NCBI GenBank assembly: GCA_021325295.1
Contig: JAJPHM010000028.1
Coordinates: forward strand, 1 to 47,930
DNA: 47,930 bases
Direction of reading: 5' to 3'
From: Nitrososphaeraceae archaeon
GTDB taxonomy: Archaea; Thermoproteota; Nitrososphaeria; Nitrososphaerales; Nitrososphaeraceae
The notes under the pieces are model-generated. The model saw nothing but the letters and a program-made list of their open reading frames with translations, made no database searches and was not told where the DNA came from. Position numbers and translations under genes: made by a program. The number at the start of each line of letters is the position of its first letter. The first letter of the stretch is position 1. Below, in pieces: positions 1-47,930 of the stretch.

Positions 1-1
1 A

Positions 2-505
2 TCCACTGCCTTTACTCCAGCAACATTTGCAGTTACTGCTGGACAGCAATATACAATAGAAGTACAGGACTATGGCAATTATCACTTTGACCATTGGGCA
101 GACAATGGCAGTACAAATAGAGACAGGACAGTTACTGCAGGAAGCGGCGGCACGACGCTCACAGCAGTATATGCAAGCTCAGGTTCAGGTTCAAACCCGG
201 GCCCCAGTCCAATTACAAATCCACCAGCTGCCCAATCAACGATCAGCGTTACAACCACAGACTATAGCGGAAACCCAATCACTGGTTACTATACTACACT
301 CTGGCAGAATGGACAGCAGATACAATCAGGATTCTCACCACAGACATTCACTGTCAGCAATGGCCAAACCTATCAGGTAGCAGTATCAGACTATGGCAAC
401 TTCGTCTTTGACCACTGGTCTGATGGTACAACAAATAGGTTCCATACAGTGACAACTGGTAGCGGCACGACAACTAACTTGGTGGCAATATACAGAACTG
501 GCTAG
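2..505 (+). CDS. Secreted/surface repeat protein, 3' end only
   Basis: An open frame enters from the left edge of the window and stops at TAG 503-505, giving about 167 residues. It holds one and a half copies of a Ser/Thr/Gly-rich, beta-type repeat. The conserved core reads GQxYxxxVxDYGNxxFDHWxD, then TNR, TVxxGSG and a final VAxY, at about nt 41-175 and again at 362-495. A Gly/Pro/Ser linker (GSGSNPGPSP) separates the units. Composition and repeats fit an extracellular wall, adhesion or S-layer-associated protein of the kind common in Nitrososphaerales. There is no membrane helix or PEF-type tail at this C-terminus, so it ends as a soluble or otherwise attached domain. The signal peptide would lie outside the window. 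The function is unknown. Confidence 0.75.
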   Translation, partial: STAFTPATFAVTAGQQYTIEVQDYGNYHFDHWADNGSTNRDRTVTAGSGGTTLTAVYASSGSGSNPGPSPITNPPAAQSTISVTTTDYSGNPITGYYTTLWQNGQQIQSGFSPQTFTVSNGQTYQVAVSDYGNFVFDHWSDGTTNRFHTVTTGSGTTTNLVAIYRTG

Positions 506-767
506 GCTACGTTTTGTGCCACCACTTCCCTTTTGTTTTGTATTCTATCTTGCTAGAGACAAGAAAATTCAACTCAATTCAATCTTCGCTCTTCCATTAT
601 TACGCGTTTGTTAATTCTTTTTGAAATGCATTAAAAAGTCGAAATATTAGCCGAATAGTTGTAACAGACAGACTAGGCCAAGCAGGTAAATGAAGGCAGA
701 TCTGGTTCCCATCCAAATACTTATATGAGTTAAACCCGACATCTCTGCACACTTGGCCCAGGAAGTC

Positions 768-1139
768 ATGATGGTAGAAGATCGCAGAAATTCACTGCTA
801 AATAGACGCGAAATCAGGGCAGTATTCAGAGGAGAGGCCGGCAAACTAAAGAGGACTGATGCGACGGGCAAGATTGCAGATCAGCTGAATATTGACAAGA
901 AAAATATCATCCCTATTTCGCTAAAGTGCGAGACTGGCAAGACGGATATACATGCTACCTTTTATGTCTACGACGACCCCGAGGAAGCCAAGAAGCAGCT
1001 TCCGCGCTATAGGCTTTTGCGAACGCTTCCAAAAGAAGAAAGAAAAAAGTTGCTCGGAGATGAAAAGGCTGCAAAGCTCAAGGCCAAGCAGGCTGCTGCA
1101 GCTGAAAAGGGCGGAGGAGCCGCTGGAGGAAAGAAGTAA
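768..1139 (+). CDS. rps24e: Small ribosomal subunit protein eS24
   Basis: This is an archaeal/eukaryal-specific protein of the 30S subunit. The N-terminus carries the family signature (VEDRRN then LLNRREI), followed by the RNA-binding core with YVYDD and [14 protein letters not shown]. The tail is Lys/Ala/Gly-rich, typical of a disordered ribosomal extension. I chose ATG 768 because an AGGA stretch lies just before it and a TATA-like element (about 717-726) lies upstream. TTG 753 and ATG 771 are in frame and possible. The gene is followed after 2 nt by rps27ae, the usual archaeal pair, so the two are almost certainly cotranscribed. The Kae1-Bud32 genes that often follow this pair in archaea are not here. 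Confidence 0.93.
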
Positions 1140-1141
1140 GA

Positions 1142-1342
1142 GTGGCAGATAAGAAGCAAAAAGGAGAAGTAGCCATTTACAAGTTCTACAAGGTAGAGGG
1201 CGACAAGGTTTCTCGATCAAGGCGTGATTGCCCAAGGTGCGGCAAGGGCACATTCATGGCAGAACACAAAGATAGACATACGTGCGGCAAGTGTGGCTTT
1301 ACAGAGTTTACTCATAAAGAAACAAAAAAAGTCAAAAAATAG
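1142..1342 (+). CDS. rps27ae: Small ribosomal subunit protein eS27-type (S27ae), zinc ribbon
   Basis: This 66-residue protein is the S27ae ribosomal protein, the archaeal counterpart of the eukaryotic ubiquitin-fused S27a tail. It has a four-cysteine zinc ribbon: CPRC at about residues 30-33 and CGKC at about 48-51, followed by GFTEF. The C-terminus is Lys-rich (KKVKK) and the length is normal for the family. It starts with GTG only 2 nt after the rps24e stop, so it probably depends on translation or transcription of the upstream gene. No ubiquitin domain is present, as expected in archaea. After the stop there is about 150 nt with T-rich stretches before the convergent next gene. Confidence 0.93.
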
Positions 1343-1489
1343 CTTCATAACGGCAGCTTCCTATTTCATTTAACACTGCAAGTTGTGACTTCAGTATGCA
1401 AATACATCTTTTGGCTATACCACAGCCACTTAGCTTGCTTTAGGAGTCTTTTTTGATTCCTATAACGTAACGATGCATACAATGGTCAA

Positions 1490-3283
1490 CTATGAGGTCT
1501 CTGCGGCAATATTTATTTGGTTTTTGAGTGCTCTGGCAACGGATGGCGCAAGCACAGGGTAAAAGGATTCCATATGCCTTTTTGATTTTGCTAGCTTCCT
1601 GACATTCTCAACTGACCCTTGACCCAAGTATCCACAGAGGAATTCTTTGGCTATCATCATAGCTGCACTGACATTGGTGGTCCCTTTGAGTGCCCAACCC
1701 AGAAACTGTGCAAGGTCCCAGAGCTGGTCACCGGCTTTGAAAATAAATTGCTCCAGATCAGTAAAGTAGAGATTACCATCAGTTTGCCTGGCTATGATAT
1801 TTTTTGGCTTTATATTTCCAAAACTCGATCCAGCACTATGGACTGTGGCGATCTGCTTACCAGCAACTCTAATTGCCACATCTAACATCTCTCCTCCTCC
1901 CGCTACTCTGGTTGCTGTCTTTGCTTTTATATGACTCTTGATAATATCTGCAAGGGTTTTTCCTTCGATAAACTCGGTTACAAGAAGCCTTCTGTCTAGC
2001 ACGACGCATTCGACAACAGGAGAGCAGAGGCCTAGAGTTCTGACATAACGTAGTGCCTTGTATTCGCAGCCCAGTCTGAAGAGTGGATCGACTCTGAACC
2101 TTTTTACGGGCGAAGTCCAGATATTCAGCGCAGCCCACTTTATGGACTTTGACTTGGCAAGTTCCTTTACAACTATTCTTTTCTCTTTGTCCTTGCCAGC
2201 TTCTCTATCAACAATTCTAATAAGCGAAGTTTTGCTGTTCAAGTTTCCAAGCCTCTGTTTTGTGATATCATACCTTGCAAAACCAATTGACTCAGCCAGC
2301 ACATCTAGCCATTTTTCTGATACTCTATGCGATTTCTTTGATGCCTCAAAGATCAGCATTCCCTCTGAAAGTTTTAGATAAGTTGCATCAGGATGAGATA
2401 TAAATTCAGGAAGTTTGGGTGTTGCATGGTGGTGCCGCATCAGCTTAGACTGAGCCTCCTTTAGAGCAAGATGAAATGCATGTCTGCCAGCATAGGTATG
2501 CACCAGGTACGAGCTGAATTCCTGAAGTCGTTTTGTAAGCCTCAAATAGGCTTCGCCTCTGTTGCCTGTGGCAACGCGCTTTTCAGATATCTTTAGCAGC
2601 TTGCCCTTGATTTCAAAGAGATGGTCGTCCTGTCTTATTATATCATTCAAGGCTCGCCTGTATCCGTCAAGGGCAAATTCGATGTTCTGCTCAGCACGAC
2701 TGCCTGTGTAGGTTCTATAATAACTATAGATTGCGTTTGGATACAGAGCGCTCCGGCGCCTTATCTTTGCAAACATCACAAATTCCAAGGGAAACATGAT
2801 CTCTGTGCTTAGCACATTTGTTGATTGTATCAGCTGGTTAATTTCTTCAAGGATTACTCTCCTTTTGTAAACCTGCTCTATTTTGTTGAAAAAATCTTGG
2901 TTTTCAATTGGCTCATAGATATGCAAGAGCCTCCCTACTACAAACTCGCCAAGGTATCCTTCAGAGGCATCTTTTTCAAGCAGCTGCCTGTCTACTACCA
3001 AAGCCGAGATGTCAATTGCAGATTCTCGTTTTTCACCTTTCTCTGTATGATCCTTTATTCCATGACCTTCTTCTCTGGAGTAAACATACTTTAATGCAAA
3101 AGGATAGTTCTGCAGTACAACAATAATATCAAAGTCACTTTCTGAGCGCGCGTAGCCGGCAACTTGGGAGCCATACAGGCATATGCCAACAACTGACCGG
3201 CCTTTGGCTATTTGGGAAACGAATCTTCTTATTGTGGCCAGCTGCCAGCTGGGAATGCTCCAGCTATTGCTGCACATCGCCAC
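1490..3283 (-). CDS. Pol-beta nucleotidyltransferase fused to Bud32-like (pseudo)kinase
   Basis: This 597-residue protein has two recognisable parts. Residues 30-100 show the polymerase-beta-type nucleotidyltransferase signature: GS at 38-39, paired acidic residues SDFD at 49-52 and a probable third carboxylate at D91 in AIDIS. A helical middle region (about 110-340) resembles the accessory helices of HEPN or aminoglycoside-type nucleotidyltransferases. Residues 365-560 resemble Bud32/RIO-type kinases: lysine in VVKE (K373), a helix-C glutamate near E407, the catalytic-loop pattern FGNIKPKNII at 488-497 and the metal-binding Asp in FTDLE (D509). The catalytic-loop Asp is Asn490, so the kinase may be inactive. 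The start overlaps the 3' end of the HExxH gene by 20 nt, so the two are translationally coupled. The substrate is unknown. Confidence 0.8.
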   Translation of the reverse strand: MAMCSNSWSIPSWQLATIRRFVSQIAKGRSVVGICLYGSQVAGYARSESDFDIIVVLQNYPFALKYVYSREEGHGIKDHTEKGEKRESAIDISALVVDRQLLEKDASEGYLGEFVVGRLLHIYEPIENQDFFNKIEQVYKRRVILEEINQLIQSTNVLSTEIMFPLEFVMFAKIRRRSALYPNAIYSYYRTYTGSRAEQNIEFALDGYRRALNDIIRQDDHLFEIKGKLLKISEKRVATGNRGEAYLRLTKRLQEFSSYLVHTYAGRHAFHLALKEAQSKLMRHHHATPKLPEFISHPDATYLKLSEGMLIFEASKKSHRVSEKWLDVLAESIGFARYDITKQRLGNLNSKTSLIRIVDREAGKDKEKRIVVKELAKSKSIKWAALNIWTSPVKRFRVDPLFRLGCEYKALRYVRTLGLCSPVVECVVLDRRLLVTEFIEGKTLADIIKSHIKAKTATRVAGGGEMLDVAIRVAGKQIATVHSAGSSFGNIKPKNIIARQTDGNLYFTDLEQFIFKAGDQLWDLAQFLGWALKGTTNVSAAMMIAKEFLCGYLGQGSVENVRKLAKSKRHMESFYPVLAPSVARALKNQINIAAETS

Positions 3284-4064
3284 TCATACTGGTGTTGTTG
3301 TCGCTAATAATGCTATTATCTGCAGCATCTGCACCAGATGATTCTTTTTTTTCGTTTATACGCCTGCGGACCTTGGCATTTTCGAATTTAGCTATCTTTT
3401 CGCTTATCTCCGGATCCACTTTGAGTTTGGCCATTGCTTCAAATGGTATTTTGATTACATTTGCATCAATAGGAACACTTGTTGTTGGGAGCCCTTTATC
3501 CATCCATTCCTTTATGGCTTTATCTTCAAGCCTCATATCCCTAAAGCCTTCGGGAAAACGAGTAGTGATGTGCCTTACCAAAGTAGGGTCTGACCTGAAA
3601 ACTGCCCTTGCTTCTACAAGCCTTCCCCCGTCAGCATAAGTTCCTTCAAACAAAGTGCCAGAGATTTCATCAGATATAATATTCATCTTTGTTACCCTGC
3701 CTACAAGCTCCAGATAGTGCATAAATTCATGTGCCAGGATGGCATGCAGCGTACCCTTGAGTGAATATGCCACAAGCGGAGCAGTAATCTGTACAACGAC
3801 GTGAAGCATACCGTCTTCGCCGATTGCCGGGATAGTTCTTGCAAAGAATATACCAAGCTGCGTAAATTCTGCTTGTGATGTAGAGACGACAAGGCTTGGC
3901 TCTATGTAGTAATATGGATATTTTATGCCAGATGCCTTTTCTACTCGGGCGACACCTTCAGTCACAAGATGAAACCGGTCAACAATAGTCTGATATACTT
4001 TGGGCGGCAACAGACCAGCCTTGCCCGCATCATGCACTTTTCGCAGGGGATCAAAGCTCATCAT
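3264..4064 (-). CDS. HExxH-motif putative metallopeptidase, conserved archaeal unknown
   Basis: This 266-residue soluble protein has a clear zinc-protease-type motif, AHEFMHYLE, with H112, E113 and H116. Acidic residues downstream (GTLFEG near 137-141 and LVEAR near 149-153) could supply the third metal ligand. I do not recognise a named peptidase family. The C-terminal 40 residues are charged, Ser/Asn-rich and probably disordered (KKESSGADAADN). It is the first gene of a two-gene unit: its last 20 nt overlap the start of the nucleotidyltransferase-kinase fusion. There is no signal peptide or membrane helix, so it acts in the cytoplasm. The motif makes proteolysis plausible, but a structural or non-catalytic role cannot be excluded. 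Start codons ATG 4064 and ATG 4061 are both usable. Confidence 0.7.
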   Translation of the reverse strand: MMSFDPLRKVHDAGKAGLLPPKVYQTIVDRFHLVTEGVARVEKASGIKYPYYYIEPSLVVSTSQAEFTQLGIFFARTIPAIGEDGMLHVVVQITAPLVAYSLKGTLHAILAHEFMHYLELVGRVTKMNIISDEISGTLFEGTYADGGRLVEARAVFRSDPTLVRHITTRFPEGFRDMRLEDKAIKEWMDKGLPTTSVPIDANVIKIPFEAMAKLKVDPEISEKIAKFENAKVRRRINEKKESSGADAADNSIISDNNTSMSGDVQQ

Positions 4065-4195
4065 TTTTATGGTTCAACCCACCCTGCCTTGTAGAGTAAC
4101 ATCAATTCAGTTGTGACTGTTGACACAGCACAATAGTGCAACAAAAATGTTACTGATTATCCAATCTAATCCAATCGATCGGCCAATACTGAGCG

Positions 4196-5425
4196 TCACA
4201 TAATTATTACATCAAGGACATCAAAGAGAATGCAATCGCATTTTGCACCCACAAGCTCAGACACACTAGGCTTTGCATACTCGTTGCCACCTACAAACTG
4301 CTTTATTGTAAGGCCACCGTCTGCAGTTATTGTAAAAATCAGTTGCCCCGGTCCAGCGCGCCTGACAGCATTGCATGAGTATATTTTTTTCTCGATTACC
4401 TTCGACTTGCTTTCAAGCCTGATAGTCGAGCCGGCTAGTGCACGAATATTTGCTATATCTTGACGGGTAATGTCCTTGTCGCATCTTATCAATATCCTAG
4501 TCTTTGTGGTAAATACAGGCATTGAATCTGGCAGCCCAGCGACTTGTTCAATTGTTGCTCTGATTCCCCGGCTGACAATTTTTCTCTGTCCTTTTGCAAT
4601 GCTTCTTCTCTGCGGGTTGAAGACGCGGACATAGAACGGTCTGCCTGAACCAAGTACAAGGCTGGACTGATCCTCCCCGCCTACCCAAGAGAATTTTGCT
4701 GACTGGCCCTTTAAAAGAGAAATCAGTTTTCTGGCGATAATCCCCTCGATACTATCACCACCTGAGTAGCCAGAACCGCCACACTTGTCGCAGCCGGCAC
4801 CTTGGCAATGTTCACACCTTTCCTGCCTCTGCGGCAGATTCCTTGTCGTTTTTTTGTATCTGCCAGAGAAGGCCAATGGCCTAGATTTGACCGCCACATC
4901 AACATCGCCGCCGCTGGAAATGGCGAGGCCGATTGTTATATCTGGTGTCAGGTAATCGACTTTTTTGCCTATTACTGTTGCAAGCCTGCTGCCAAGCTCT
5001 CTTGTAAGGTGGCTTTTTATACTCTCCTTTCCCCGGATTTTGAATCTGGCCCTCAGGCTGTCTTCTCGCTCAAAGAACTTTGCAGGCAGGGTGGCACCTA
5101 TCAGGAAGGTCTCAAACTCGTAATCCTTTATGTGCTCAAGAATAGTTTGCACAATAGTATCGATTCTGTTCATGATACCGGAGCACACATAGCAGTCTGC
5201 AGGCTTGACAGCATCAAGGGAGATTTCCTGCTGGATATGTGACAAGGTAGATTCTGCCAGGCCTTCCCGTCTTCTTCCCTTTTTTGCCCCAGCCCTTCTA
5301 ATACCTGCCAGATTGTCAGTCTTTATGCCTGTCTGTCTCTCAAAGCATAGAGGGCAGAGTTTGTAGTTGTAGTTGTAGTTGCTCAACTTCACAGGCAAGC
5401 TGCTTCTGCAGGAGCCATCAGCCAA
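4196..5425 (-). CDS. pus10: tRNA pseudouridine synthase Pus10
   Basis: Pus10 makes pseudouridine 54 (and in some archaea 55) in the T-loop of tRNA. The 409-residue protein has the expected layout. An N-terminal zinc site is formed by C24/C27 and C78/C81, then a THUMP-like region. An inserted DnaJ-like zinc knuckle has CEHC (204-207) and CDKC (212-215). The catalytic signature is GGEDQSSLVLGSGRPF, with D252 as the nucleophile, followed by the C-terminal catalytic lobe. The length matches archaeal Pus10. Its start overlaps the 3' end of srp54 by 8 nt, so the two form an operon. Bacterial-type TruB would be the alternative for position 55, but the double zinc sites and catalytic motif fit Pus10. 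Confidence 0.93.
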   Translation of the reverse strand: MADGSCRSSLPVKLSNYNYNYKLCPLCFERQTGIKTDNLAGIRRAGAKKGRRREGLAESTLSHIQQEISLDAVKPADCYVCSGIMNRIDTIVQTILEHIKDYEFETFLIGATLPAKFFEREDSLRARFKIRGKESIKSHLTRELGSRLATVIGKKVDYLTPDITIGLAISSGGDVDVAVKSRPLAFSGRYKKTTRNLPQRQERCEHCQGAGCDKCGGSGYSGGDSIEGIIARKLISLLKGQSAKFSWVGGEDQSSLVLGSGRPFYVRVFNPQRRSIAKGQRKIVSRGIRATIEQVAGLPDSMPVFTTKTRILIRCDKDITRQDIANIRALAGSTIRLESKSKVIEKKIYSCNAVRRAGPGQLIFTITADGGLTIKQFVGGNEYAKPSVSELVGAKCDCILFDVLDVIIM

Positions 5426-6794
5426 TGCCGAACCTCCTCAAAAGTCCCTGCATCTGCCTCCCCTTTGCCTGTTTCATCATAGTTTTGGAATTATTGTATT
5501 GTTTTATCAGATCCTTTACTTCATGATCTGAAGCGCCTGAGCCCCTTGCTATCCTTTTTCGTCTTGAATCATTGATAATATCGGGATTTCTTTTTTCATC
5601 TTTGGTCATTGATTGGATTATAAACCGCCACTTTTCCATCTTGCCCTCAAGAGCCTCAAGCTGGTCGTCTTTTACCATTCCGGAAAGGCCCGGAAGGTTT
5701 TCTATTACGTTTCTAAAGCCCATCTTGCCAACATTTTCCATCTGGACATAAAAGTCCTCAATGGTCATTTTGCCGCTCAGCACTCTCTTGGCCTGATCCT
5801 CGTCTGCCTGCAATTCCAAGCCTCTGGCCATATCAAGCAGGGCCTTGATATCGCCCATGCCAAGGAGCCTGCCCACAAACCGCGTCGGCGAAAACTGCTC
5901 CAAGTCGTCGATGCGCTCGCCGGTTCCAATGAACATGACCTTGGCACCTGTTGCAGATGATGCAGCCAGTGCGCCGCCACCTTTCGCTGTGCCATCAAGC
6001 TTTGTTATGACTATACCTCCTACAGGAGCTGCCTCATGGAATGCCTTGGCCTGGGCATAAGCCTGTTGCCCTATTGTCCCGTCTATCACCAGAAGGACAA
6101 GATCAGGTGTAGCCACCTTGTACATTTCGTTCATTTCAGCAAGCAGCCCTGTTTCTTCTTTGTGCCTGCCGGCTGTATCTATTATGACGACATCCAGATT
6201 CTGTGGGCCAAAATAGCCAAGGCCGTTTTTTGCTATCCCGACTGCATCCTTGCCTCCTTCTTCGCCGTAAACCTCAACATTCATCTTGCTGCAGTTCATC
6301 TTGAGCTGGGTTAGGGCGCCTGGCCTGTATGTGTCTGCGCCTATTACCCCAACTCTGTACCCATGTTTTGTAAGCCACCTTGCAAGCTTTGAGGTGACTG
6401 TTGTCTTGCCACTTCCCTGAATTCCTAGCATCAGCACGACATTTTGTTTGCCGGGTTTGAAAAATGAGGCGACTCCTGATTGCTGCTCTTCCATATGCAT
6501 TTTGTCGAGGCTTTTTATCGCCTCGCCTGTGTATCCTAACAGCCTTGCAAGTTCGCCGTAAAGTATCGTTATGATGTGATCTTTTCTTGATAGGCCCTTT
6601 GGGGGCTGCTCCTTCAGAGCGCGCTCTTTGAGATTGGTAGTAATGGAAAGTACAAGCTTTACGTTAACATCTGATAAGAGCAGGGCTCTCTGGACATCTC
6701 TACAGAGAGAGTCGATAAGCTCTTCGTTTACGTCAGATGCGCCGACTATTTTCTTCAGTGCGCTGCGAAGGTTATCTCGTAAATTATCAAACAT
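5418..6794 (-). CDS. srp54: Signal recognition particle GTPase SRP54
   Basis: SRP54 binds signal sequences and 7S RNA and delivers ribosomes to the membrane receptor FtsY. The 458-residue protein contains the helical N domain (1-100), the G domain with P-loop GIQGSGKTT (124-132), ADTYRPGA (153-160), DTAGR (206-210) and the specificity motif TKLDG (near 268). The Met-rich M domain runs from about 320 to the end, with SRRKRIARGSG as the SRP RNA-binding helix and a QMQGLLRRF tail. All GTPase motifs are intact. It is the promoter-proximal gene ahead of pus10 (8-nt overlap). A purine-rich AGGAGAGG-like stretch on the coding strand precedes the ATG and may serve as a ribosome binding site. Confidence 0.97.
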   Translation of the reverse strand: MFDNLRDNLRSALKKIVGASDVNEELIDSLCRDVQRALLLSDVNVKLVLSITTNLKERALKEQPPKGLSRKDHIITILYGELARLLGYTGEAIKSLDKMHMEEQQSGVASFFKPGKQNVVLMLGIQGSGKTTVTSKLARWLTKHGYRVGVIGADTYRPGALTQLKMNCSKMNVEVYGEEGGKDAVGIAKNGLGYFGPQNLDVVIIDTAGRHKEETGLLAEMNEMYKVATPDLVLLVIDGTIGQQAYAQAKAFHEAAPVGGIVITKLDGTAKGGGALAASSATGAKVMFIGTGERIDDLEQFSPTRFVGRLLGMGDIKALLDMARGLELQADEDQAKRVLSGKMTIEDFYVQMENVGKMGFRNVIENLPGLSGMVKDDQLEALEGKMEKWRFIIQSMTKDEKRNPDIINDSRRKRIARGSGASDHEVKDLIKQYNNSKTMMKQAKGRQMQGLLRRFGIG

Positions 6795-6835
6795 ATTCGC
6801 CTTCTTCTCTCCCTCTCCTCTTTCTTAATCCAAGA

Positions 6836-7522
6836 CTACTTTTGTAATAGGGAGACTTCTAATATTTCAAATATTCCCCTCTGGCCATCCCAGTGGATGT
6901 TTGATTTCTTGATTTCCATCCTTTTTTTGAATAGTGGGCAGTCAATAACCAAGGTCTCAGCCTCTCCTCCTTCAAAGGTCAGATTAAAGCCATATTTTTT
7001 GCTCAGAAATGCAAGCTTTTGTATAGAGTCTTTGTCCAGCTGCCTGCCGAGCCATTCTTTGCCAAGGCCCATGGCAGACACCCCTACGATGATAGCATTA
7101 AATTCACTCTGAATAATTTCATTCATATATGGCAGTGGGTCTGCATGCCAGAGCGGTGCAATTGCGGCCAGATCGTGTCTGTTGCAGATAAGGTCAAATG
7201 CCTGCTTCTGAAACATGCTGGATATGCCTCCATGAACTATGCCTTCTATACCAAAAAGCGATCTGGCTTGAAGTATTGCCTCTTCTAGCCCTTTTACCTC
7301 ATCCTCTTTGCTGGTCCCTTTCACTTCAAACCCAAGCAGCGGGATCTGCATAGCATCGGCAAGGTACTCGGTTATTCTGCTATTTGGGTAATGAAATAGA
7401 AGGCTGTCGTCAGCAAGCGGGTGCATTGTAACGAGGCACTCTACAGTATGGCCCTTCTGCTGTGCCTTAAATATTGAAAAAGTACTGTCCTTGCCGCCAG
7501 AATACAGTGAAGCCAGTTTCAT
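6836..7522 (-). CDS. dph6: Diphthine--ammonia ligase Dph6-type ATP pyrophosphatase
   Basis: Dph6 carries out the last amidation step of diphthamide on elongation factor aEF2. The 228-residue protein has the PP-loop SGGKDST at residues 8-14 and the family signature GGEAET near residue 190. The length matches the single-domain archaeal form; the eukaryotic enzyme carries extra RidA-like domains that are absent here. Residues VHGGISS and VGVSAMGLG match the middle of the family. It lies upstream of srp54 in the same direction with a 41-nt gap, so it could be in the same transcript, although an AT-rich element about 35 nt before its own ATG could be a promoter. It is divergent from the ABC importer. 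Confidence 0.92.
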   Translation of the reverse strand: MKLASLYSGGKDSTFSIFKAQQKGHTVECLVTMHPLADDSLLFHYPNSRITEYLADAMQIPLLGFEVKGTSKEDEVKGLEEAILQARSLFGIEGIVHGGISSMFQKQAFDLICNRHDLAAIAPLWHADPLPYMNEIIQSEFNAIIVGVSAMGLGKEWLGRQLDKDSIQKLAFLSKKYGFNLTFEGGEAETLVIDCPLFKKRMEIKKSNIHWDGQRGIFEILEVSLLQK

Positions 7523-7722
7523 GTAAAGCCGCCCACGTCTCTATCAGCTACTCAATATTAATTACACTATTGTATGCTCTACAACTGGCTGATGGTATCA
7601 TCTACTTGCTTGCATCAATATATCGCTCCTTTATTCAAAGATCTCGTACCAGGAGGCGGCTCGGATAGATCAATATTGTTTATATCTTGAGGCCCTGCAA
7701 TTCATGTGGCGATTGAACAGCA

Positions 7723-8784
7723 TTGAGTAGCCTGCTTGAAGTAAGAGATGTCAAGAAATACTTTGCTGTCAAGAGAAGCTTTCGCCAGATCTTTCGCCGC
7801 GCACAAAATCATTATGTCAAGGCGGTAGACGGCGTCAGCTTTTCTGTTGAGCGAGGCAAGGTACTGGTCATAGCAGGCGAATCCGGCTCAGGCAAGACCA
7901 CACTGGCCAGGATTGCAATGAAGGCAATCGAGCCTGACAGCGGAACTATAATCTTCGAAGGGCAGGATGTAACAGAGTATTCAGGTGAGCGACTAAAGCA
8001 CTTCCGCTCCCGCGTGCAGATGGTATACCAAGACCCTTATTCGTCCCTTGACCCCAGGATGAGGATTCTCGATATAGTGAGGGAACCCCTTGACATACAT
8101 GACAGAGCAAGCTCAAAGAGCGAAAGAACAGACAAGGCGATAAGGGCTTTACAAGATGTAAGGTTGGAGCCGGCTGAGATCGCTTCAAGGTATCCTCACG
8201 CGCTTTCTGGCGGGCAGAGACAGAGGGTCGCACTTGCGCGGGCTCTTGTCCTGCGTCCTGCGCTAATAGTCGCTGATGAGCCCGTTTCAATGCTTGACGT
8301 TTCTGTCAGGGCAGAGATTCTGGAGCTCATGCGAGACCTAAAGGAAAGATTCCAGATATCATTTGTTTACATTACTCACGATCTTTCTACCGCCAGGTAC
8401 ATCGGCGATAACATTGCAATAATGTATTCAGGTAAAATAGTAGAGCAGGGACCAATAGATGATGTTCTGCTGGACCCGCTTCACCCATATACACAAGCGT
8501 TGATTGACGCAATATCAGAGCCAAACCCAGACAACCTCCATGTTGAGAAAAAGATCAGAATAAAGGGCTTTAGTTCAGAGGGAGCAGACGAGGGGGATGA
8601 TGACATCAGAGGTGGCATAACGGATCAGATTACAGGATGCCAGTTTTACAATCGCTGTCTGTATTCTATGCCAGCCTGCAAAGCCAAGGAACCTGCACTT
8701 TTGGCTGTAAAAAATGGTCACTCCGTATCCTGTTTTCTTTACACACAGACCAGCACCGTTGGGTCAGAAGAGCGCACTGGCTAA
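7723..8784 (+). CDS. Peptide/opine-type ABC importer, ATP-binding protein (OppF/DppF-like)
   Basis: This ATPase energises import through the permease pair encoded downstream. The 353 residues contain Walker A GESGSGKTT (52-60), the Q-loop VYQDPYSSLDP (101-111), the signature LSGGQRQR (161-168), Walker B LIVADEP (181-187) and the H-loop THDLS. The oligopeptide-specific C-terminal extension carries a cysteine cluster (C-x6-C-x6-C, then a fourth Cys), as in OppD/OppF proteins that bind an iron-sulfur cluster. The start is TTG 7723, with a TATA-like GTTTATATC about 40 nt upstream. Only one ATPase is encoded here, although these importers normally use an OppD/OppF pair; the partner is either elsewhere or the protein works as a homodimer. 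Substrate specificity cannot be read from the ATPase. Confidence 0.92.
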   Translation: MSSLLEVRDVKKYFAVKRSFRQIFRRAQNHYVKAVDGVSFSVERGKVLVIAGESGSGKTTLARIAMKAIEPDSGTIIFEGQDVTEYSGERLKHFRSRVQMVYQDPYSSLDPRMRILDIVREPLDIHDRASSKSERTDKAIRALQDVRLEPAEIASRYPHALSGGQRQRVALARALVLRPALIVADEPVSMLDVSVRAEILELMRDLKERFQISFVYITHDLSTARYIGDNIAIMYSGKIVEQGPIDDVLLDPLHPYTQALIDAISEPNPDNLHVEKKIRIKGFSSEGADEGDDDIRGGITDQITGCQFYNRCLYSMPACKAKEPALLAVKNGHSVSCFLYTQTSTVGSEERTG

Positions 8785-8873
8785 ATTTGAAACGAACAGT
8801 GAATATGTGTACCATACTGTACTGTTGCAGATAACCAAAATAGTTTTATCTTTCCCGTCTGCCTTTACCGTGA

Positions 8874-11372
8874 ATGCAAAAAAAGCTCATAGCGGCCATA
8901 GCGGCTGCAGCTCTTTTATTGGTATCTAGCTTTGCTGTAAGCCCACATGCATTGGCCCAGTCAAGCGTAAAAGGACCCTACGTTGACCAAGTAAAGTTTA
9001 TCCGCTATCTTGACGAAAATGTCGCACTCGGGGAGGTTAAAGCCGGCAATCTTGATTCGTATTTTTACCGCATACTACCTGAATCAGTTCCAGATATCAA
9101 AAACGACTCTAAGCTGAAAATTTACGATAGAGAAGCAGGATCCTATGGCCTTTTGCTAAACCCTGCCCCGCCAAGGAGCAACCAGACTGGCACTCTAAAC
9201 CCGTTTGAATTTAGGCAGGTAAGGTATGCAATGAATTACTTGGTTGACAGGGACTTTGTGGTTAATGAGATTTTGAAGGGCTTTGGCACTCCCATGGTCG
9301 ATCCATTTGGAATATACTCGCCGGAATACCTCAATATCATCAATACAGTCGAATCATTTGGTTTTAGAAATGATCCTGCGCTTGCCGACAAATTGATAAC
9401 TGAAACTCTGACTGGCGCCGGAGCAACCAAAGAAAATGGCGAATGGATGTACAAAGGAAATCCAATTACGATAAAAATTCTGATAAGAAACGATGATCCA
9501 AAGAGAAGCCAGATAGGAGAGTCGCTTTCGTCGAGCCTCGAAAGCCTTGGGTTTGTCGTGCAGAAAAGCTACGGCGACCTGAGCCAGGCAAGCAATGTAG
9601 TATACGGATCTGACCCGCAGGATATGCAGTGGCAGATATACACCGAAGGGTACGCTGGGACATCTGAATTTGTAAAATACAACCCAGTCATCGATGCGCA
9701 GATGTACGGACCATGGTTTGGAAATATGCCCGGCTGGCAGAACCCAAGCTACTGGCAATACCAGAATTCGTCGCTTGATACCCTGACACAGAAAATATAC
9801 CTTTTCAACTTTACATCTCAAGACGAGAGGAACAACCTCGTGAGGCAAGCAACAAAGGAAGGCATCCAAGAGTCTGTCAGAATATTCATCGCCCAGACAA
9901 CAGAACCATTTGTAGCATCATCGTCTCTGCATGGCCTGGTGAACGATTTTGGGGCAGGGATTACCAGCAGATATTCCCTTATTGATGCCAGATCGTCCAA
10001 TGACAATAGCTCATTGAACATCGGAGTCAAGCAGATCTATCAGGGCGCATGGAACAATGTGGCTGGCTGCAAGGATACATACTGTGTTACTATTCTTTCG
10101 GCAATAGAGGATGGCCCCACGACAAGACATCCCTATACAGGCGAGGTTCTTCCTCTCAGAGAAGTCTGGAACAATTCTGACATTGTAACAAACGGCCCTG
10201 AAGGAAGGCTTGCAGTAGACCCCAATGCCATGGTTTGGAACTCTACGCTTGAACAGTGGAAGGCTGTAGGGAATAATGTTACTGCCAAGAGCAAAGTCAC
10301 GTACACTCTGCTTTATTCAAAATGGCACAACGGGATCATGATGGACAGAAACGACATACTATACTCGTACTACTTTCCTTTTGAGTGGAGCAAAAACGAT
10401 ACGTCTGTAGATCCGGAATACGCTGCACAGGCACGGGTGACAGTTCCTCTTTTGAAAGGGATAAGCTTTTTGCCTGATGGCAGGCTCGTATCATACATTG
10501 ACCTGTGGCACTACGACAGTCAGGAGATAGCCGACCAAGCTTCAGTCTGGTCGGTTGAGCCGTGGGAGATAACTGCCGCCACTGAAAGGCTTGTAAAGGA
10601 TGGCAAGGTTGCTTATTCAAAGTCTGAAGCAGGGGCCAAGAATATCGACCAGCTATCGCTTATCACTGCCGGGCACGCCAGCATGATAAAGGATGAGCTT
10701 GAAAAAATGAAAAACGAAGGCTACATACCGCCTGCCTTGAAGGGTCTAGTAAATGCAAGCGAAGCAAGCAAGCGCTATGATGCAAGCATAGCTTGGATAG
10801 AGCAGCATAACAGCGCACTGATAAGTAACGGACCGTTTTACTTTGATAACTTTAACCCATCAGGCGGGACAATTACCATCAAGGCATTCAGAGACGAATC
10901 ATACCCCTTTGAGCAAGGTCACTTTTCGTCCTTTGAGTCTCCAAAGCTTGCAAGCATAGCAGGCGTAAATGTCGCTGACGTCATTACTATGGGGCAGCCC
11001 TCTACAATACAGGCCAGCATAGAGGTGAACGGTCAGCCAAGCAACGACGTATTCGTGCAGTATTTTTTGTCAAATAAAGACGGAGCAGTAGTGGTAGAAG
11101 GGGCAGGCCGTCCGACAAACAACACAGGTCAGTTTGAAATTGCATTGCGCGGAAACGATACTGCAATGCTATCGTCAGGACCCAATACTCTGAAAATATT
11201 TGCATATAGCAAAGAGGCATTTCGACCAGATATCTATGTCAATACTGTACTGGCTACCGGTCAAGGTAATTCTAATCCTGCATCTACCCCGGAATTTCCG
11301 GCAGGCATACTTGTTTTGATGGCAGCAGTGTTCGGCGGAATAATTGCAGCAACTAGAAGGAGGCTCTTCTAG
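8874..11372 (+). CDS. ABC importer substrate-binding protein, family 5-like, permuted, membrane-anchored
   Basis: An N-terminal signal peptide (hydrophobic to ALA at about residue 28) marks this 832-residue protein as secreted. It contains family-5 peptide-binding elements in reversed order. Residues 35-300 carry the part normally in the second half (KAGNLDSY, then RQVRYAMNYLVDRDF and GFGTPMVDP). Residues 480-680 carry the part normally first (SKWHNGIMMDRNDILYSY, later NGPFYF and a Yxx-type strand). A beta-rich Ig-like domain follows (about 700-800). The C-terminus has PEFP, a hydrophobic helix and a TRRRLF basic end, an archaeosortase-type or simple membrane anchor, with no lipobox. A TATA element (GTTTTATC) about 29 nt before the ATG predicts a leaderless transcript. 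It sits between the ATPase and the permeases. Confidence 0.88.
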   Translation: MQKKLIAAIAAAALLLVSSFAVSPHALAQSSVKGPYVDQVKFIRYLDENVALGEVKAGNLDSYFYRILPESVPDIKNDSKLKIYDREAGSYGLLLNPAPPRSNQTGTLNPFEFRQVRYAMNYLVDRDFVVNEILKGFGTPMVDPFGIYSPEYLNIINTVESFGFRNDPALADKLITETLTGAGATKENGEWMYKGNPITIKILIRNDDPKRSQIGESLSSSLESLGFVVQKSYGDLSQASNVVYGSDPQDMQWQIYTEGYAGTSEFVKYNPVIDAQMYGPWFGNMPGWQNPSYWQYQNSSLDTLTQKIYLFNFTSQDERNNLVRQATKEGIQESVRIFIAQTTEPFVASSSLHGLVNDFGAGITSRYSLIDARSSNDNSSLNIGVKQIYQGAWNNVAGCKDTYCVTILSAIEDGPTTRHPYTGEVLPLREVWNNSDIVTNGPEGRLAVDPNAMVWNSTLEQWKAVGNNVTAKSKVTYTLLYSKWHNGIMMDRNDILYSYYFPFEWSKNDTSVDPEYAAQARVTVPLLKGISFLPDGRLVSYIDLWHYDSQEIADQASVWSVEPWEITAATERLVKDGKVAYSKSEAGAKNIDQLSLITAGHASMIKDELEKMKNEGYIPPALKGLVNASEASKRYDASIAWIEQHNSALISNGPFYFDNFNPSGGTITIKAFRDESYPFEQGHFSSFESPKLASIAGVNVADVITMGQPSTIQASIEVNGQPSNDVFVQYFLSNKDGAVVVEGAGRPTNNTGQFEIALRGNDTAMLSSGPNTLKIFAYSKEAFRPDIYVNTVLATGQGNSNPASTPEFPAGILVLMAAVFGGIIAATRRRLF

Positions 11373-11406
11373 TTGAGGTGGCAGGAGGTTTGAGGCCTTT
11401 GGCACA

Positions 11407-11426
11407 AGTCCAGTCCAGTCCAGTCC
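11407..11426 (+). repeat. Four tandem AGTCC units
   Basis: Four perfect copies of the pentamer AGTCC follow one another in the 200-nt gap between the binding-protein gene and the first permease gene. A further near-copy follows within 15 nt. It looks like a slipped-strand simple repeat, and I see no coding function. The remaining gap carries an AT-rich element (CTATAATAA at about 11529-11537) that may be the promoter for the permeases. Confidence 0.7.
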
Positions 11427-11572
11427 AATCGAGACCAGTCTGGCGGCTTCCCTAGCAGTCCAGAGTATTCAGGTCAATCTGAGGGAAAGTACTGACTGAC
11501 CTATAGATCACCGACATATCACGGTAGACTATAATAACGTGCCCCTGTCACATTTGCCTAGGTCAGACGTGG

Positions 11573-12619
11573 TTGCAGGGCTTCCAGCGGTTTCTGATAA
11601 CTCGATCAATTAACATTGTAATTGTGCTTTTCAGTACTTTAACACTTACCATAGCCCTCCTAGGTTCGACAATGGACAAGACTCTAATAGACTCTATAAA
11701 CGCCAGTGTCAAAGAGGAAGTAAGCCAGCAAAAGATCACGTTTCATTCAACTGACGAATACAGGAAATACGTTGACGTAAAAATCGAACAACAGATCAAA
11801 TCAGTTGGTCTAGACGAGCCATGGTATTCTCCCAAGAGATTTGGAAACACTATGATTAAGGTTATGACCCTCGATCTTGGAAAATCCAATTCTTTTACAA
11901 GCTCGTCCGGGTCTTCCAGCGTTAGGGATATCATACTGGAAAGAATGCCCAACACGATACTGTTGTTTACTACATCTACTATCATAATATCAGCTATAGG
12001 GCTTTACGTAGGAGCATTTGTAGCCAGCAAGGCCGGATCAGTCTGGGACAGGATAAATTCCGCATTTGCTGTGTTCAGCGGCAGCTTTCCAATCTGGTGG
12101 ATTGGGATGCTAATGATATTTGCCTTTGCCTTTGCTTATCACATCTTCCCAGCGCGCTCTACTCCGCTTACCCAGCCTTCAGATCCGTCGTATATCATAG
12201 ACCTTCTCTATCACATGCTCCTTCCACTGATAACAATAGTGCTTGTAGGATTCGGGTCATGGGCCTATTTTGTGCGCTTTTTTGTGGTTGGAATCCTAAA
12301 CGAAGACTATATTCAGGCCAAGAGAACTGCCGGCATCTCCGAGAAAAAGATAGTCTATTCTCACGCCTTGAAAAACGCAGCCCCTCCGATTGTAACAGTC
12401 ATTGCATTGAGCCTTGCAGCATCGTTTGGTGGAGCAATTCTTTCCGAAGCTGTCTTCGACTGGCCGGGAATGGGCAAGCTGTATTATGACGCAATAGGGG
12501 CTTTTGACTACCCTATAATCATTGGTGTGACATATCTGCTGACTGTTATATTTGTGCTGACTGTATTTGCTGCAGACATTGTATATGGCTACTTTGATCC
12601 GAGAGTAAAAGTCGGATAG
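11573..12619 (+). CDS. ABC importer permease, DppB/OppB-like
   Basis: This 348-residue inner-membrane permease forms half of the translocation pore. It has an N-terminal helix (SINIVIVLFSTLTLTIALL), an external segment of about 90 residues, and then five helices of the binding-protein-dependent transport fold. The cytoplasmic coupling (EAA) loop appears as QAKRTAGISEKKI, followed by YSHALKNAAPP, at residues about 245-270. The start is TTG 11573 with a TATA-like CTATAATAA about 40 nt upstream, implying its own promoter in addition to readthrough from the binding-protein gene. Length and motif placement are normal for DppB. It pairs with the DppC-like protein encoded 93 nt downstream. Confidence 0.93.
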   Translation: MQGFQRFLITRSINIVIVLFSTLTLTIALLGSTMDKTLIDSINASVKEEVSQQKITFHSTDEYRKYVDVKIEQQIKSVGLDEPWYSPKRFGNTMIKVMTLDLGKSNSFTSSSGSSSVRDIILERMPNTILLFTTSTIIISAIGLYVGAFVASKAGSVWDRINSAFAVFSGSFPIWWIGMLMIFAFAFAYHIFPARSTPLTQPSDPSYIIDLLYHMLLPLITIVLVGFGSWAYFVRFFVVGILNEDYIQAKRTAGISEKKIVYSHALKNAAPPIVTVIALSLAASFGGAILSEAVFDWPGMGKLYYDAIGAFDYPIIIGVTYLLTVIFVLTVFAADIVYGYFDPRVKVG

Positions 12620-12712
12620 TATGGCGGCGCTGAGAAAATGAAAAAAGAAAGGTACTGCAAACAAACAGGCCAGATAAAAGAATGGTGATTGTAGCAAACG
12701 ACAACAAATGAA

Positions 12713-14098
12713 GTGATATCAAGAAGGCAGATAGTCGAGGAGTTTCGCCGTTCAAGGGCAGGAATGGCTGGCGCAGGCATACTTGCGGTTCTTATCGCAA
12801 TGAGCCTCTATGCAGCAATAGCTATCCCTTTGGAGTCGTTCAGGCAGTGGAACAACCCAAATTACTGGGTGGATTATCCAAGGTCTGCAGCTCCGTCTTG
12901 GACCAATGTTGGGATACTTGGCCCCAAAGCCCCCCAGCACATAATCCTGTCTTATCCAAACGATGCCTCAGTGTCAAGGTCCTCTTTGAATGGGATAAAC
13001 CTGGTGACTCACACGTATACCGTTGATTTTGACTATGACTCGTACCCAAGCGACTTTATGCTGCCATATGACGTAAAATATGGAAGTACCCCGCCAATAC
13101 TGCAGGTGGATGTGTCAAGGCCGGACGGCAAAACATTCAGGATATACTATTTCTCCCTGCCGCCATCGCAATCTACCGGCGGAAATGAAGCCTCGGCGAG
13201 GGTCTTTTCCTCTGACCCAAAAGTTTCTGAAAACCTGCGCAATTATTACGGTGACTTCAAGTACCAGCAGGATGCTTCAAGGCCGGAGATAATGATCTTT
13301 TCTGACTTGCAGCACAGCGCGGTCTTGAAGGGCAAGTACATGTTCAAAGAGACGTTTTATCTCTTTGGCAATTCAGATGCAGTAGAAAAATCAGGAGTTG
13401 TTCTGGGAGGCAAGGTCTATGGCCTTATGGGCACAGATGAATCACGCAGAGACTTAGCTATCGGTCTTTTATGGGGAGCGCCTGTAGCTCTTTTTATCGG
13501 CCTGACTGTATCTATAGCCTCTGTTCTCATCGGTCTTGTCTATGGCGTCATAGCTGGCTACAAAGGCAAGAGAACCGATGAGGGACTGATGAGGATAAAT
13601 GACGTGTTCTATTCGCTCCCGACCCTGCCTCTTCTTGTAATTATGTCTGTTGCAATCGGCAGAAGTATCTTTCTCATTACAGGCTTTTTAGTAATCTTTG
13701 GCTGGGTAGGCATGGCAAAGATAAGCAGAAGCCTTGCTCTGCAGATAAAGAACCTCCAATACGTAGAAGCTGCAAAGCTGATGGGTCAATCGGATATCAG
13801 GATAATTTTCAAGCACATAATTCCGCAACTTTTGCCATTGACCTTTGCCAGCATTGCCATTTCAGTTCCTGCAGCCATCTTGGGCGAGGCGGGCCTGAGC
13901 TTTGTTGGCCTCGGAGACCCATCCATTCCAACATGGGGCCAGATATTGCATGATGCAAACTCTGCAGGTGCTGCAGCAAGTGGAGTCTGGTGGTGGGTAG
14001 CACCACCAGGTTTTATGATAGCTATTACGGGCCTTGCTTTTGTGCTGATCGGAAACGCTCTTGACTCTATCGTAAATCCGCGTTCAAAAAAGATATAG
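12713..14098 (+). CDS. ABC importer permease, DppC/OppC-like, with large external insert
   Basis: This is the second permease of the importer, 461 residues compared with about 300 for ordinary DppC. The first membrane helix is at about 20-40. The segment normally leading into helix 2 (GTDESRRDLAIGLLWGAP) begins only at residue 240. In between lies an external domain of about 200 residues rich in Tyr, Pro and Ser (for example DFDYDSYPSDF). Five further helices follow, with the coupling loop EAAKLMGQSDIRII and FKHIIPQLLP near 345-370. It starts with GTG 12713. A perfect 7-bp hairpin right after the stop (14107-14127) ends the operon. The extra domain may dock the unusual anchored binding protein; that is inference. 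Confidence 0.92.
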   Translation: MISRRQIVEEFRRSRAGMAGAGILAVLIAMSLYAAIAIPLESFRQWNNPNYWVDYPRSAAPSWTNVGILGPKAPQHIILSYPNDASVSRSSLNGINLVTHTYTVDFDYDSYPSDFMLPYDVKYGSTPPILQVDVSRPDGKTFRIYYFSLPPSQSTGGNEASARVFSSDPKVSENLRNYYGDFKYQQDASRPEIMIFSDLQHSAVLKGKYMFKETFYLFGNSDAVEKSGVVLGGKVYGLMGTDESRRDLAIGLLWGAPVALFIGLTVSIASVLIGLVYGVIAGYKGKRTDEGLMRINDVFYSLPTLPLLVIMSVAIGRSIFLITGFLVIFGWVGMAKISRSLALQIKNLQYVEAAKLMGQSDIRIIFKHIIPQLLPLTFASIAISVPAAILGEAGLSFVGLGDPSIPTWGQILHDANSAGAAASGVWWWVAPPGFMIAITGLAFVLIGNALDSIVNPRSKKI

Positions 14099-14106
14099 AG
14101 AAAGTA

Positions 14107-14127
14107 GAGACAGCGTAAATCTGTCTC
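14107..14127 (+). terminator. Hairpin after the importer operon
   Basis: GAGACAG and CTGTCTC form a perfect 7-bp inverted repeat with a 7-nt loop, starting 9 nt after the stop codon of the last permease gene. A short T-run (GGTTTTC) follows at about 14132. Position and symmetry suggest transcription termination or 3'-end stabilisation of the importer mRNA. Archaeal terminators usually rely on T-runs rather than hairpins, so the hairpin itself may act as an mRNA-stability element. Confidence 0.5.
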
Positions 14128-14236
14128 GCTAGGTTTTCTAGGCTTTGAATACAAGGCATGACTTATCCTGCCTGTCTTTCTTTTGTATATGCACATCGTT
14201 TATATTACTACCAGTATTCCACGATCATACCTACTT

Positions 14237-14476
14237 ATGTCATACGAAAGAAGAGGCGGCTACGGAGGTAGCTTCGCTCCAAAGCCCGTAGAAATGGGCA
14301 AAGAATACGACGTGCAAATAACTGAAAAGAGCAGACAAGGTGATGGCGTTGCCAGAGTTCAAGGATTTGTAATTTTTGTCAAAAATGGACAAGTCGGACA
14401 GAATGCAAAGGTAAAGATCACCAGCGTAGGAAATAGATTCGCAGTAGCAGAGCTTGCTGAGCAACAGCAACAATAG
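14237..14476 (+). CDS. Small TRAM-domain RNA-binding protein
   Basis: This 79-residue protein is essentially one TRAM domain preceded by an RGG-like, Gly/Arg/Tyr-rich segment (YERRGGYGG). The core has the family pattern YDVQITEKSRQGDGVARVQGF, then FVKNG, then AKVKI. Stand-alone TRAM proteins in archaea act as small RNA chaperones, comparable to bacterial cold-shock proteins, or assist tRNA/rRNA modification. The start at ATG 14237 is chosen because a TATA box (TTTATATTA at about 14198-14206) lies about 35 nt upstream and the domain begins here; a longer frame from ATG 14183 would begin upstream of the predicted transcription start. It is monocistronic, with a Gln-rich tail (EQQQQ). Confidence 0.9.
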   Translation: MSYERRGGYGGSFAPKPVEMGKEYDVQITEKSRQGDGVARVQGFVIFVKNGQVGQNAKVKITSVGNRFAVAELAEQQQQ

Positions 14477-14479
14477 TTA

Positions 14480-15137
14480 CAAACCCAAAGATGTGGCAAC
14501 TACCAGCTAATGGAAAGTACCACAGTTGTTTTTCTTCTAATTTTTCGGAATGATATAAAGTTAAATCAGATCAAGTTAAATCAAGCCAATGTATCCAACC
14601 TATCATAGCATGATGGCAGATGTCTCTGCTCGCTGAACCCTAGAACAAAATAGCTCACAGAATCAGCGGAATCATCTAAAAAATTTTAATAAAGAAAGAA
14701 TCATGACTATTTCTCACGGGCTACCTTCTTCTATGAGACCCATAATTAAAATCAACGGCCGTCAAACTGCTCTCGCAGCGCTATCCTCTTTTAGCAGATC
14801 CGTCGCTTGCCATAACTATTATTGTTGAAGCGTACAATAGCGCAGATCAGATTATCAACAATAGCTCCAGCTCCGGGATAATCTCTACCATGAATGAGTA
14901 TATTAGCTAGAACTATATGCAACTTTACTTTTTAATTTAAAGAAGAAAACCATAAAGCGCGGATGCCTCAGCAACTCATAATCCTCATCATTTTATCCTA
15001 TCTTGATGCTCTTTGTTTTATAGCTCAGCCGGCTCTTCCTATACTTCATCAGCATCCTATACGAAATTGGCAGTGTCGTTTAATAAAGCATGGTGGCAAA
15101 AAGGAACGACCCACAGAAACACATGGGTAGCACGGGA
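14480..15137. other. 660-nt gap without a confident gene
   Basis: Between the TRAM gene and the aIF5A stop I see no intact gene of recognisable family. Contents: an 11-nt direct repeat AAGTTAAATCA at 14558-14568 and 14573-14583; a TATA-like AATTTTAAT at about 14684-14692; a broken reading frame (14703-14910, listed separately); an AT-rich stretch near 14925-14942; and an open frame 14963-15130 (55 codons) with no recognisable features. No tRNA, rRNA or CRISPR structure was seen. Confidence 0.5.
14703..14910 (+). pseudogene. Possible frameshifted small hypothetical gene
   Basis: From ATG 14703 (or ATG 14733) one frame reads through RPIIKINGRQTALAALSSFS up to a stop at about 14828. A frame shifted by one base continues from about 14791 as AITIIVEAYNSADQIINNSS and ends at TAG 14908. 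Both halves have protein-like composition and meet at a plausible junction near 14790-14812, so together they look like one protein of about 68 residues broken by a one-base indel. An AT-rich promoter-like element (14684-14692) lies just upstream. Family unknown. It could equally be two chance open stretches or a sequencing error. Confidence 0.3.
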
Positions 15138-15542
15138 TTATCCTTTTACCCTTACTATCTTGATTCTATCTAGGACCTTCCAGTACTCCACTTCACGGCC
15201 CTGAACTTCACCTTGCTGTATCTTGTCTCTGATTTCATCCTCAATCGCTGAAGTCTCGAATACTTCAAAGGTCTCGAGATCCATTATCTGAAGTGATTCT
15301 CCAGTCTTTGAAATTATCTGGCCGTTTCTTTTGTCAATGAGTGGAACCTCGACCTTGGTAGAGACTGGTCCTACAAATGGATGTGGCTTGTTATCAAAAA
15401 CTCCGACTGCCGTAATTCTTGCTTTCGCCGATCCATGCTTGCCAGGCTTGCTGTGGTCATATGAGACTATTCTGCAAGGTTCTCCATCGATTATAATGTA
15501 GGAGCCTATTTTAAGTGCTCCAAGGTCCATTGGTTTACTCAT
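15138..15542 (-). CDS. eif5A: Translation initiation factor aIF5A
   Basis: aIF5A is the archaeal homologue of eIF5A/EF-P, which relieves ribosome stalling and is activated by hypusine or deoxyhypusine. The 134-residue protein has the KOW/SH3-like N-domain, with the modification loop SKPGKHGSAK; K35 is the expected hypusination site. The C-terminal OB-fold domain follows (VPLIDKRNGQI to RIKIVRVKG). The length is normal and no residue is missing. On the coding strand, a TATA element (CTTTAAATA, about 15570-15578) lies roughly 30 nt before the ATG, and a CTCC-rich stretch close to the start leaves little room for a leader. It is monocistronic. Confidence 0.96.
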   Translation of the reverse strand: MSKPMDLGALKIGSYIIIDGEPCRIVSYDHSKPGKHGSAKARITAVGVFDNKPHPFVGPVSTKVEVPLIDKRNGQIISKTGESLQIMDLETFEVFETSAIEDEIRDKIQQGEVQGREVEYWKVLDRIKIVRVKG

Positions 15543-15680
15543 TTATCAGGAGGCTAGAGAAGAAGATCCTATTTAAAGTTATAAGCACATCAAGTCTGTT
15601 TTATTCCAATGCTGCTATTCTCTTTCCGGCCTTTTTTCCTTTCCTGTCCTTCTCTTCTTTTACTGCTGTTATTATCTGCC

Positions 15681-16286
15681 TTACTTTAGCTTTTCAAGAA
15701 TAGAAAAGCTAACCAGATTATTCAGAGAGATTCCCTTTCTGGCGACGTCTCTTCTTGTCCGCTCGCAATATTTCTGGTCGCTTTGATGTGTCCTTTCACC
15801 TTCGACTTCCAGTACTATCAGGTTTTTCGAATATGGAAAAGTAAATTTGGGCTGCTCGCTGGCCAGTATCTGCATATCTACAAGGCTTGCTTTTTTTACC
15901 TTGTCTCTCCTTGCGATGACATTTGCAAGGTCGCCCATCTCACCGTCGTCGTAAGCGTATTTTGTAAAGTAAAGCGAGATATAATTGAGTTTTTCAGCGG
16001 TACGCTCAAACAGGTGACTGCTCAGGCTGAACATAAAAGAAAGTCTGTCCATCCCATGCTTGCTAATGTCATCCAAGACAGACTGGATATTTGTGAATGA
16101 TGCAAGAATATAGTGGTTGGCCTTATTTGGAAAGTATGGTATGCTCTCTTCGGCAAAAGTGGCTGTGACAAAGTAGATCTCTCCAATATGCTCGGCTTTT
16201 TTCCAATAATCAAGCAGCTGTTCTGATTGCTTTCCATGTGGCGTGCATACATAGCCAACACTATCCCTGCTGCCGGTCAACCCCAC
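15681..16286 (-). CDS. Conserved hypothetical protein
   Basis: I do not recognise a family for this 201-residue protein. It is soluble, has no signal peptide and alternates alpha/beta segments. Notable stretches are GYVCTPHGKQSEQ, FVTATFAEESIPYFPNK and a basic ERTRRDVARKG near the C-terminus. The beginning resembles a nucleotide- or regulator-binding alpha/beta domain but lacks a P-loop. The GTG start is supported by a TATA element (AGTATATAT on the coding strand, about 16309-16317) located 27 nt upstream, predicting a leaderless mRNA. Neighbours are aIF5A and a glycosyltransferase on the same strand, each with its own promoter, so context gives no functional hint. Confidence 0.7.
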   Translation of the reverse strand: MGLTGSRDSVGYVCTPHGKQSEQLLDYWKKAEHIGEIYFVTATFAEESIPYFPNKANHYILASFTNIQSVLDDISKHGMDRLSFMFSLSSHLFERTAEKLNYISLYFTKYAYDDGEMGDLANVIARRDKVKKASLVDMQILASEQPKFTFPYSKNLIVLEVEGERTHQSDQKYCERTRRDVARKGISLNNLVSFSILEKLK

Positions 16287-16393
16287 CGACCTTCAGATAC
16301 TGGAACTGTGATATATACTATAAGTTGGCTTAAAGTAATCAGAACAGGTATTATGGTCGGTTGGTTGCTTATTTATGGTCATATGCCCTTAGG

Positions 16394-17314
16394 TTAGCAA
16401 GAAGAAGAAAAGCTGGCTCGTAGTCTCTCATAGTCGATTGTCTTTGAGCTTTCTGCTGTGTGCCATTTTGCAGAATTTGTTCCCGATAGCTTGATTCTGT
16501 AATATGGTACCAGTGAAAATCCAATGGCAGCCGAGAGGGCACCGGGCAAGTCAGCTGCAGCCTGACAGAGAGCCTGTGCAATCACTACGCGTGATGGAAG
16601 TGAAATTTCCAGCTTTGAGATATGGGCCTGAAGCTGGTCATGGCCATTTGCAGCCCTTATAATCTGAGAGGCCATCTCTGCCATATTTGCCGCAGGCCGG
16701 AAGTAGACTATTGCACTGTCGTTATACACCACGTTTGCCCTGGCTTCAAGCACCATGCACTGCAAATAAAGGTCGATTGCAATGACATCCGCAGGGATTA
16801 TGATGTCTCTTGCTATTCTTGAATCAACTGCCAATGCCCTTCCCATCACAGTATACTGAGACAGACCTGCTCTTCTGGCAGCCCTTAACCAATTGGAGAT
16901 AAACCTTCCCCCTCTACCTGCTATGCCGTCTACTTGAACAGGCAATGGATTAGATGCGCAGAGAGAAATTCCCTTGCTATTGTCCAGACTAGATGCAAGT
17001 TCATGTGTGCAGTTTGGATGAGGTATTATGTCTGCATCGTAGAGCACTATAATCTCACCAATTGCTTCCCTGAAAATCTCATTCCATGCTGCAGCTGCAC
17101 CCCTTCTGTTCTCGTGATGCAGCAGTTTAATATTTAGAGACGACTTTGTCGCAAAATCCCTAACCATATCTGCAGTGTTGTCAGAGGAATCATCAGAAAT
17201 CAGCACTTCAGAAATTGCAAAGCCGGATAGATATTGTGATTCAAGCGACGCAAGGAGGCTGCGTATATTCTTCTGTTCGTTATAGGACGGTATACCAATG
17301 GTCAGCTGGCGCAC
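16394..17314 (-). CDS. Glycosyltransferase family 2
   Basis: This 306-residue GT-A-fold enzyme transfers a sugar from a nucleotide or lipid-phosphate donor. The N-terminus has IGIPSYNEQKNI, then VLISDDSSDNT and the metal-binding motif LYDADIIP (DxD type, near residue 93). A family-2 acceptor region follows. The C-terminal hydrophobic stretch (LPGALSAAIGFSLVPYY) could associate with the membrane. The GTG start lies about 26 nt downstream of a TATA element (TTAAATAT on the coding strand, about 17337-17343), indicating a leaderless transcript. It is distinct from the two GT2 paralogues at 38.2 and 42.4 kb and lies outside that glycan cluster. The acceptor is unknown; dolichol-linked or surface glycan synthesis is plausible. 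Confidence 0.85.
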   Translation of the reverse strand: MRQLTIGIPSYNEQKNIRSLLASLESQYLSGFAISEVLISDDSSDNTADMVRDFATKSSLNIKLLHHENRRGAAAAWNEIFREAIGEIIVLYDADIIPHPNCTHELASSLDNSKGISLCASNPLPVQVDGIAGRGGRFISNWLRAARRAGLSQYTVMGRALAVDSRIARDIIIPADVIAIDLYLQCMVLEARANVVYNDSAIVYFRPAANMAEMASQIIRAANGHDQLQAHISKLEISLPSRVVIAQALCQAAADLPGALSAAIGFSLVPYYRIKLSGTNSAKWHTAESSKTIDYERLRASFSSSC

Positions 17315-17475
17315 TGTTCCTGCTATAGTATTGGATATTTAATGAAGCTTGTGATAGTGTGACGGCATGAAGTAGATTGGCAGCAACTTTTTTTGCTTGA
17401 CTCTATGCAATCAAGCTGAAAGGTTAGGCGGCCTTTATAGTTCTTTATCAAGGCTAAACTATTCATTCATATTCC

Positions 17476-18534
17476 GTGCAAGGCACATCAGATTATTTGC
17501 AAAGACAGCGCAAAGAGCAGCGTGCGCAGCGAGGCTCACAGATGACAGGTGAAAGTGCACAAGAAGCATACAGGAGAATACTTGCTATGTGCGGCATAAA
17601 GAAAGAGCACCTAATATTGCCAGTCTTTGTACAGGAAAAAGGCAGGCGGGGTTCTAGGCCCGGCGCGATGCCCGGGATTGAACTTTGGGCGCCTGAAAAA
17701 ATAAGCGACCAAGTCCAGGCTATTGTTGATTCAGGGATTCGGTCGATAATTATTTTTGGCATTCCTGAATCGAGAGATGCAGCGGGGTCAGTTGCCGCTG
17801 ACGATGAGGGAATTGTGCAAAAGGCTGTAAGGAGAATAAAATCCGAATTTGGCAGCGCGATCTATGTCATAACTGATGTCTGCATATGCCAGTACAACCT
17901 GTCAGGTCACTGTGGAGTTGTCACTGCTGGCCGCAACGTAAGCAAAGCCAACAGAGAAGAGTTTGATATAGATAATGACAAGACGTTAAAGATTCTGGCA
18001 CAGATTGCAACAAGCCATGCAAAAGCAGGTGCAGACATGGTGGCTCCGTCTTCCATGATGGATGGCCAAGTTCTCTCAATTAGAAAGGCCCTTGATGCAG
18101 GAGGATTCAATGGTGTAAAGATAATGTCTTACTCGTCCAAGCATGCTTCATCACTTTACTCTCCATTCAGATCGACCGCATTTTTTGAAGGAAAGCGAAG
18201 CCAGATAGACAAATCTTCGTATCAGGTGTCCTACGCCAACCCAAGCCAGACGCTCAGAGAAATAGAAGCTGACATCAATGAGGGAGCAGATGCCGTGATG
18301 ATAAAGCCGGCTATGTCTTACCTTGACCTTGTCTCCTTGGTCAAGGAGGAATTTAGCATCCCTGTGGCTGTGCAAAATGTAAGTGGAGAGTACGCTATGA
18401 TAAAAGCCGCCTCCAAGCGTGGCTGGATTGACGAAGAGGATTGGAAGGTACAGCTGGTTGCATCAATAAGGAGAGCAGGTGCAGACAGAATCATTTCATA
18501 CTTTTCATTTGATATAGCAAGATACCTATACTGA
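17476..18534 (+). CDS. hemB: Delta-aminolevulinic acid dehydratase (porphobilinogen synthase)
   Basis: HemB condenses two 5-aminolevulinate molecules to porphobilinogen for haem, sirohaem and cobalamin. The 352-residue protein has the Schiff-base lysines in YSSKHASSLYSPFR (K222) and MIKPAMSYLD (K277), and the catalytic zinc triad C136, C138, C146 in DVCICQYNLSGHC. It is therefore the zinc-dependent class. The first start is GTG 17476. ATG 17542 would remove 22 charged residues that precede conserved sequence and is a realistic alternative. AT-rich promoter elements (CTTTATAG at about 17432-17439) lie upstream. It is single in this window; other tetrapyrrole genes are not adjacent. Confidence 0.95.
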   Translation: MQGTSDYLQRQRKEQRAQRGSQMTGESAQEAYRRILAMCGIKKEHLILPVFVQEKGRRGSRPGAMPGIELWAPEKISDQVQAIVDSGIRSIIIFGIPESRDAAGSVAADDEGIVQKAVRRIKSEFGSAIYVITDVCICQYNLSGHCGVVTAGRNVSKANREEFDIDNDKTLKILAQIATSHAKAGADMVAPSSMMDGQVLSIRKALDAGGFNGVKIMSYSSKHASSLYSPFRSTAFFEGKRSQIDKSSYQVSYANPSQTLREIEADINEGADAVMIKPAMSYLDLVSLVKEEFSIPVAVQNVSGEYAMIKAASKRGWIDEEDWKVQLVASIRRAGADRIISYFSFDIARYLY

Positions 18535-18645
18535 CCTTTTATCTGCCTGCGGCACATTCTACTCTGCAGGGTTGTCTGTACTACCGACTGGTAGTCTTTT
18601 CCGTATGACTTGACCTGTTCAGTAGCCACGGCTTACATCTAGTCA

Positions 18646-18656
18646 CGATTATATAC
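18646..18656 (+). promoter_or_regulatory. TATA box of the tRNA-Tyr gene
   Basis: GATTATATACC sits about 28 nt upstream of the first nucleotide of the mature tRNA, the standard archaeal TATA-to-start distance. The intervening sequence would form at most a very short 5' leader for RNase P. Confidence 0.75.
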
Positions 18657-18680
18657 CATTCTTGCAACAAACGGGAGTGT

Positions 18681-18847
18681 CCCGCGGTAGCTCAGCCTGG
18701 TAGAGCTTTCGGCTGTAGATGTTGGCTTTGGGTTTTAGCTGACCACGTGAAGCAGCCTATCGGGCGCACAACTTCAGTAACCGAAGAGTCGCAGGCTCAA
18801 ACAATATGGCCAAAACCGGCCAGTTGGGGCAGATCCTGCCCGCGGGA
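18681..18847 (+). tRNA. tRNA-Tyr (GTA) with two introns
   Basis: The exons fold into a complete cloverleaf. The acceptor is CCCGCGG (18681-18687) with CCGCGGG (18840-18846), discriminator A 18847. The D stem is GCTC/GAGC (18690-18693/18703-18706), the anticodon stem TTCGG/CCGAA (18708-18712/18781-18785) and the T stem GCAGG/CCTGC (18791-18795/18835-18839). The anticodon GTA is at 18715-18717 and the first pair is C1-G72, an archaeal Tyr identity element. One intron of 61 nt (18719-18779) sits at the canonical 37/38 position. A second of 32 nt (18802-18833, or one base earlier) interrupts the T-loop at 59/60 and contains TGGCC/GGCCA, able to form the central helix of a splicing motif. CCA is not encoded. 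Without the second intron the T-loop becomes CTCAAAT. Confidence 0.93.
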
Positions 18848-18890
18848 TTTTTGCTAATTTGCTTTTGTTTCTTCCATTTTTTCTCCTATT
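18848..18890 (+). terminator. T-rich terminator after tRNA-Tyr
   Basis: A run of five T follows the tRNA immediately, and further T-clusters (CTTTTG, GTTTC, ATTTTTTC) come within the next 40 nt. This is the usual archaeal RNA polymerase termination signal behind a tRNA gene. Confidence 0.6.
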
Positions 18891-18956
18891 GCCTTTTGCT
18901 CTTGCTCCAACGTACTCCATGCAACATTTGGTTTGACTTATTAGTGCCTGCTCACA

Positions 18957-20363
18957 ATGTATGTCATGCCTGATGGCAAGATTGAGACAATAAATCCAGC
19001 AACAGGAAAAGTCATCGCCACATACGACAACACAGCACCAGATGAGGTCAGTAAAAAGGTCAAAGATGCCAGAGCTGCTCTGGGATCTTGGAAAAAGCTG
19101 GATATTTCAGAGCGAGCAGACTATATGAGAAAGCTTGGGCGCGTTATGCGAAAGAACAGGGAAGACTATGCCAAACTGATTACTGAAGAGATGGGCAAAC
19201 CCATAAGGCAATCGATTGCAGAGATAGAAAAATGTGCCTGGGTCTGCGATTATTATGCAGAGCATGCCGAGGCATTCCTCAGGGACGAGCTTATCCCGAC
19301 AGAGTTCCGCAAGAGTTTCGTATCATTTGAACCCTTGGGTGTAATTGCATCTATTATGCCATGGAATTTTCCGTTCTGGCAGGTGATGAGATTTGCTGTA
19401 CCAACACTGACTGCAGGTAATGTCGGCATACTGAAACATTCAAGCGTATGCCTTGGAAGCGCATTGCAGATTGAGCAAGCATTCAGAGATGCCGGCTTTC
19501 CAGAAAATATTTTTCAATCTATAATCGGAGACTACAGGGCTGGAGAGGCGCTTGTCCAGTCTGATATTGATGCAGTATCAGTAACAGGCAGTGTCAATAC
19601 CGGCCGAAGGGTTGCAGAGCTTGCCTCAAAGAATTTGAAAAAGTTTGTACTTGAGCTTGGAGGAAGCGACCCGTTTGTAGTCCTAGAAGACGCAGACCTG
19701 AACCAGACTGCACACATGGCAACGCAGTCCAGACTACTCAACACGGGGCAAAGCTGTATAGCAGCAAAGCGATTTATTGTAGTAAAGGAAGTGGCCGACA
19801 GATTTACAGAATTGTTTGTCGATAATACTGAATCAGAAGTCGTAGGGGACCCGCTTGACCCAAAGACCACTGTAGGTCCCCTTGTGAGAGACAGCCAGAG
19901 GGATATGCTTGCCAAACAGGTAGAAGACGCAAGAACAAAAGGCGGCAATATACTTACCGGTGGTAGCAAGCTAAAAGGAGATGGCTTTTTTTACGAGCCC
20001 ACAATTATTTCAAATGTTACACCTGAAATGGATGTGTTAAGAGAAGAAGTATTTGGCCCAGCCGCTCCCATAATAGTTGTAGATAATGAAGAGCAAGCAA
20101 TAAGGGAGGCCAACAACTCTGAATTTGGTCTTGGAGCAAGCATTTGGACAAACAATATAGACAGAGGCATGAGACTAGCAAGACAGATAGAAAGTGGCAT
20201 TGTTTCAGTCAATGAGATGGTCAAGTCCGACCCGCGGCTGCCGTTTGGTGGAATAAAGCATTCTGGCGTAGGCAGGGAGCTTTCTGAATTCGGCATAAAA
20301 GAATTCGTCAATATAAAATCAGTAGTAGTAAAGGACATCACAAGCAAGCTGCTTGTAGAATAA
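18957..20363 (+). CDS. NAD(P)-dependent aldehyde dehydrogenase, succinate-semialdehyde type
   Basis: This 468-residue enzyme of the ALDH superfamily oxidises an aldehyde to the acid. It has MPWNFPFW (N137), the general base in LELGGSDPF (E233), the nucleophile in NTGQSCIAAKRF (C267) and the C-terminal LPFGGIKHSGVGRE. The motif set (NTGQSC, SGVGRE) resembles bacterial GabD/Sad-type succinate-semialdehyde dehydrogenases. In a thaumarchaeon it could act on succinate semialdehyde, an intermediate of the 3-hydroxypropionate/4-hydroxybutyrate cycle, but other small aldehydes are possible. A TATTAG element about 20-30 nt upstream leaves ATG 18957 or ATG 18966 as starts. It stands alone. Confidence 0.9.
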   Translation: MYVMPDGKIETINPATGKVIATYDNTAPDEVSKKVKDARAALGSWKKLDISERADYMRKLGRVMRKNREDYAKLITEEMGKPIRQSIAEIEKCAWVCDYYAEHAEAFLRDELIPTEFRKSFVSFEPLGVIASIMPWNFPFWQVMRFAVPTLTAGNVGILKHSSVCLGSALQIEQAFRDAGFPENIFQSIIGDYRAGEALVQSDIDAVSVTGSVNTGRRVAELASKNLKKFVLELGGSDPFVVLEDADLNQTAHMATQSRLLNTGQSCIAAKRFIVVKEVADRFTELFVDNTESEVVGDPLDPKTTVGPLVRDSQRDMLAKQVEDARTKGGNILTGGSKLKGDGFFYEPTIISNVTPEMDVLREEVFGPAAPIIVVDNEEQAIREANNSEFGLGASIWTNNIDRGMRLARQIESGIVSVNEMVKSDPRLPFGGIKHSGVGRELSEFGIKEFVNIKSVVVKDITSKLLVE

Positions 20364-20524
20364 GGTAGAGGGCATGAGGAAAGAAGTGACTTGAATGTCC
20401 TATCTTTCCTTGCACTGCATTGCTATAGAGAAGATATGAAAATCAGCCAGACGCATCTATTAATTAAATGCGATCTTTTTGCGAGAAATTACGTGTCTAC
20501 CATTATTATTACTGCATAACCTGC

Positions 20525-21010
20525 TCAGCTGCCCGGTTTTAGTCGGCTTGCAAGATTTAGCCTTGTCTCAACGACAGCAAGCTGTCCTTCAAGCAACTTT
20601 TTGTAACTGGCCAAGAGTTTTGCTTGGTTGCCATACGGTTCCTTTCTGATCTCCACTATCGCTTCTTCAAACTCTGCACTGAGCTTGTTAGTATGAGATC
20701 CAAGGTTACGTATATCCTTGGCATCTAGCGCTGCATTCAAATCCACAGAATGTGTCTTTATCTTTCCAGCTTTCTCTTCAACAACTGCCCGGGTCTTTCT
20801 GCTAGCTGACGAAGCAAGATCTTTGAGTGATCTTCCTGCCTCTTTTGCTTTTGTAGATACGCTCTGATCTTGTGCAGACGTTACCTCGTAAGCCTCATCC
20901 TCCTTTGATGATGCAGCTGCCTCTGTTCTTCGCTTGACAGCTCGCTCTGATGAAGCATTGACAGCCTCTTCATGGCTGGCAGCGTTATCTCTGCTCACAG
21001 TATAGATCAA
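20525..21010 (-). CDS. Conserved hypothetical, charged helical protein
   Basis: This 161-residue protein (TTG 21010 start) is rich in Ala, Glu, Lys and Ser. It has an N-terminal low-complexity half (many short A/E/K/S runs) and a C-terminal helical half with LSAEFEEAIVEIRKEPYG and LLEGQLAVVETRL that should form a coiled coil. No catalytic motif or membrane helix is visible. A TATA-like CTTATAAG (about 21022-21030) lies so close to the TTG that a leaderless start at the in-frame GTG 20998 is equally likely. It lies between the aldehyde dehydrogenase (convergent) and a membrane-anchored protein on the same strand. It may be nucleic-acid- or filament-associated; that is only a guess. Confidence 0.6.
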   Translation of the reverse strand: MIYTVSRDNAASHEEAVNASSERAVKRRTEAAASSKEDEAYEVTSAQDQSVSTKAKEAGRSLKDLASSASRKTRAVVEEKAGKIKTHSVDLNAALDAKDIRNLGSHTNKLSAEFEEAIVEIRKEPYGNQAKLLASYKKLLEGQLAVVETRLNLASRLKPGS

Positions 21011-21075
21011 GCCTCCAAAGCTTATAAGAACTTCAAGTAATTCTTTTCTTCTATTTCTATCGAATAAAAAAAGAA

Positions 21076-21615
21076 TTACTTTTTTCCTGCATCACTGACT
21101 GCCCTTTTCTGTACTTTTCTTTTATTGTACACAAGAAGTGCTACTGCAAAACCCGCTCCAGTAACCCCTAGCCCTACATAGGATAGCAAGGTATAATCGT
21201 AGAGTGCGACCTTGACTGGAAACTCGAAGGTGATGGTATCTCCGTTTCCCAGAGTGTCGTTTAGGTCAATGTCGATTGCATAGGTAGCTTCGCTTGTAAA
21301 AGTATACTGGTATGTATAGTGACCATACGGGATCAGTATCGGATTTGTGCGCGTCACTTCGTTGTTGTCCTTCAGTATTCTGATCAGTATCGGCGTATCC
21401 ACAAGGTCCTGCCCATCAATGGTTGCGACTCTCAGCATTATCTTTACGGGCTGACCGACAAGTGGTCTCAGTGGGTCGGTAGCCATCTCCATCTGGTAGT
21501 TTCCGATTCTCTGACGAAAAGAATTTTTGATCGGGTCGGCAAAGGCAGGGTGGATTGTCAAAGATGCAAGAACAAGTACCGACATCAAAAGCAGAACAGC
21601 CACCTGCCTTTTCAT
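21076..21615 (-). CDS. Secreted beta-sandwich protein with C-terminal membrane anchor
   Basis: From ATG 21615 the product is 179 residues: a signal peptide (KRQVAVLLLMSVLVLASLT to AFA), an external domain rich in beta strands (LVGQPVKIMLRV, YTYQYTFTSEATYAIDIDL), one membrane helix (YVGLGVTGAGFAVALLVY) and a short basic tail. The frame is open upstream to 21705, but a TATA element (ATTTTAAAG on the coding strand, about 21636-21644) about 26 nt before ATG 21615 supports this start and a leaderless mRNA. The fold resembles YtkA- or CopC-like Ig modules of thaumarchaeal surface proteins. It is divergent from a protein of similar architecture at 21819, so the two may share regulation or act together. 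Function unknown. Confidence 0.75.
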   Translation of the reverse strand: MKRQVAVLLLMSVLVLASLTIHPAFADPIKNSFRQRIGNYQMEMATDPLRPLVGQPVKIMLRVATIDGQDLVDTPILIRILKDNNEVTRTNPILIPYGHYTYQYTFTSEATYAIDIDLNDTLGNGDTITFEFPVKVALYDYTLLSYVGLGVTGAGFAVALLVYNKRKVQKRAVSDAGKK

Positions 21616-21716
21616 CGGGACATCTCTGCCTCTTCCTGCTTTAAAATGTTGGGAGTAGCGAATATCACGATCATTTTGCAGCAAATAAAATTGCAAGATG
21701 GACATGGTTTACGTTA

Positions 21717-21737
21717 ATTAGCCGGGTACCGGCTAAT
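21717..21737. promoter_or_regulatory. Perfect 9-bp inverted repeat between divergent genes
   Basis: ATTAGCCGG and CCGGCTAAT form a perfect inverted repeat with a 3-nt spacer (GTA). It lies in the intergenic space between the two divergent membrane-anchored protein genes, overlapping an AT-rich TATA-like element (GTTAATTA, 21713-21720) of the rightward gene. Position and symmetry suit an operator for a dimeric regulator. Confidence 0.5.
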
Positions 21738-21818
21738 CTAGGATTGGTAAAGTGAGCGAATATTAGCAGGATTCTAGCTTTCTGCCTGTTTGTAGCACTT
21801 GTCATTATCCTTGCTGGA

Positions 21819-22307
21819 GTGCCTATTTTTGCGCCTGGCACAAACCTGGCCTATGCGCATTTCTTTGGAGTGATACAGAACGTAGGCCAGTACCAGATAG
21901 TCTTCCAGCCCTATCCAAATCCACCGGTGGCAGGCCAGAACTCGACTCTGAACTTTAGCATCCTGCAGGACAATTATAATATAAACAATGTATATGTGGC
22001 CTTGGTCATCAAGGAAAAAAATACAGGCAAGATAGTTGATCAGATTCCATACAGATTCTACGAATTCAGCGATATTACAATACCATACAGGTTCCAAAAC
22101 ACAACAGATTATACAGTAACTCTGGATGCAAGACTAAACGGCGATACGCAATACCAGACCACTCCGCTTGTGGCAAACTTTGACATATCAACAGGTAACC
22201 CAAATCAACCAATTGTGCCTTTTGACACCCTGATGCTCTATTATGTCACGCCAGCTTCGGCAGCTGCAGCGGGGATAGCAATCTATATTCGGTCAAAGAA
22301 GTCGTAA
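21819..22307 (+). CDS. Secreted beta-sandwich protein with C-terminal anchor; start uncertain
   Basis: The GTG 21819 frame gives 162 residues: a beta-rich external domain (GQYQIVFQPYPNPPVAGQNS, then FYEFSDITIPYRF) and a C-terminal hydrophobic helix (YYVTPASAAAAGIAIYI) followed by RSKKS. The same frame is open back to 21756 and encodes a perfect signal-peptide core (RILAFCLFVALVIILAG), but no ATG, GTG or TTG lies there; only ATT 21762 could start it. GTG 21752 in another frame would join it through a one-base shift. The real N-terminus is thus probably upstream, using a rare start or broken by an indel. Architecture and motifs (GxYQ, PxxGQ, GD near the end) match the divergent neighbour at 21076. 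Confidence 0.7.
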   Translation: MPIFAPGTNLAYAHFFGVIQNVGQYQIVFQPYPNPPVAGQNSTLNFSILQDNYNINNVYVALVIKEKNTGKIVDQIPYRFYEFSDITIPYRFQNTTDYTVTLDARLNGDTQYQTTPLVANFDISTGNPNQPIVPFDTLMLYYVTPASAAAAGIAIYIRSKKS

Positions 22308-22353
22308 CAAGCAACCCACACCAGTCTGATGAAGCAACCTAAGCTAAGATAGA

Positions 22354-22375
22354 CCAGGTTGTTGATTTAACCTGG
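22354..22375. terminator. Hairpin between convergent genes
   Basis: CCAGGTT and AACCTGG pair perfectly over 7 bp around an 8-nt loop. The element lies between the end of the rightward anchored protein (22307) and the end of the leftward fumarase (22402), followed on the plus strand by ATTTTACC. It fits a bidirectional 3'-end signal. Confidence 0.5.
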
Positions 22376-22401
22376 CGCCAATTTTACCTTGTTTAGCCTA
22401 A

Positions 22402-23787
22402 TCAGCTCTTTCCAAGGATATTGTCCTTTGAAAGAGCCTTGTCTAGCTCTTCCTCTGTCATTAGTCCTTTGCTCAGAACCAGCTCCCTTATGCTCTTGTT
22501 TGTCTTTAGAGATTCCTTGTAAATCTCTGCAGCCTTGAGGTAGCCTATATGAGGATTGAGTAGAGTAACAAGTACGGGACTGCGGTAGACATACGATTCG
22601 AGCCTTTTGTCGTTTGCCTGCAGACCATCAATCATATTCCGGGCAAATATCGGAAGAAAGTTCCTCAGCATTGAAGTTGAGTCCAGAATGCACTTTAACA
22701 TACCCGGAAGCATAACATTGAGTTCAAACTGGCCGGCCTGTGCAGCGAATGCTACTGAAACGTCGTTGCCTATTATGTTAAAACATATCATGTTGAGGCA
22801 TTCTGCAAGTGAAGGGTTAACCTTGCCTGGCATAATCGACGAGCCAGCGTGGACTGCTGGTATGAGGATTTCGGCAAGGCCCGCCACCGGGCCGGAGGCC
22901 ATCAGGCGCAGATCATTTGCCATTTTGTTTAGCTCGACTGCAAGATTTCTAAGCGCAGACGAGCAGTTTGCCACTTCCAGTTTGCTCTGCAGAGGATAAA
23001 AGGTATTTTCTGATTGCTTGAGCTCAAGCCCGGATATCTCTGACAAGTATTTTGTAACTGATTCCCTGTAGCCTTTTGGCGTGTTGGCACCTGTTCCGAC
23101 TGCTGTTCCGCCCAGACCTATGTACTTGAGTCTCTTCATGGCGTCAAGCAGCCCATTTCTTGCCTGTGAAATAGAATAGGCATACTCCTCAAACTCTGAG
23201 CCTAGTGTGACAGGTATGGCATCCATCAAATGTGTTCTGCCTATCTTTACGATGTTTTGGAATTCTTTTGCCTTGTCTTGAAGAGATGCTATGAGTTGAT
23301 CTACAGCAGCGCAGACTTTATTCAGGTCAAGAAGTATAGCTACATGCATCGCGGTGGGAAACGTGTCATTGCTTGACTGCGACATGTTTACATGGTCGTT
23401 TGGGCTTATCGTTTCGTAATCGCCTTTGCTTTTTCCAAGTATTTCCAGAGCCCTGTTTGCAATGACTTCGTTGCAGTTCATATTAAACGCAGTACCTGCA
23501 CCAGAGTTGATCTCTTCAACAACAAACTGATCCCTGAACTTGCCGGCCAGAATTTCATCACATGCCTTTACAATTGCGTCAGCCTTGGTGCCATCAAGAG
23601 CCCGCAATTCCTTATTTGCCAAGGCAGCTGAGCGCTTTATCATGACATATGCTGCAATGAGGTTCCAGTCAGCCTTTCTGCCTGTCACCAGGTATTGCTC
23701 TTTTGCCCTTGCTGTAAAGGGACCATAATAGGCGTCTGCTGGAACTTTGACGTCGCCGAGCGAGTCCTTGTCAACCCTAAAAGACAT
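22402..23787 (-). CDS. fumC: Class II fumarate hydratase
   Basis: This 461-residue enzyme of the fumarase/aspartase superfamily hydrates fumarate to malate in the citric acid cycle. It has NDHVNMSQSSNDTFPTAM (130-147), KIGRTHLMDAIPVTLG (181-196) with the active-site His, and the superfamily signature GSSIMPGKVNP (315-325). GxVNP with Gly at that point and the Thr-Phe-Pro-Thr segment favour fumarase over aspartase, which usually has AKVNP and AYPT. Some thaumarchaeal annotations may call it aspartate ammonia-lyase; that is the main alternative. An AT-rich ATTTATTA on the coding strand about 30 nt before the ATG is a likely TATA box. It is monocistronic. Confidence 0.88.
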   Translation of the reverse strand: MSFRVDKDSLGDVKVPADAYYGPFTARAKEQYLVTGRKADWNLIAAYVMIKRSAALANKELRALDGTKADAIVKACDEILAGKFRDQFVVEEINSGAGTAFNMNCNEVIANRALEILGKSKGDYETISPNDHVNMSQSSNDTFPTAMHVAILLDLNKVCAAVDQLIASLQDKAKEFQNIVKIGRTHLMDAIPVTLGSEFEEYAYSISQARNGLLDAMKRLKYIGLGGTAVGTGANTPKGYRESVTKYLSEISGLELKQSENTFYPLQSKLEVANCSSALRNLAVELNKMANDLRLMASGPVAGLAEILIPAVHAGSSIMPGKVNPSLAECLNMICFNIIGNDVSVAFAAQAGQFELNVMLPGMLKCILDSTSMLRNFLPIFARNMIDGLQANDKRLESYVYRSPVLVTLLNPHIGYLKAAEIYKESLKTNKSIRELVLSKGLMTEEELDKALSKDNILGKS

Positions 23788-23829
23788 ACAGTACGCAATC
23801 TATTGTAGGCTAGTAATAAATTGATTGGC

Positions 23830-24300
23830 TCAGGATATTATGATGGCTTTTGCAAGGCCTTCAATTTTTAGAATATCTGCGTGAGTTATCGGCAAGCCGT
23901 GCAGGGGGATGTTTTGATCTTGTTGAGTCTTGGTCTGGCTTTTGCTGTCGGTCCTGTTATAGATCAAGAAAGAAAGAAACTGGGAAGAACTACCGCATAG
24001 AGGTATAGCAGGCAGATACCTTGCCAATCTTTTAAAAATAATTTTCTTGTGCCAGCCATTTTTCTGGCACATTGCTGCTTCATCTTTTTGCAGAAAGCCG
24101 AGGTCTTGAATCTGGTCTACAGTACCTGAGCCCATAAATACGTCATTTGAGGTGATTTTTTTCACAAAGACCAACCTTGACCCGGCGGCCCATTTTCTTT
24201 CTATGCCAACATAGAGGAACCGCCTTGCGTATATCCATATCTCGGATTTGTCAGATATACGAACAATAAACCCGTGCTCTGTAGAGTCTCCTGACGACAA
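23830..24300 (-). CDS. Conserved hypothetical, PUA/EVE-like
   Basis: The 156-residue soluble product begins at TTG 24300. The first 90 residues (FIVRISDKSEIWIYARR, then AAGSRLVFVKKI, then GSGTVDQIQDL) look like a small beta-barrel of the PUA/EVE/ASCH type, which often binds RNA or modified bases; this is a fold guess from strand pattern only. A basic segment (WHKKIIFKRLARYLP) follows, then a linker rich in Gln/Thr and a C-terminal helical GLPITHADILKIEGLAKAI. It lies 42 nt upstream of fumC on the same strand and divergent from serA. No clear TATA element was seen for the TTG start, so the N-terminus is uncertain. Confidence 0.55.
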   Translation of the reverse strand: MSSGDSTEHGFIVRISDKSEIWIYARRFLYVGIERKWAAGSRLVFVKKITSNDVFMGSGTVDQIQDLGFLQKDEAAMCQKNGWHKKIIFKRLARYLPAIPLCGSSSQFLSFLIYNRTDSKSQTKTQQDQNIPLHGLPITHADILKIEGLAKAIIIS

Positions 24301-24398
24301 GACAGTACGGAAAGAGGAAGATCCTGCCTGTCAAAAAGCTTGCTGGCGGATTTTGCCCTATATGATATGATATGGATGATGTAACGCAGATGGCTAAA

Positions 24399-24409
24399 CA
24401 TTATATTAG
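24399..24409 (+). promoter_or_regulatory. TATA box deciding the serA start
   Basis: CATTATATTAG lies about 30 nt upstream of ATG 24435. Transcription should begin close to that ATG, which makes the upstream in-frame ATG at 24372 untranslatable from this promoter. Confidence 0.65.
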
Positions 24410-24434
24410 TACTGGACTTGATCCTCCCATCCAT

Positions 24435-25367
24435 ATGCAAGTCGCAGGCAAGGTTCTGATCTGTGATGCTATAGATCAATCTGGCATTAATGCATTAAAG
24501 AATGCTGGCATGACAGTCGACTACAGGCCCGAGATAAAGCCAGACGAGCTGATATCTTCTGTGGCTACGTACGACGTAATAGTAGTTAGAAGCAGAACCA
24601 AAGTTACCGAAAAGGTAATTTCAGCTGCAAATAATGCAAAAATTATAGCTCGCGTAGGAGTTGGCCTTGATAATATAGATGCAGAGGCTGCCAAATCCAG
24701 GAAGATCAGGGTAATAAATGCACCCGAAGCAGCCACAAATGCTGTTTCAGAGCTGGCTATTGGTCTTATGATCTCACTTGTAAGGAGCATCCCCCGGGCT
24801 GATGCAGAGACAAAGAAGGGAAACTGGATAAAAAAGGATCTCATGGGAACAGAACTCAAGGGTAAGTATCTTGGAATTGTAGGAGTGGGAAATATTGGCA
24901 GAAATCTGGGCCGCATTGCAAAAGCAATGAGGATGAACCTTATTGGTTACGATCCATATCCCATCAACCACGATTATGTCAGAGAAGTCGGACTGATCGT
25001 GACTGACCTAAAGACTCTTGTGGAAAGCTCTGATTTTATCTCGTGTCACGTCCCGTCAACTCCGGAAACAAGACACATGTTCAATGCAGATCTTTTGTCA
25101 AAGATGAAATCAACTGCATATATCGTAAATACATCCAGAGGCGATGTCATTGACGAAAAGGCCCTGTACAATGTGCTGAAGGAAGGCAGGATCGCCGGGG
25201 CAGCTCTTGACGTGTTTGAAACAGAACCTCCAACTGCCAAGGACCTTTTGAGCTTGCCTAACTTTATTTGCACGCCACATATCGGGGCGCAGACAAAGGA
25301 AGCTCAAGAGCTTGCATCCACTGTAATAGCTGAAAAGATTATTCAGATACTCCGCGGTGTGGTCTGA
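24435..25367 (+). CDS. serA: D-3-phosphoglycerate dehydrogenase (short form)
   Basis: SerA oxidises 3-phosphoglycerate in the first step of serine synthesis. The 310 residues contain the substrate domain with VRSRTKVTEKVI and RVGVGLDNIDAEAA, the Rossmann motif GIVGVGNIGRN, the catalytic Arg in NTSRGDVIDE, the Glu in DVFETEPP and the His in TPHIGAQT. The regulatory ACT/ASB domains of long SerA proteins are absent. Although the frame is open to ATG 24372, the TATA box at 24399-24409 supports ATG 24435 with a leaderless mRNA, which also matches where the domain begins. A related 2-hydroxyacid dehydrogenase specificity (for example glyoxylate) is possible but less likely. Confidence 0.9.
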   Translation: MQVAGKVLICDAIDQSGINALKNAGMTVDYRPEIKPDELISSVATYDVIVVRSRTKVTEKVISAANNAKIIARVGVGLDNIDAEAAKSRKIRVINAPEAATNAVSELAIGLMISLVRSIPRADAETKKGNWIKKDLMGTELKGKYLGIVGVGNIGRNLGRIAKAMRMNLIGYDPYPINHDYVREVGLIVTDLKTLVESSDFISCHVPSTPETRHMFNADLLSKMKSTAYIVNTSRGDVIDEKALYNVLKEGRIAGAALDVFETEPPTAKDLLSLPNFICTPHIGAQTKEAQELASTVIAEKIIQILRGVV

Positions 25368-25409
25368 TTCAACCTGACCTGATATTGGCGGCCGGTGGCT
25401 TGTTCACCA

Positions 25410-25430
25410 AGCAGTCAAATCTTGACTGCT
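25410..25430. repeat. Perfect 9-bp inverted repeat downstream of serA
   Basis: AGCAGTCAA and TTGACTGCT are separated by ATC, starting 43 nt after the serA stop and about 190 nt before the eL15 gene. No T-run follows directly. It could be a 3' stability hairpin for serA or an operator. Confidence 0.5.
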
Positions 25431-25442
25431 GATTGTATTGGC

Positions 25443-25456
25443 TGATTGATCAATCA
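25443..25456. repeat. 14-bp perfect palindrome
   Basis: TGATTGATCAATCA is fully self-complementary and lies 13 nt beyond the inverted repeat at 25410-25430, in the serA-eL15 gap. Two symmetric elements so close together suggest a regulatory region, but no factor can be named. Confidence 0.45.
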
Positions 25457-25622
25457 ACCGCAATACTACAGGGGACAATCTTATTCTACTCTACCTATCG
25501 CAACCAAACTGAAGAAAAACAGTCTGCAGTGCCTCATGGTAGACTAGCTAGCTAAATATCCATATCCATATTAAGGGGGCGCTAAAATTGACATGGAGTA
25601 GGGTAGAGTAGGTAGATAGACA

Positions 25623-26081
25623 ATGCGAAGTTATATGGCTCAGACCTGGATCAAAATGTGGAAGACAAATTCTGATGAGCTAAAATCCAAGGCCATTGCA
25701 TGGCGTGCAGAGCCCACTATCCATCGCATAGAGCGGCCAAGTAGACTTGACAGGGCTAGGAGGCTCGGCTACAAAGCAAAGCAGGGCATTGTTGTTGTGA
25801 GGGCAAGGGTGGGCAGAGGGGGCATGAGAAAGCAGAGGCCGGTAGCTGGAAGGAGGCCAAAGCACATAGGTGTAGTCCACATCAAGCAAGGGATAAACAT
25901 GCGCAAAGTCGCCGAGAGAAGGGTAAATGAAAAGTTTCCAAACCTCGAGGTAATGGGTTCGTACTACCTGCACAAAGATGGCAGATACTTCTGGTATGAG
26001 GTTATTCTCGTAGATCCATCTCATCCTGCCATATCCAAAGATAGAGAGATGCGAGGCAAGCTAAAGGCCTTTGCAAAATAA
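25623..26081 (+). CDS. rpl15e: Large ribosomal subunit protein eL15
   Basis: This archaeal/eukaryal ribosomal protein of 152 residues is highly basic. It has the family hallmarks RPSRLDRARRLGYKAKQG, VRARVGRGGMRKQRP, GRRPKHIGV and YWYEVILVDPSHP-like FWYEVILVDPSHP at 120-133. The length is slightly short of the euryarchaeal form but complete. Starts ATG 25623 and ATG 25635 are both possible; the MAQTWIKMW segment is the conserved beginning. Upstream, TATA-like ATATTAAG (about 25576-25583) and AAAATTGAC (25594-25602) lie at 40-50 and 20-30 nt. It is monocistronic. Confidence 0.94.
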   Translation: MRSYMAQTWIKMWKTNSDELKSKAIAWRAEPTIHRIERPSRLDRARRLGYKAKQGIVVVRARVGRGGMRKQRPVAGRRPKHIGVVHIKQGINMRKVAERRVNEKFPNLEVMGSYYLHKDGRYFWYEVILVDPSHPAISKDREMRGKLKAFAK

Positions 26082-26139
26082 AAAGAAAGTCAAGAAGGTA
26101 AAAACGATCCGATCCGGCTTGTGTTTAAAACTATGTACA

Positions 26140-26538
26140 TTATCCGGTCTGGCGGACCAGTTTTCTTACCGAATCGACAATTTTTGAAACTTCAGCCGGT
26201 GTAGTATCTTTATCTAGTGTGATATAATAAAAGATATTTCCGCTAGGCACTGTGAGTATCTTGACTTTGCCGTTTTCGGTGATTGTATATTCTGTTGGTC
26301 CTATCGAGTTCTCAAAGCTTCGCCGGAGCTCGTTTCTGGTGGCCTCAATAAAATATTCGTTCCTTGCTTCGTCAGGTTTGAGCAGCGGTATAACCCCTTG
26401 GCGCAGCCTACCGGCCAGTGTTCTGCCAAACTTGTTGGTTATCCCGGCATAACGGATCTTGGGCGAAATACCGAGTATATCTCCGCAGTTTTCTCTGTAT
26501 TTTTGGTTATCTTCAGGTTTTTGCGATCTACCTGACAT
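26140..26538 (-). CDS. Conserved thaumarchaeal small protein, roadblock-like pattern
   Basis: The 132-residue protein has the pattern ILGISPKIRYAGITNKFG, LRQGVIPLL, YFIEATRNELRRSFE, then GPTEYTITENGKVKILTVP and a final amphipathic helix. I recognise it as one of a multi-copy family of short proteins abundant in Nitrososphaerales (annotated, I believe, as DUF6659), with a Roadblock/profilin-like alternation of strands and helices. No enzymatic residues are evident. Such proteins may act as small signalling or scaffold subunits; this is inference. It lies downstream of lysM on the same strand with a 57-nt gap, so it could be cotranscribed, though it has no obvious link to amino acid synthesis. 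Confidence 0.65.
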   Translation of the reverse strand: MSGRSQKPEDNQKYRENCGDILGISPKIRYAGITNKFGRTLAGRLRQGVIPLLKPDEARNEYFIEATRNELRRSFENSIGPTEYTITENGKVKILTVPSGNIFYYITLDKDTTPAEVSKIVDSVRKLVRQTG

Positions 26539-26595
26539 TGCAAAACAAGAGTTAATCTCCTATATGAATACCTTCTTGCACGGGGTTTCAGTAAG

Positions 26596-27021
26596 CTAGC
26601 GCATGGTCTTCAATATTATTACAGTGTTTGTGTCGGATACGCCTTCTATTTTGCGTATATCGTCTATGCATTTGTTTATTTCCACAATAGCCGGCGCCGC
26701 AATGATAGCGGCAATATCGTACTGCCCTGTGATTTCATAAACAACCTCAACTCCACCGAGCTTCATGAGCTTGGCAGAAACAGCAGAGGTATCAGCGCTA
26801 GAACTTACCGAGATCAGCGTTATGGCGCTTGTCTTGTCGCTTGCCCCAAGCTCAATGGTAAAGCGCTTTATGATCCCTGTATCTATCAGGTTCTTTACCC
26901 TCCTCCTTACCGCTGACTCGGACAGCCCGATTTCGTTTGCAATCTCCACAAATGGCTTGCGCGACTCTGCCTGCAATATGCGGATTATCTTCTCGTCCAC
27001 TTCATCGACGTTAACTGACAT
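26596..27021 (-). CDS. lysM: Lrp/AsnC-type regulator LysM of the LysW pathway
   Basis: LysM-type proteins are Lrp-family regulators that respond to lysine and related amino acids. The 141-residue product (ATG 27021) has an N-terminal helix-turn-helix (VDEKIIRILQ, EIANEIGLSESAVRRRVKNL) and a C-terminal RAM/ACT-like domain with VVYEITGQYDIAAII, ending NTVIILKTM. The frame is open to 27039, but ATG 27021, overlapping the lysJ stop by 11 nt, gives the normal N-terminus. It is the last gene of lysY-lysZ-lysJ-lysM. The shared operator-like blocks at 30152-30212 and 32580-32640 are its most likely targets, which would make the operon self-regulated. Confidence 0.85.
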   Translation of the reverse strand: MSVNVDEVDEKIIRILQAESRKPFVEIANEIGLSESAVRRRVKNLIDTGIIKRFTIELGASDKTSAITLISVSSSADTSAVSAKLMKLGGVEVVYEITGQYDIAAIIAAPAIVEINKCIDDIRKIEGVSDTNTVIILKTMR

Positions 27022-28192
27022 TCCGTCTCCTTTCCTCACCAGTGAGTACCGTATCCATTATTTCAAGTGCACGAGCAACAGTTGCTTCGTCCATTACAAG
27101 TGGCGGGAGCAGCCTTATGATATTCCTCCCGGAGTACAGCATCAACAGGCCGTTATTGATCCCGTCAAGCAATACATCCTTTACTTCAAAGCGCAGTTCC
27201 ACTCCAAGCATCATGCCAAGACCCCTGACATCTCTGATTATTTTGTGCTTATCTTTCAATCTCAGCAGACCTTCCTTGAATGCTCTGCCAGTGCTGGCAG
27301 CATTTTCTACAAGTTTGTCTTTGGTCAACGCATCAATTGTCGCAGAGCCGGCAGCGCATGCAAGCGGATTGCCTGCAAATGTAGACGAGTGCTCTCCAAG
27401 CTTCATTGCATCCATTATTTCTGGCTTGGCAAGTGTAAGCCCCATGGGCACACCTCCTGCAATGCCTTTTGCAAGGCACATGATATCCGGTGTCGTATTC
27501 CAGTTCTGGCCGGCCCACATCCTGCCAGTCCTTCCAAGGCCGGCCTGTATCTCGTCAAATACAAGGACAATATTTCGCCTGTCGCAGACCTCTCTGACCT
27601 GCTGTAAAAAGCCGTCAGGTGGTACGATTATGCCAGTCTCACCCTGTATTGGCTCCAGAATAACTGTTCCTATAGTGTCGTCGATTGCCCCTTCAAGCTT
27701 TGAGCTATCGCCGTATGGCACAAACTTGACTCCCTCCAAGAGTGGCATAAACGACTTGCGGTATTTTTCGTTATAGGTAACTGAAAGGGCACCGAATGTC
27801 TTGCCATGGTATGCTCCATTCATTGCAATCACGCCCGGTTTGCCCGAGTATTTGCGTGCAAATTTAAGGGCAGCTTCAATAGCTTCGGCACCGCTATTGC
27901 TGAAAAATAACTTGGTCAATCCTTTTGGAGATATGCTTGCCATCTTTTGCAGAAATTCCAGCCTTGACCGGTTGTACAGAGACATGTGGCATGTAATGAG
28001 CTTCTCGGCCTGGGCCCTGACTGCTTGGACCACTCTATCGTTGCAGTGCCCCACGAGGGCAACGCCGTATCCGCCCATGCAGTCAATGAACTCTCTTCCC
28101 GATGCATCCCATAACCTTGCACCCTTGCCCTTTTCTGCCTCCACAGGGAATCTCTGGTACAGGTTCGCCAGGTACTGGTCTTCGCCGTTCAT
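27011..28192 (-). CDS. lysJ: [LysW]-aminoadipate/glutamate semialdehyde aminotransferase
   Basis: LysJ converts LysW-bound semialdehyde to LysW-lysine or LysW-ornithine with PLP. The class-III aminotransferase fold is clear: NSGAEAIEAALKFARK, GAYHGKTFGALS, the cofactor Asp in VFDEIQAGLGRTG and the Schiff-base Lys in CLAKGIAGGVPMG (K242 from this start). I start it at ATG 28192, whose ATG overlaps the TGA of lysZ (ATGA), as at the other junctions; the frame extends to 28210. ArgD-like acetylornithine aminotransferase is the sequence relative, but the LysW context decides. In thaumarchaea the enzyme probably serves both lysine and arginine synthesis. Confidence 0.92.
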   Translation of the reverse strand: MNGEDQYLANLYQRFPVEAEKGKGARLWDASGREFIDCMGGYGVALVGHCNDRVVQAVRAQAEKLITCHMSLYNRSRLEFLQKMASISPKGLTKLFFSNSGAEAIEAALKFARKYSGKPGVIAMNGAYHGKTFGALSVTYNEKYRKSFMPLLEGVKFVPYGDSSKLEGAIDDTIGTVILEPIQGETGIIVPPDGFLQQVREVCDRRNIVLVFDEIQAGLGRTGRMWAGQNWNTTPDIMCLAKGIAGGVPMGLTLAKPEIMDAMKLGEHSSTFAGNPLACAAGSATIDALTKDKLVENAASTGRAFKEGLLRLKDKHKIIRDVRGLGMMLGVELRFEVKDVLLDGINNGLLMLYSGRNIIRLLPPLVMDEATVARALEIMDTVLTGEERRRNVS

Positions 28193-28989
28193 TTTGTAAT
28201 CACTGTGCAATTGTTGTGGGCGATCGCAGACGAGACAGGGTTCTCCACCTGGCCGGAGGCAATTATTGCTTCATTTACGCCCATATCAATGGCCTCGGTG
28301 CAGGCAAGAACCTTCTTTTCCATACCAAACCCTATCTTTGGCAGAGCGTCGCGGGCTTGTTCGACTGTCATTCTGTCTACCAGCTTGTTATTGAGTATCA
28401 GGCCATTTACGTTTGTAATAAAGACCACCTTGTCAGCCTTTAGTGCGCTTGCAACGTATGCGGCAGCCCTGTCGCCGTCTACATTGAGAAAGTCAAATTC
28501 CTCGCTCAGAGCGATGGGTGAGATTACAGGGACATAGCCACTATCCAGCATTGTATTGATAAGTGATGGGTCGACTGAGCTTATCTTGCCAGTGTAGCCT
28601 CCATCTATTGCCATTTTTCTTCCCTTGTCATTGATCACAATAAGCTTCTTTTTGCGTTCTGCCTTCATGGTTGCTCCGTCTATTCCAGTCAGGCCTACGG
28701 CCCTTACCCCATTTCGTACAAGCATACCTACAATAACTTTGTTTATCTTGCCTGACATGACCATTGTGTATATCTCGGCTGTCTCCTTGTCTGTATATCT
28801 GCTCCTGACGCCGCCCGGGGATACGACAAACTTTTGCTCTTTTCCCATCTTGTTGGCAGTGTTTGTGACTTCTTTTCCCCCGCCGTGCACAAAAACCAGT
28901 TTGCCTTTATCTGAGAGCGACTTGAAGTCAGCAAGGGCTGTCTGGTGCAGCCCATCTACCACGCTTCCGCCTATCTTGATTACTATCAT
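28189..28989 (-). CDS. lysZ: [LysW]-aminoadipate/glutamate kinase
   Basis: LysZ phosphorylates the side-chain carboxyl of the LysW-bound amino acid. The 266-residue amino-acid-kinase-family protein has MIVIKIGGSVVDG at the start, FVHGGGKEV (glycine-rich substrate loop), VNVDGDRAAAYVA-type LNVDGDRAAAYVA and the nucleotide segment VVFITNVNGL. It resembles ArgB but sits between lysY and lysJ. It overlaps lysY upstream by 4 nt (ATGA) and lysJ downstream by 4 nt, so translation is tightly coupled. Whether it takes aminoadipate, glutamate or both cannot be told from sequence alone. Confidence 0.92.
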   Translation of the reverse strand: MIVIKIGGSVVDGLHQTALADFKSLSDKGKLVFVHGGGKEVTNTANKMGKEQKFVVSPGGVRSRYTDKETAEIYTMVMSGKINKVIVGMLVRNGVRAVGLTGIDGATMKAERKKKLIVINDKGRKMAIDGGYTGKISSVDPSLINTMLDSGYVPVISPIALSEEFDFLNVDGDRAAAYVASALKADKVVFITNVNGLILNNKLVDRMTVEQARDALPKIGFGMEKKVLACTEAIDMGVNEAIIASGQVENPVSSAIAHNNCTVITK

Positions 28990-30038
28990 ACTGGTGTCAG
29001 CGGTGTGAACCTTAATCCTTCGGTCTCGTCATAGCCAAACATCACGTTCATGTTCTGTATTGCAGAGCCTGCAGCGCCTTTCATCAGGTTGTCAGAAGCA
29101 GAAAGAGCGACCACTCGCTGGTTATGCTCGTCTATATCAAACCCAACATCACAAAAGTTTGAGCCCACTACGAACTTGGGGTCTGGGAATTTGTACAGCC
29201 CTTTCTTGTCGCGGATCAGCCTGACAAACGGCTCGCCTTTGTACGAATTTCTATACATTTTCCACAGGTCAAGTTCTTCCACCTTTCGCTTGAGGAAGGT
29301 ATGGTTCGTAGTGAGGATGCCCCTGACAATATTGACAGCATGCGGGCTCATACTTACCCGTATGTTTTGCTTGGCTATCAAGGAAAGCTCCTGCTCAATT
29401 TCACCTGTGTGCCTGTGCTTTGCAGGCTTGTACGGCCTGACTACGCCATATCGCATGGCATGATGCGTTCCGGCATTGGCCTTCTGGCCTGCGCCAGACG
29501 AGCCAATTTTGCTGTCCACCACAATGTGGCCTGTGTCTATGAGGTTATTTTCAATAAGGGGCTTTATGGCAAGAAGTGAAGTAACGGCCATACACCCGGG
29601 GCATGAGACAAGCTGGGCTTTCTTGATTTCTTCGCGGTGAAGTTCCGGCACACCATAGACAGACTTGGACAGCATCTCCGGGAATGGATGCTCCCACCCA
29701 TACCAGTTGACATAGTCTTTCGGATTTTTTAAGCGAAAATCAGCAGACAGGTCTATAACCTTCATTCCTCTGTCATACAGGTCTTTTACTATCTTGTTTG
29801 CCTTGCCGTGCGGGACAGAAGTAAATACAAGATCACAAGAGCTTGACAATTTGTCCATGTCCATTGGCGAGAAGGTAATATCTATGAAGCCTTTCAGGCT
29901 TGGGTGTACTCTATGTACATACTCTCCTGCCTTCTGTCGGGATGTCACCATACTGACCTCAACTTTTGGGTGTGTGACAAGCAAGCGCAAAAGCTCGCCG
30001 CCTACATAACCTGACGCACCTACAACTCCAACTTTCAT
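28986..30038 (-). CDS. lysY: [LysW]-aminoadipyl/glutamyl phosphate reductase
   Basis: LysY reduces the LysW-bound acyl phosphate to the semialdehyde with NADPH. The 350 residues show the ArgC/LysY pattern: nucleotide-binding GASGYVGGELLR (7-18), VDLSADFRL-type IDLSADFRL, the catalytic Cys149 in SCPGCMAVTS, and the His-containing segment KHRHTGEIEQEL. It is the first gene of the lysYZJM unit. Upstream is a 173-nt gap to lysX that holds an operator/promoter block nearly identical to that before argG, and a 39-codon frame whose TGA overlaps this ATG. The predicted transcription start lies near 30125-30131, leaving a leader of about 90 nt, long for this genome. Confidence 0.93.
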   Translation of the reverse strand: MKVGVVGASGYVGGELLRLLVTHPKVEVSMVTSRQKAGEYVHRVHPSLKGFIDITFSPMDMDKLSSSCDLVFTSVPHGKANKIVKDLYDRGMKVIDLSADFRLKNPKDYVNWYGWEHPFPEMLSKSVYGVPELHREEIKKAQLVSCPGCMAVTSLLAIKPLIENNLIDTGHIVVDSKIGSSGAGQKANAGTHHAMRYGVVRPYKPAKHRHTGEIEQELSLIAKQNIRVSMSPHAVNIVRGILTTNHTFLKRKVEELDLWKMYRNSYKGEPFVRLIRDKKGLYKFPDPKFVVGSNFCDVGFDIDEHNQRVVALSASDNLMKGAAGSAIQNMNVMFGYDETEGLRFTPLTPV

Positions 30039-30154
30039 TTAGCAGCCCTTTCCTGCAGCAGAGTGCACGCCGCTTTCTGCGGTACAATAATCTCGTCGTA
30101 AACAATAATCGGCCTGAGCCATGTTTCTTGAAGTTTTGCCAAGGAAATCCTCAT
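30035..30154 (-). CDS. Possible 39-codon leader ORF before lysY
   Basis: A frame from ATG 30154 to TGA 30037-30035 encodes 39 residues (MRISLAKLQETWLRPI to QERAAK), and its stop overlaps the lysY start as ATGA, the same junction used inside the operon. It has no recognisable family and is not rich in Lys or Arg codons in the way of a classical attenuator. Against it, the probable TATA box (about 30153-30160) overlaps the ATG, so a transcript from that promoter would begin inside the frame; an upstream promoter or readthrough from lysX would be needed. It is worth testing, but coding is unproven. Confidence 0.3.
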   Translation of the reverse strand: MRISLAKLQETWLRPIIVYDEIIVPQKAACTLLQERAAK

Positions 30155-30212
30155 TTATATTTTTTGGTCAGGAATGACCTATTTTGGGTCAATTATGGCC
30201 GTTCGTGGTCAT
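30152..30212 (-). promoter_or_regulatory. lysY promoter and putative LysM operator
   Basis: On the minus strand, a TATA box (about 30153-30160) is directly preceded by the inverted repeat GGTCA-GGAA-TGACC (30166-30179). Two more GGTCA half-sites lie at 30187-30191 and 30207-30211, about 20-21 nt apart, which is two helical turns. The block 30152-30181 is identical over 30 nt to 32580-32609 ahead of argG. Spaced half-sites on one face of the helix suit an Lrp-type multimer. LysM, encoded at the end of this operon, is the proposed ligand. Confidence 0.7.
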
Positions 30213-31072
30213 TACCTCTTGGCCACGCTTATGGCATATTCCACCATCGCGCCAGCGATATCTGCATTTGAAACGCTTGCTGCCCCCCGAAACTCGACTG
30301 TATTGTTGACCTCGTGCACAACCAAACCCTTTTCGCTATCTTCCATCAGGTCGACTCCCAGTATCCCCCCACCAACGGCCTTTGCAGCTTTCAGGGCAAT
30401 CTCCTCAAGCTCGGCTGTAATTGGAGCCGGCTCTGCCTTTCCGCCCCGAGCCACATTTGTCCTCCACTCATTCTCTGCGGAATATCGGTATATGGCGGCA
30501 ACCACTCTATCCCCTACAACTATACATCTCAGGTCCCGGGGAGGTCTTTTGACCATTTCCTGCACATAGTAAATTCTTGCAAGTGGGCTATCATTTTCTT
30601 CTCTCATTTCTACAATCATGTTTGCTACTTCTTCGTCACGCAAGGGAAATACTCCTCTGCCCCAGGAGCCTACAATTGGCTTGAGGACAAGCGGAAAGCC
30701 AGTCTTGCCTATTGCCTCCATAGCAGATTCTGCACTGAATGCAAATGTAGTCTTGGGGGTCTTGATTTTATGCTTGGCCAATACCAGCGATGTTACAAGC
30801 TTGTTGCCACATATTTCACCAACCTTGAATTTGTTGATTACAGAAAAGCCAAGGAATTCAAGGCATGCGGTGAGGTACAGGCCCCTGTAATGGCTGACAC
30901 TTCTCTGCAGTATGACGTCTCCCAGCAGAAAATCTTTCTTTTTGCTATCTGTGCTGATGGTAATTGCTTTGGCATCAATGATCTGTGCCTTGATGCCCAT
31001 CTTCAAGGCCTTGTCGTACAGGGCCTTTTCTTCAAAGCGTACCTTGTCATAAAGTACGCAGATTTCCACCAA
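30212..31072 (-). CDS. lysX: LysW--aminoadipate/glutamate ligase (ATP-grasp)
   Basis: LysX or ArgX joins the amino group of aminoadipate or glutamate to the C-terminal residue of LysW. The 286-residue ATP-grasp protein has NKFKVGEICGNKLVTS, the ATP-binding VLKPIVGSWGRGV, the YYVQEMVKRPPRDLR strand and the metal-binding VHEVNNTVEFRG near 258-270. The TTG start lies 11 nt after the lysW stop, so argG-lysW-lysX form one unit. Only one ligase is visible in this window; archaea that make both amino acids through LysW may have separate LysX and ArgX. The sequence alone does not settle which substrate this copy takes. Confidence 0.9.
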   Translation of the reverse strand: MVEICVLYDKVRFEEKALYDKALKMGIKAQIIDAKAITISTDSKKKDFLLGDVILQRSVSHYRGLYLTACLEFLGFSVINKFKVGEICGNKLVTSLVLAKHKIKTPKTTFAFSAESAMEAIGKTGFPLVLKPIVGSWGRGVFPLRDEEVANMIVEMREENDSPLARIYYVQEMVKRPPRDLRCIVVGDRVVAAIYRYSAENEWRTNVARGGKAEPAPITAELEEIALKAAKAVGGGILGVDLMEDSEKGLVVHEVNNTVEFRGAASVSNADIAGAMVEYAISVAKR

Positions 31073-31083
31073 TTAGACTCAAC

Positions 31084-31257
31084 TCATTGTCCCCAATCTT
31101 CGCCCACTGTTTCTGCCGGCTTTAGACTTACCTTGTCCCCTGTTTTTGATGCGATTTCAAAATCTCCTCCGCAATCAGGGCAGGTGACTATCTCACCTGC
31201 CACGGCATCTTCTGGGACAGGAATCTCGGCTCCACATTCTTGGCATTCTACTTTCAT
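31084..31257 (-). CDS. lysW: Amino-group carrier protein LysW, C-terminal Gln
   Basis: LysW is the small acidic carrier on which lysine and arginine (or ornithine) are built. The 57-residue protein has a zinc ribbon formed by CQEC (5-8) and CPDC (26-29), an acidic middle and the characteristic C-terminal EDWG. The final codon is CAA, so the last residue is Gln57, whereas the family ends EDWGE and uses the side-chain carboxyl of that Glu to attach the amino acid. Its ATG overlaps the argG stop (ATGA, 31257-31254), and lysX follows 11 nt later. Either the carrier needs deamidation before use, or a single base (GAA to CAA) was misread. Too short for simple ORF filters. Confidence 0.9.
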   Translation of the reverse strand: MKVECQECGAEIPVPEDAVAGEIVTCPDCGGDFEIASKTGDKVSLKPAETVGEDWGQ

Positions 31258-32552
31258 CTTGTTCTCTCTCCCTCCTTGATTTTTCGTTTTGCCATGGTCT
31301 GGTTTTCTCCACTTGTTGCCGACCTATTGCTCTGGCCTGCAGCCAAAGTTCTGTCTTGATTGTGGTAAGAAGACGCTGTCAGCGCATTTGCAATCACCGA
31401 TTGCAGCCCCCACAGCTCGACAAATCCTTTTGCCAGAGTCTGGTCAAATGTTGACCCAGCGGCGTATGTTGCCAGATCATTTTTGTAGAGTGAATATCTT
31501 GATTCTCTACCTACAACGCGTAGGGAACCTCTATGCATTTTTATCTTAACTTTTCCGCTAACACGGATCTGTGTCGCATCTATAAACTTATCCAAATCAG
31601 ATCTAAGCGGGTCCTGCCAGAGGCCTGAATAGGCAAGCCAGCTCCACTGCTCATCAACGAGCCGCTTGAAGGAAAGCTCATGTTTTGTGAGGACCATTTT
31701 TTCCAAGTCCCTGTGGGCCTCGATGATGGCAATTGCAGCAGGGGCTTCATAGACTTCCCTTGACTTTATTCCCACTACTCTGTCTTCTATATGATCAACG
31801 ATTCCAACTCCAAAGGACCCGGCCTTGTCACCTACGTATTGAATCAGGTCAACAATGTCCATGCGCTTGCCGTCAGCTGCCACTGGCACGCCAGCCTCAA
31901 AATCTATGTCAAGGTATCCGGCCTTGTCGTTATGCAGATTAACAAATTGAAATGCATCCTCCGGCGGCTCAAAAAAGGCATCTTCTATATTGCCACCCTC
32001 AACTGCTCTCCCCCATAGATTCAGGTCTATGCTGTATTTTTTCGCCTCAACGCTGATAGGTATGTTCTGCTCTTTGGCAAACTTTATTTCGACATCCCGG
32101 GTCAGGTTCATATCTCTTATTGGAGCAATTATCTGAATCCCCGGAGCCAGAGCACGCATTGTAATATCGAATCTAATCTGATCATTTCCCTTGCCCGTGC
32201 AGCCATGCGCCAGAGCTTTTGCGCCTTCGGCGGTTGCTACCTGAACGGCCTTTGCAGCAATGAGAGGCCTTGCAAGGGCGGTTGCAAGCGGGTACTTGCC
32301 CTGATAAAGCCCATTTGCCTTGATGCTAGGGATAATGTAATCTCTGGCAAACTCCTCTTTGGCGTCGATATAAACGTGCTTGACTGCCCCTACTGCTTTT
32401 GCCTTCTTCTCTATCTCGACAAAGTCGTCGTCCTGCCCGCAGTCTACCGTTACAGTAATTACATCAAGTTTGTGCAGTGTTTGCAGATACCTGATGCAGA
32501 CAGAAGTGTCCAGGCCGCCAGAATACGCAAGAACAACCTTGTCTTTGGCCAT
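31254..32552 (-). CDS. argG: Argininosuccinate synthase
   Basis: ArgG joins citrulline and aspartate with ATP. The 432-residue protein has the PP-loop AYSGGLDTS (9-17), the GCTGKGNDQIRFD segment typical of the enzyme, and the C-terminal GRESRYSLYKNDLATYAAG. It carries about 30 extra residues at the C-terminus rich in Ser, Asn, Gln and Arg (SNRSATSGENQ, then KRKIKEGERTR), probably disordered. It starts the argG-lysW-lysX unit. The TATA box (about 32581-32588) is about 32 nt before the ATG, and the operator-like repeat lies just upstream of it. Co-location with lysW ties this LysW pathway to arginine synthesis. Confidence 0.96.
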   Translation of the reverse strand: MAKDKVVLAYSGGLDTSVCIRYLQTLHKLDVITVTVDCGQDDDFVEIEKKAKAVGAVKHVYIDAKEEFARDYIIPSIKANGLYQGKYPLATALARPLIAAKAVQVATAEGAKALAHGCTGKGNDQIRFDITMRALAPGIQIIAPIRDMNLTRDVEIKFAKEQNIPISVEAKKYSIDLNLWGRAVEGGNIEDAFFEPPEDAFQFVNLHNDKAGYLDIDFEAGVPVAADGKRMDIVDLIQYVGDKAGSFGVGIVDHIEDRVVGIKSREVYEAPAAIAIIEAHRDLEKMVLTKHELSFKRLVDEQWSWLAYSGLWQDPLRSDLDKFIDATQIRVSGKVKIKMHRGSLRVVGRESRYSLYKNDLATYAAGSTFDQTLAKGFVELWGLQSVIANALTASSYHNQDRTLAAGQSNRSATSGENQTMAKRKIKEGERTR

Positions 32553-32579
32553 GAATACCCGTTGCGTTTTCTGCCACTA

Positions 32580-32640
32580 CATTTATATTTTTTGGTCAGG
32601 AATGACCTAAATCAGGGTGAAAATGGCTATTGTTGGTCAC
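32580..32640. promoter_or_regulatory. argG promoter and putative LysM operator
   Basis: The TATA box (about 32581-32588, read leftward) is followed by GGTCA-GGAA-TGACC (32594-32607), a weaker half-site GGTGA (32616-32620) and GGTCA (32635-32639), about 20 nt apart. The block 32580-32609 is identical over 30 nt to that upstream of lysY, and similarity continues to 32640. The divergent ACT-domain gene starts inside it (32630), so one regulator bound here could control both directions. Confidence 0.7.
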
Positions 32641-33325
32641 AGGGAGATCTATCACCAATGCGGTCAAAGAAGTTGTAAATAATGACTTATCTTTTCAAGA
32701 TTCTCTTGCGCGGGACTATTGCAATATCAGCGCACTTGCCCGCATTATAAAACCTCAGGTCGACAAGATGCTCAGCAAGAGCACAAGCATAGAAAGCATA
32801 ATTACAGCACTCAAGCGTTCTAGAAAAGACTATGACATACCGGAGCGTCCAATAGCTTCAATTCTGGCTGGCAGTACTATAAGCGTCAGGACAGATGTAG
32901 CAAAAGTATCTGCAGAGAAAAGCAAAAAGACGGTAGACAAAGTGGCCAAGGCTCTGACCCAGAACGTTGATAATTTTATCAGCGTCTCGGAGAGTATACT
33001 GTCCATTACCCTAGTTTTTGATGATGTTCTGCTAGATGATGTTAAAGCCATGTTTTCTCCAGATGATGTACTGGAAGTAGAGGATGACCTGGCGGCTATA
33101 ATTGTCCACAGTCCGGAGGAAATAATAAAAACTCCCGGCTGTGCAATAGCGTTTTACAACCAGCTTGCCAGAAGGCACATAAACATTGAGGATACGGTCA
33201 GCTGTTATACAGACACAATTATGCTTGTGAAAATGGGAGACATAGGAAAGGCATTCAACGCTCTCACAGATCTCATTTCAAATTCAAGGAAGATGCGCGC
33301 AACAAGAAAGCACCGCCTGGGCTAA
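32630..33325 (+). CDS. ACT-domain protein, possible amino-acid sensor
   Basis: This 231-residue soluble protein has an N-terminal all-helical region (AVKEVVNNDL, RDYCNISALARIIKPQV). Its C-terminal half fits two ACT-like beta-alpha-beta units (SILSITLVFDDVLLDDVKAMF and AIIVHSPEEI, followed by DTVSCYTDTIMLVKMGDIGKAFNAL). The start is TTG 32630 or TTG 32633. No HTH with convincing spacing is visible, although the N-terminal helices could bind DNA. The gene is divergent from argG, and its start lies within the shared operator block, so it is likely to be coregulated with lysine/arginine synthesis. I infer a role in sensing an amino acid; the family is known to me only as conserved in thaumarchaea. 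Confidence 0.7.
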   Translation: MLVTGRSITNAVKEVVNNDLSFQDSLARDYCNISALARIIKPQVDKMLSKSTSIESIITALKRSRKDYDIPERPIASILAGSTISVRTDVAKVSAEKSKKTVDKVAKALTQNVDNFISVSESILSITLVFDDVLLDDVKAMFSPDDVLEVEDDLAAIIVHSPEEIIKTPGCAIAFYNQLARRHINIEDTVSCYTDTIMLVKMGDIGKAFNALTDLISNSRKMRATRKHRLG

Positions 33326-33466
33326 CAGAATCGAGAATACCCATGTCAAAGTACACATAGCTACTACTAGTAATCCAAAGAAATGCCGCTTTGCTAGGGA
33401 TTCAAGAAGAAACGCCAACCAAATTAAGTTAAAAAAGGTTTTAACTCCCGATAGTATCGAAAAGCT

Positions 33467-34381
33467 GTGTACAGGCGCTACACTCTAGACGAGGTCAGGC
33501 GCAAGATCATAGATGTCTTGCAAAGCTATAGCACCGGGCTTTCGGGAATAGAACTTGCTGACAAGACAGGCATGAACAGAATGACGATTACAAAGTACTT
33601 GGATATCCTGTATACCATGGGACTTGTCAAGAAAAAAAAGGTAGGGTCCGTGAACATCTGGTTTCTTGAAACTGGCGTAGCAGATATTGAATTTCCCGTA
33701 AACTACTTGCAGATCCAGCAAAAGCTGGTTAGTGCAGTTCTGTCAGGCGAGGAGGATCAAGCACGCAGAATCGTAATCAGCGCAATTAATTCCACGGATT
33801 TTCCTGTAAGGGTTCTTACAGATGTTATTATGCCAGCAGTAAATACAATTGCCCAGCTATACGCCAGAGGAAAGCTTGACAAAACAGAGAGGATATTTCT
33901 TTTGAACATTATCTCCGAGATAATCGACTTGGTTAAATTCAATGTGCGGCCAAAGGAGGTAAAAGCCGGAGCCCATCTTGTATCTGTGGCAGGCTCTGAG
34001 GATATGGTTCACATAGCAAAGAGCGCTGCTGTGGCTTTTCAGATGCTTGGGTGGAATTCAGCATACATAGGAAATGTTGAGGATCATATTGATCCATTTT
34101 TTGATATCGATTTTCAGCGGTTCATAGCCAAGCTCTGGGGGGACAAGAGAGGGCTAATGGTGATATGCATTTTTTCATCCGGCGAAGGATCGCTTCAGTT
34201 TCTGTCCTCCACGGCAAAGGCAATAAAACCAAGGTTGAAGGGAGAACTTGTTCTGGTAGCCCATGCAACACCAGAAGTTCAGGCAGTAACAGAGGAAATT
34301 CAGCCAGACTTTCTTGCAAAAGACCTGCAATCTCTTATTGACCGAATTGAGCAATTCTACAGTAAAAAGACAGAACAGTAG
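33467..34381 (+). CDS. HTH protein with B12-binding-fold-like sensor domain
   Basis: The first 70 residues form a winged helix (TLDEVRRKIIDVL, GIELADKTGMNRMTITKYLDIL). Residues 80-145 are a helical cap like the B12-binding cap of MerR/CarH-type regulators (LYARGKLDKTERIFLLNII). Residues 160-295 are a Rossmann-like alpha/beta domain (HLVSVAGSEDMVHIAKSAAVAFQMLGW, LMVICIFSSGEGSL, LVLVAHATPE). The cobalamin-ligand motif DxHxxG is not present; EDMVHIAK stands in its place, so B12 binding is doubtful. A TATA-like GGTTTTAAC 26 nt before the GTG start predicts a leaderless mRNA. A regulatory role sensing light, redox or a ligand is inferred. Confidence 0.75.
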   Translation: MYRRYTLDEVRRKIIDVLQSYSTGLSGIELADKTGMNRMTITKYLDILYTMGLVKKKKVGSVNIWFLETGVADIEFPVNYLQIQQKLVSAVLSGEEDQARRIVISAINSTDFPVRVLTDVIMPAVNTIAQLYARGKLDKTERIFLLNIISEIIDLVKFNVRPKEVKAGAHLVSVAGSEDMVHIAKSAAVAFQMLGWNSAYIGNVEDHIDPFFDIDFQRFIAKLWGDKRGLMVICIFSSGEGSLQFLSSTAKAIKPRLKGELVLVAHATPEVQAVTEEIQPDFLAKDLQSLIDRIEQFYSKKTEQ

Positions 34382-34512
34382 ATGCATGGCAGCTGCGACA
34401 GCAGAGAGAAGCATCTGTATGCAATTATCTTGACTAGCTTATCATTGGTCTATGCTATCCAGTGATTCGGATATCATACAAAAAAGAATTCAAAATATAG
34501 ATGCATGGCATC

Positions 34513-34950
34513 TCAGGCACCCTGCAGAGGAAATGGTGTTATCGGCGGCGCGCTTGGAACAAAGGCGTGTAGTATCAGCGTAATTACTACTCCTACAATT
34601 GCAAAGACAATCGTAGCCAGCACCGCAATCCCCAAGGCCCTTAGCCAGCCGGTGTCAAAGCCTTTTTTGAACACTCCTATCCATGCCACAAATGCTATGA
34701 TAAATGATAATGCAATCAGCAGTGATCTCTCTCCAAATGTAAACGTCAGTAATGCGGCAGTTACAAAAAACACGATTGCATAAACTATTGGCCCCACTGC
34801 CGTTACTAGCATAGCTTTTGTAAACCTCGCCTTTCCAAGCGTCAGGACCTTTGCTGCTATCCATACAGGAATGGAGACTATTATCCATAAAGCGAAAAGC
34901 CCCACGATAACAGCAGCCGCGACAGCAACTAGCCCTGCACTATCAGACAT
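34513..34950 (-). CDS. Four-helix integral membrane protein, unknown
   Basis: The 145-residue product is almost wholly hydrophobic, with four predicted membrane helices at about 8-30, 48-70, 78-95 and 105-130. Short loops hold KARFTK and KKGFDTGW. The ATG at 34950 is preceded by a TATA-like CTTAAATAG about 35 nt upstream on the coding strand. There is no signal or catalytic motif. It lies between the B12-fold regulator and the glycan cluster, convergent with the former. The fold resembles small uncharacterised archaeal membrane proteins; no function can be assigned. Confidence 0.65.
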   Translation of the reverse strand: MSDSAGLVAVAAAVIVGLFALWIIVSIPVWIAAKVLTLGKARFTKAMLVTAVGPIVYAIVFFVTAALLTFTFGERSLLIALSFIIAFVAWIGVFKKGFDTGWLRALGIAVLATIVFAIVGVVITLILHAFVPSAPPITPFPLQGA

Positions 34951-35088
34951 TCCGATAACAAGTCTAATCTTATTGCGACGCTATTTAAGCAATCTATTCA
35001 GCGTTGACTGATGATGGAACAAGCCAATTTAATTTACACCAATGGAAACTCAATTTAATCTTCAACAATTATGTAATACTGACTTCTG

Positions 35089-35856
35089 TTGAAGGCTATT
35101 GTGCTGGCTGGCGGCTATGCAACCCGCCTATATCCGTTGACAAAATATGTGCCAAAACCTCTACTGCCTGTTGACGGAATACCGATTATAGACTATATAA
35201 TAGAGAAAATAGAGAACCTAGGATCCATAGAAAGAATAATTGTATCTGCCAACAGCAAGTTTGAGGAACAGTTTCACTCCTGGCTGCAAAAGCACACTGC
35301 TAACCAGAATATAGAGCTAGAAATTGAGAAAAGTGAAGGCGACTGGAACAAGCCTGGTGCGATAGGCGCACTTTCCAGCATTTGGAAGAAACATCCTTCA
35401 GACGATTATTTGGTTGTCGCAGGAGACAATCTCTTTACTGATACACTGAGCGAGTTTTTGTCTTTTTATCTTGCTCGCAGGGCTACATCTGTTGCCCTCT
35501 ACCCCAATGACAGCCAGCAATCCGCAGACAATTTTGGCTCTGTTGAAATAAATTCTGAAGGCAGGATTGTCAAGTTTGTTGAAAAGCCTGTATCAGCATC
35601 CACAAGAGGCAGCTTGATCGCAACATCCATTTATCTGATCCCTGCTGGCGATATGAAAAGGACAGACAAGTATATTAGCGAAGGCAACAATACCGACTCG
35701 CCAGGATACTTTATCCAGTGGCTCTCAAGCAAACACAATGTCTACGGATACCAGTTGAAGGGAAGATGGTGGGATATCGGCACTATAGATTCGTACAACA
35801 GCGTCAAGGAGCTCAAGTTGCCTGCATATACCAGATCAGGATCGGCTGCTGCCTGA
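35089..35856 (+). CDS. Sugar-phosphate nucleotidyltransferase
   Basis: This 255-residue enzyme activates a sugar-1-phosphate with NTP, the first step of surface glycan synthesis. It starts with the GlmU/RmlA signature AIVLAGGYATRLYPLTKYVPKPLLPV, continues with the Mg-binding VVAGDNLF and the sugar-pocket VEKP, and ends WWDIGTIDSYNSVKEL. The length is typical of the short RmlA/RfbF-like form without a left-handed beta-helix. The TTG start is 33 nt downstream of a TATA-like CAATTTAATC. It opens the glycan island, followed on the same strand by a glycosyltransferase. The nucleotide and sugar cannot be fixed; glucose or mannose forms are the likeliest. Confidence 0.9.
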   Translation: MKAIVLAGGYATRLYPLTKYVPKPLLPVDGIPIIDYIIEKIENLGSIERIIVSANSKFEEQFHSWLQKHTANQNIELEIEKSEGDWNKPGAIGALSSIWKKHPSDDYLVVAGDNLFTDTLSEFLSFYLARRATSVALYPNDSQQSADNFGSVEINSEGRIVKFVEKPVSASTRGSLIATSIYLIPAGDMKRTDKYISEGNNTDSPGYFIQWLSSKHNVYGYQLKGRWWDIGTIDSYNSVKELKLPAYTRSGSAAA

Positions 35857-35967
35857 ACTCATTTTACTGCAAAGTCTACTAAAGCCGCTTGCGAGATTTT
35901 TCTTATGTTCTAATTGTAACGTCTTATTTTGTCAAACCCGTAAAAGATTAGAATAGAATGTTCTCGC

Positions 35968-37128
35968 GTGGATAGAGCATACCGGCAGAGAGACAGCGTA
36001 AGCGAGGGCAGTGCAGGGCAGCCAAGAGATAGTGCGCCCATACAAACCCTTGCATGGAAGGCTGTCTTTTTGGTCTGGGCCCCCTCAAGTCCAAGGGCAG
36101 AGGGCCTCGCAAAGCTTTTGAATGCAAGGCTCTATCAGCTAACTTACAAGTTCAAGAGGAAGATCTACGCACCGATAAAATACCCATTACTCTTTTCACA
36201 GAGCCTCCGGATTCTGAAAAGAGAAAGGCCGGACCTTGTCGTATGTCAAGACCCGCCGGTGTTCTGCGCTCTTGCTGTTCTAATATACAGGTACTTTTCA
36301 GAGATGCAGACTATGCTCGTTGTCGATGCGCATACGGCCGCATTTGGCAGGCCATGGTCTTACATAAGGTGGCTACACCGGCTGGTGATGAGAAAAGCTG
36401 TAGCAGTTTTGGTTACTAATGCAGAACTTCGGGATTATGTATTGCACAATTATGAGATTGTTCCTGTTGTGCTGGAAGACAAAGTACCGGATATCAAACC
36501 AGCAGATATGGCCCGGACTTGGAGCCAAGATACTCTCGGAACTAATTTCAAAGTTGCTGTGATATCCTCATTTGCTCCTGATGAGCCAATAGCAGAGATC
36601 ATGCAAGCAGCTGAAATGCTGCCTGACGTAAAGTTTTACATCACAGGTGACAGCACAAAGAGCGAAATAGATCTGAGCATAAAGCCAGAGAACGTAACCC
36701 TGACGGGGTTTCTTGACAAAGAAAGCTACCTTGCACTGCTCGGAAGAGCAGATGCCCTAATGGTTCTTACAAAAAGGGATATGACGATGCTTGCAGGGGC
36801 ATACGAGGCTCTTGCACTAGGCAAGCCACTGATAACCTCTGATTGGCTGCCGCTAAAAAGATACTTTAGCAAAGGAGCTGTATATACTGACAATTCTCCC
36901 CAGCAAATAGTCCAAGCAGTCAGAGTAGTGCAGCAGAACAGAGACAAGCTGGCAGATCATGCTGCCTTGCTCAGGTCTGAGAAAGAGAAAGAGTGGATCA
37001 AGAGGGCAAATGACTTTGTCCAGAGCCTTCTTTCTGCAAAAGATTCAGGAAGGATCGCTATGCAGATTCAGGAGCCCGAATCTCAGTCCTACAAGGGCAG
37101 AACAGACAGCAGTGCTGTTGCAACATAG
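35968..37128 (+). CDS. Glycosyltransferase, GT4-like
   Basis: The 386 residues show a GT-B fold enzyme: an N-terminal acceptor domain (AVFLVWAPSSPRAEGLAKLL, DLVVCQDPPVFCALAV) and a C-terminal donor domain with KVAVISSFAPDEPI, VKFYITGD, ENVTLTGFL and the E-x7-E-like ALMVLTKRDMTMLAGAYEALALGKP. The first 30 residues are polar and may be non-structured. The start is GTG 35968. It is the second gene of the rightward pair, 111 nt after the nucleotidyltransferase. Acceptor and donor are unknown; comparison to polyprenyl-linked glycan synthesis is an inference from the neighbours. Confidence 0.85.
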   Translation: MDRAYRQRDSVSEGSAGQPRDSAPIQTLAWKAVFLVWAPSSPRAEGLAKLLNARLYQLTYKFKRKIYAPIKYPLLFSQSLRILKRERPDLVVCQDPPVFCALAVLIYRYFSEMQTMLVVDAHTAAFGRPWSYIRWLHRLVMRKAVAVLVTNAELRDYVLHNYEIVPVVLEDKVPDIKPADMARTWSQDTLGTNFKVAVISSFAPDEPIAEIMQAAEMLPDVKFYITGDSTKSEIDLSIKPENVTLTGFLDKESYLALLGRADALMVLTKRDMTMLAGAYEALALGKPLITSDWLPLKRYFSKGAVYTDNSPQQIVQAVRVVQQNRDKLADHAALLRSEKEKEWIKRANDFVQSLLSAKDSGRIAMQIQEPESQSYKGRTDSSAVAT

Positions 37129-37238
37129 ATACAGATGGACATATAGCAAAACATGGGCAAGCAGGTAAAAAAGAGGGACAGGCATGCGCGTTACATTCTA
37201 ACCAGCAGCAATCTGAATGAGTCACCTGACCATCATCG

Positions 37239-38186
37239 CTATGCGGCAGCAGGGGTTGTCGAAAAGCTTTCCTTTTTTATGCTTGCGACAAGATCTCTTA
37301 TTCCATCTTCGAGGCCCCATTCAGCCCGAAACCCAAGCTCAGACATGGCAAGCGAAGTATCTGCGATGGTGTCCTGCACATAGTTCCTGATTGGATTATT
37401 GACATACAGAGGCGATATGTTTGTCCCAAGCTGAGCGTTGATGGCTTCGACCATACTGTTAAATGAAGTCTGCACTCCAGTTCCTACGTTATAGATGCCA
37501 AATTCTTTGTCCGACTGCATAGCCAGAATATTTGCATGTACTACATCTTTAATGAATACAAAATCCCTGGTCTGTGTTCCATCACCGTATATGGTTGGTC
37601 TTTTTCCCTGTATCATATCCCAGAGGAACTGCGAGATATTGTTTGCAAACTTGCCCTTGTGCTTTTCGTTTGGTCCGTATACGCTGAAGTATCTTAGGCC
37701 TATTGAGCTCAATCCATTTTCAAGATAATATGTCCTCGCCAGCACTTCCCTGCAGTAAAACGAGGCCTCATAGAATGTCTTTGGCGAAATAGGCCTTGAT
37801 TCCTTGAACGGAGCGATGTGGCCATTGTACAGCGAGCTTGAGGATGCAAAAATTACTTTTTTTATATTGTTTCTCTTTGCAGCTTCCATGACATTCATGA
37901 ACCCAATGACGTTTGCGTCAACACCGTCGCGGGGATCATCTTTGAACATTGGAGAGGAGCTCATGGCAGCATCGTGAAATACATAGTCACAGCCCTTTAC
38001 GGCATCCAGAACAAGGTTATAGTCCATGACTGAGCCTCTGATGAACCTGACTTGTTTTGGAAGGTTTGATTCTCTGCCAAGATACAGATTGTCTAAAGCA
38101 ATGACTTCATTTGTGCTGTCTTTGGATAGCTCTGATGCAATACTTGAGCCGATAAAGCCGGCTCCTCCGGTTACAAGTATCTTCAA
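37239..38186 (-). CDS. NAD-dependent sugar epimerase/dehydratase, atypical active site
   Basis: This 315-residue extended short-chain dehydrogenase has the Rossmann motif TGGAGFIGS (7-15), VFASSSSLYNG-type IFASSSSLYNG with the active-site Ser, and the family tail FVFIKDVVHANI. It looks like a UDP-glucose/GlcNAc 4-epimerase. The usual YxxxK couple is replaced: the sequence reads TFYEASFYCRE, so the Lys position is Phe. Either the enzyme uses another residue, has lost activity, or belongs to a subfamily with a different mechanism. The start is TTG 38186. It opposes the GT4 gene (convergent) and shares orientation with the GT2 gene upstream, with a 56-nt gap. Confidence 0.85.
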   Translation of the reverse strand: MKILVTGGAGFIGSSIASELSKDSTNEVIALDNLYLGRESNLPKQVRFIRGSVMDYNLVLDAVKGCDYVFHDAAMSSSPMFKDDPRDGVDANVIGFMNVMEAAKRNNIKKVIFASSSSLYNGHIAPFKESRPISPKTFYEASFYCREVLARTYYLENGLSSIGLRYFSVYGPNEKHKGKFANNISQFLWDMIQGKRPTIYGDGTQTRDFVFIKDVVHANILAMQSDKEFGIYNVGTGVQTSFNSMVEAINAQLGTNISPLYVNNPIRNYVQDTIADTSLAMSELGFRAEWGLEDGIRDLVASIKKESFSTTPAAA

Positions 38187-38242
38187 TTTTAGTTTCTAAA
38201 AAAAGCAATGTTTTCATTGGTTATAAGCGGTAGCGGAGAATC

Positions 38243-39061
38243 TCAGATTATCCTTAAATATGCAAGGCAGAACCAGAACCTCGCCCTGAATGCACGAACG
38301 GCATCCCTGATAGGCGGAATTACTAGCCTTGCTATTGCCTGCTTTTTGGTTATCATTTCATACTGCCTGTATATGTGCCCCTCCTCTATCTGCTGCTTTT
38401 TTGGGATGTAAATTGCCATCGGCTTGAATATCGTGCCGGTACGCCGGTATGTAGTATCCTGTATCTTTGGGTAATGGTCTGCCAGATAATTTGGTATCTT
38501 TCTCCACTCCATGCCGTTTTTTTCGAAATTGAACTTTATTGCAGCATCTTCTCCGTGCGGAAGATCCAAGTCTATTCCAAGCACAGGGTCTCTTTTTACT
38601 AGAGTCTGGCCAAATACTCCGTATCTTAGCTTTGTACATTCTACAGGCATGTCGAACCTGTAGTGGTCTATTCTGCAACCCTCCACTGCATCGGCTCCAT
38701 CCATATGCCTTTTCATCTCCTCAAACCAGCCTTTTTTGAGTATAATATCAGAATCAATTACTGCAACCCACTTGGTTGTGGCTTTGGAAAATCCAAATTT
38801 TGTGGCCTGCCCAAGGTTAAGCTCCGGCTTGACATAGATCTCGACTTTGTCAAATGAAGAGGCAATATCCAGTGTCCTGTCTGTAGACCCTGCGTCTACT
38901 ACTATTATCTTGCCGACAGGAATTTCGGCATATATAGACTCTAGACACTGTCGTAAAAATTCCTCCGAATTTTTTGTCCTGATGACAACGTCTATTGGCT
39001 CGTCGCCTTGCATAATCGTTTTTGCACCTGTCCCCCTTCTGTCCTCTTCTTCTATGTCCAT
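38243..39061 (-). CDS. Glycosyltransferase family 2 (copy A)
   Basis: This 272-residue GT2 enzyme (from ATG 39061) has IDVVIRTKNSEEF, IIVVDAGSTDRT and the metal site VIDSDIILK, then EGCRIDHYRFD, YGVFGQT, LPHGEDAA and YRRTGT. It lacks a strong membrane anchor. A TATA element (AGTATAAAT on the coding strand, 39082-39090) about 25 nt upstream supports ATG 39061 rather than the longer TTG 39082 frame. It is a close paralogue of the gene at 42403 (same blocks and length), and a stretch near the 3' end is almost identical at DNA level. Both face left and flank the glycosidase-like and flippase genes. Confidence 0.9.
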   Translation of the reverse strand: MDIEEEDRRGTGAKTIMQGDEPIDVVIRTKNSEEFLRQCLESIYAEIPVGKIIVVDAGSTDRTLDIASSFDKVEIYVKPELNLGQATKFGFSKATTKWVAVIDSDIILKKGWFEEMKRHMDGADAVEGCRIDHYRFDMPVECTKLRYGVFGQTLVKRDPVLGIDLDLPHGEDAAIKFNFEKNGMEWRKIPNYLADHYPKIQDTTYRRTGTIFKPMAIYIPKKQQIEEGHIYRQYEMITKKQAIARLVIPPIRDAVRAFRARFWFCLAYLRII

Positions 39062-39273
39062 AGACTCTGCTTTCTTTTCCAATTTATACTGCTCCTTCCT
39101 GGCTGCGCTATGCCTGGCTTCAGCTGCAAAGTAGTTCTCGTAATTTTAAAAGCGCTTCCTAATCTTCTTCTATTAGCATGATATAATACAATATAATACT
39201 CTAATCGATCAACCAATTAATTAATTGCAAAGTGAGTTTGGCGATCTGCTGACTAGTTTTCCTGTGCACTTGC

Positions 39274-40563
39274 TCAAGCACAGCCAGCGGCTCTGCGTAT
39301 CTGTGCAATGTCTTCAAAAGGTGTATGGTTTAGCCAGACAATAAAAGCACCTGATAGTGACGCTGCTTTGTAATTCTCCTGCCTGCCAGAGCTTTCTAGA
39401 TGCTGGAGGGAGAGTCCTGCCGCAGAATATCGCATTGTTTGATTCAGTGTATGCTCTAGGGGACATTTCCATTTCTCTACTTCATCTGCAGTTTCTGCAG
39501 TAAAGAGAACCTCTGTTTCAGATCCTGATAGATATGCACACAATGACGCCAGCTCACGCACGTTTGTCATAACATCTTTGTTAGCAAGGCCAAAATGCTG
39601 CCTCCAAGCGTAATCATAGGTTTGAAACACAAGAAAGTCAAGGCCTGCTTGGGCAATCAGGCCGTAATCTACTCCATGCATGATTGCTTGAGTGGGACCA
39701 TAGTTCATGCAGCTATAAGCCGCAAGCTTGCCACCAGAAGAATGCACATAGCCTGCAATACGCCTGTAAAATTCTGCCCATTCAGAGCAATTCCACTTAA
39801 TCCAGTCTTGCCAGTGCGCTGACCAGATGTCTGCAGCAGTATCAATGTAATTCAGGGTATCGCTTTTTCCGGCTTGCTGTACTGCACAATTGCTGTGGCC
39901 GTTATAGTAGCTGGATTTTAGAAATTTCCTTATCGCCTTGTGGCTATAATCATAGCGATTAACTCCTGCTGTATCGTCTCCGAACCTGCGAAAGCCCATA
40001 CCTCCATCTCCCAGAAAGAGGCCATCAAAACCAAATGCATCCGATATCTTTGAGTACTGCCTGCAGACATGATCTGAAAATTTTTCGCCGCTTTTTACTC
40101 CATAGTCGTCTTGGTTCATATCCAGCAATGGGTTAAAGTCTGCAGCAAAATCATCTGTATGCCATTTAGCCCCGGTGCAGTCTGTCAACAAAAGCTCTGG
40201 GTGGCGCATGGTTATCCATCTATTCTCATGGACCCAGAATCCATACATGATCCTGATGCCTTTTTCATGAAACGCTTTTACAAATGATCTGAGGTCATTC
40301 TGTGTAGGGTAGTATGCGCTTGGCCCGTGCCTATTTAGCCTCACGAATGATTCAGGATTGAATCTATTAAATGTCAGAAAAAAGTCCGGCTGCCTGTCTT
40401 CCATCAATACTACAAAGTCAACTTGCTGCTCCGACATCTGCTCTGCAACCAATACATAGCCATCGGGGGTGGATATACCAAGGTCAAGACATCCACCAAT
40501 TATAGGAGAACTGTCGCCTCTGCCGCTTACGCTGCCTGTGGATATTTTATCGCCTGCCAACAC
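39274..40563 (-). CDS. Glycosidase-like TIM-barrel protein
   Basis: The 429-residue soluble product has a barrel-like run of strands with acidic ends. These are VDFVVLMEDRQPDFF, RIMYGFWVHENRW, DGLFLGDGGMGFRRFGDD, KLAAYSCMNYG, DFLVFQTYDYAW and VLFTAETADE. The pattern resembles glycoside hydrolases of the GH13/GH66/GHL type, with candidate catalytic Asp/Glu in FLGDG and TAETADE, but I cannot name a family. There is no signal peptide, so it would act in the cytoplasm, possibly trimming or remodelling a lipid-linked glycan before export, or it is not an enzyme. The start is GTG 40563 near a TATA-like TAATAAATT. Neighbours are the flippase and two GT2 genes. Confidence 0.6.
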   Translation of the reverse strand: MLAGDKISTGSVSGRGDSSPIIGGCLDLGISTPDGYVLVAEQMSEQQVDFVVLMEDRQPDFFLTFNRFNPESFVRLNRHGPSAYYPTQNDLRSFVKAFHEKGIRIMYGFWVHENRWITMRHPELLLTDCTGAKWHTDDFAADFNPLLDMNQDDYGVKSGEKFSDHVCRQYSKISDAFGFDGLFLGDGGMGFRRFGDDTAGVNRYDYSHKAIRKFLKSSYYNGHSNCAVQQAGKSDTLNYIDTAADIWSAHWQDWIKWNCSEWAEFYRRIAGYVHSSGGKLAAYSCMNYGPTQAIMHGVDYGLIAQAGLDFLVFQTYDYAWRQHFGLANKDVMTNVRELASLCAYLSGSETEVLFTAETADEVEKWKCPLEHTLNQTMRYSAAGLSLQHLESSGRQENYKAASLSGAFIVWLNHTPFEDIAQIRRAAGCA

Positions 40564-40788
40564 AGTTACTGTTCAATTTATTAAGATCTCCTGTCAATAT
40601 CAGCGTTGGCCGGTCCGCGTGCAACGAGTAAGTTCTACCAATCTCCTGCAGCTGTAAAAGTAATATCTTTTAGTAGAATTATCTCGAAGACATAAAATTA
40701 ATCAAATATTTTCTAGTCTGTTGGAGCTAAAGCCAAGTCTTCCGCATTGCATACGACTGCATATTGCGGAGGTCAGTGAATAGCGGAA

Positions 40789-42330
40789 ATGAGCAAGAGC
40801 ATAAGAGTAGGCTATTCTGGCTTTATATCGTTTGGCTCCCGCCTCCTGAGCCTCTTTACAGGCCTTATCTTTATCACCCTGATAACTCGTAACCTGAGCC
40901 AATATGATTTTGGTCTGTGGCAGCTTATACTTTCCATAATCTCGTATTCCGTTCTGCCAAATGTCATAGTGGATTACTGGGCTATAAGGGATCTTGCCAG
41001 AGGCGAAAGGCATGCTTCGACTGCTGTGCTTTTCTCGCTGATACTTTCTGCAGGCGGTATGGCAATGTACATGTTAATCTCATCTCTTTCGTCTTCGCAT
41101 GTAGACAAAGGCGCCCAGTTTCTATCTTTTATTCTGGCTATCGCCCAAGTGCCTCTGTCCTACCTATCAATTACGTTGCAAACCATATCCCAGGCTGCCA
41201 GGCCGCAATCAGTTGGATTGGCCTTCATTACATTTGAGCTGATCAAGGTTGTATTTGCGATATTTGCGTTCTTTAGACTCGGAATAAGTGTAAATGTGGC
41301 AATAGCTGCGGTGTTGTTTGCTCTGGTGGCGCAGTGTCTGGTTCTTTATGCCACACAGCCAAGGGAGATCTATTCAAGGAGCTTTGACCGGCAAGCTGTA
41401 AAGAGGTGGTTGCACCTTGCCTGGCTTCCGGCCTTTGTAACCTTTGCAGGCTATATCGGCACTGTAGATACGCTGGTTGTAACAGTAATCACAGGTTCAA
41501 CTTTGGTTCTGGCATATTACAGGGCTGCAAATGTAATAGCGGCGCTGGTATCGCATGCTGGAGCATTTACGTTTGCACTCTATCCAAAGCTGATTGGAGG
41601 TGGAATGCTAAGCGAGTCAAGGTATGTCATGATCCTTACTATGCTCTTTAGCATTCCAATGGGCGTCGGAATTTTCATCCTGTCTGGTCCCCTGCTCTCT
41701 GTGCTCGGCCATGACTATGCTTCTGCCTATATTGTGTTATGGTTTGCAGTCCCAATAGTTATCATAGGCTCGGTCCATCAGATCTTTGAATCAGTTCTTA
41801 CTGCAAGAGAAAAGGTGGATGTAACAAAATCTTCGTTCAAGGACTATGCAAAAAGCAGGCTCTTTACAGTTCCTCAGATAACTCTTTTTGGCAGCATAAT
41901 TTCACTTGTCGCACTTGGCGTAGTATTCTACTGGCTCAAGTCAGTGCACGCAGATCCTATAACTATGGCCATTGCATGGTCTGCAATTGCAATATGTGTA
42001 TCGTCACCGGGCCTTGCGATAAAATGGAAAATGATGCAGCGCTCAAATATTACATTCAAATTCCCCTGGCGAAATATTGCGACCTACTCTGGTGCTACAG
42101 CAGTGATGGCGGTGGTTCTGATTCTGGTTGGAGCATCGGCAATATCATATGCGTCAACTTTTCACTTGGTGCTAAAGCTTCTTGCCTATACTGCGCTTGG
42201 CGCGGCTATATATTTTCCAATTGTATTTGCACTGGACAGAGATTTCAGGGTTCTGACTTACAAGTCAATCAATACCGCAAAGACAATCAGGAAAAAGTGG
42301 TCCAATGTCACAGATGCAGCTTCAACATGA
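40789..42330 (+). CDS. Polysaccharide flippase, Wzx/MVF-type
   Basis: This 513-residue protein has about 14 membrane helices and the N-terminal Wzx pattern (GFISFGSRLLSLFTGLIFITLITRN-type, residues 8-35, with GLWQLI following). It is predicted to move lipid-linked glycans or oligosaccharides across the membrane. It has no other domain. The C-terminal basic segment (KTIRKKW) faces the cytoplasm. It runs opposite to the glycosidase-like gene and converges with the GT2 gene at 42403, with GGTT/GTTA repeats in the 72-nt gap. A MurJ-like lipid II role is unlikely in archaea. Confidence 0.88.
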   Translation: MSKSIRVGYSGFISFGSRLLSLFTGLIFITLITRNLSQYDFGLWQLILSIISYSVLPNVIVDYWAIRDLARGERHASTAVLFSLILSAGGMAMYMLISSLSSSHVDKGAQFLSFILAIAQVPLSYLSITLQTISQAARPQSVGLAFITFELIKVVFAIFAFFRLGISVNVAIAAVLFALVAQCLVLYATQPREIYSRSFDRQAVKRWLHLAWLPAFVTFAGYIGTVDTLVVTVITGSTLVLAYYRAANVIAALVSHAGAFTFALYPKLIGGGMLSESRYVMILTMLFSIPMGVGIFILSGPLLSVLGHDYASAYIVLWFAVPIVIIGSVHQIFESVLTAREKVDVTKSSFKDYAKSRLFTVPQITLFGSIISLVALGVVFYWLKSVHADPITMAIAWSAIAICVSSPGLAIKWKMMQRSNITFKFPWRNIATYSGATAVMAVVLILVGASAISYASTFHLVLKLLAYTALGAAIYFPIVFALDRDFRVLTYKSINTAKTIRKKWSNVTDAAST

Positions 42331-42372
42331 GCTTTTGACTGCCACTTGATGGGTTCTTGCACCTTACAGGCA

Positions 42373-42406
42373 GGTTGGTTGGTTGATTGGTTAGTTAGTT
42401 AATTAG
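42373..42406. repeat. GGTT/GTTA degenerate tandem repeat
   Basis: Repeated GGTTGGTTGGTT followed by GTTAGTTAATTAG fills the gap between the convergent flippase and GT2 genes, running into the stop codon of the latter. Probably low-complexity intergenic sequence; the T-clusters may contribute to transcription end in the rightward direction. Confidence 0.6.
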
Positions 42407-43173
42407 ATAAGCCCAAGGTAGGCAAGGACAAACCATATCTTTGTACGGAAGGCAATGTATGCTTCTCTTGCTACGCTCCGGATAAGCATATTCCATATTA
42501 CTTCCTTGAATGTCACCATCTTGTACTTCCTGTATATGTGCCCCTCTTCTATCTGCTGCTTTTTTGGAACATAGCGCGGGATAACGCCCATAAGAGTTCC
42601 AGTTCTCCGGTATACATTTGTCTCAAATTTAGGAAAATGCTCTGCCAAGTAATTTTCTACTTTTAGCCACTTCAAGCCATTGCTGTCAAAGTAGTATTTT
42701 GTCGCGGCGTCTTCTCCATGAGGAAGGTTGAGGTCAAGGTTCTGCAAGCAGCTGCGCCTGAGCATGGTCTGTCCAAACACGCCGTACCTGACTTTGGTCA
42801 GGTTCTGAATTCTGTCGAATCTATAATGCTCTATCCTGCAGCCTTCTATTGCATCTGCCTGATCCATGTACTTTGACATTTCCTCAAACCATCCTCTATT
42901 TAGCACCATATCAGAGTCAATAATGGCAACCCAGTCTGTCTTGGCCATGCTAAAACCAAATTGCGTAGCTTGTCCCAGATTGAGCTCGGGCTTGATAAAA
43001 ACCTCTAAGTCTCTGTACTGACCAGCTATTTTCAGGGTGTCATCTGTGGAGCCGCCATCCACAATTAGCACCTTGCGAACAGGTATTTCTCTGAAAATGG
43101 AATCCAAGCATTGTTTTAGCATCTCGGCAGAATTTCTTGTCCTTATGACTACGTCAATTTTCCCCTCGTACAT
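42403..43173 (-). CDS. Glycosyltransferase family 2 (copy B)
   Basis: This 256-residue GT2 enzyme starts directly with the catalytic domain: IDVVIRTRNSAEM, VLIVDGGSTDDT, IIDSDMVLN (DxD metal site), then EGCRIEHYRFD, VRYGVFGQTMLRR, LPHGEDAATK and YRRTGTLMG, ending PKKQQIEEGHIYRKY. It is a paralogue of the enzyme at 38243. The N-terminal 16-residue extension of that copy is absent here. TATA-like elements lie 17-38 nt upstream of ATG 43173. Both copies probably add related sugars to the same glycan. Confidence 0.9.
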   Translation of the reverse strand: MYEGKIDVVIRTRNSAEMLKQCLDSIFREIPVRKVLIVDGGSTDDTLKIAGQYRDLEVFIKPELNLGQATQFGFSMAKTDWVAIIDSDMVLNRGWFEEMSKYMDQADAIEGCRIEHYRFDRIQNLTKVRYGVFGQTMLRRSCLQNLDLNLPHGEDAATKYYFDSNGLKWLKVENYLAEHFPKFETNVYRRTGTLMGVIPRYVPKKQQIEEGHIYRKYKMVTFKEVIWNMLIRSVAREAYIAFRTKIWFVLAYLGLI

Positions 43174-43466
43174 GCTTATTTGCTTGGTTCTATACTGTTT
43201 TTACAAAATTTAACAGTTAGCAAGATTTGAATTGCTGAATCTCCCGTAAGCATCTTCTTGTTTGCAAACCAGAACCAAAATGATCAATATTGGTTGGCTG
43301 GCTTTCAGCCATATGCGACCAACTAACTAACTTCAATGACTGAATGACTCGCCACCTGCGATTATTGTATCTCTCTATCTGAAAAACCTTCAAGCAAGCA
43401 TGTATGTTACTGCCCTTTACTTGTAGGGATAGACTTGCCAGCAGAATTGAAAAAATTATTGCCTAT

Positions 43467-44807
43467 CTAGTTATCGGTAACTTCCAGTACCTTAGCTGTC
43501 GCTGGCAGTAGCGGCGCTGGTGCCTTCTCCGGAATTGTCGGCAGGGCTTTTTTCTTGAAGAACTTGGTCATCAGTACAAGCGACACCACAAGGAATCCAA
43601 TTCCAAGGATAAATGAAGAACCGTAACCAAACGATGCCGCCATCCCTCCCGCCATTATTGACCCTACGAGCTGACCGGCGCCTGTTACGCTGCTGTTAGT
43701 GCCAGCCATATTCCCCCCTTTTCCATCAGGGATCATTTTCAGAAGTGCAGTCGTTGTAGTGGTGCTCCAGAGGCTAAATCCTATCCCGTCAACCAAGATA
43801 AATGCAGCAAGTGTGAATGCCAGGACCGAGAATGGACTCCCTGCAAAAAAGACTGCTGCAATTGTCATCAGCCCGGCACCAGTCATGCGCGGCAGATATG
43901 ACCATCGGCTCATTACATCTTCTCTTTTGCTTACGATTCTGTTATTGAAGGGCAAAAAGACTACCTTGGAAAGATGCAATACAGTATACGCCAAGAAGAC
44001 TTGCGAATCAGTAATGTTATTTTCTTTCAGGAAAGGGGTGTACGGTGTATAGATCAGGTTGCCAGAAAGGAAGTACAGCGCTACGCCAAAGAAGAACAAA
44101 AACTCTTTTCTTGACAGCAAGCTGCGCATACTTGACAGGCTAAATGCAGCGGGCTTGACGGTCCTGAAAGAGACTGACTTTAGATTGCAGAGCGCAGACC
44201 TATAACTTACTTTTCTTCTTTCCTTTTTCTTTTCCTTGCCATCTAATGGAGACTTGACAAGCAAGATAGTGAGAACAAGCGAGGAAAGGGCCATTACTGC
44301 ACAGAGAGCAGCATAGGAGCGCACATCATGGTCCATAAGCCACAGGTATCCTGCGACCATTGCAATTACAAGTCCTCCGCAGCTGATGAGTGAAGTCCAG
44401 CTAAAAGTCTTGAGCATATTCTCTTTTCCTGACTTTTCCATGACAAGCAGGTTTGTTACGGGGCCTGCGCCAGCAGTAAAGAAGGCGATTAGTACAGAGA
44501 TAAGAATGACCTCCGGCACATCATGTACAAGGTAAACAGAGGAACCCAGAGCGACCATTGAAGCTGCAGAAATGAGCAGAATAACTTTTCTCCATTCCAG
44601 AGCATCCATTAGTTTGCCCCAGAATATCGCTCCAAATGTCACTGCAAGCCCTGAGAGAAATGCTGAAATGGCAACTTCCCTGACTGTTCCTCCAAGCTGC
44701 AGAATATAGATAGAGAGCATTGTTGAAATGCCGCTGCTGCTGGCATTCATTGGAACAAGATACCATGTCCAGCTCCGGGTGACAAGCGATGGGGATAAGA
44801 CTTGCAT
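43467..44807 (-). CDS. Major facilitator superfamily transporter
   Basis: The 446-residue protein has 12 membrane helices in two six-helix halves around a basic loop (SPLDGKEKKKERRKVS, about residues 190-205). The cytoplasmic loop between helices 2 and 3 (FWGKLMDALEWRKVI) matches the MFS motif A (G-K-x-x-D-x-x-x-R-K). A Pro-rich C-terminus follows (TIPEKAPAPLLP). Substrate unknown; drug or small-metabolite export is typical for this shape. AT-rich sequence (44815-44885) upstream includes several TATA-like elements. It is adjacent to, but probably not part of, the glycan cluster. Confidence 0.88.
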   Translation of the reverse strand: MQVLSPSLVTRSWTWYLVPMNASSSGISTMLSIYILQLGGTVREVAISAFLSGLAVTFGAIFWGKLMDALEWRKVILLISAASMVALGSSVYLVHDVPEVILISVLIAFFTAGAGPVTNLLVMEKSGKENMLKTFSWTSLISCGGLVIAMVAGYLWLMDHDVRSYAALCAVMALSSLVLTILLVKSPLDGKEKKKERRKVSYRSALCNLKSVSFRTVKPAAFSLSSMRSLLSRKEFLFFFGVALYFLSGNLIYTPYTPFLKENNITDSQVFLAYTVLHLSKVVFLPFNNRIVSKREDVMSRWSYLPRMTGAGLMTIAAVFFAGSPFSVLAFTLAAFILVDGIGFSLWSTTTTTALLKMIPDGKGGNMAGTNSSVTGAGQLVGSIMAGGMAASFGYGSSFILGIGFLVVSLVLMTKFFKKKALPTIPEKAPAPLLPATAKVLEVTDN

Positions 44808-45010
44808 TCAGTAAATCTACTTATTTATTCCTCAGTAAAAATTAATTATAAAAATACTATGTGGTAAAATTATGTATTAAGGTTACAAATACAAACTGTT
44901 GGAAGAGAAGTATTATTTCTTTTATCTGAGAACTAGTGATCTGCCCTTGAGGCCTGCAACCAAGACATGCTCATAGCTAGCCGATTAGTTGCCTGAGCGG
45001 AACAGTAGAA

Positions 45011-45883
45011 TCAGAATCTTCTGCGAAATGAGCCCAGAATGCCTCCGCCTGAGGCCAAGTCTGTACCCACAAAAAGCCCAATTGCAGCCGCCATGGTGAC
45101 AGCCCACACGACCTTGTTCCAGCTAAACACCTGCTGACCGTCCAAGCCCATGAAGGGAATGAGGTTAAACAGTGCAATCCAAGCGTTGAATCTTGCGCCT
45201 ATTAGCAGAATCTGCGGAGCAAAACTCCCTAATCCTAATCCAAATCCTGCGCCTACACCTGCAGAATATGCCGACATATTGATTGCCAGATAAGTGACAA
45301 GAAAGCCCGTCCCCATTACAAGGTTTATGATTGGGCCTATCCACGACACCTTCCCCTGTCTGCGGGCACTGAGCTCTCCACTGACAAAGACTGCTCCAGG
45401 CGCTATGAACTTGAACGGAAAGAACGGAATAGCGGAGAGCGCTGTAATGGCGGCTCCATAGAGCAGCACTCTGAACTCGGCCCACGCACGGTAGGCCTGT
45501 GCGAGAAACTTGTGGCCCAGCTCGTGGAGCATAAAAGCGCTAATGAATATTGCCAGAAAATCCCACCTGAGCCTGAACCCGTAAAATGACATGCCTACTG
45601 CAGTGACAAGTGCAGTGCCGATAAGCAGGTGCAACAGCTCAGTCCTTGAAAACCTGAGAACGACTGTGTTTTTGAGCAGAGCTACCATTCGCTCTTGTGG
45701 CGCGCCCCTTTTTCCTTGGAGCCTTTCTATGTATTCCCTCTCTCTTGCAGGCTGCTTGATATAGTCGTCTACAAACGGGCAACTGTGGTTGGGCGGCAGC
45801 CTGTGAGCTCCGCAAAAGCTTCCGTGGCAGTACCGGCATTTGAACGGCAATGCCTCATCGTTATCGCATATATCGCAGCGCAT
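45011..45883 (-). CDS. AN1 zinc-finger fused to site-2 protease (M50)
   Basis: Residues 3-35 are a complete AN1-type zinc finger (C3, C6, C16, C19, C24, H27, H33, C35). A charged linker follows (about 40-70), then a polytopic membrane domain with HExxH as LHELGHKF (H120, E121, H124) and the third-ligand motif NLIPFMGLDG (D248). This is an intramembrane metalloprotease of the site-2 class that cuts membrane-bound substrates, with a cytoplasmic AN1 finger that may bind ubiquitin-like or ribosome-associated partners. The fusion is a thaumarchaeal hallmark. All metal ligands are intact. It is monocistronic. Confidence 0.9.
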   Translation of the reverse strand: MRCDICDNDEALPFKCRYCHGSFCGAHRLPPNHSCPFVDDYIKQPAREREYIERLQGKRGAPQERMVALLKNTVVLRFSRTELLHLLIGTALVTAVGMSFYGFRLRWDFLAIFISAFMLHELGHKFLAQAYRAWAEFRVLLYGAAITALSAIPFFPFKFIAPGAVFVSGELSARRQGKVSWIGPIINLVMGTGFLVTYLAINMSAYSAGVGAGFGLGLGSFAPQILLIGARFNAWIALFNLIPFMGLDGQQVFSWNKVVWAVTMAAAIGLFVGTDLASGGGILGSFRRRF

Positions 45884-46047
45884 TATTCTATTTCTATCCT
45901 TGCCCTGATGCTCCGGGAGTTAGTTCAGTTGTAGATGAAGACAGATAGCAGACGTACATTGGCACGACGCATATTTTGACCTTTCAGAGTCCAAGTCTCT
46001 GGCCATCCAAGGCCTGCAAAAAAAGCAGAGTGTAACCACGCTTCATA

Positions 46048-46434
46048 TTACAGGTCATCGTTAGCCCCTCCAAGTTTTTCGTCAATCTGGCGCTGTAGCT
46101 TTTTGTATGTTTCATATCGTTTCGTCCACTTCGAGAGCACAAACCATTGCCTTATACCAATGCCAAGCCATACTATAGATATGGCCAAGGGCAGTATGCG
46201 CAGCTCAAAAAACCGTATGCCGAGTCCGCTCCGCTGCGGCGCGTGGTTGTCTACCATCTCAAAGGGTGGGGCGATTATCAGTGAACTTATGAAAAGGGCT
46301 ACAGGAGGAAGTATCATAACCGTGAGAATCATGATTATGAATAGCTTTTTGGTTGCGTTCAGCTGATAGATAATTCCATCCATTAACTTGAATAAGTTCA
46401 TACTGGAATCATCTCTATCAGAGCCGGACATCAC
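46048..46434 (-). CDS. Two-helix membrane protein partner of wHTH gene
   Basis: The 128-residue protein has two membrane helices (about 30-55 and 75-95) and a charged, probably coiled C-terminus (YETYKKLQRQIDEKLGG). The start is GTG 46434 or ATG 46431; the GTG overlaps the TAG of the upstream winged-helix gene by one base, so the pair is translated together. No catalytic residues. The arrangement suggests a membrane-bound sensor or anchor acting with the regulator, but no ligand can be named. Confidence 0.65.
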   Translation of the reverse strand: MMSGSDRDDSSMNLFKLMDGIIYQLNATKKLFIIMILTVMILPPVALFISSLIIAPPFEMVDNHAPQRSGLGIRFFELRILPLAISIVWLGIGIRQWFVLSKWTKRYETYKKLQRQIDEKLGGANDDL

Positions 46435-46781
46435 TATGTTTTCTCCTGTTTGTCGCTTAAAAATGGTTTGGTAACTTTGTTATTTATGCGGTCAGCACTT
46501 TCGCTTCTTGGAAAGAGCGCTTCATATGGCTCCAGAATTTCTCGCAATATCGCTTGACCTTTTTGAGAGACTCTGTATTTAATAACGACCTTATTTCCCC
46601 AGAATTCTTCGCTTTTGTTCAGCAGCCCTTTTTCAACCATTTCGTCAAGTATTTCCCGGTGCTTTACGTTATTGAGGCCACAATAGCTCATCAGCTTGCT
46701 CTGGTTGAGTTCTCCATATTCGTATAATTTTAGAAGAATATCCTTTCGTATGTAAATCCTGTCGCGATACTCATGTACCAA
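46434..46781 (-). CDS. Winged-helix transcriptional regulator
   Basis: This 115-residue protein has a winged-helix fold: an N-terminal helix (YIRKDILLKLYEYG), a recognition helix in LNVKHREILDEMVEKGLL-type NNVKHREILDEMVEKGLL, and a wing (EEFWGNKVVIKYRVSQKG). This is the pattern of small archaeal PadR/SgrAI-like or Sso10a-type regulators. The start is TTG 46781 with no clear TATA box at the usual distance, so the promoter may be further up or the start shorter. It overlaps the two-helix membrane protein gene and is likely its regulatory partner. The C-terminal 20 residues are polar. Confidence 0.75.
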   Translation of the reverse strand: MVHEYRDRIYIRKDILLKLYEYGELNQSKLMSYCGLNNVKHREILDEMVEKGLLNKSEEFWGNKVVIKYRVSQKGQAILREILEPYEALFPRSESADRINNKVTKPFLSDKQEKT

Positions 46782-47013
46782 TTTAGGTCATGTTTGCCGT
46801 AGATGCCCGCGTAAGACGATAGGATTACTCTGCAATAATGTCATATACCTGAAAAGCGAGAAACCCTGATCATTATATAATATTTGCTGGTCCGCATAGT
46901 TGCCTGTTCTGCTGCACAGTCGATAAAAAGCAATGATCTTGTGGCTACCGAAACGTATAGCGTACACCATGAGCCAAGTTTAGCAAGAGAATTTTACTGA
47001 AATCCACCGTACG

Positions 47014-47033
47014 ATCTATCTATCTATCTATCT
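47014..47033 (+). repeat. ATCT microsatellite, five units
   Basis: Five perfect ATCT units in a row lie in the gap before the ABC ATPase gene. Slippage here could vary in length between strains. No coding function. Confidence 0.8.
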
Positions 47034-47148
47034 CGCAATATCGATACAAATGGGTTAGGACTGAGAGATTTAACTTGCGGCTTTTTAGTAGATGTGCCTT
47101 TACTTTTACTTGTCAGGTTTGACCAGCTCAAATACTGGTTTGTCCATT

Positions 47149-47167
47149 CACGTAACAAAGTTACGTG
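47149..47167. promoter_or_regulatory. Perfect 8-bp inverted repeat upstream of ABC ATPase
   Basis: CACGTAAC and GTTACGTG are separated by AAA. The element is about 45 nt upstream of the TATA box (GATATATAG, about 47211-47219) of the ABC gene at 47239. The position suits an activator or repressor site; no regulator is adjacent apart from the winged-helix gene at 46434-46781. Confidence 0.5.
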
Positions 47168-47238
47168 TCATGGGTAGTCAATGCTTATAATTAAAATCAC
47201 AGAACTGATACGATATATAGTTCAGGAGACTGATTTGA

Positions 47239-47930
47239 TTGAACAATAGCAAGGATGTAGAGCATTCTCATGCTCGTGTTGAGCCGGCAAGCTCTGGTAT
47301 GATCCAAGGCGGCGGCCCAGCCTCAAAGTCATACTCCACCGAGCCTCTGGCCATGCAGGTCAAGGACCTATCGAAAGTGTTCTTGTCTTCAGCAGGCAAG
47401 GTAGTTGCATTAAAGAACATAAACTTTGAAGTCAGAAAGGGTGAATTTGTAGCCATCGTAGGACCGTCAGGGAGCGGCAAGTCTACGTTACTGAATATGG
47501 TCGGCGCGCTGGACAGGCCAACTGTTGGCAAAGTCTACATCAATGGCGTGGATATTTTTTCTTTGAGCGATTATGAGATTGCCCAGATGCGCAACATGTT
47601 GATTGGCTTTATTTTTCAGTCATACAATCTCATTAACAGGACTACAGTCGAGAAAAATGTAGAGCTTCCCGCAATTATTGCAGGGATGAGCGCACATGAT
47701 AGAAAGCGCAGGGCGCTAAAGCTGCTTGAGGTCCTTGGCATTTCTGACAAAGCCAGATTCAAACCAACCAACCTATCAGGCGGACAGCAGCAGCGAGTTG
47801 CAATTGCAAGAGCTTTGATTAACAATCCTGCCATAATATTGGCAGACGAGCCAACGGGCAACCTAGATACAAAGACAGGACAGGAAGTATTTGATTTGCT
47901 AAAGATGCTGTCAGCCAAGTATAGAAGGAC
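47239..47930 (+). CDS. ABC transporter ATPase, LolD/MacB type, 5' part
   Basis: The frame runs from TTG 47239, right after an in-frame TGA, to the end of the window (about 230 residues, incomplete). A TATA box (GATATATAG) about 25 nt before the TTG predicts a leaderless mRNA; internal ATGs at about 47299 and 47353 are alternatives. A 35-residue polar N-terminus precedes the ATPase: Walker [10 protein letters not shown] (about 75), the Q-loop FQSYNL, signature LSGGQQQR (about 179) and Walker [13 protein letters not shown]. The LolD/MacB signature (TGNLD) predicts a partner FtsX-like permease just downstream. Export or mechanotransmission at the envelope is likely. Confidence 0.88.

Follow-up and report, generated by a model that had tools for sequence, protein, structure and literature searches.

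How can a carrier protein work when the residue to which its cargo should be attached is not the one encoded? In studied systems, the gamma-carboxyl of the terminal Glu of LysW or ArgW is the attachment point used by LysX/ArgX (PMC10433800), and the lysW gene (31084-31257, minus strand) of the 47,930-nt stretch of Nitrososphaeraceae DNA analysed here (the window) encodes Gln at that site. Its 57-amino-acid product, MKVECQECGAEIPVPEDAVAGEIVTCPDCGGDFEIASKTGDKVSLKPAETVGEDWGQ, ends in GEDWGQ; the terminal codon, CAA (Gln57), lies at 31089-31087 and is followed by a TGA stop at 31084-31086. Reading of the minus strand confirmed the initial annotation, in which the EDWGQ end and its CAA codon had been reported, and the description there of an otherwise intact protein was also borne out: a zinc ribbon, two CxxC pairs, EDWG, and an operon with LysX-Z-Y-J are all present. 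The protein scored above the cut-offs of both Pfam LysW (PF21344; 52.9 bits, cut-off 27) and NCBIfam carrier_LysW_Arch (NF041070; 94.4 bits, cut-off 75). The LysW/ArgW proteins of Thermus, Sulfolobus, Thermococcus, and Natrinema share its zinc ribbon, CxxC pairs, EDWG tail, operon, and partner motifs; however, they have as attachment point the C-terminal Glu expected of such carriers, where the window protein has Gln. By homology and gene context it is a variant LysW, and many members of the family share its terminal Gln. Loading with aminoadipate or glutamate on a gamma-carboxyl is predicted.

The gene is the arg-type paralogue, adjoining argG and ArgX in a cluster that lies entirely on the minus strand. 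The stop of argG (argininosuccinate synthase, 31254-32552) overlaps the lysW start. The ATP-grasp ligase lysX/argX (30212-31072; LysX_arch TIGR02144, 310 bits), whose true start is probably a GTG one codon in, keeps the motifs GSWGR, RDLR, and EVNN, and its signature EVNNTVEFRGA falls on the glutamate (ArgX) side within the compared set. The other members are the semialdehyde dehydrogenase lysY/argC (28986-30038; TIGR01850), the [LysW]-aminoadipate/[LysW]-glutamate kinase lysZ/argB (28189-28989; NF010662, above cut-off), the aminotransferase lysJ/argD (27011-28210), and a LysM-type Lrp/AsnC regulator (26596-27039; NF040947, above cut-off).

The terminal Gln had been taken for a local oddity, and this view did not survive comparison. 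A second LysW of the source genome, encoded on another contig (contig 14) in the order homocitrate synthase, LysW, LysX, LysK, also ends in EDWGQ and uses the other Gln codon, CAG. No third LysW in this genome exceeded the PF21344 cut-off, so no Glu-ended back-up copy was found. Comparison of the C-terminal residue among relatives, proposed in the initial annotation, gave a divided answer: the nearest relatives (L003-L012) have Gln, and Glu was found only in some members of the family (e.g., L067, L105, and L122). Since the paralogue uses a different codon and relatives share the residue, sequencing error was ruled out as its source. Degeneration of the gene was likewise ruled out, considering that EDWG is invariant and that the Gln-ended protein is the sole LysW copy in several genomes.

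Among 193 LysW copies compared, 102 end in Gln, 91 in Glu, and none in any other residue, a set whose Gln:Glu ratio is no estimate of frequency because it takes in loci picked by the EDWGE pattern as well as overlapping loci of the same genomes. Both synonymous codons are used for each residue, EDWG is present in 193 of 193, and the restriction to Gln and Glu holds likewise when only loci retrieved by protein similarity (L003-L031 and L083-L162) are taken. When 398 genomes of the phylum were scanned for exact DNA matches, 87 contained EDWGQ-stop and 246 contained EDWGE-stop, a few matches not being real since the stop pattern used (TRR) also admits TGG. EDWGK-stop, in which Lys is a single transition from Glu, matched three times in the 398 genomes and never in a LysW frame. 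Glu is the last residue of each of the three LysW sequences in the PDB. The terminal Gln is encoded, conserved at the protein level, and replaceable by Glu alone. A search of the open literature, the reach of which did not extend to the primary LysX/LysW structural papers, turned up neither EDWGQ nor a Gln-ended LysW; the Gln-ended form is apparently undescribed in the literature searched, and an earlier remark may exist.

Two LysW copies are usual in ammonia-oxidising archaea: one of arg-type, adjoining argG/ArgX, and one of lys-type, flanked by homocitrate synthase on one side and LysX-LysK on the other. Nitrosopumilaceae-like genomes combine a Glu-ended arg-type with a Gln-ended lys-type; in the source genome and its relative G049 both copies end in Gln. 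Across two-copy loci, the arg/lys combinations were Glu/Gln (25), Glu/Glu (4), Gln/Glu (3), and Gln/Gln (2). Nitrosocosmicus-like genomes (coded g2, with a LysX that groups with named Nitrosocosmicus loci) have lost the arg-type LysW and keep both ArgX and LysX with a single, Gln-ended LysW. A single Gln-ended LysW also occurs in the families coded f25, f30, and f48. The two states can be found side by side in one genus, as in f48 (Gln in G318, Glu in G283) and in genus g91 of f25 (Gln in G310 and G330; Glu in G256, G290, and G335).

Some individual loci were also recorded. In a small Nitrosopumilus group (L135, L154, and G162:C47:30435-30452) the lys-type LysW has apparently gone from Gln to Glu (GAG TGA), and both copies end in Glu. 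Three Nitrososphaeraceae loci (L092, L096, and L103) invert the marine pattern, with Gln on the arg-type and Glu on the lys-type. The second LysW of genome G084 is divergent, ends in Gln, and lies close to the end of a contig (L072:7433-7606, minus strand), with no LysX pathway gene seen on the remaining contig.

When the terminal residue of the adjacent LysW is mapped onto a tree of 157 LysX proteins, it changes at least 13 times, and nine independent Gln/Glu pairs lie on strongly supported branches. In three of four clades switches and silent changes in the last codons had roughly similar frequencies, with 3, 5, and 4 Gln/Glu switches versus 1 to 13 silent changes, and in the fourth, the arg-type LysW of Nitrosopumilaceae, there was no switch in 40 rows versus 0 to 4 silent changes; the counts are parsimony lower bounds, and the comparison holds to an order of magnitude only. 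The Gln state is also kept over long branches of the tree. Gln and Glu swap freely at the LysW terminus, even within one genus.

The Gln-ended form must, moreover, serve lysine synthesis, since DapB is missing from organisms whose sole LysW ends in Gln (Nitrosocosmicus and several other archaea). DapB was not found in 10 of 11 genomes tested, including all those tested with a Gln-ended LysW, and the eleventh, the Glu-only G283, gave a 19-bit match only; a bypass through the diaminopimelate route was ruled out on this ground, although Nitrososphaeraceae do encode the LysA-like protein described below. Nitrosocosmicus strains have been grown in mineral medium or called autotrophic (PMC6657660, PMC13245735); these were enrichments, which weakens an argument from prototrophy. 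In Natrinema, where the terminal Glu proved essential, the ArgW substitution E54A produced an arginine auxotroph (PMC10433800). However, E54A is not E54Q, and the auxotrophy gives no proof that Gln blocks ligation. A LysA-like protein of the diaminopimelate decarboxylase family, scoring ~240 bits and so below the curated cut-off of 298, was seen in DapB-less Nitrososphaeraceae (G000:C24:106476-107789, minus strand; also G007, G032, G041, and G049) and was absent from the Nitrosopumilaceae-like G168.

A LysX that treated Gln in its own way would be expected to carry residues tracking the end of LysW. We found no fixed differences between LysX proteins beside Gln and those beside Glu, and no LysX residue that tracks the state of LysW: in 1,723 column-by-residue tests the best, at the LysX C-terminus, reached 3.5 of 9, the nine pairs giving modest power. 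Thirty-four LysX positions are at least 97% identical in both sets, including GSWGR, RDxR, E254, and N256, and GSWGR is the motif said to recognise EDWGE (PMC10433800). Since no LysX position follows the terminal residue of LysW, the ligase most likely meets the same Glu end in Gln and Glu organisms alike, as judged from these alignments. LysK, for its part, passed the cut-off in 26 of the 27 genomes, with Gln and Glu alike, and occurred as a fragment in the twenty-seventh; since Glu genomes have it too, its presence is uninformative as a test of co-occurrence. Its putative metal-site residues are invariant, and no LysK column tracked the Gln/Glu state across seven pairs, again with modest power. 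The best PDB match of the source-genome LysK is the [LysW]-lysine hydrolase 5xoy (E = 2e-49). In ammonia-oxidising archaea the lys-type LysW forms a contiguous run with LysX and LysK.

These observations bear on the suggestion in the initial annotation of a Pup-like deamidation, which proved the best fit: only Gln and Glu are tolerated, LysX shows no adaptation, a sole LysW ending in Gln has to be functional, and the two residues swap freely. The deamidation itself we infer. According to this proposal, the lysW product would be a precursor, LysW(Gln), whose C-terminal Gln would be hydrolysed to Glu before ligation; ArgX or LysX would then ligate glutamate or aminoadipate to the newly formed gamma-carboxyl, LysZ-LysY-LysJ would process the loaded substrate, and LysK would release ornithine or lysine. 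That deamidation ahead of ligation is what makes the interchange possible seems probable from the comparative pattern, and the explanation as a whole, a Gln-ended precursor made into a working carrier by Gln-to-Glu hydrolysis, we hold to be on balance the likelier account. Against it stands the arg-type LysW of Nitrosopumilaceae: if all lineages mature Gln, its complete lack of switches versus the mostly Gln-ended lys-type is unexplained. Ammonia-oxidising archaea rank among Earth's most abundant microbes, and, if the proposal is true, their lysine and arginine synthesis runs on a carrier whose gene does not specify the attachment residue. Confirmation would add an unrecognised maturation step to the LysW pathway, and genome annotation would then need to count Gln-ended LysW as functional.

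A deamidase would then be needed, for which the initial annotation named no enzyme, and LysK is the most economical candidate, since hydrolysis of an amide at this very position of LysW is its established chemistry. In the known reaction it cleaves N-linked lysine at the gamma-carbonyl of the C-terminal residue; in the proposed one, the leaving group would be a plain NH2. Its candidacy also draws on its constant presence, its position next to the Gln-ended lys-type LysW in ammonia-oxidising archaea, and the identity of its closest structure. The source-genome protein is like 5xoy, and activity on a plain Gln amide would be an addition to the known function and, if confirmed, a new activity predicted for LysK. 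We regard this assignment as tentative, and as weaker than deamidation itself.

Two other explanations were considered, both of which we regard as unlikely. LysX/ArgX might use the Gln form directly, by ligation to the alpha-carboxylate, as RimK does, or by exchange of the side-chain amide, with no separate deamidation. Many RimK-family ligases make alpha-linked bonds on their targets, the window LysX also matches RimK alpha-glutamate ligase models in profile searches, and Gln and Glu would be interchangeable with no further enzyme. However, studied LysX/ArgX act on the gamma-carboxyl, as noted above, and no LysX position differs between Gln and Glu partners. Moreover, Asp, Lys, or Ala might then be tolerated too, yet these were never seen, and the downstream enzymes would face two geometries. 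It is about equally improbable that a dedicated deamidase other than LysK, encoded elsewhere, converts LysW(Gln) to LysW(Glu). The conversion does need a hydrolase, which need not lie in the operon, but only pathway genes are conserved beside Gln-type lysW, with no extra hydrolase gene seen in the cluster. In addition, the Dop/PafA family (PF03136) was absent from all 16 Gln genomes searched, with a positive Corynebacterium control, and within-genus switching in several families would require that such a gene be present everywhere already.

The remaining two can be dealt with briefly. That the Gln-ended protein is a decoy, storage, or regulatory form while a Glu-ended copy does the work accords with the one-of-each arrangement of Nitrosopumilaceae-like genomes, but is very improbable and largely refuted, since both LysW copies of the source genome and of G049 end in Gln, the only LysW of Nitrosocosmicus, f25, f30, and G318 does so too, the Gln copy in ammonia-oxidising archaea is the one beside LysX-LysK, and all four combinations exist in two-copy loci. 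Least credible of all is that translation places some Glu at the Gln codon, of which a catalytic carrier may need little: indirect aminoacylation is general in archaea, Gln-tRNA being made from Glu-tRNA(Gln), but the arrangement would be wasteful and strong selection back to Glu would be expected, whereas Gln persists over long branches.

Returning to maturation by deamidation, the closest parallel is the Pup-Dop-PafA system of actinobacteria. Pup ends in Gln or Glu according to species and is joined through an isopeptide bond at the gamma-carboxylate, and Dop, which deamidates PupQ and also cleaves Pup conjugates, persists in species in which Pup already has a terminal Glu (PMC3511204, PMC7947786). 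The C-terminal Gln or Glu by lineage is common to Pup and LysW, an analogy and no sign of membership, since the systems are not homologous: the window LysW is a zinc ribbon, LysX an ATP-grasp enzyme, and LysK an M20-type metallopeptidase. Pup tags proteins whereas LysW carries a metabolite, and deamidation has been shown for Pup whereas for LysW it is proposed here. As Dop/PafA homologues are absent, the likeness would be a case of convergence. If confirmed, it would constitute a second, unrelated instance of the Pup rule, by which an isopeptide carrier ends in either Gln or Glu. The furthest extension, that LysW in many lineages is an inactive Gln-ended precursor and LysK a dual deamidase and isopeptidase, an independently evolved, non-homologous counterpart of Pup-Dop that acts on a carrier of biosynthesis, we consider rather doubtful.

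Two minor observations were made on genes of these loci. The LysX of G294 (L074:8000-9004, plus strand), which lies beside a Gln-ended LysW, has GSHGR in place of GSWGR, the only such case noticed. In the window, a small protein encoded at 26140-26538 on the minus strand, beside the arginine/lysine cluster, gave a weak match to DUF6659, below the cut-off, and is also present in G049.
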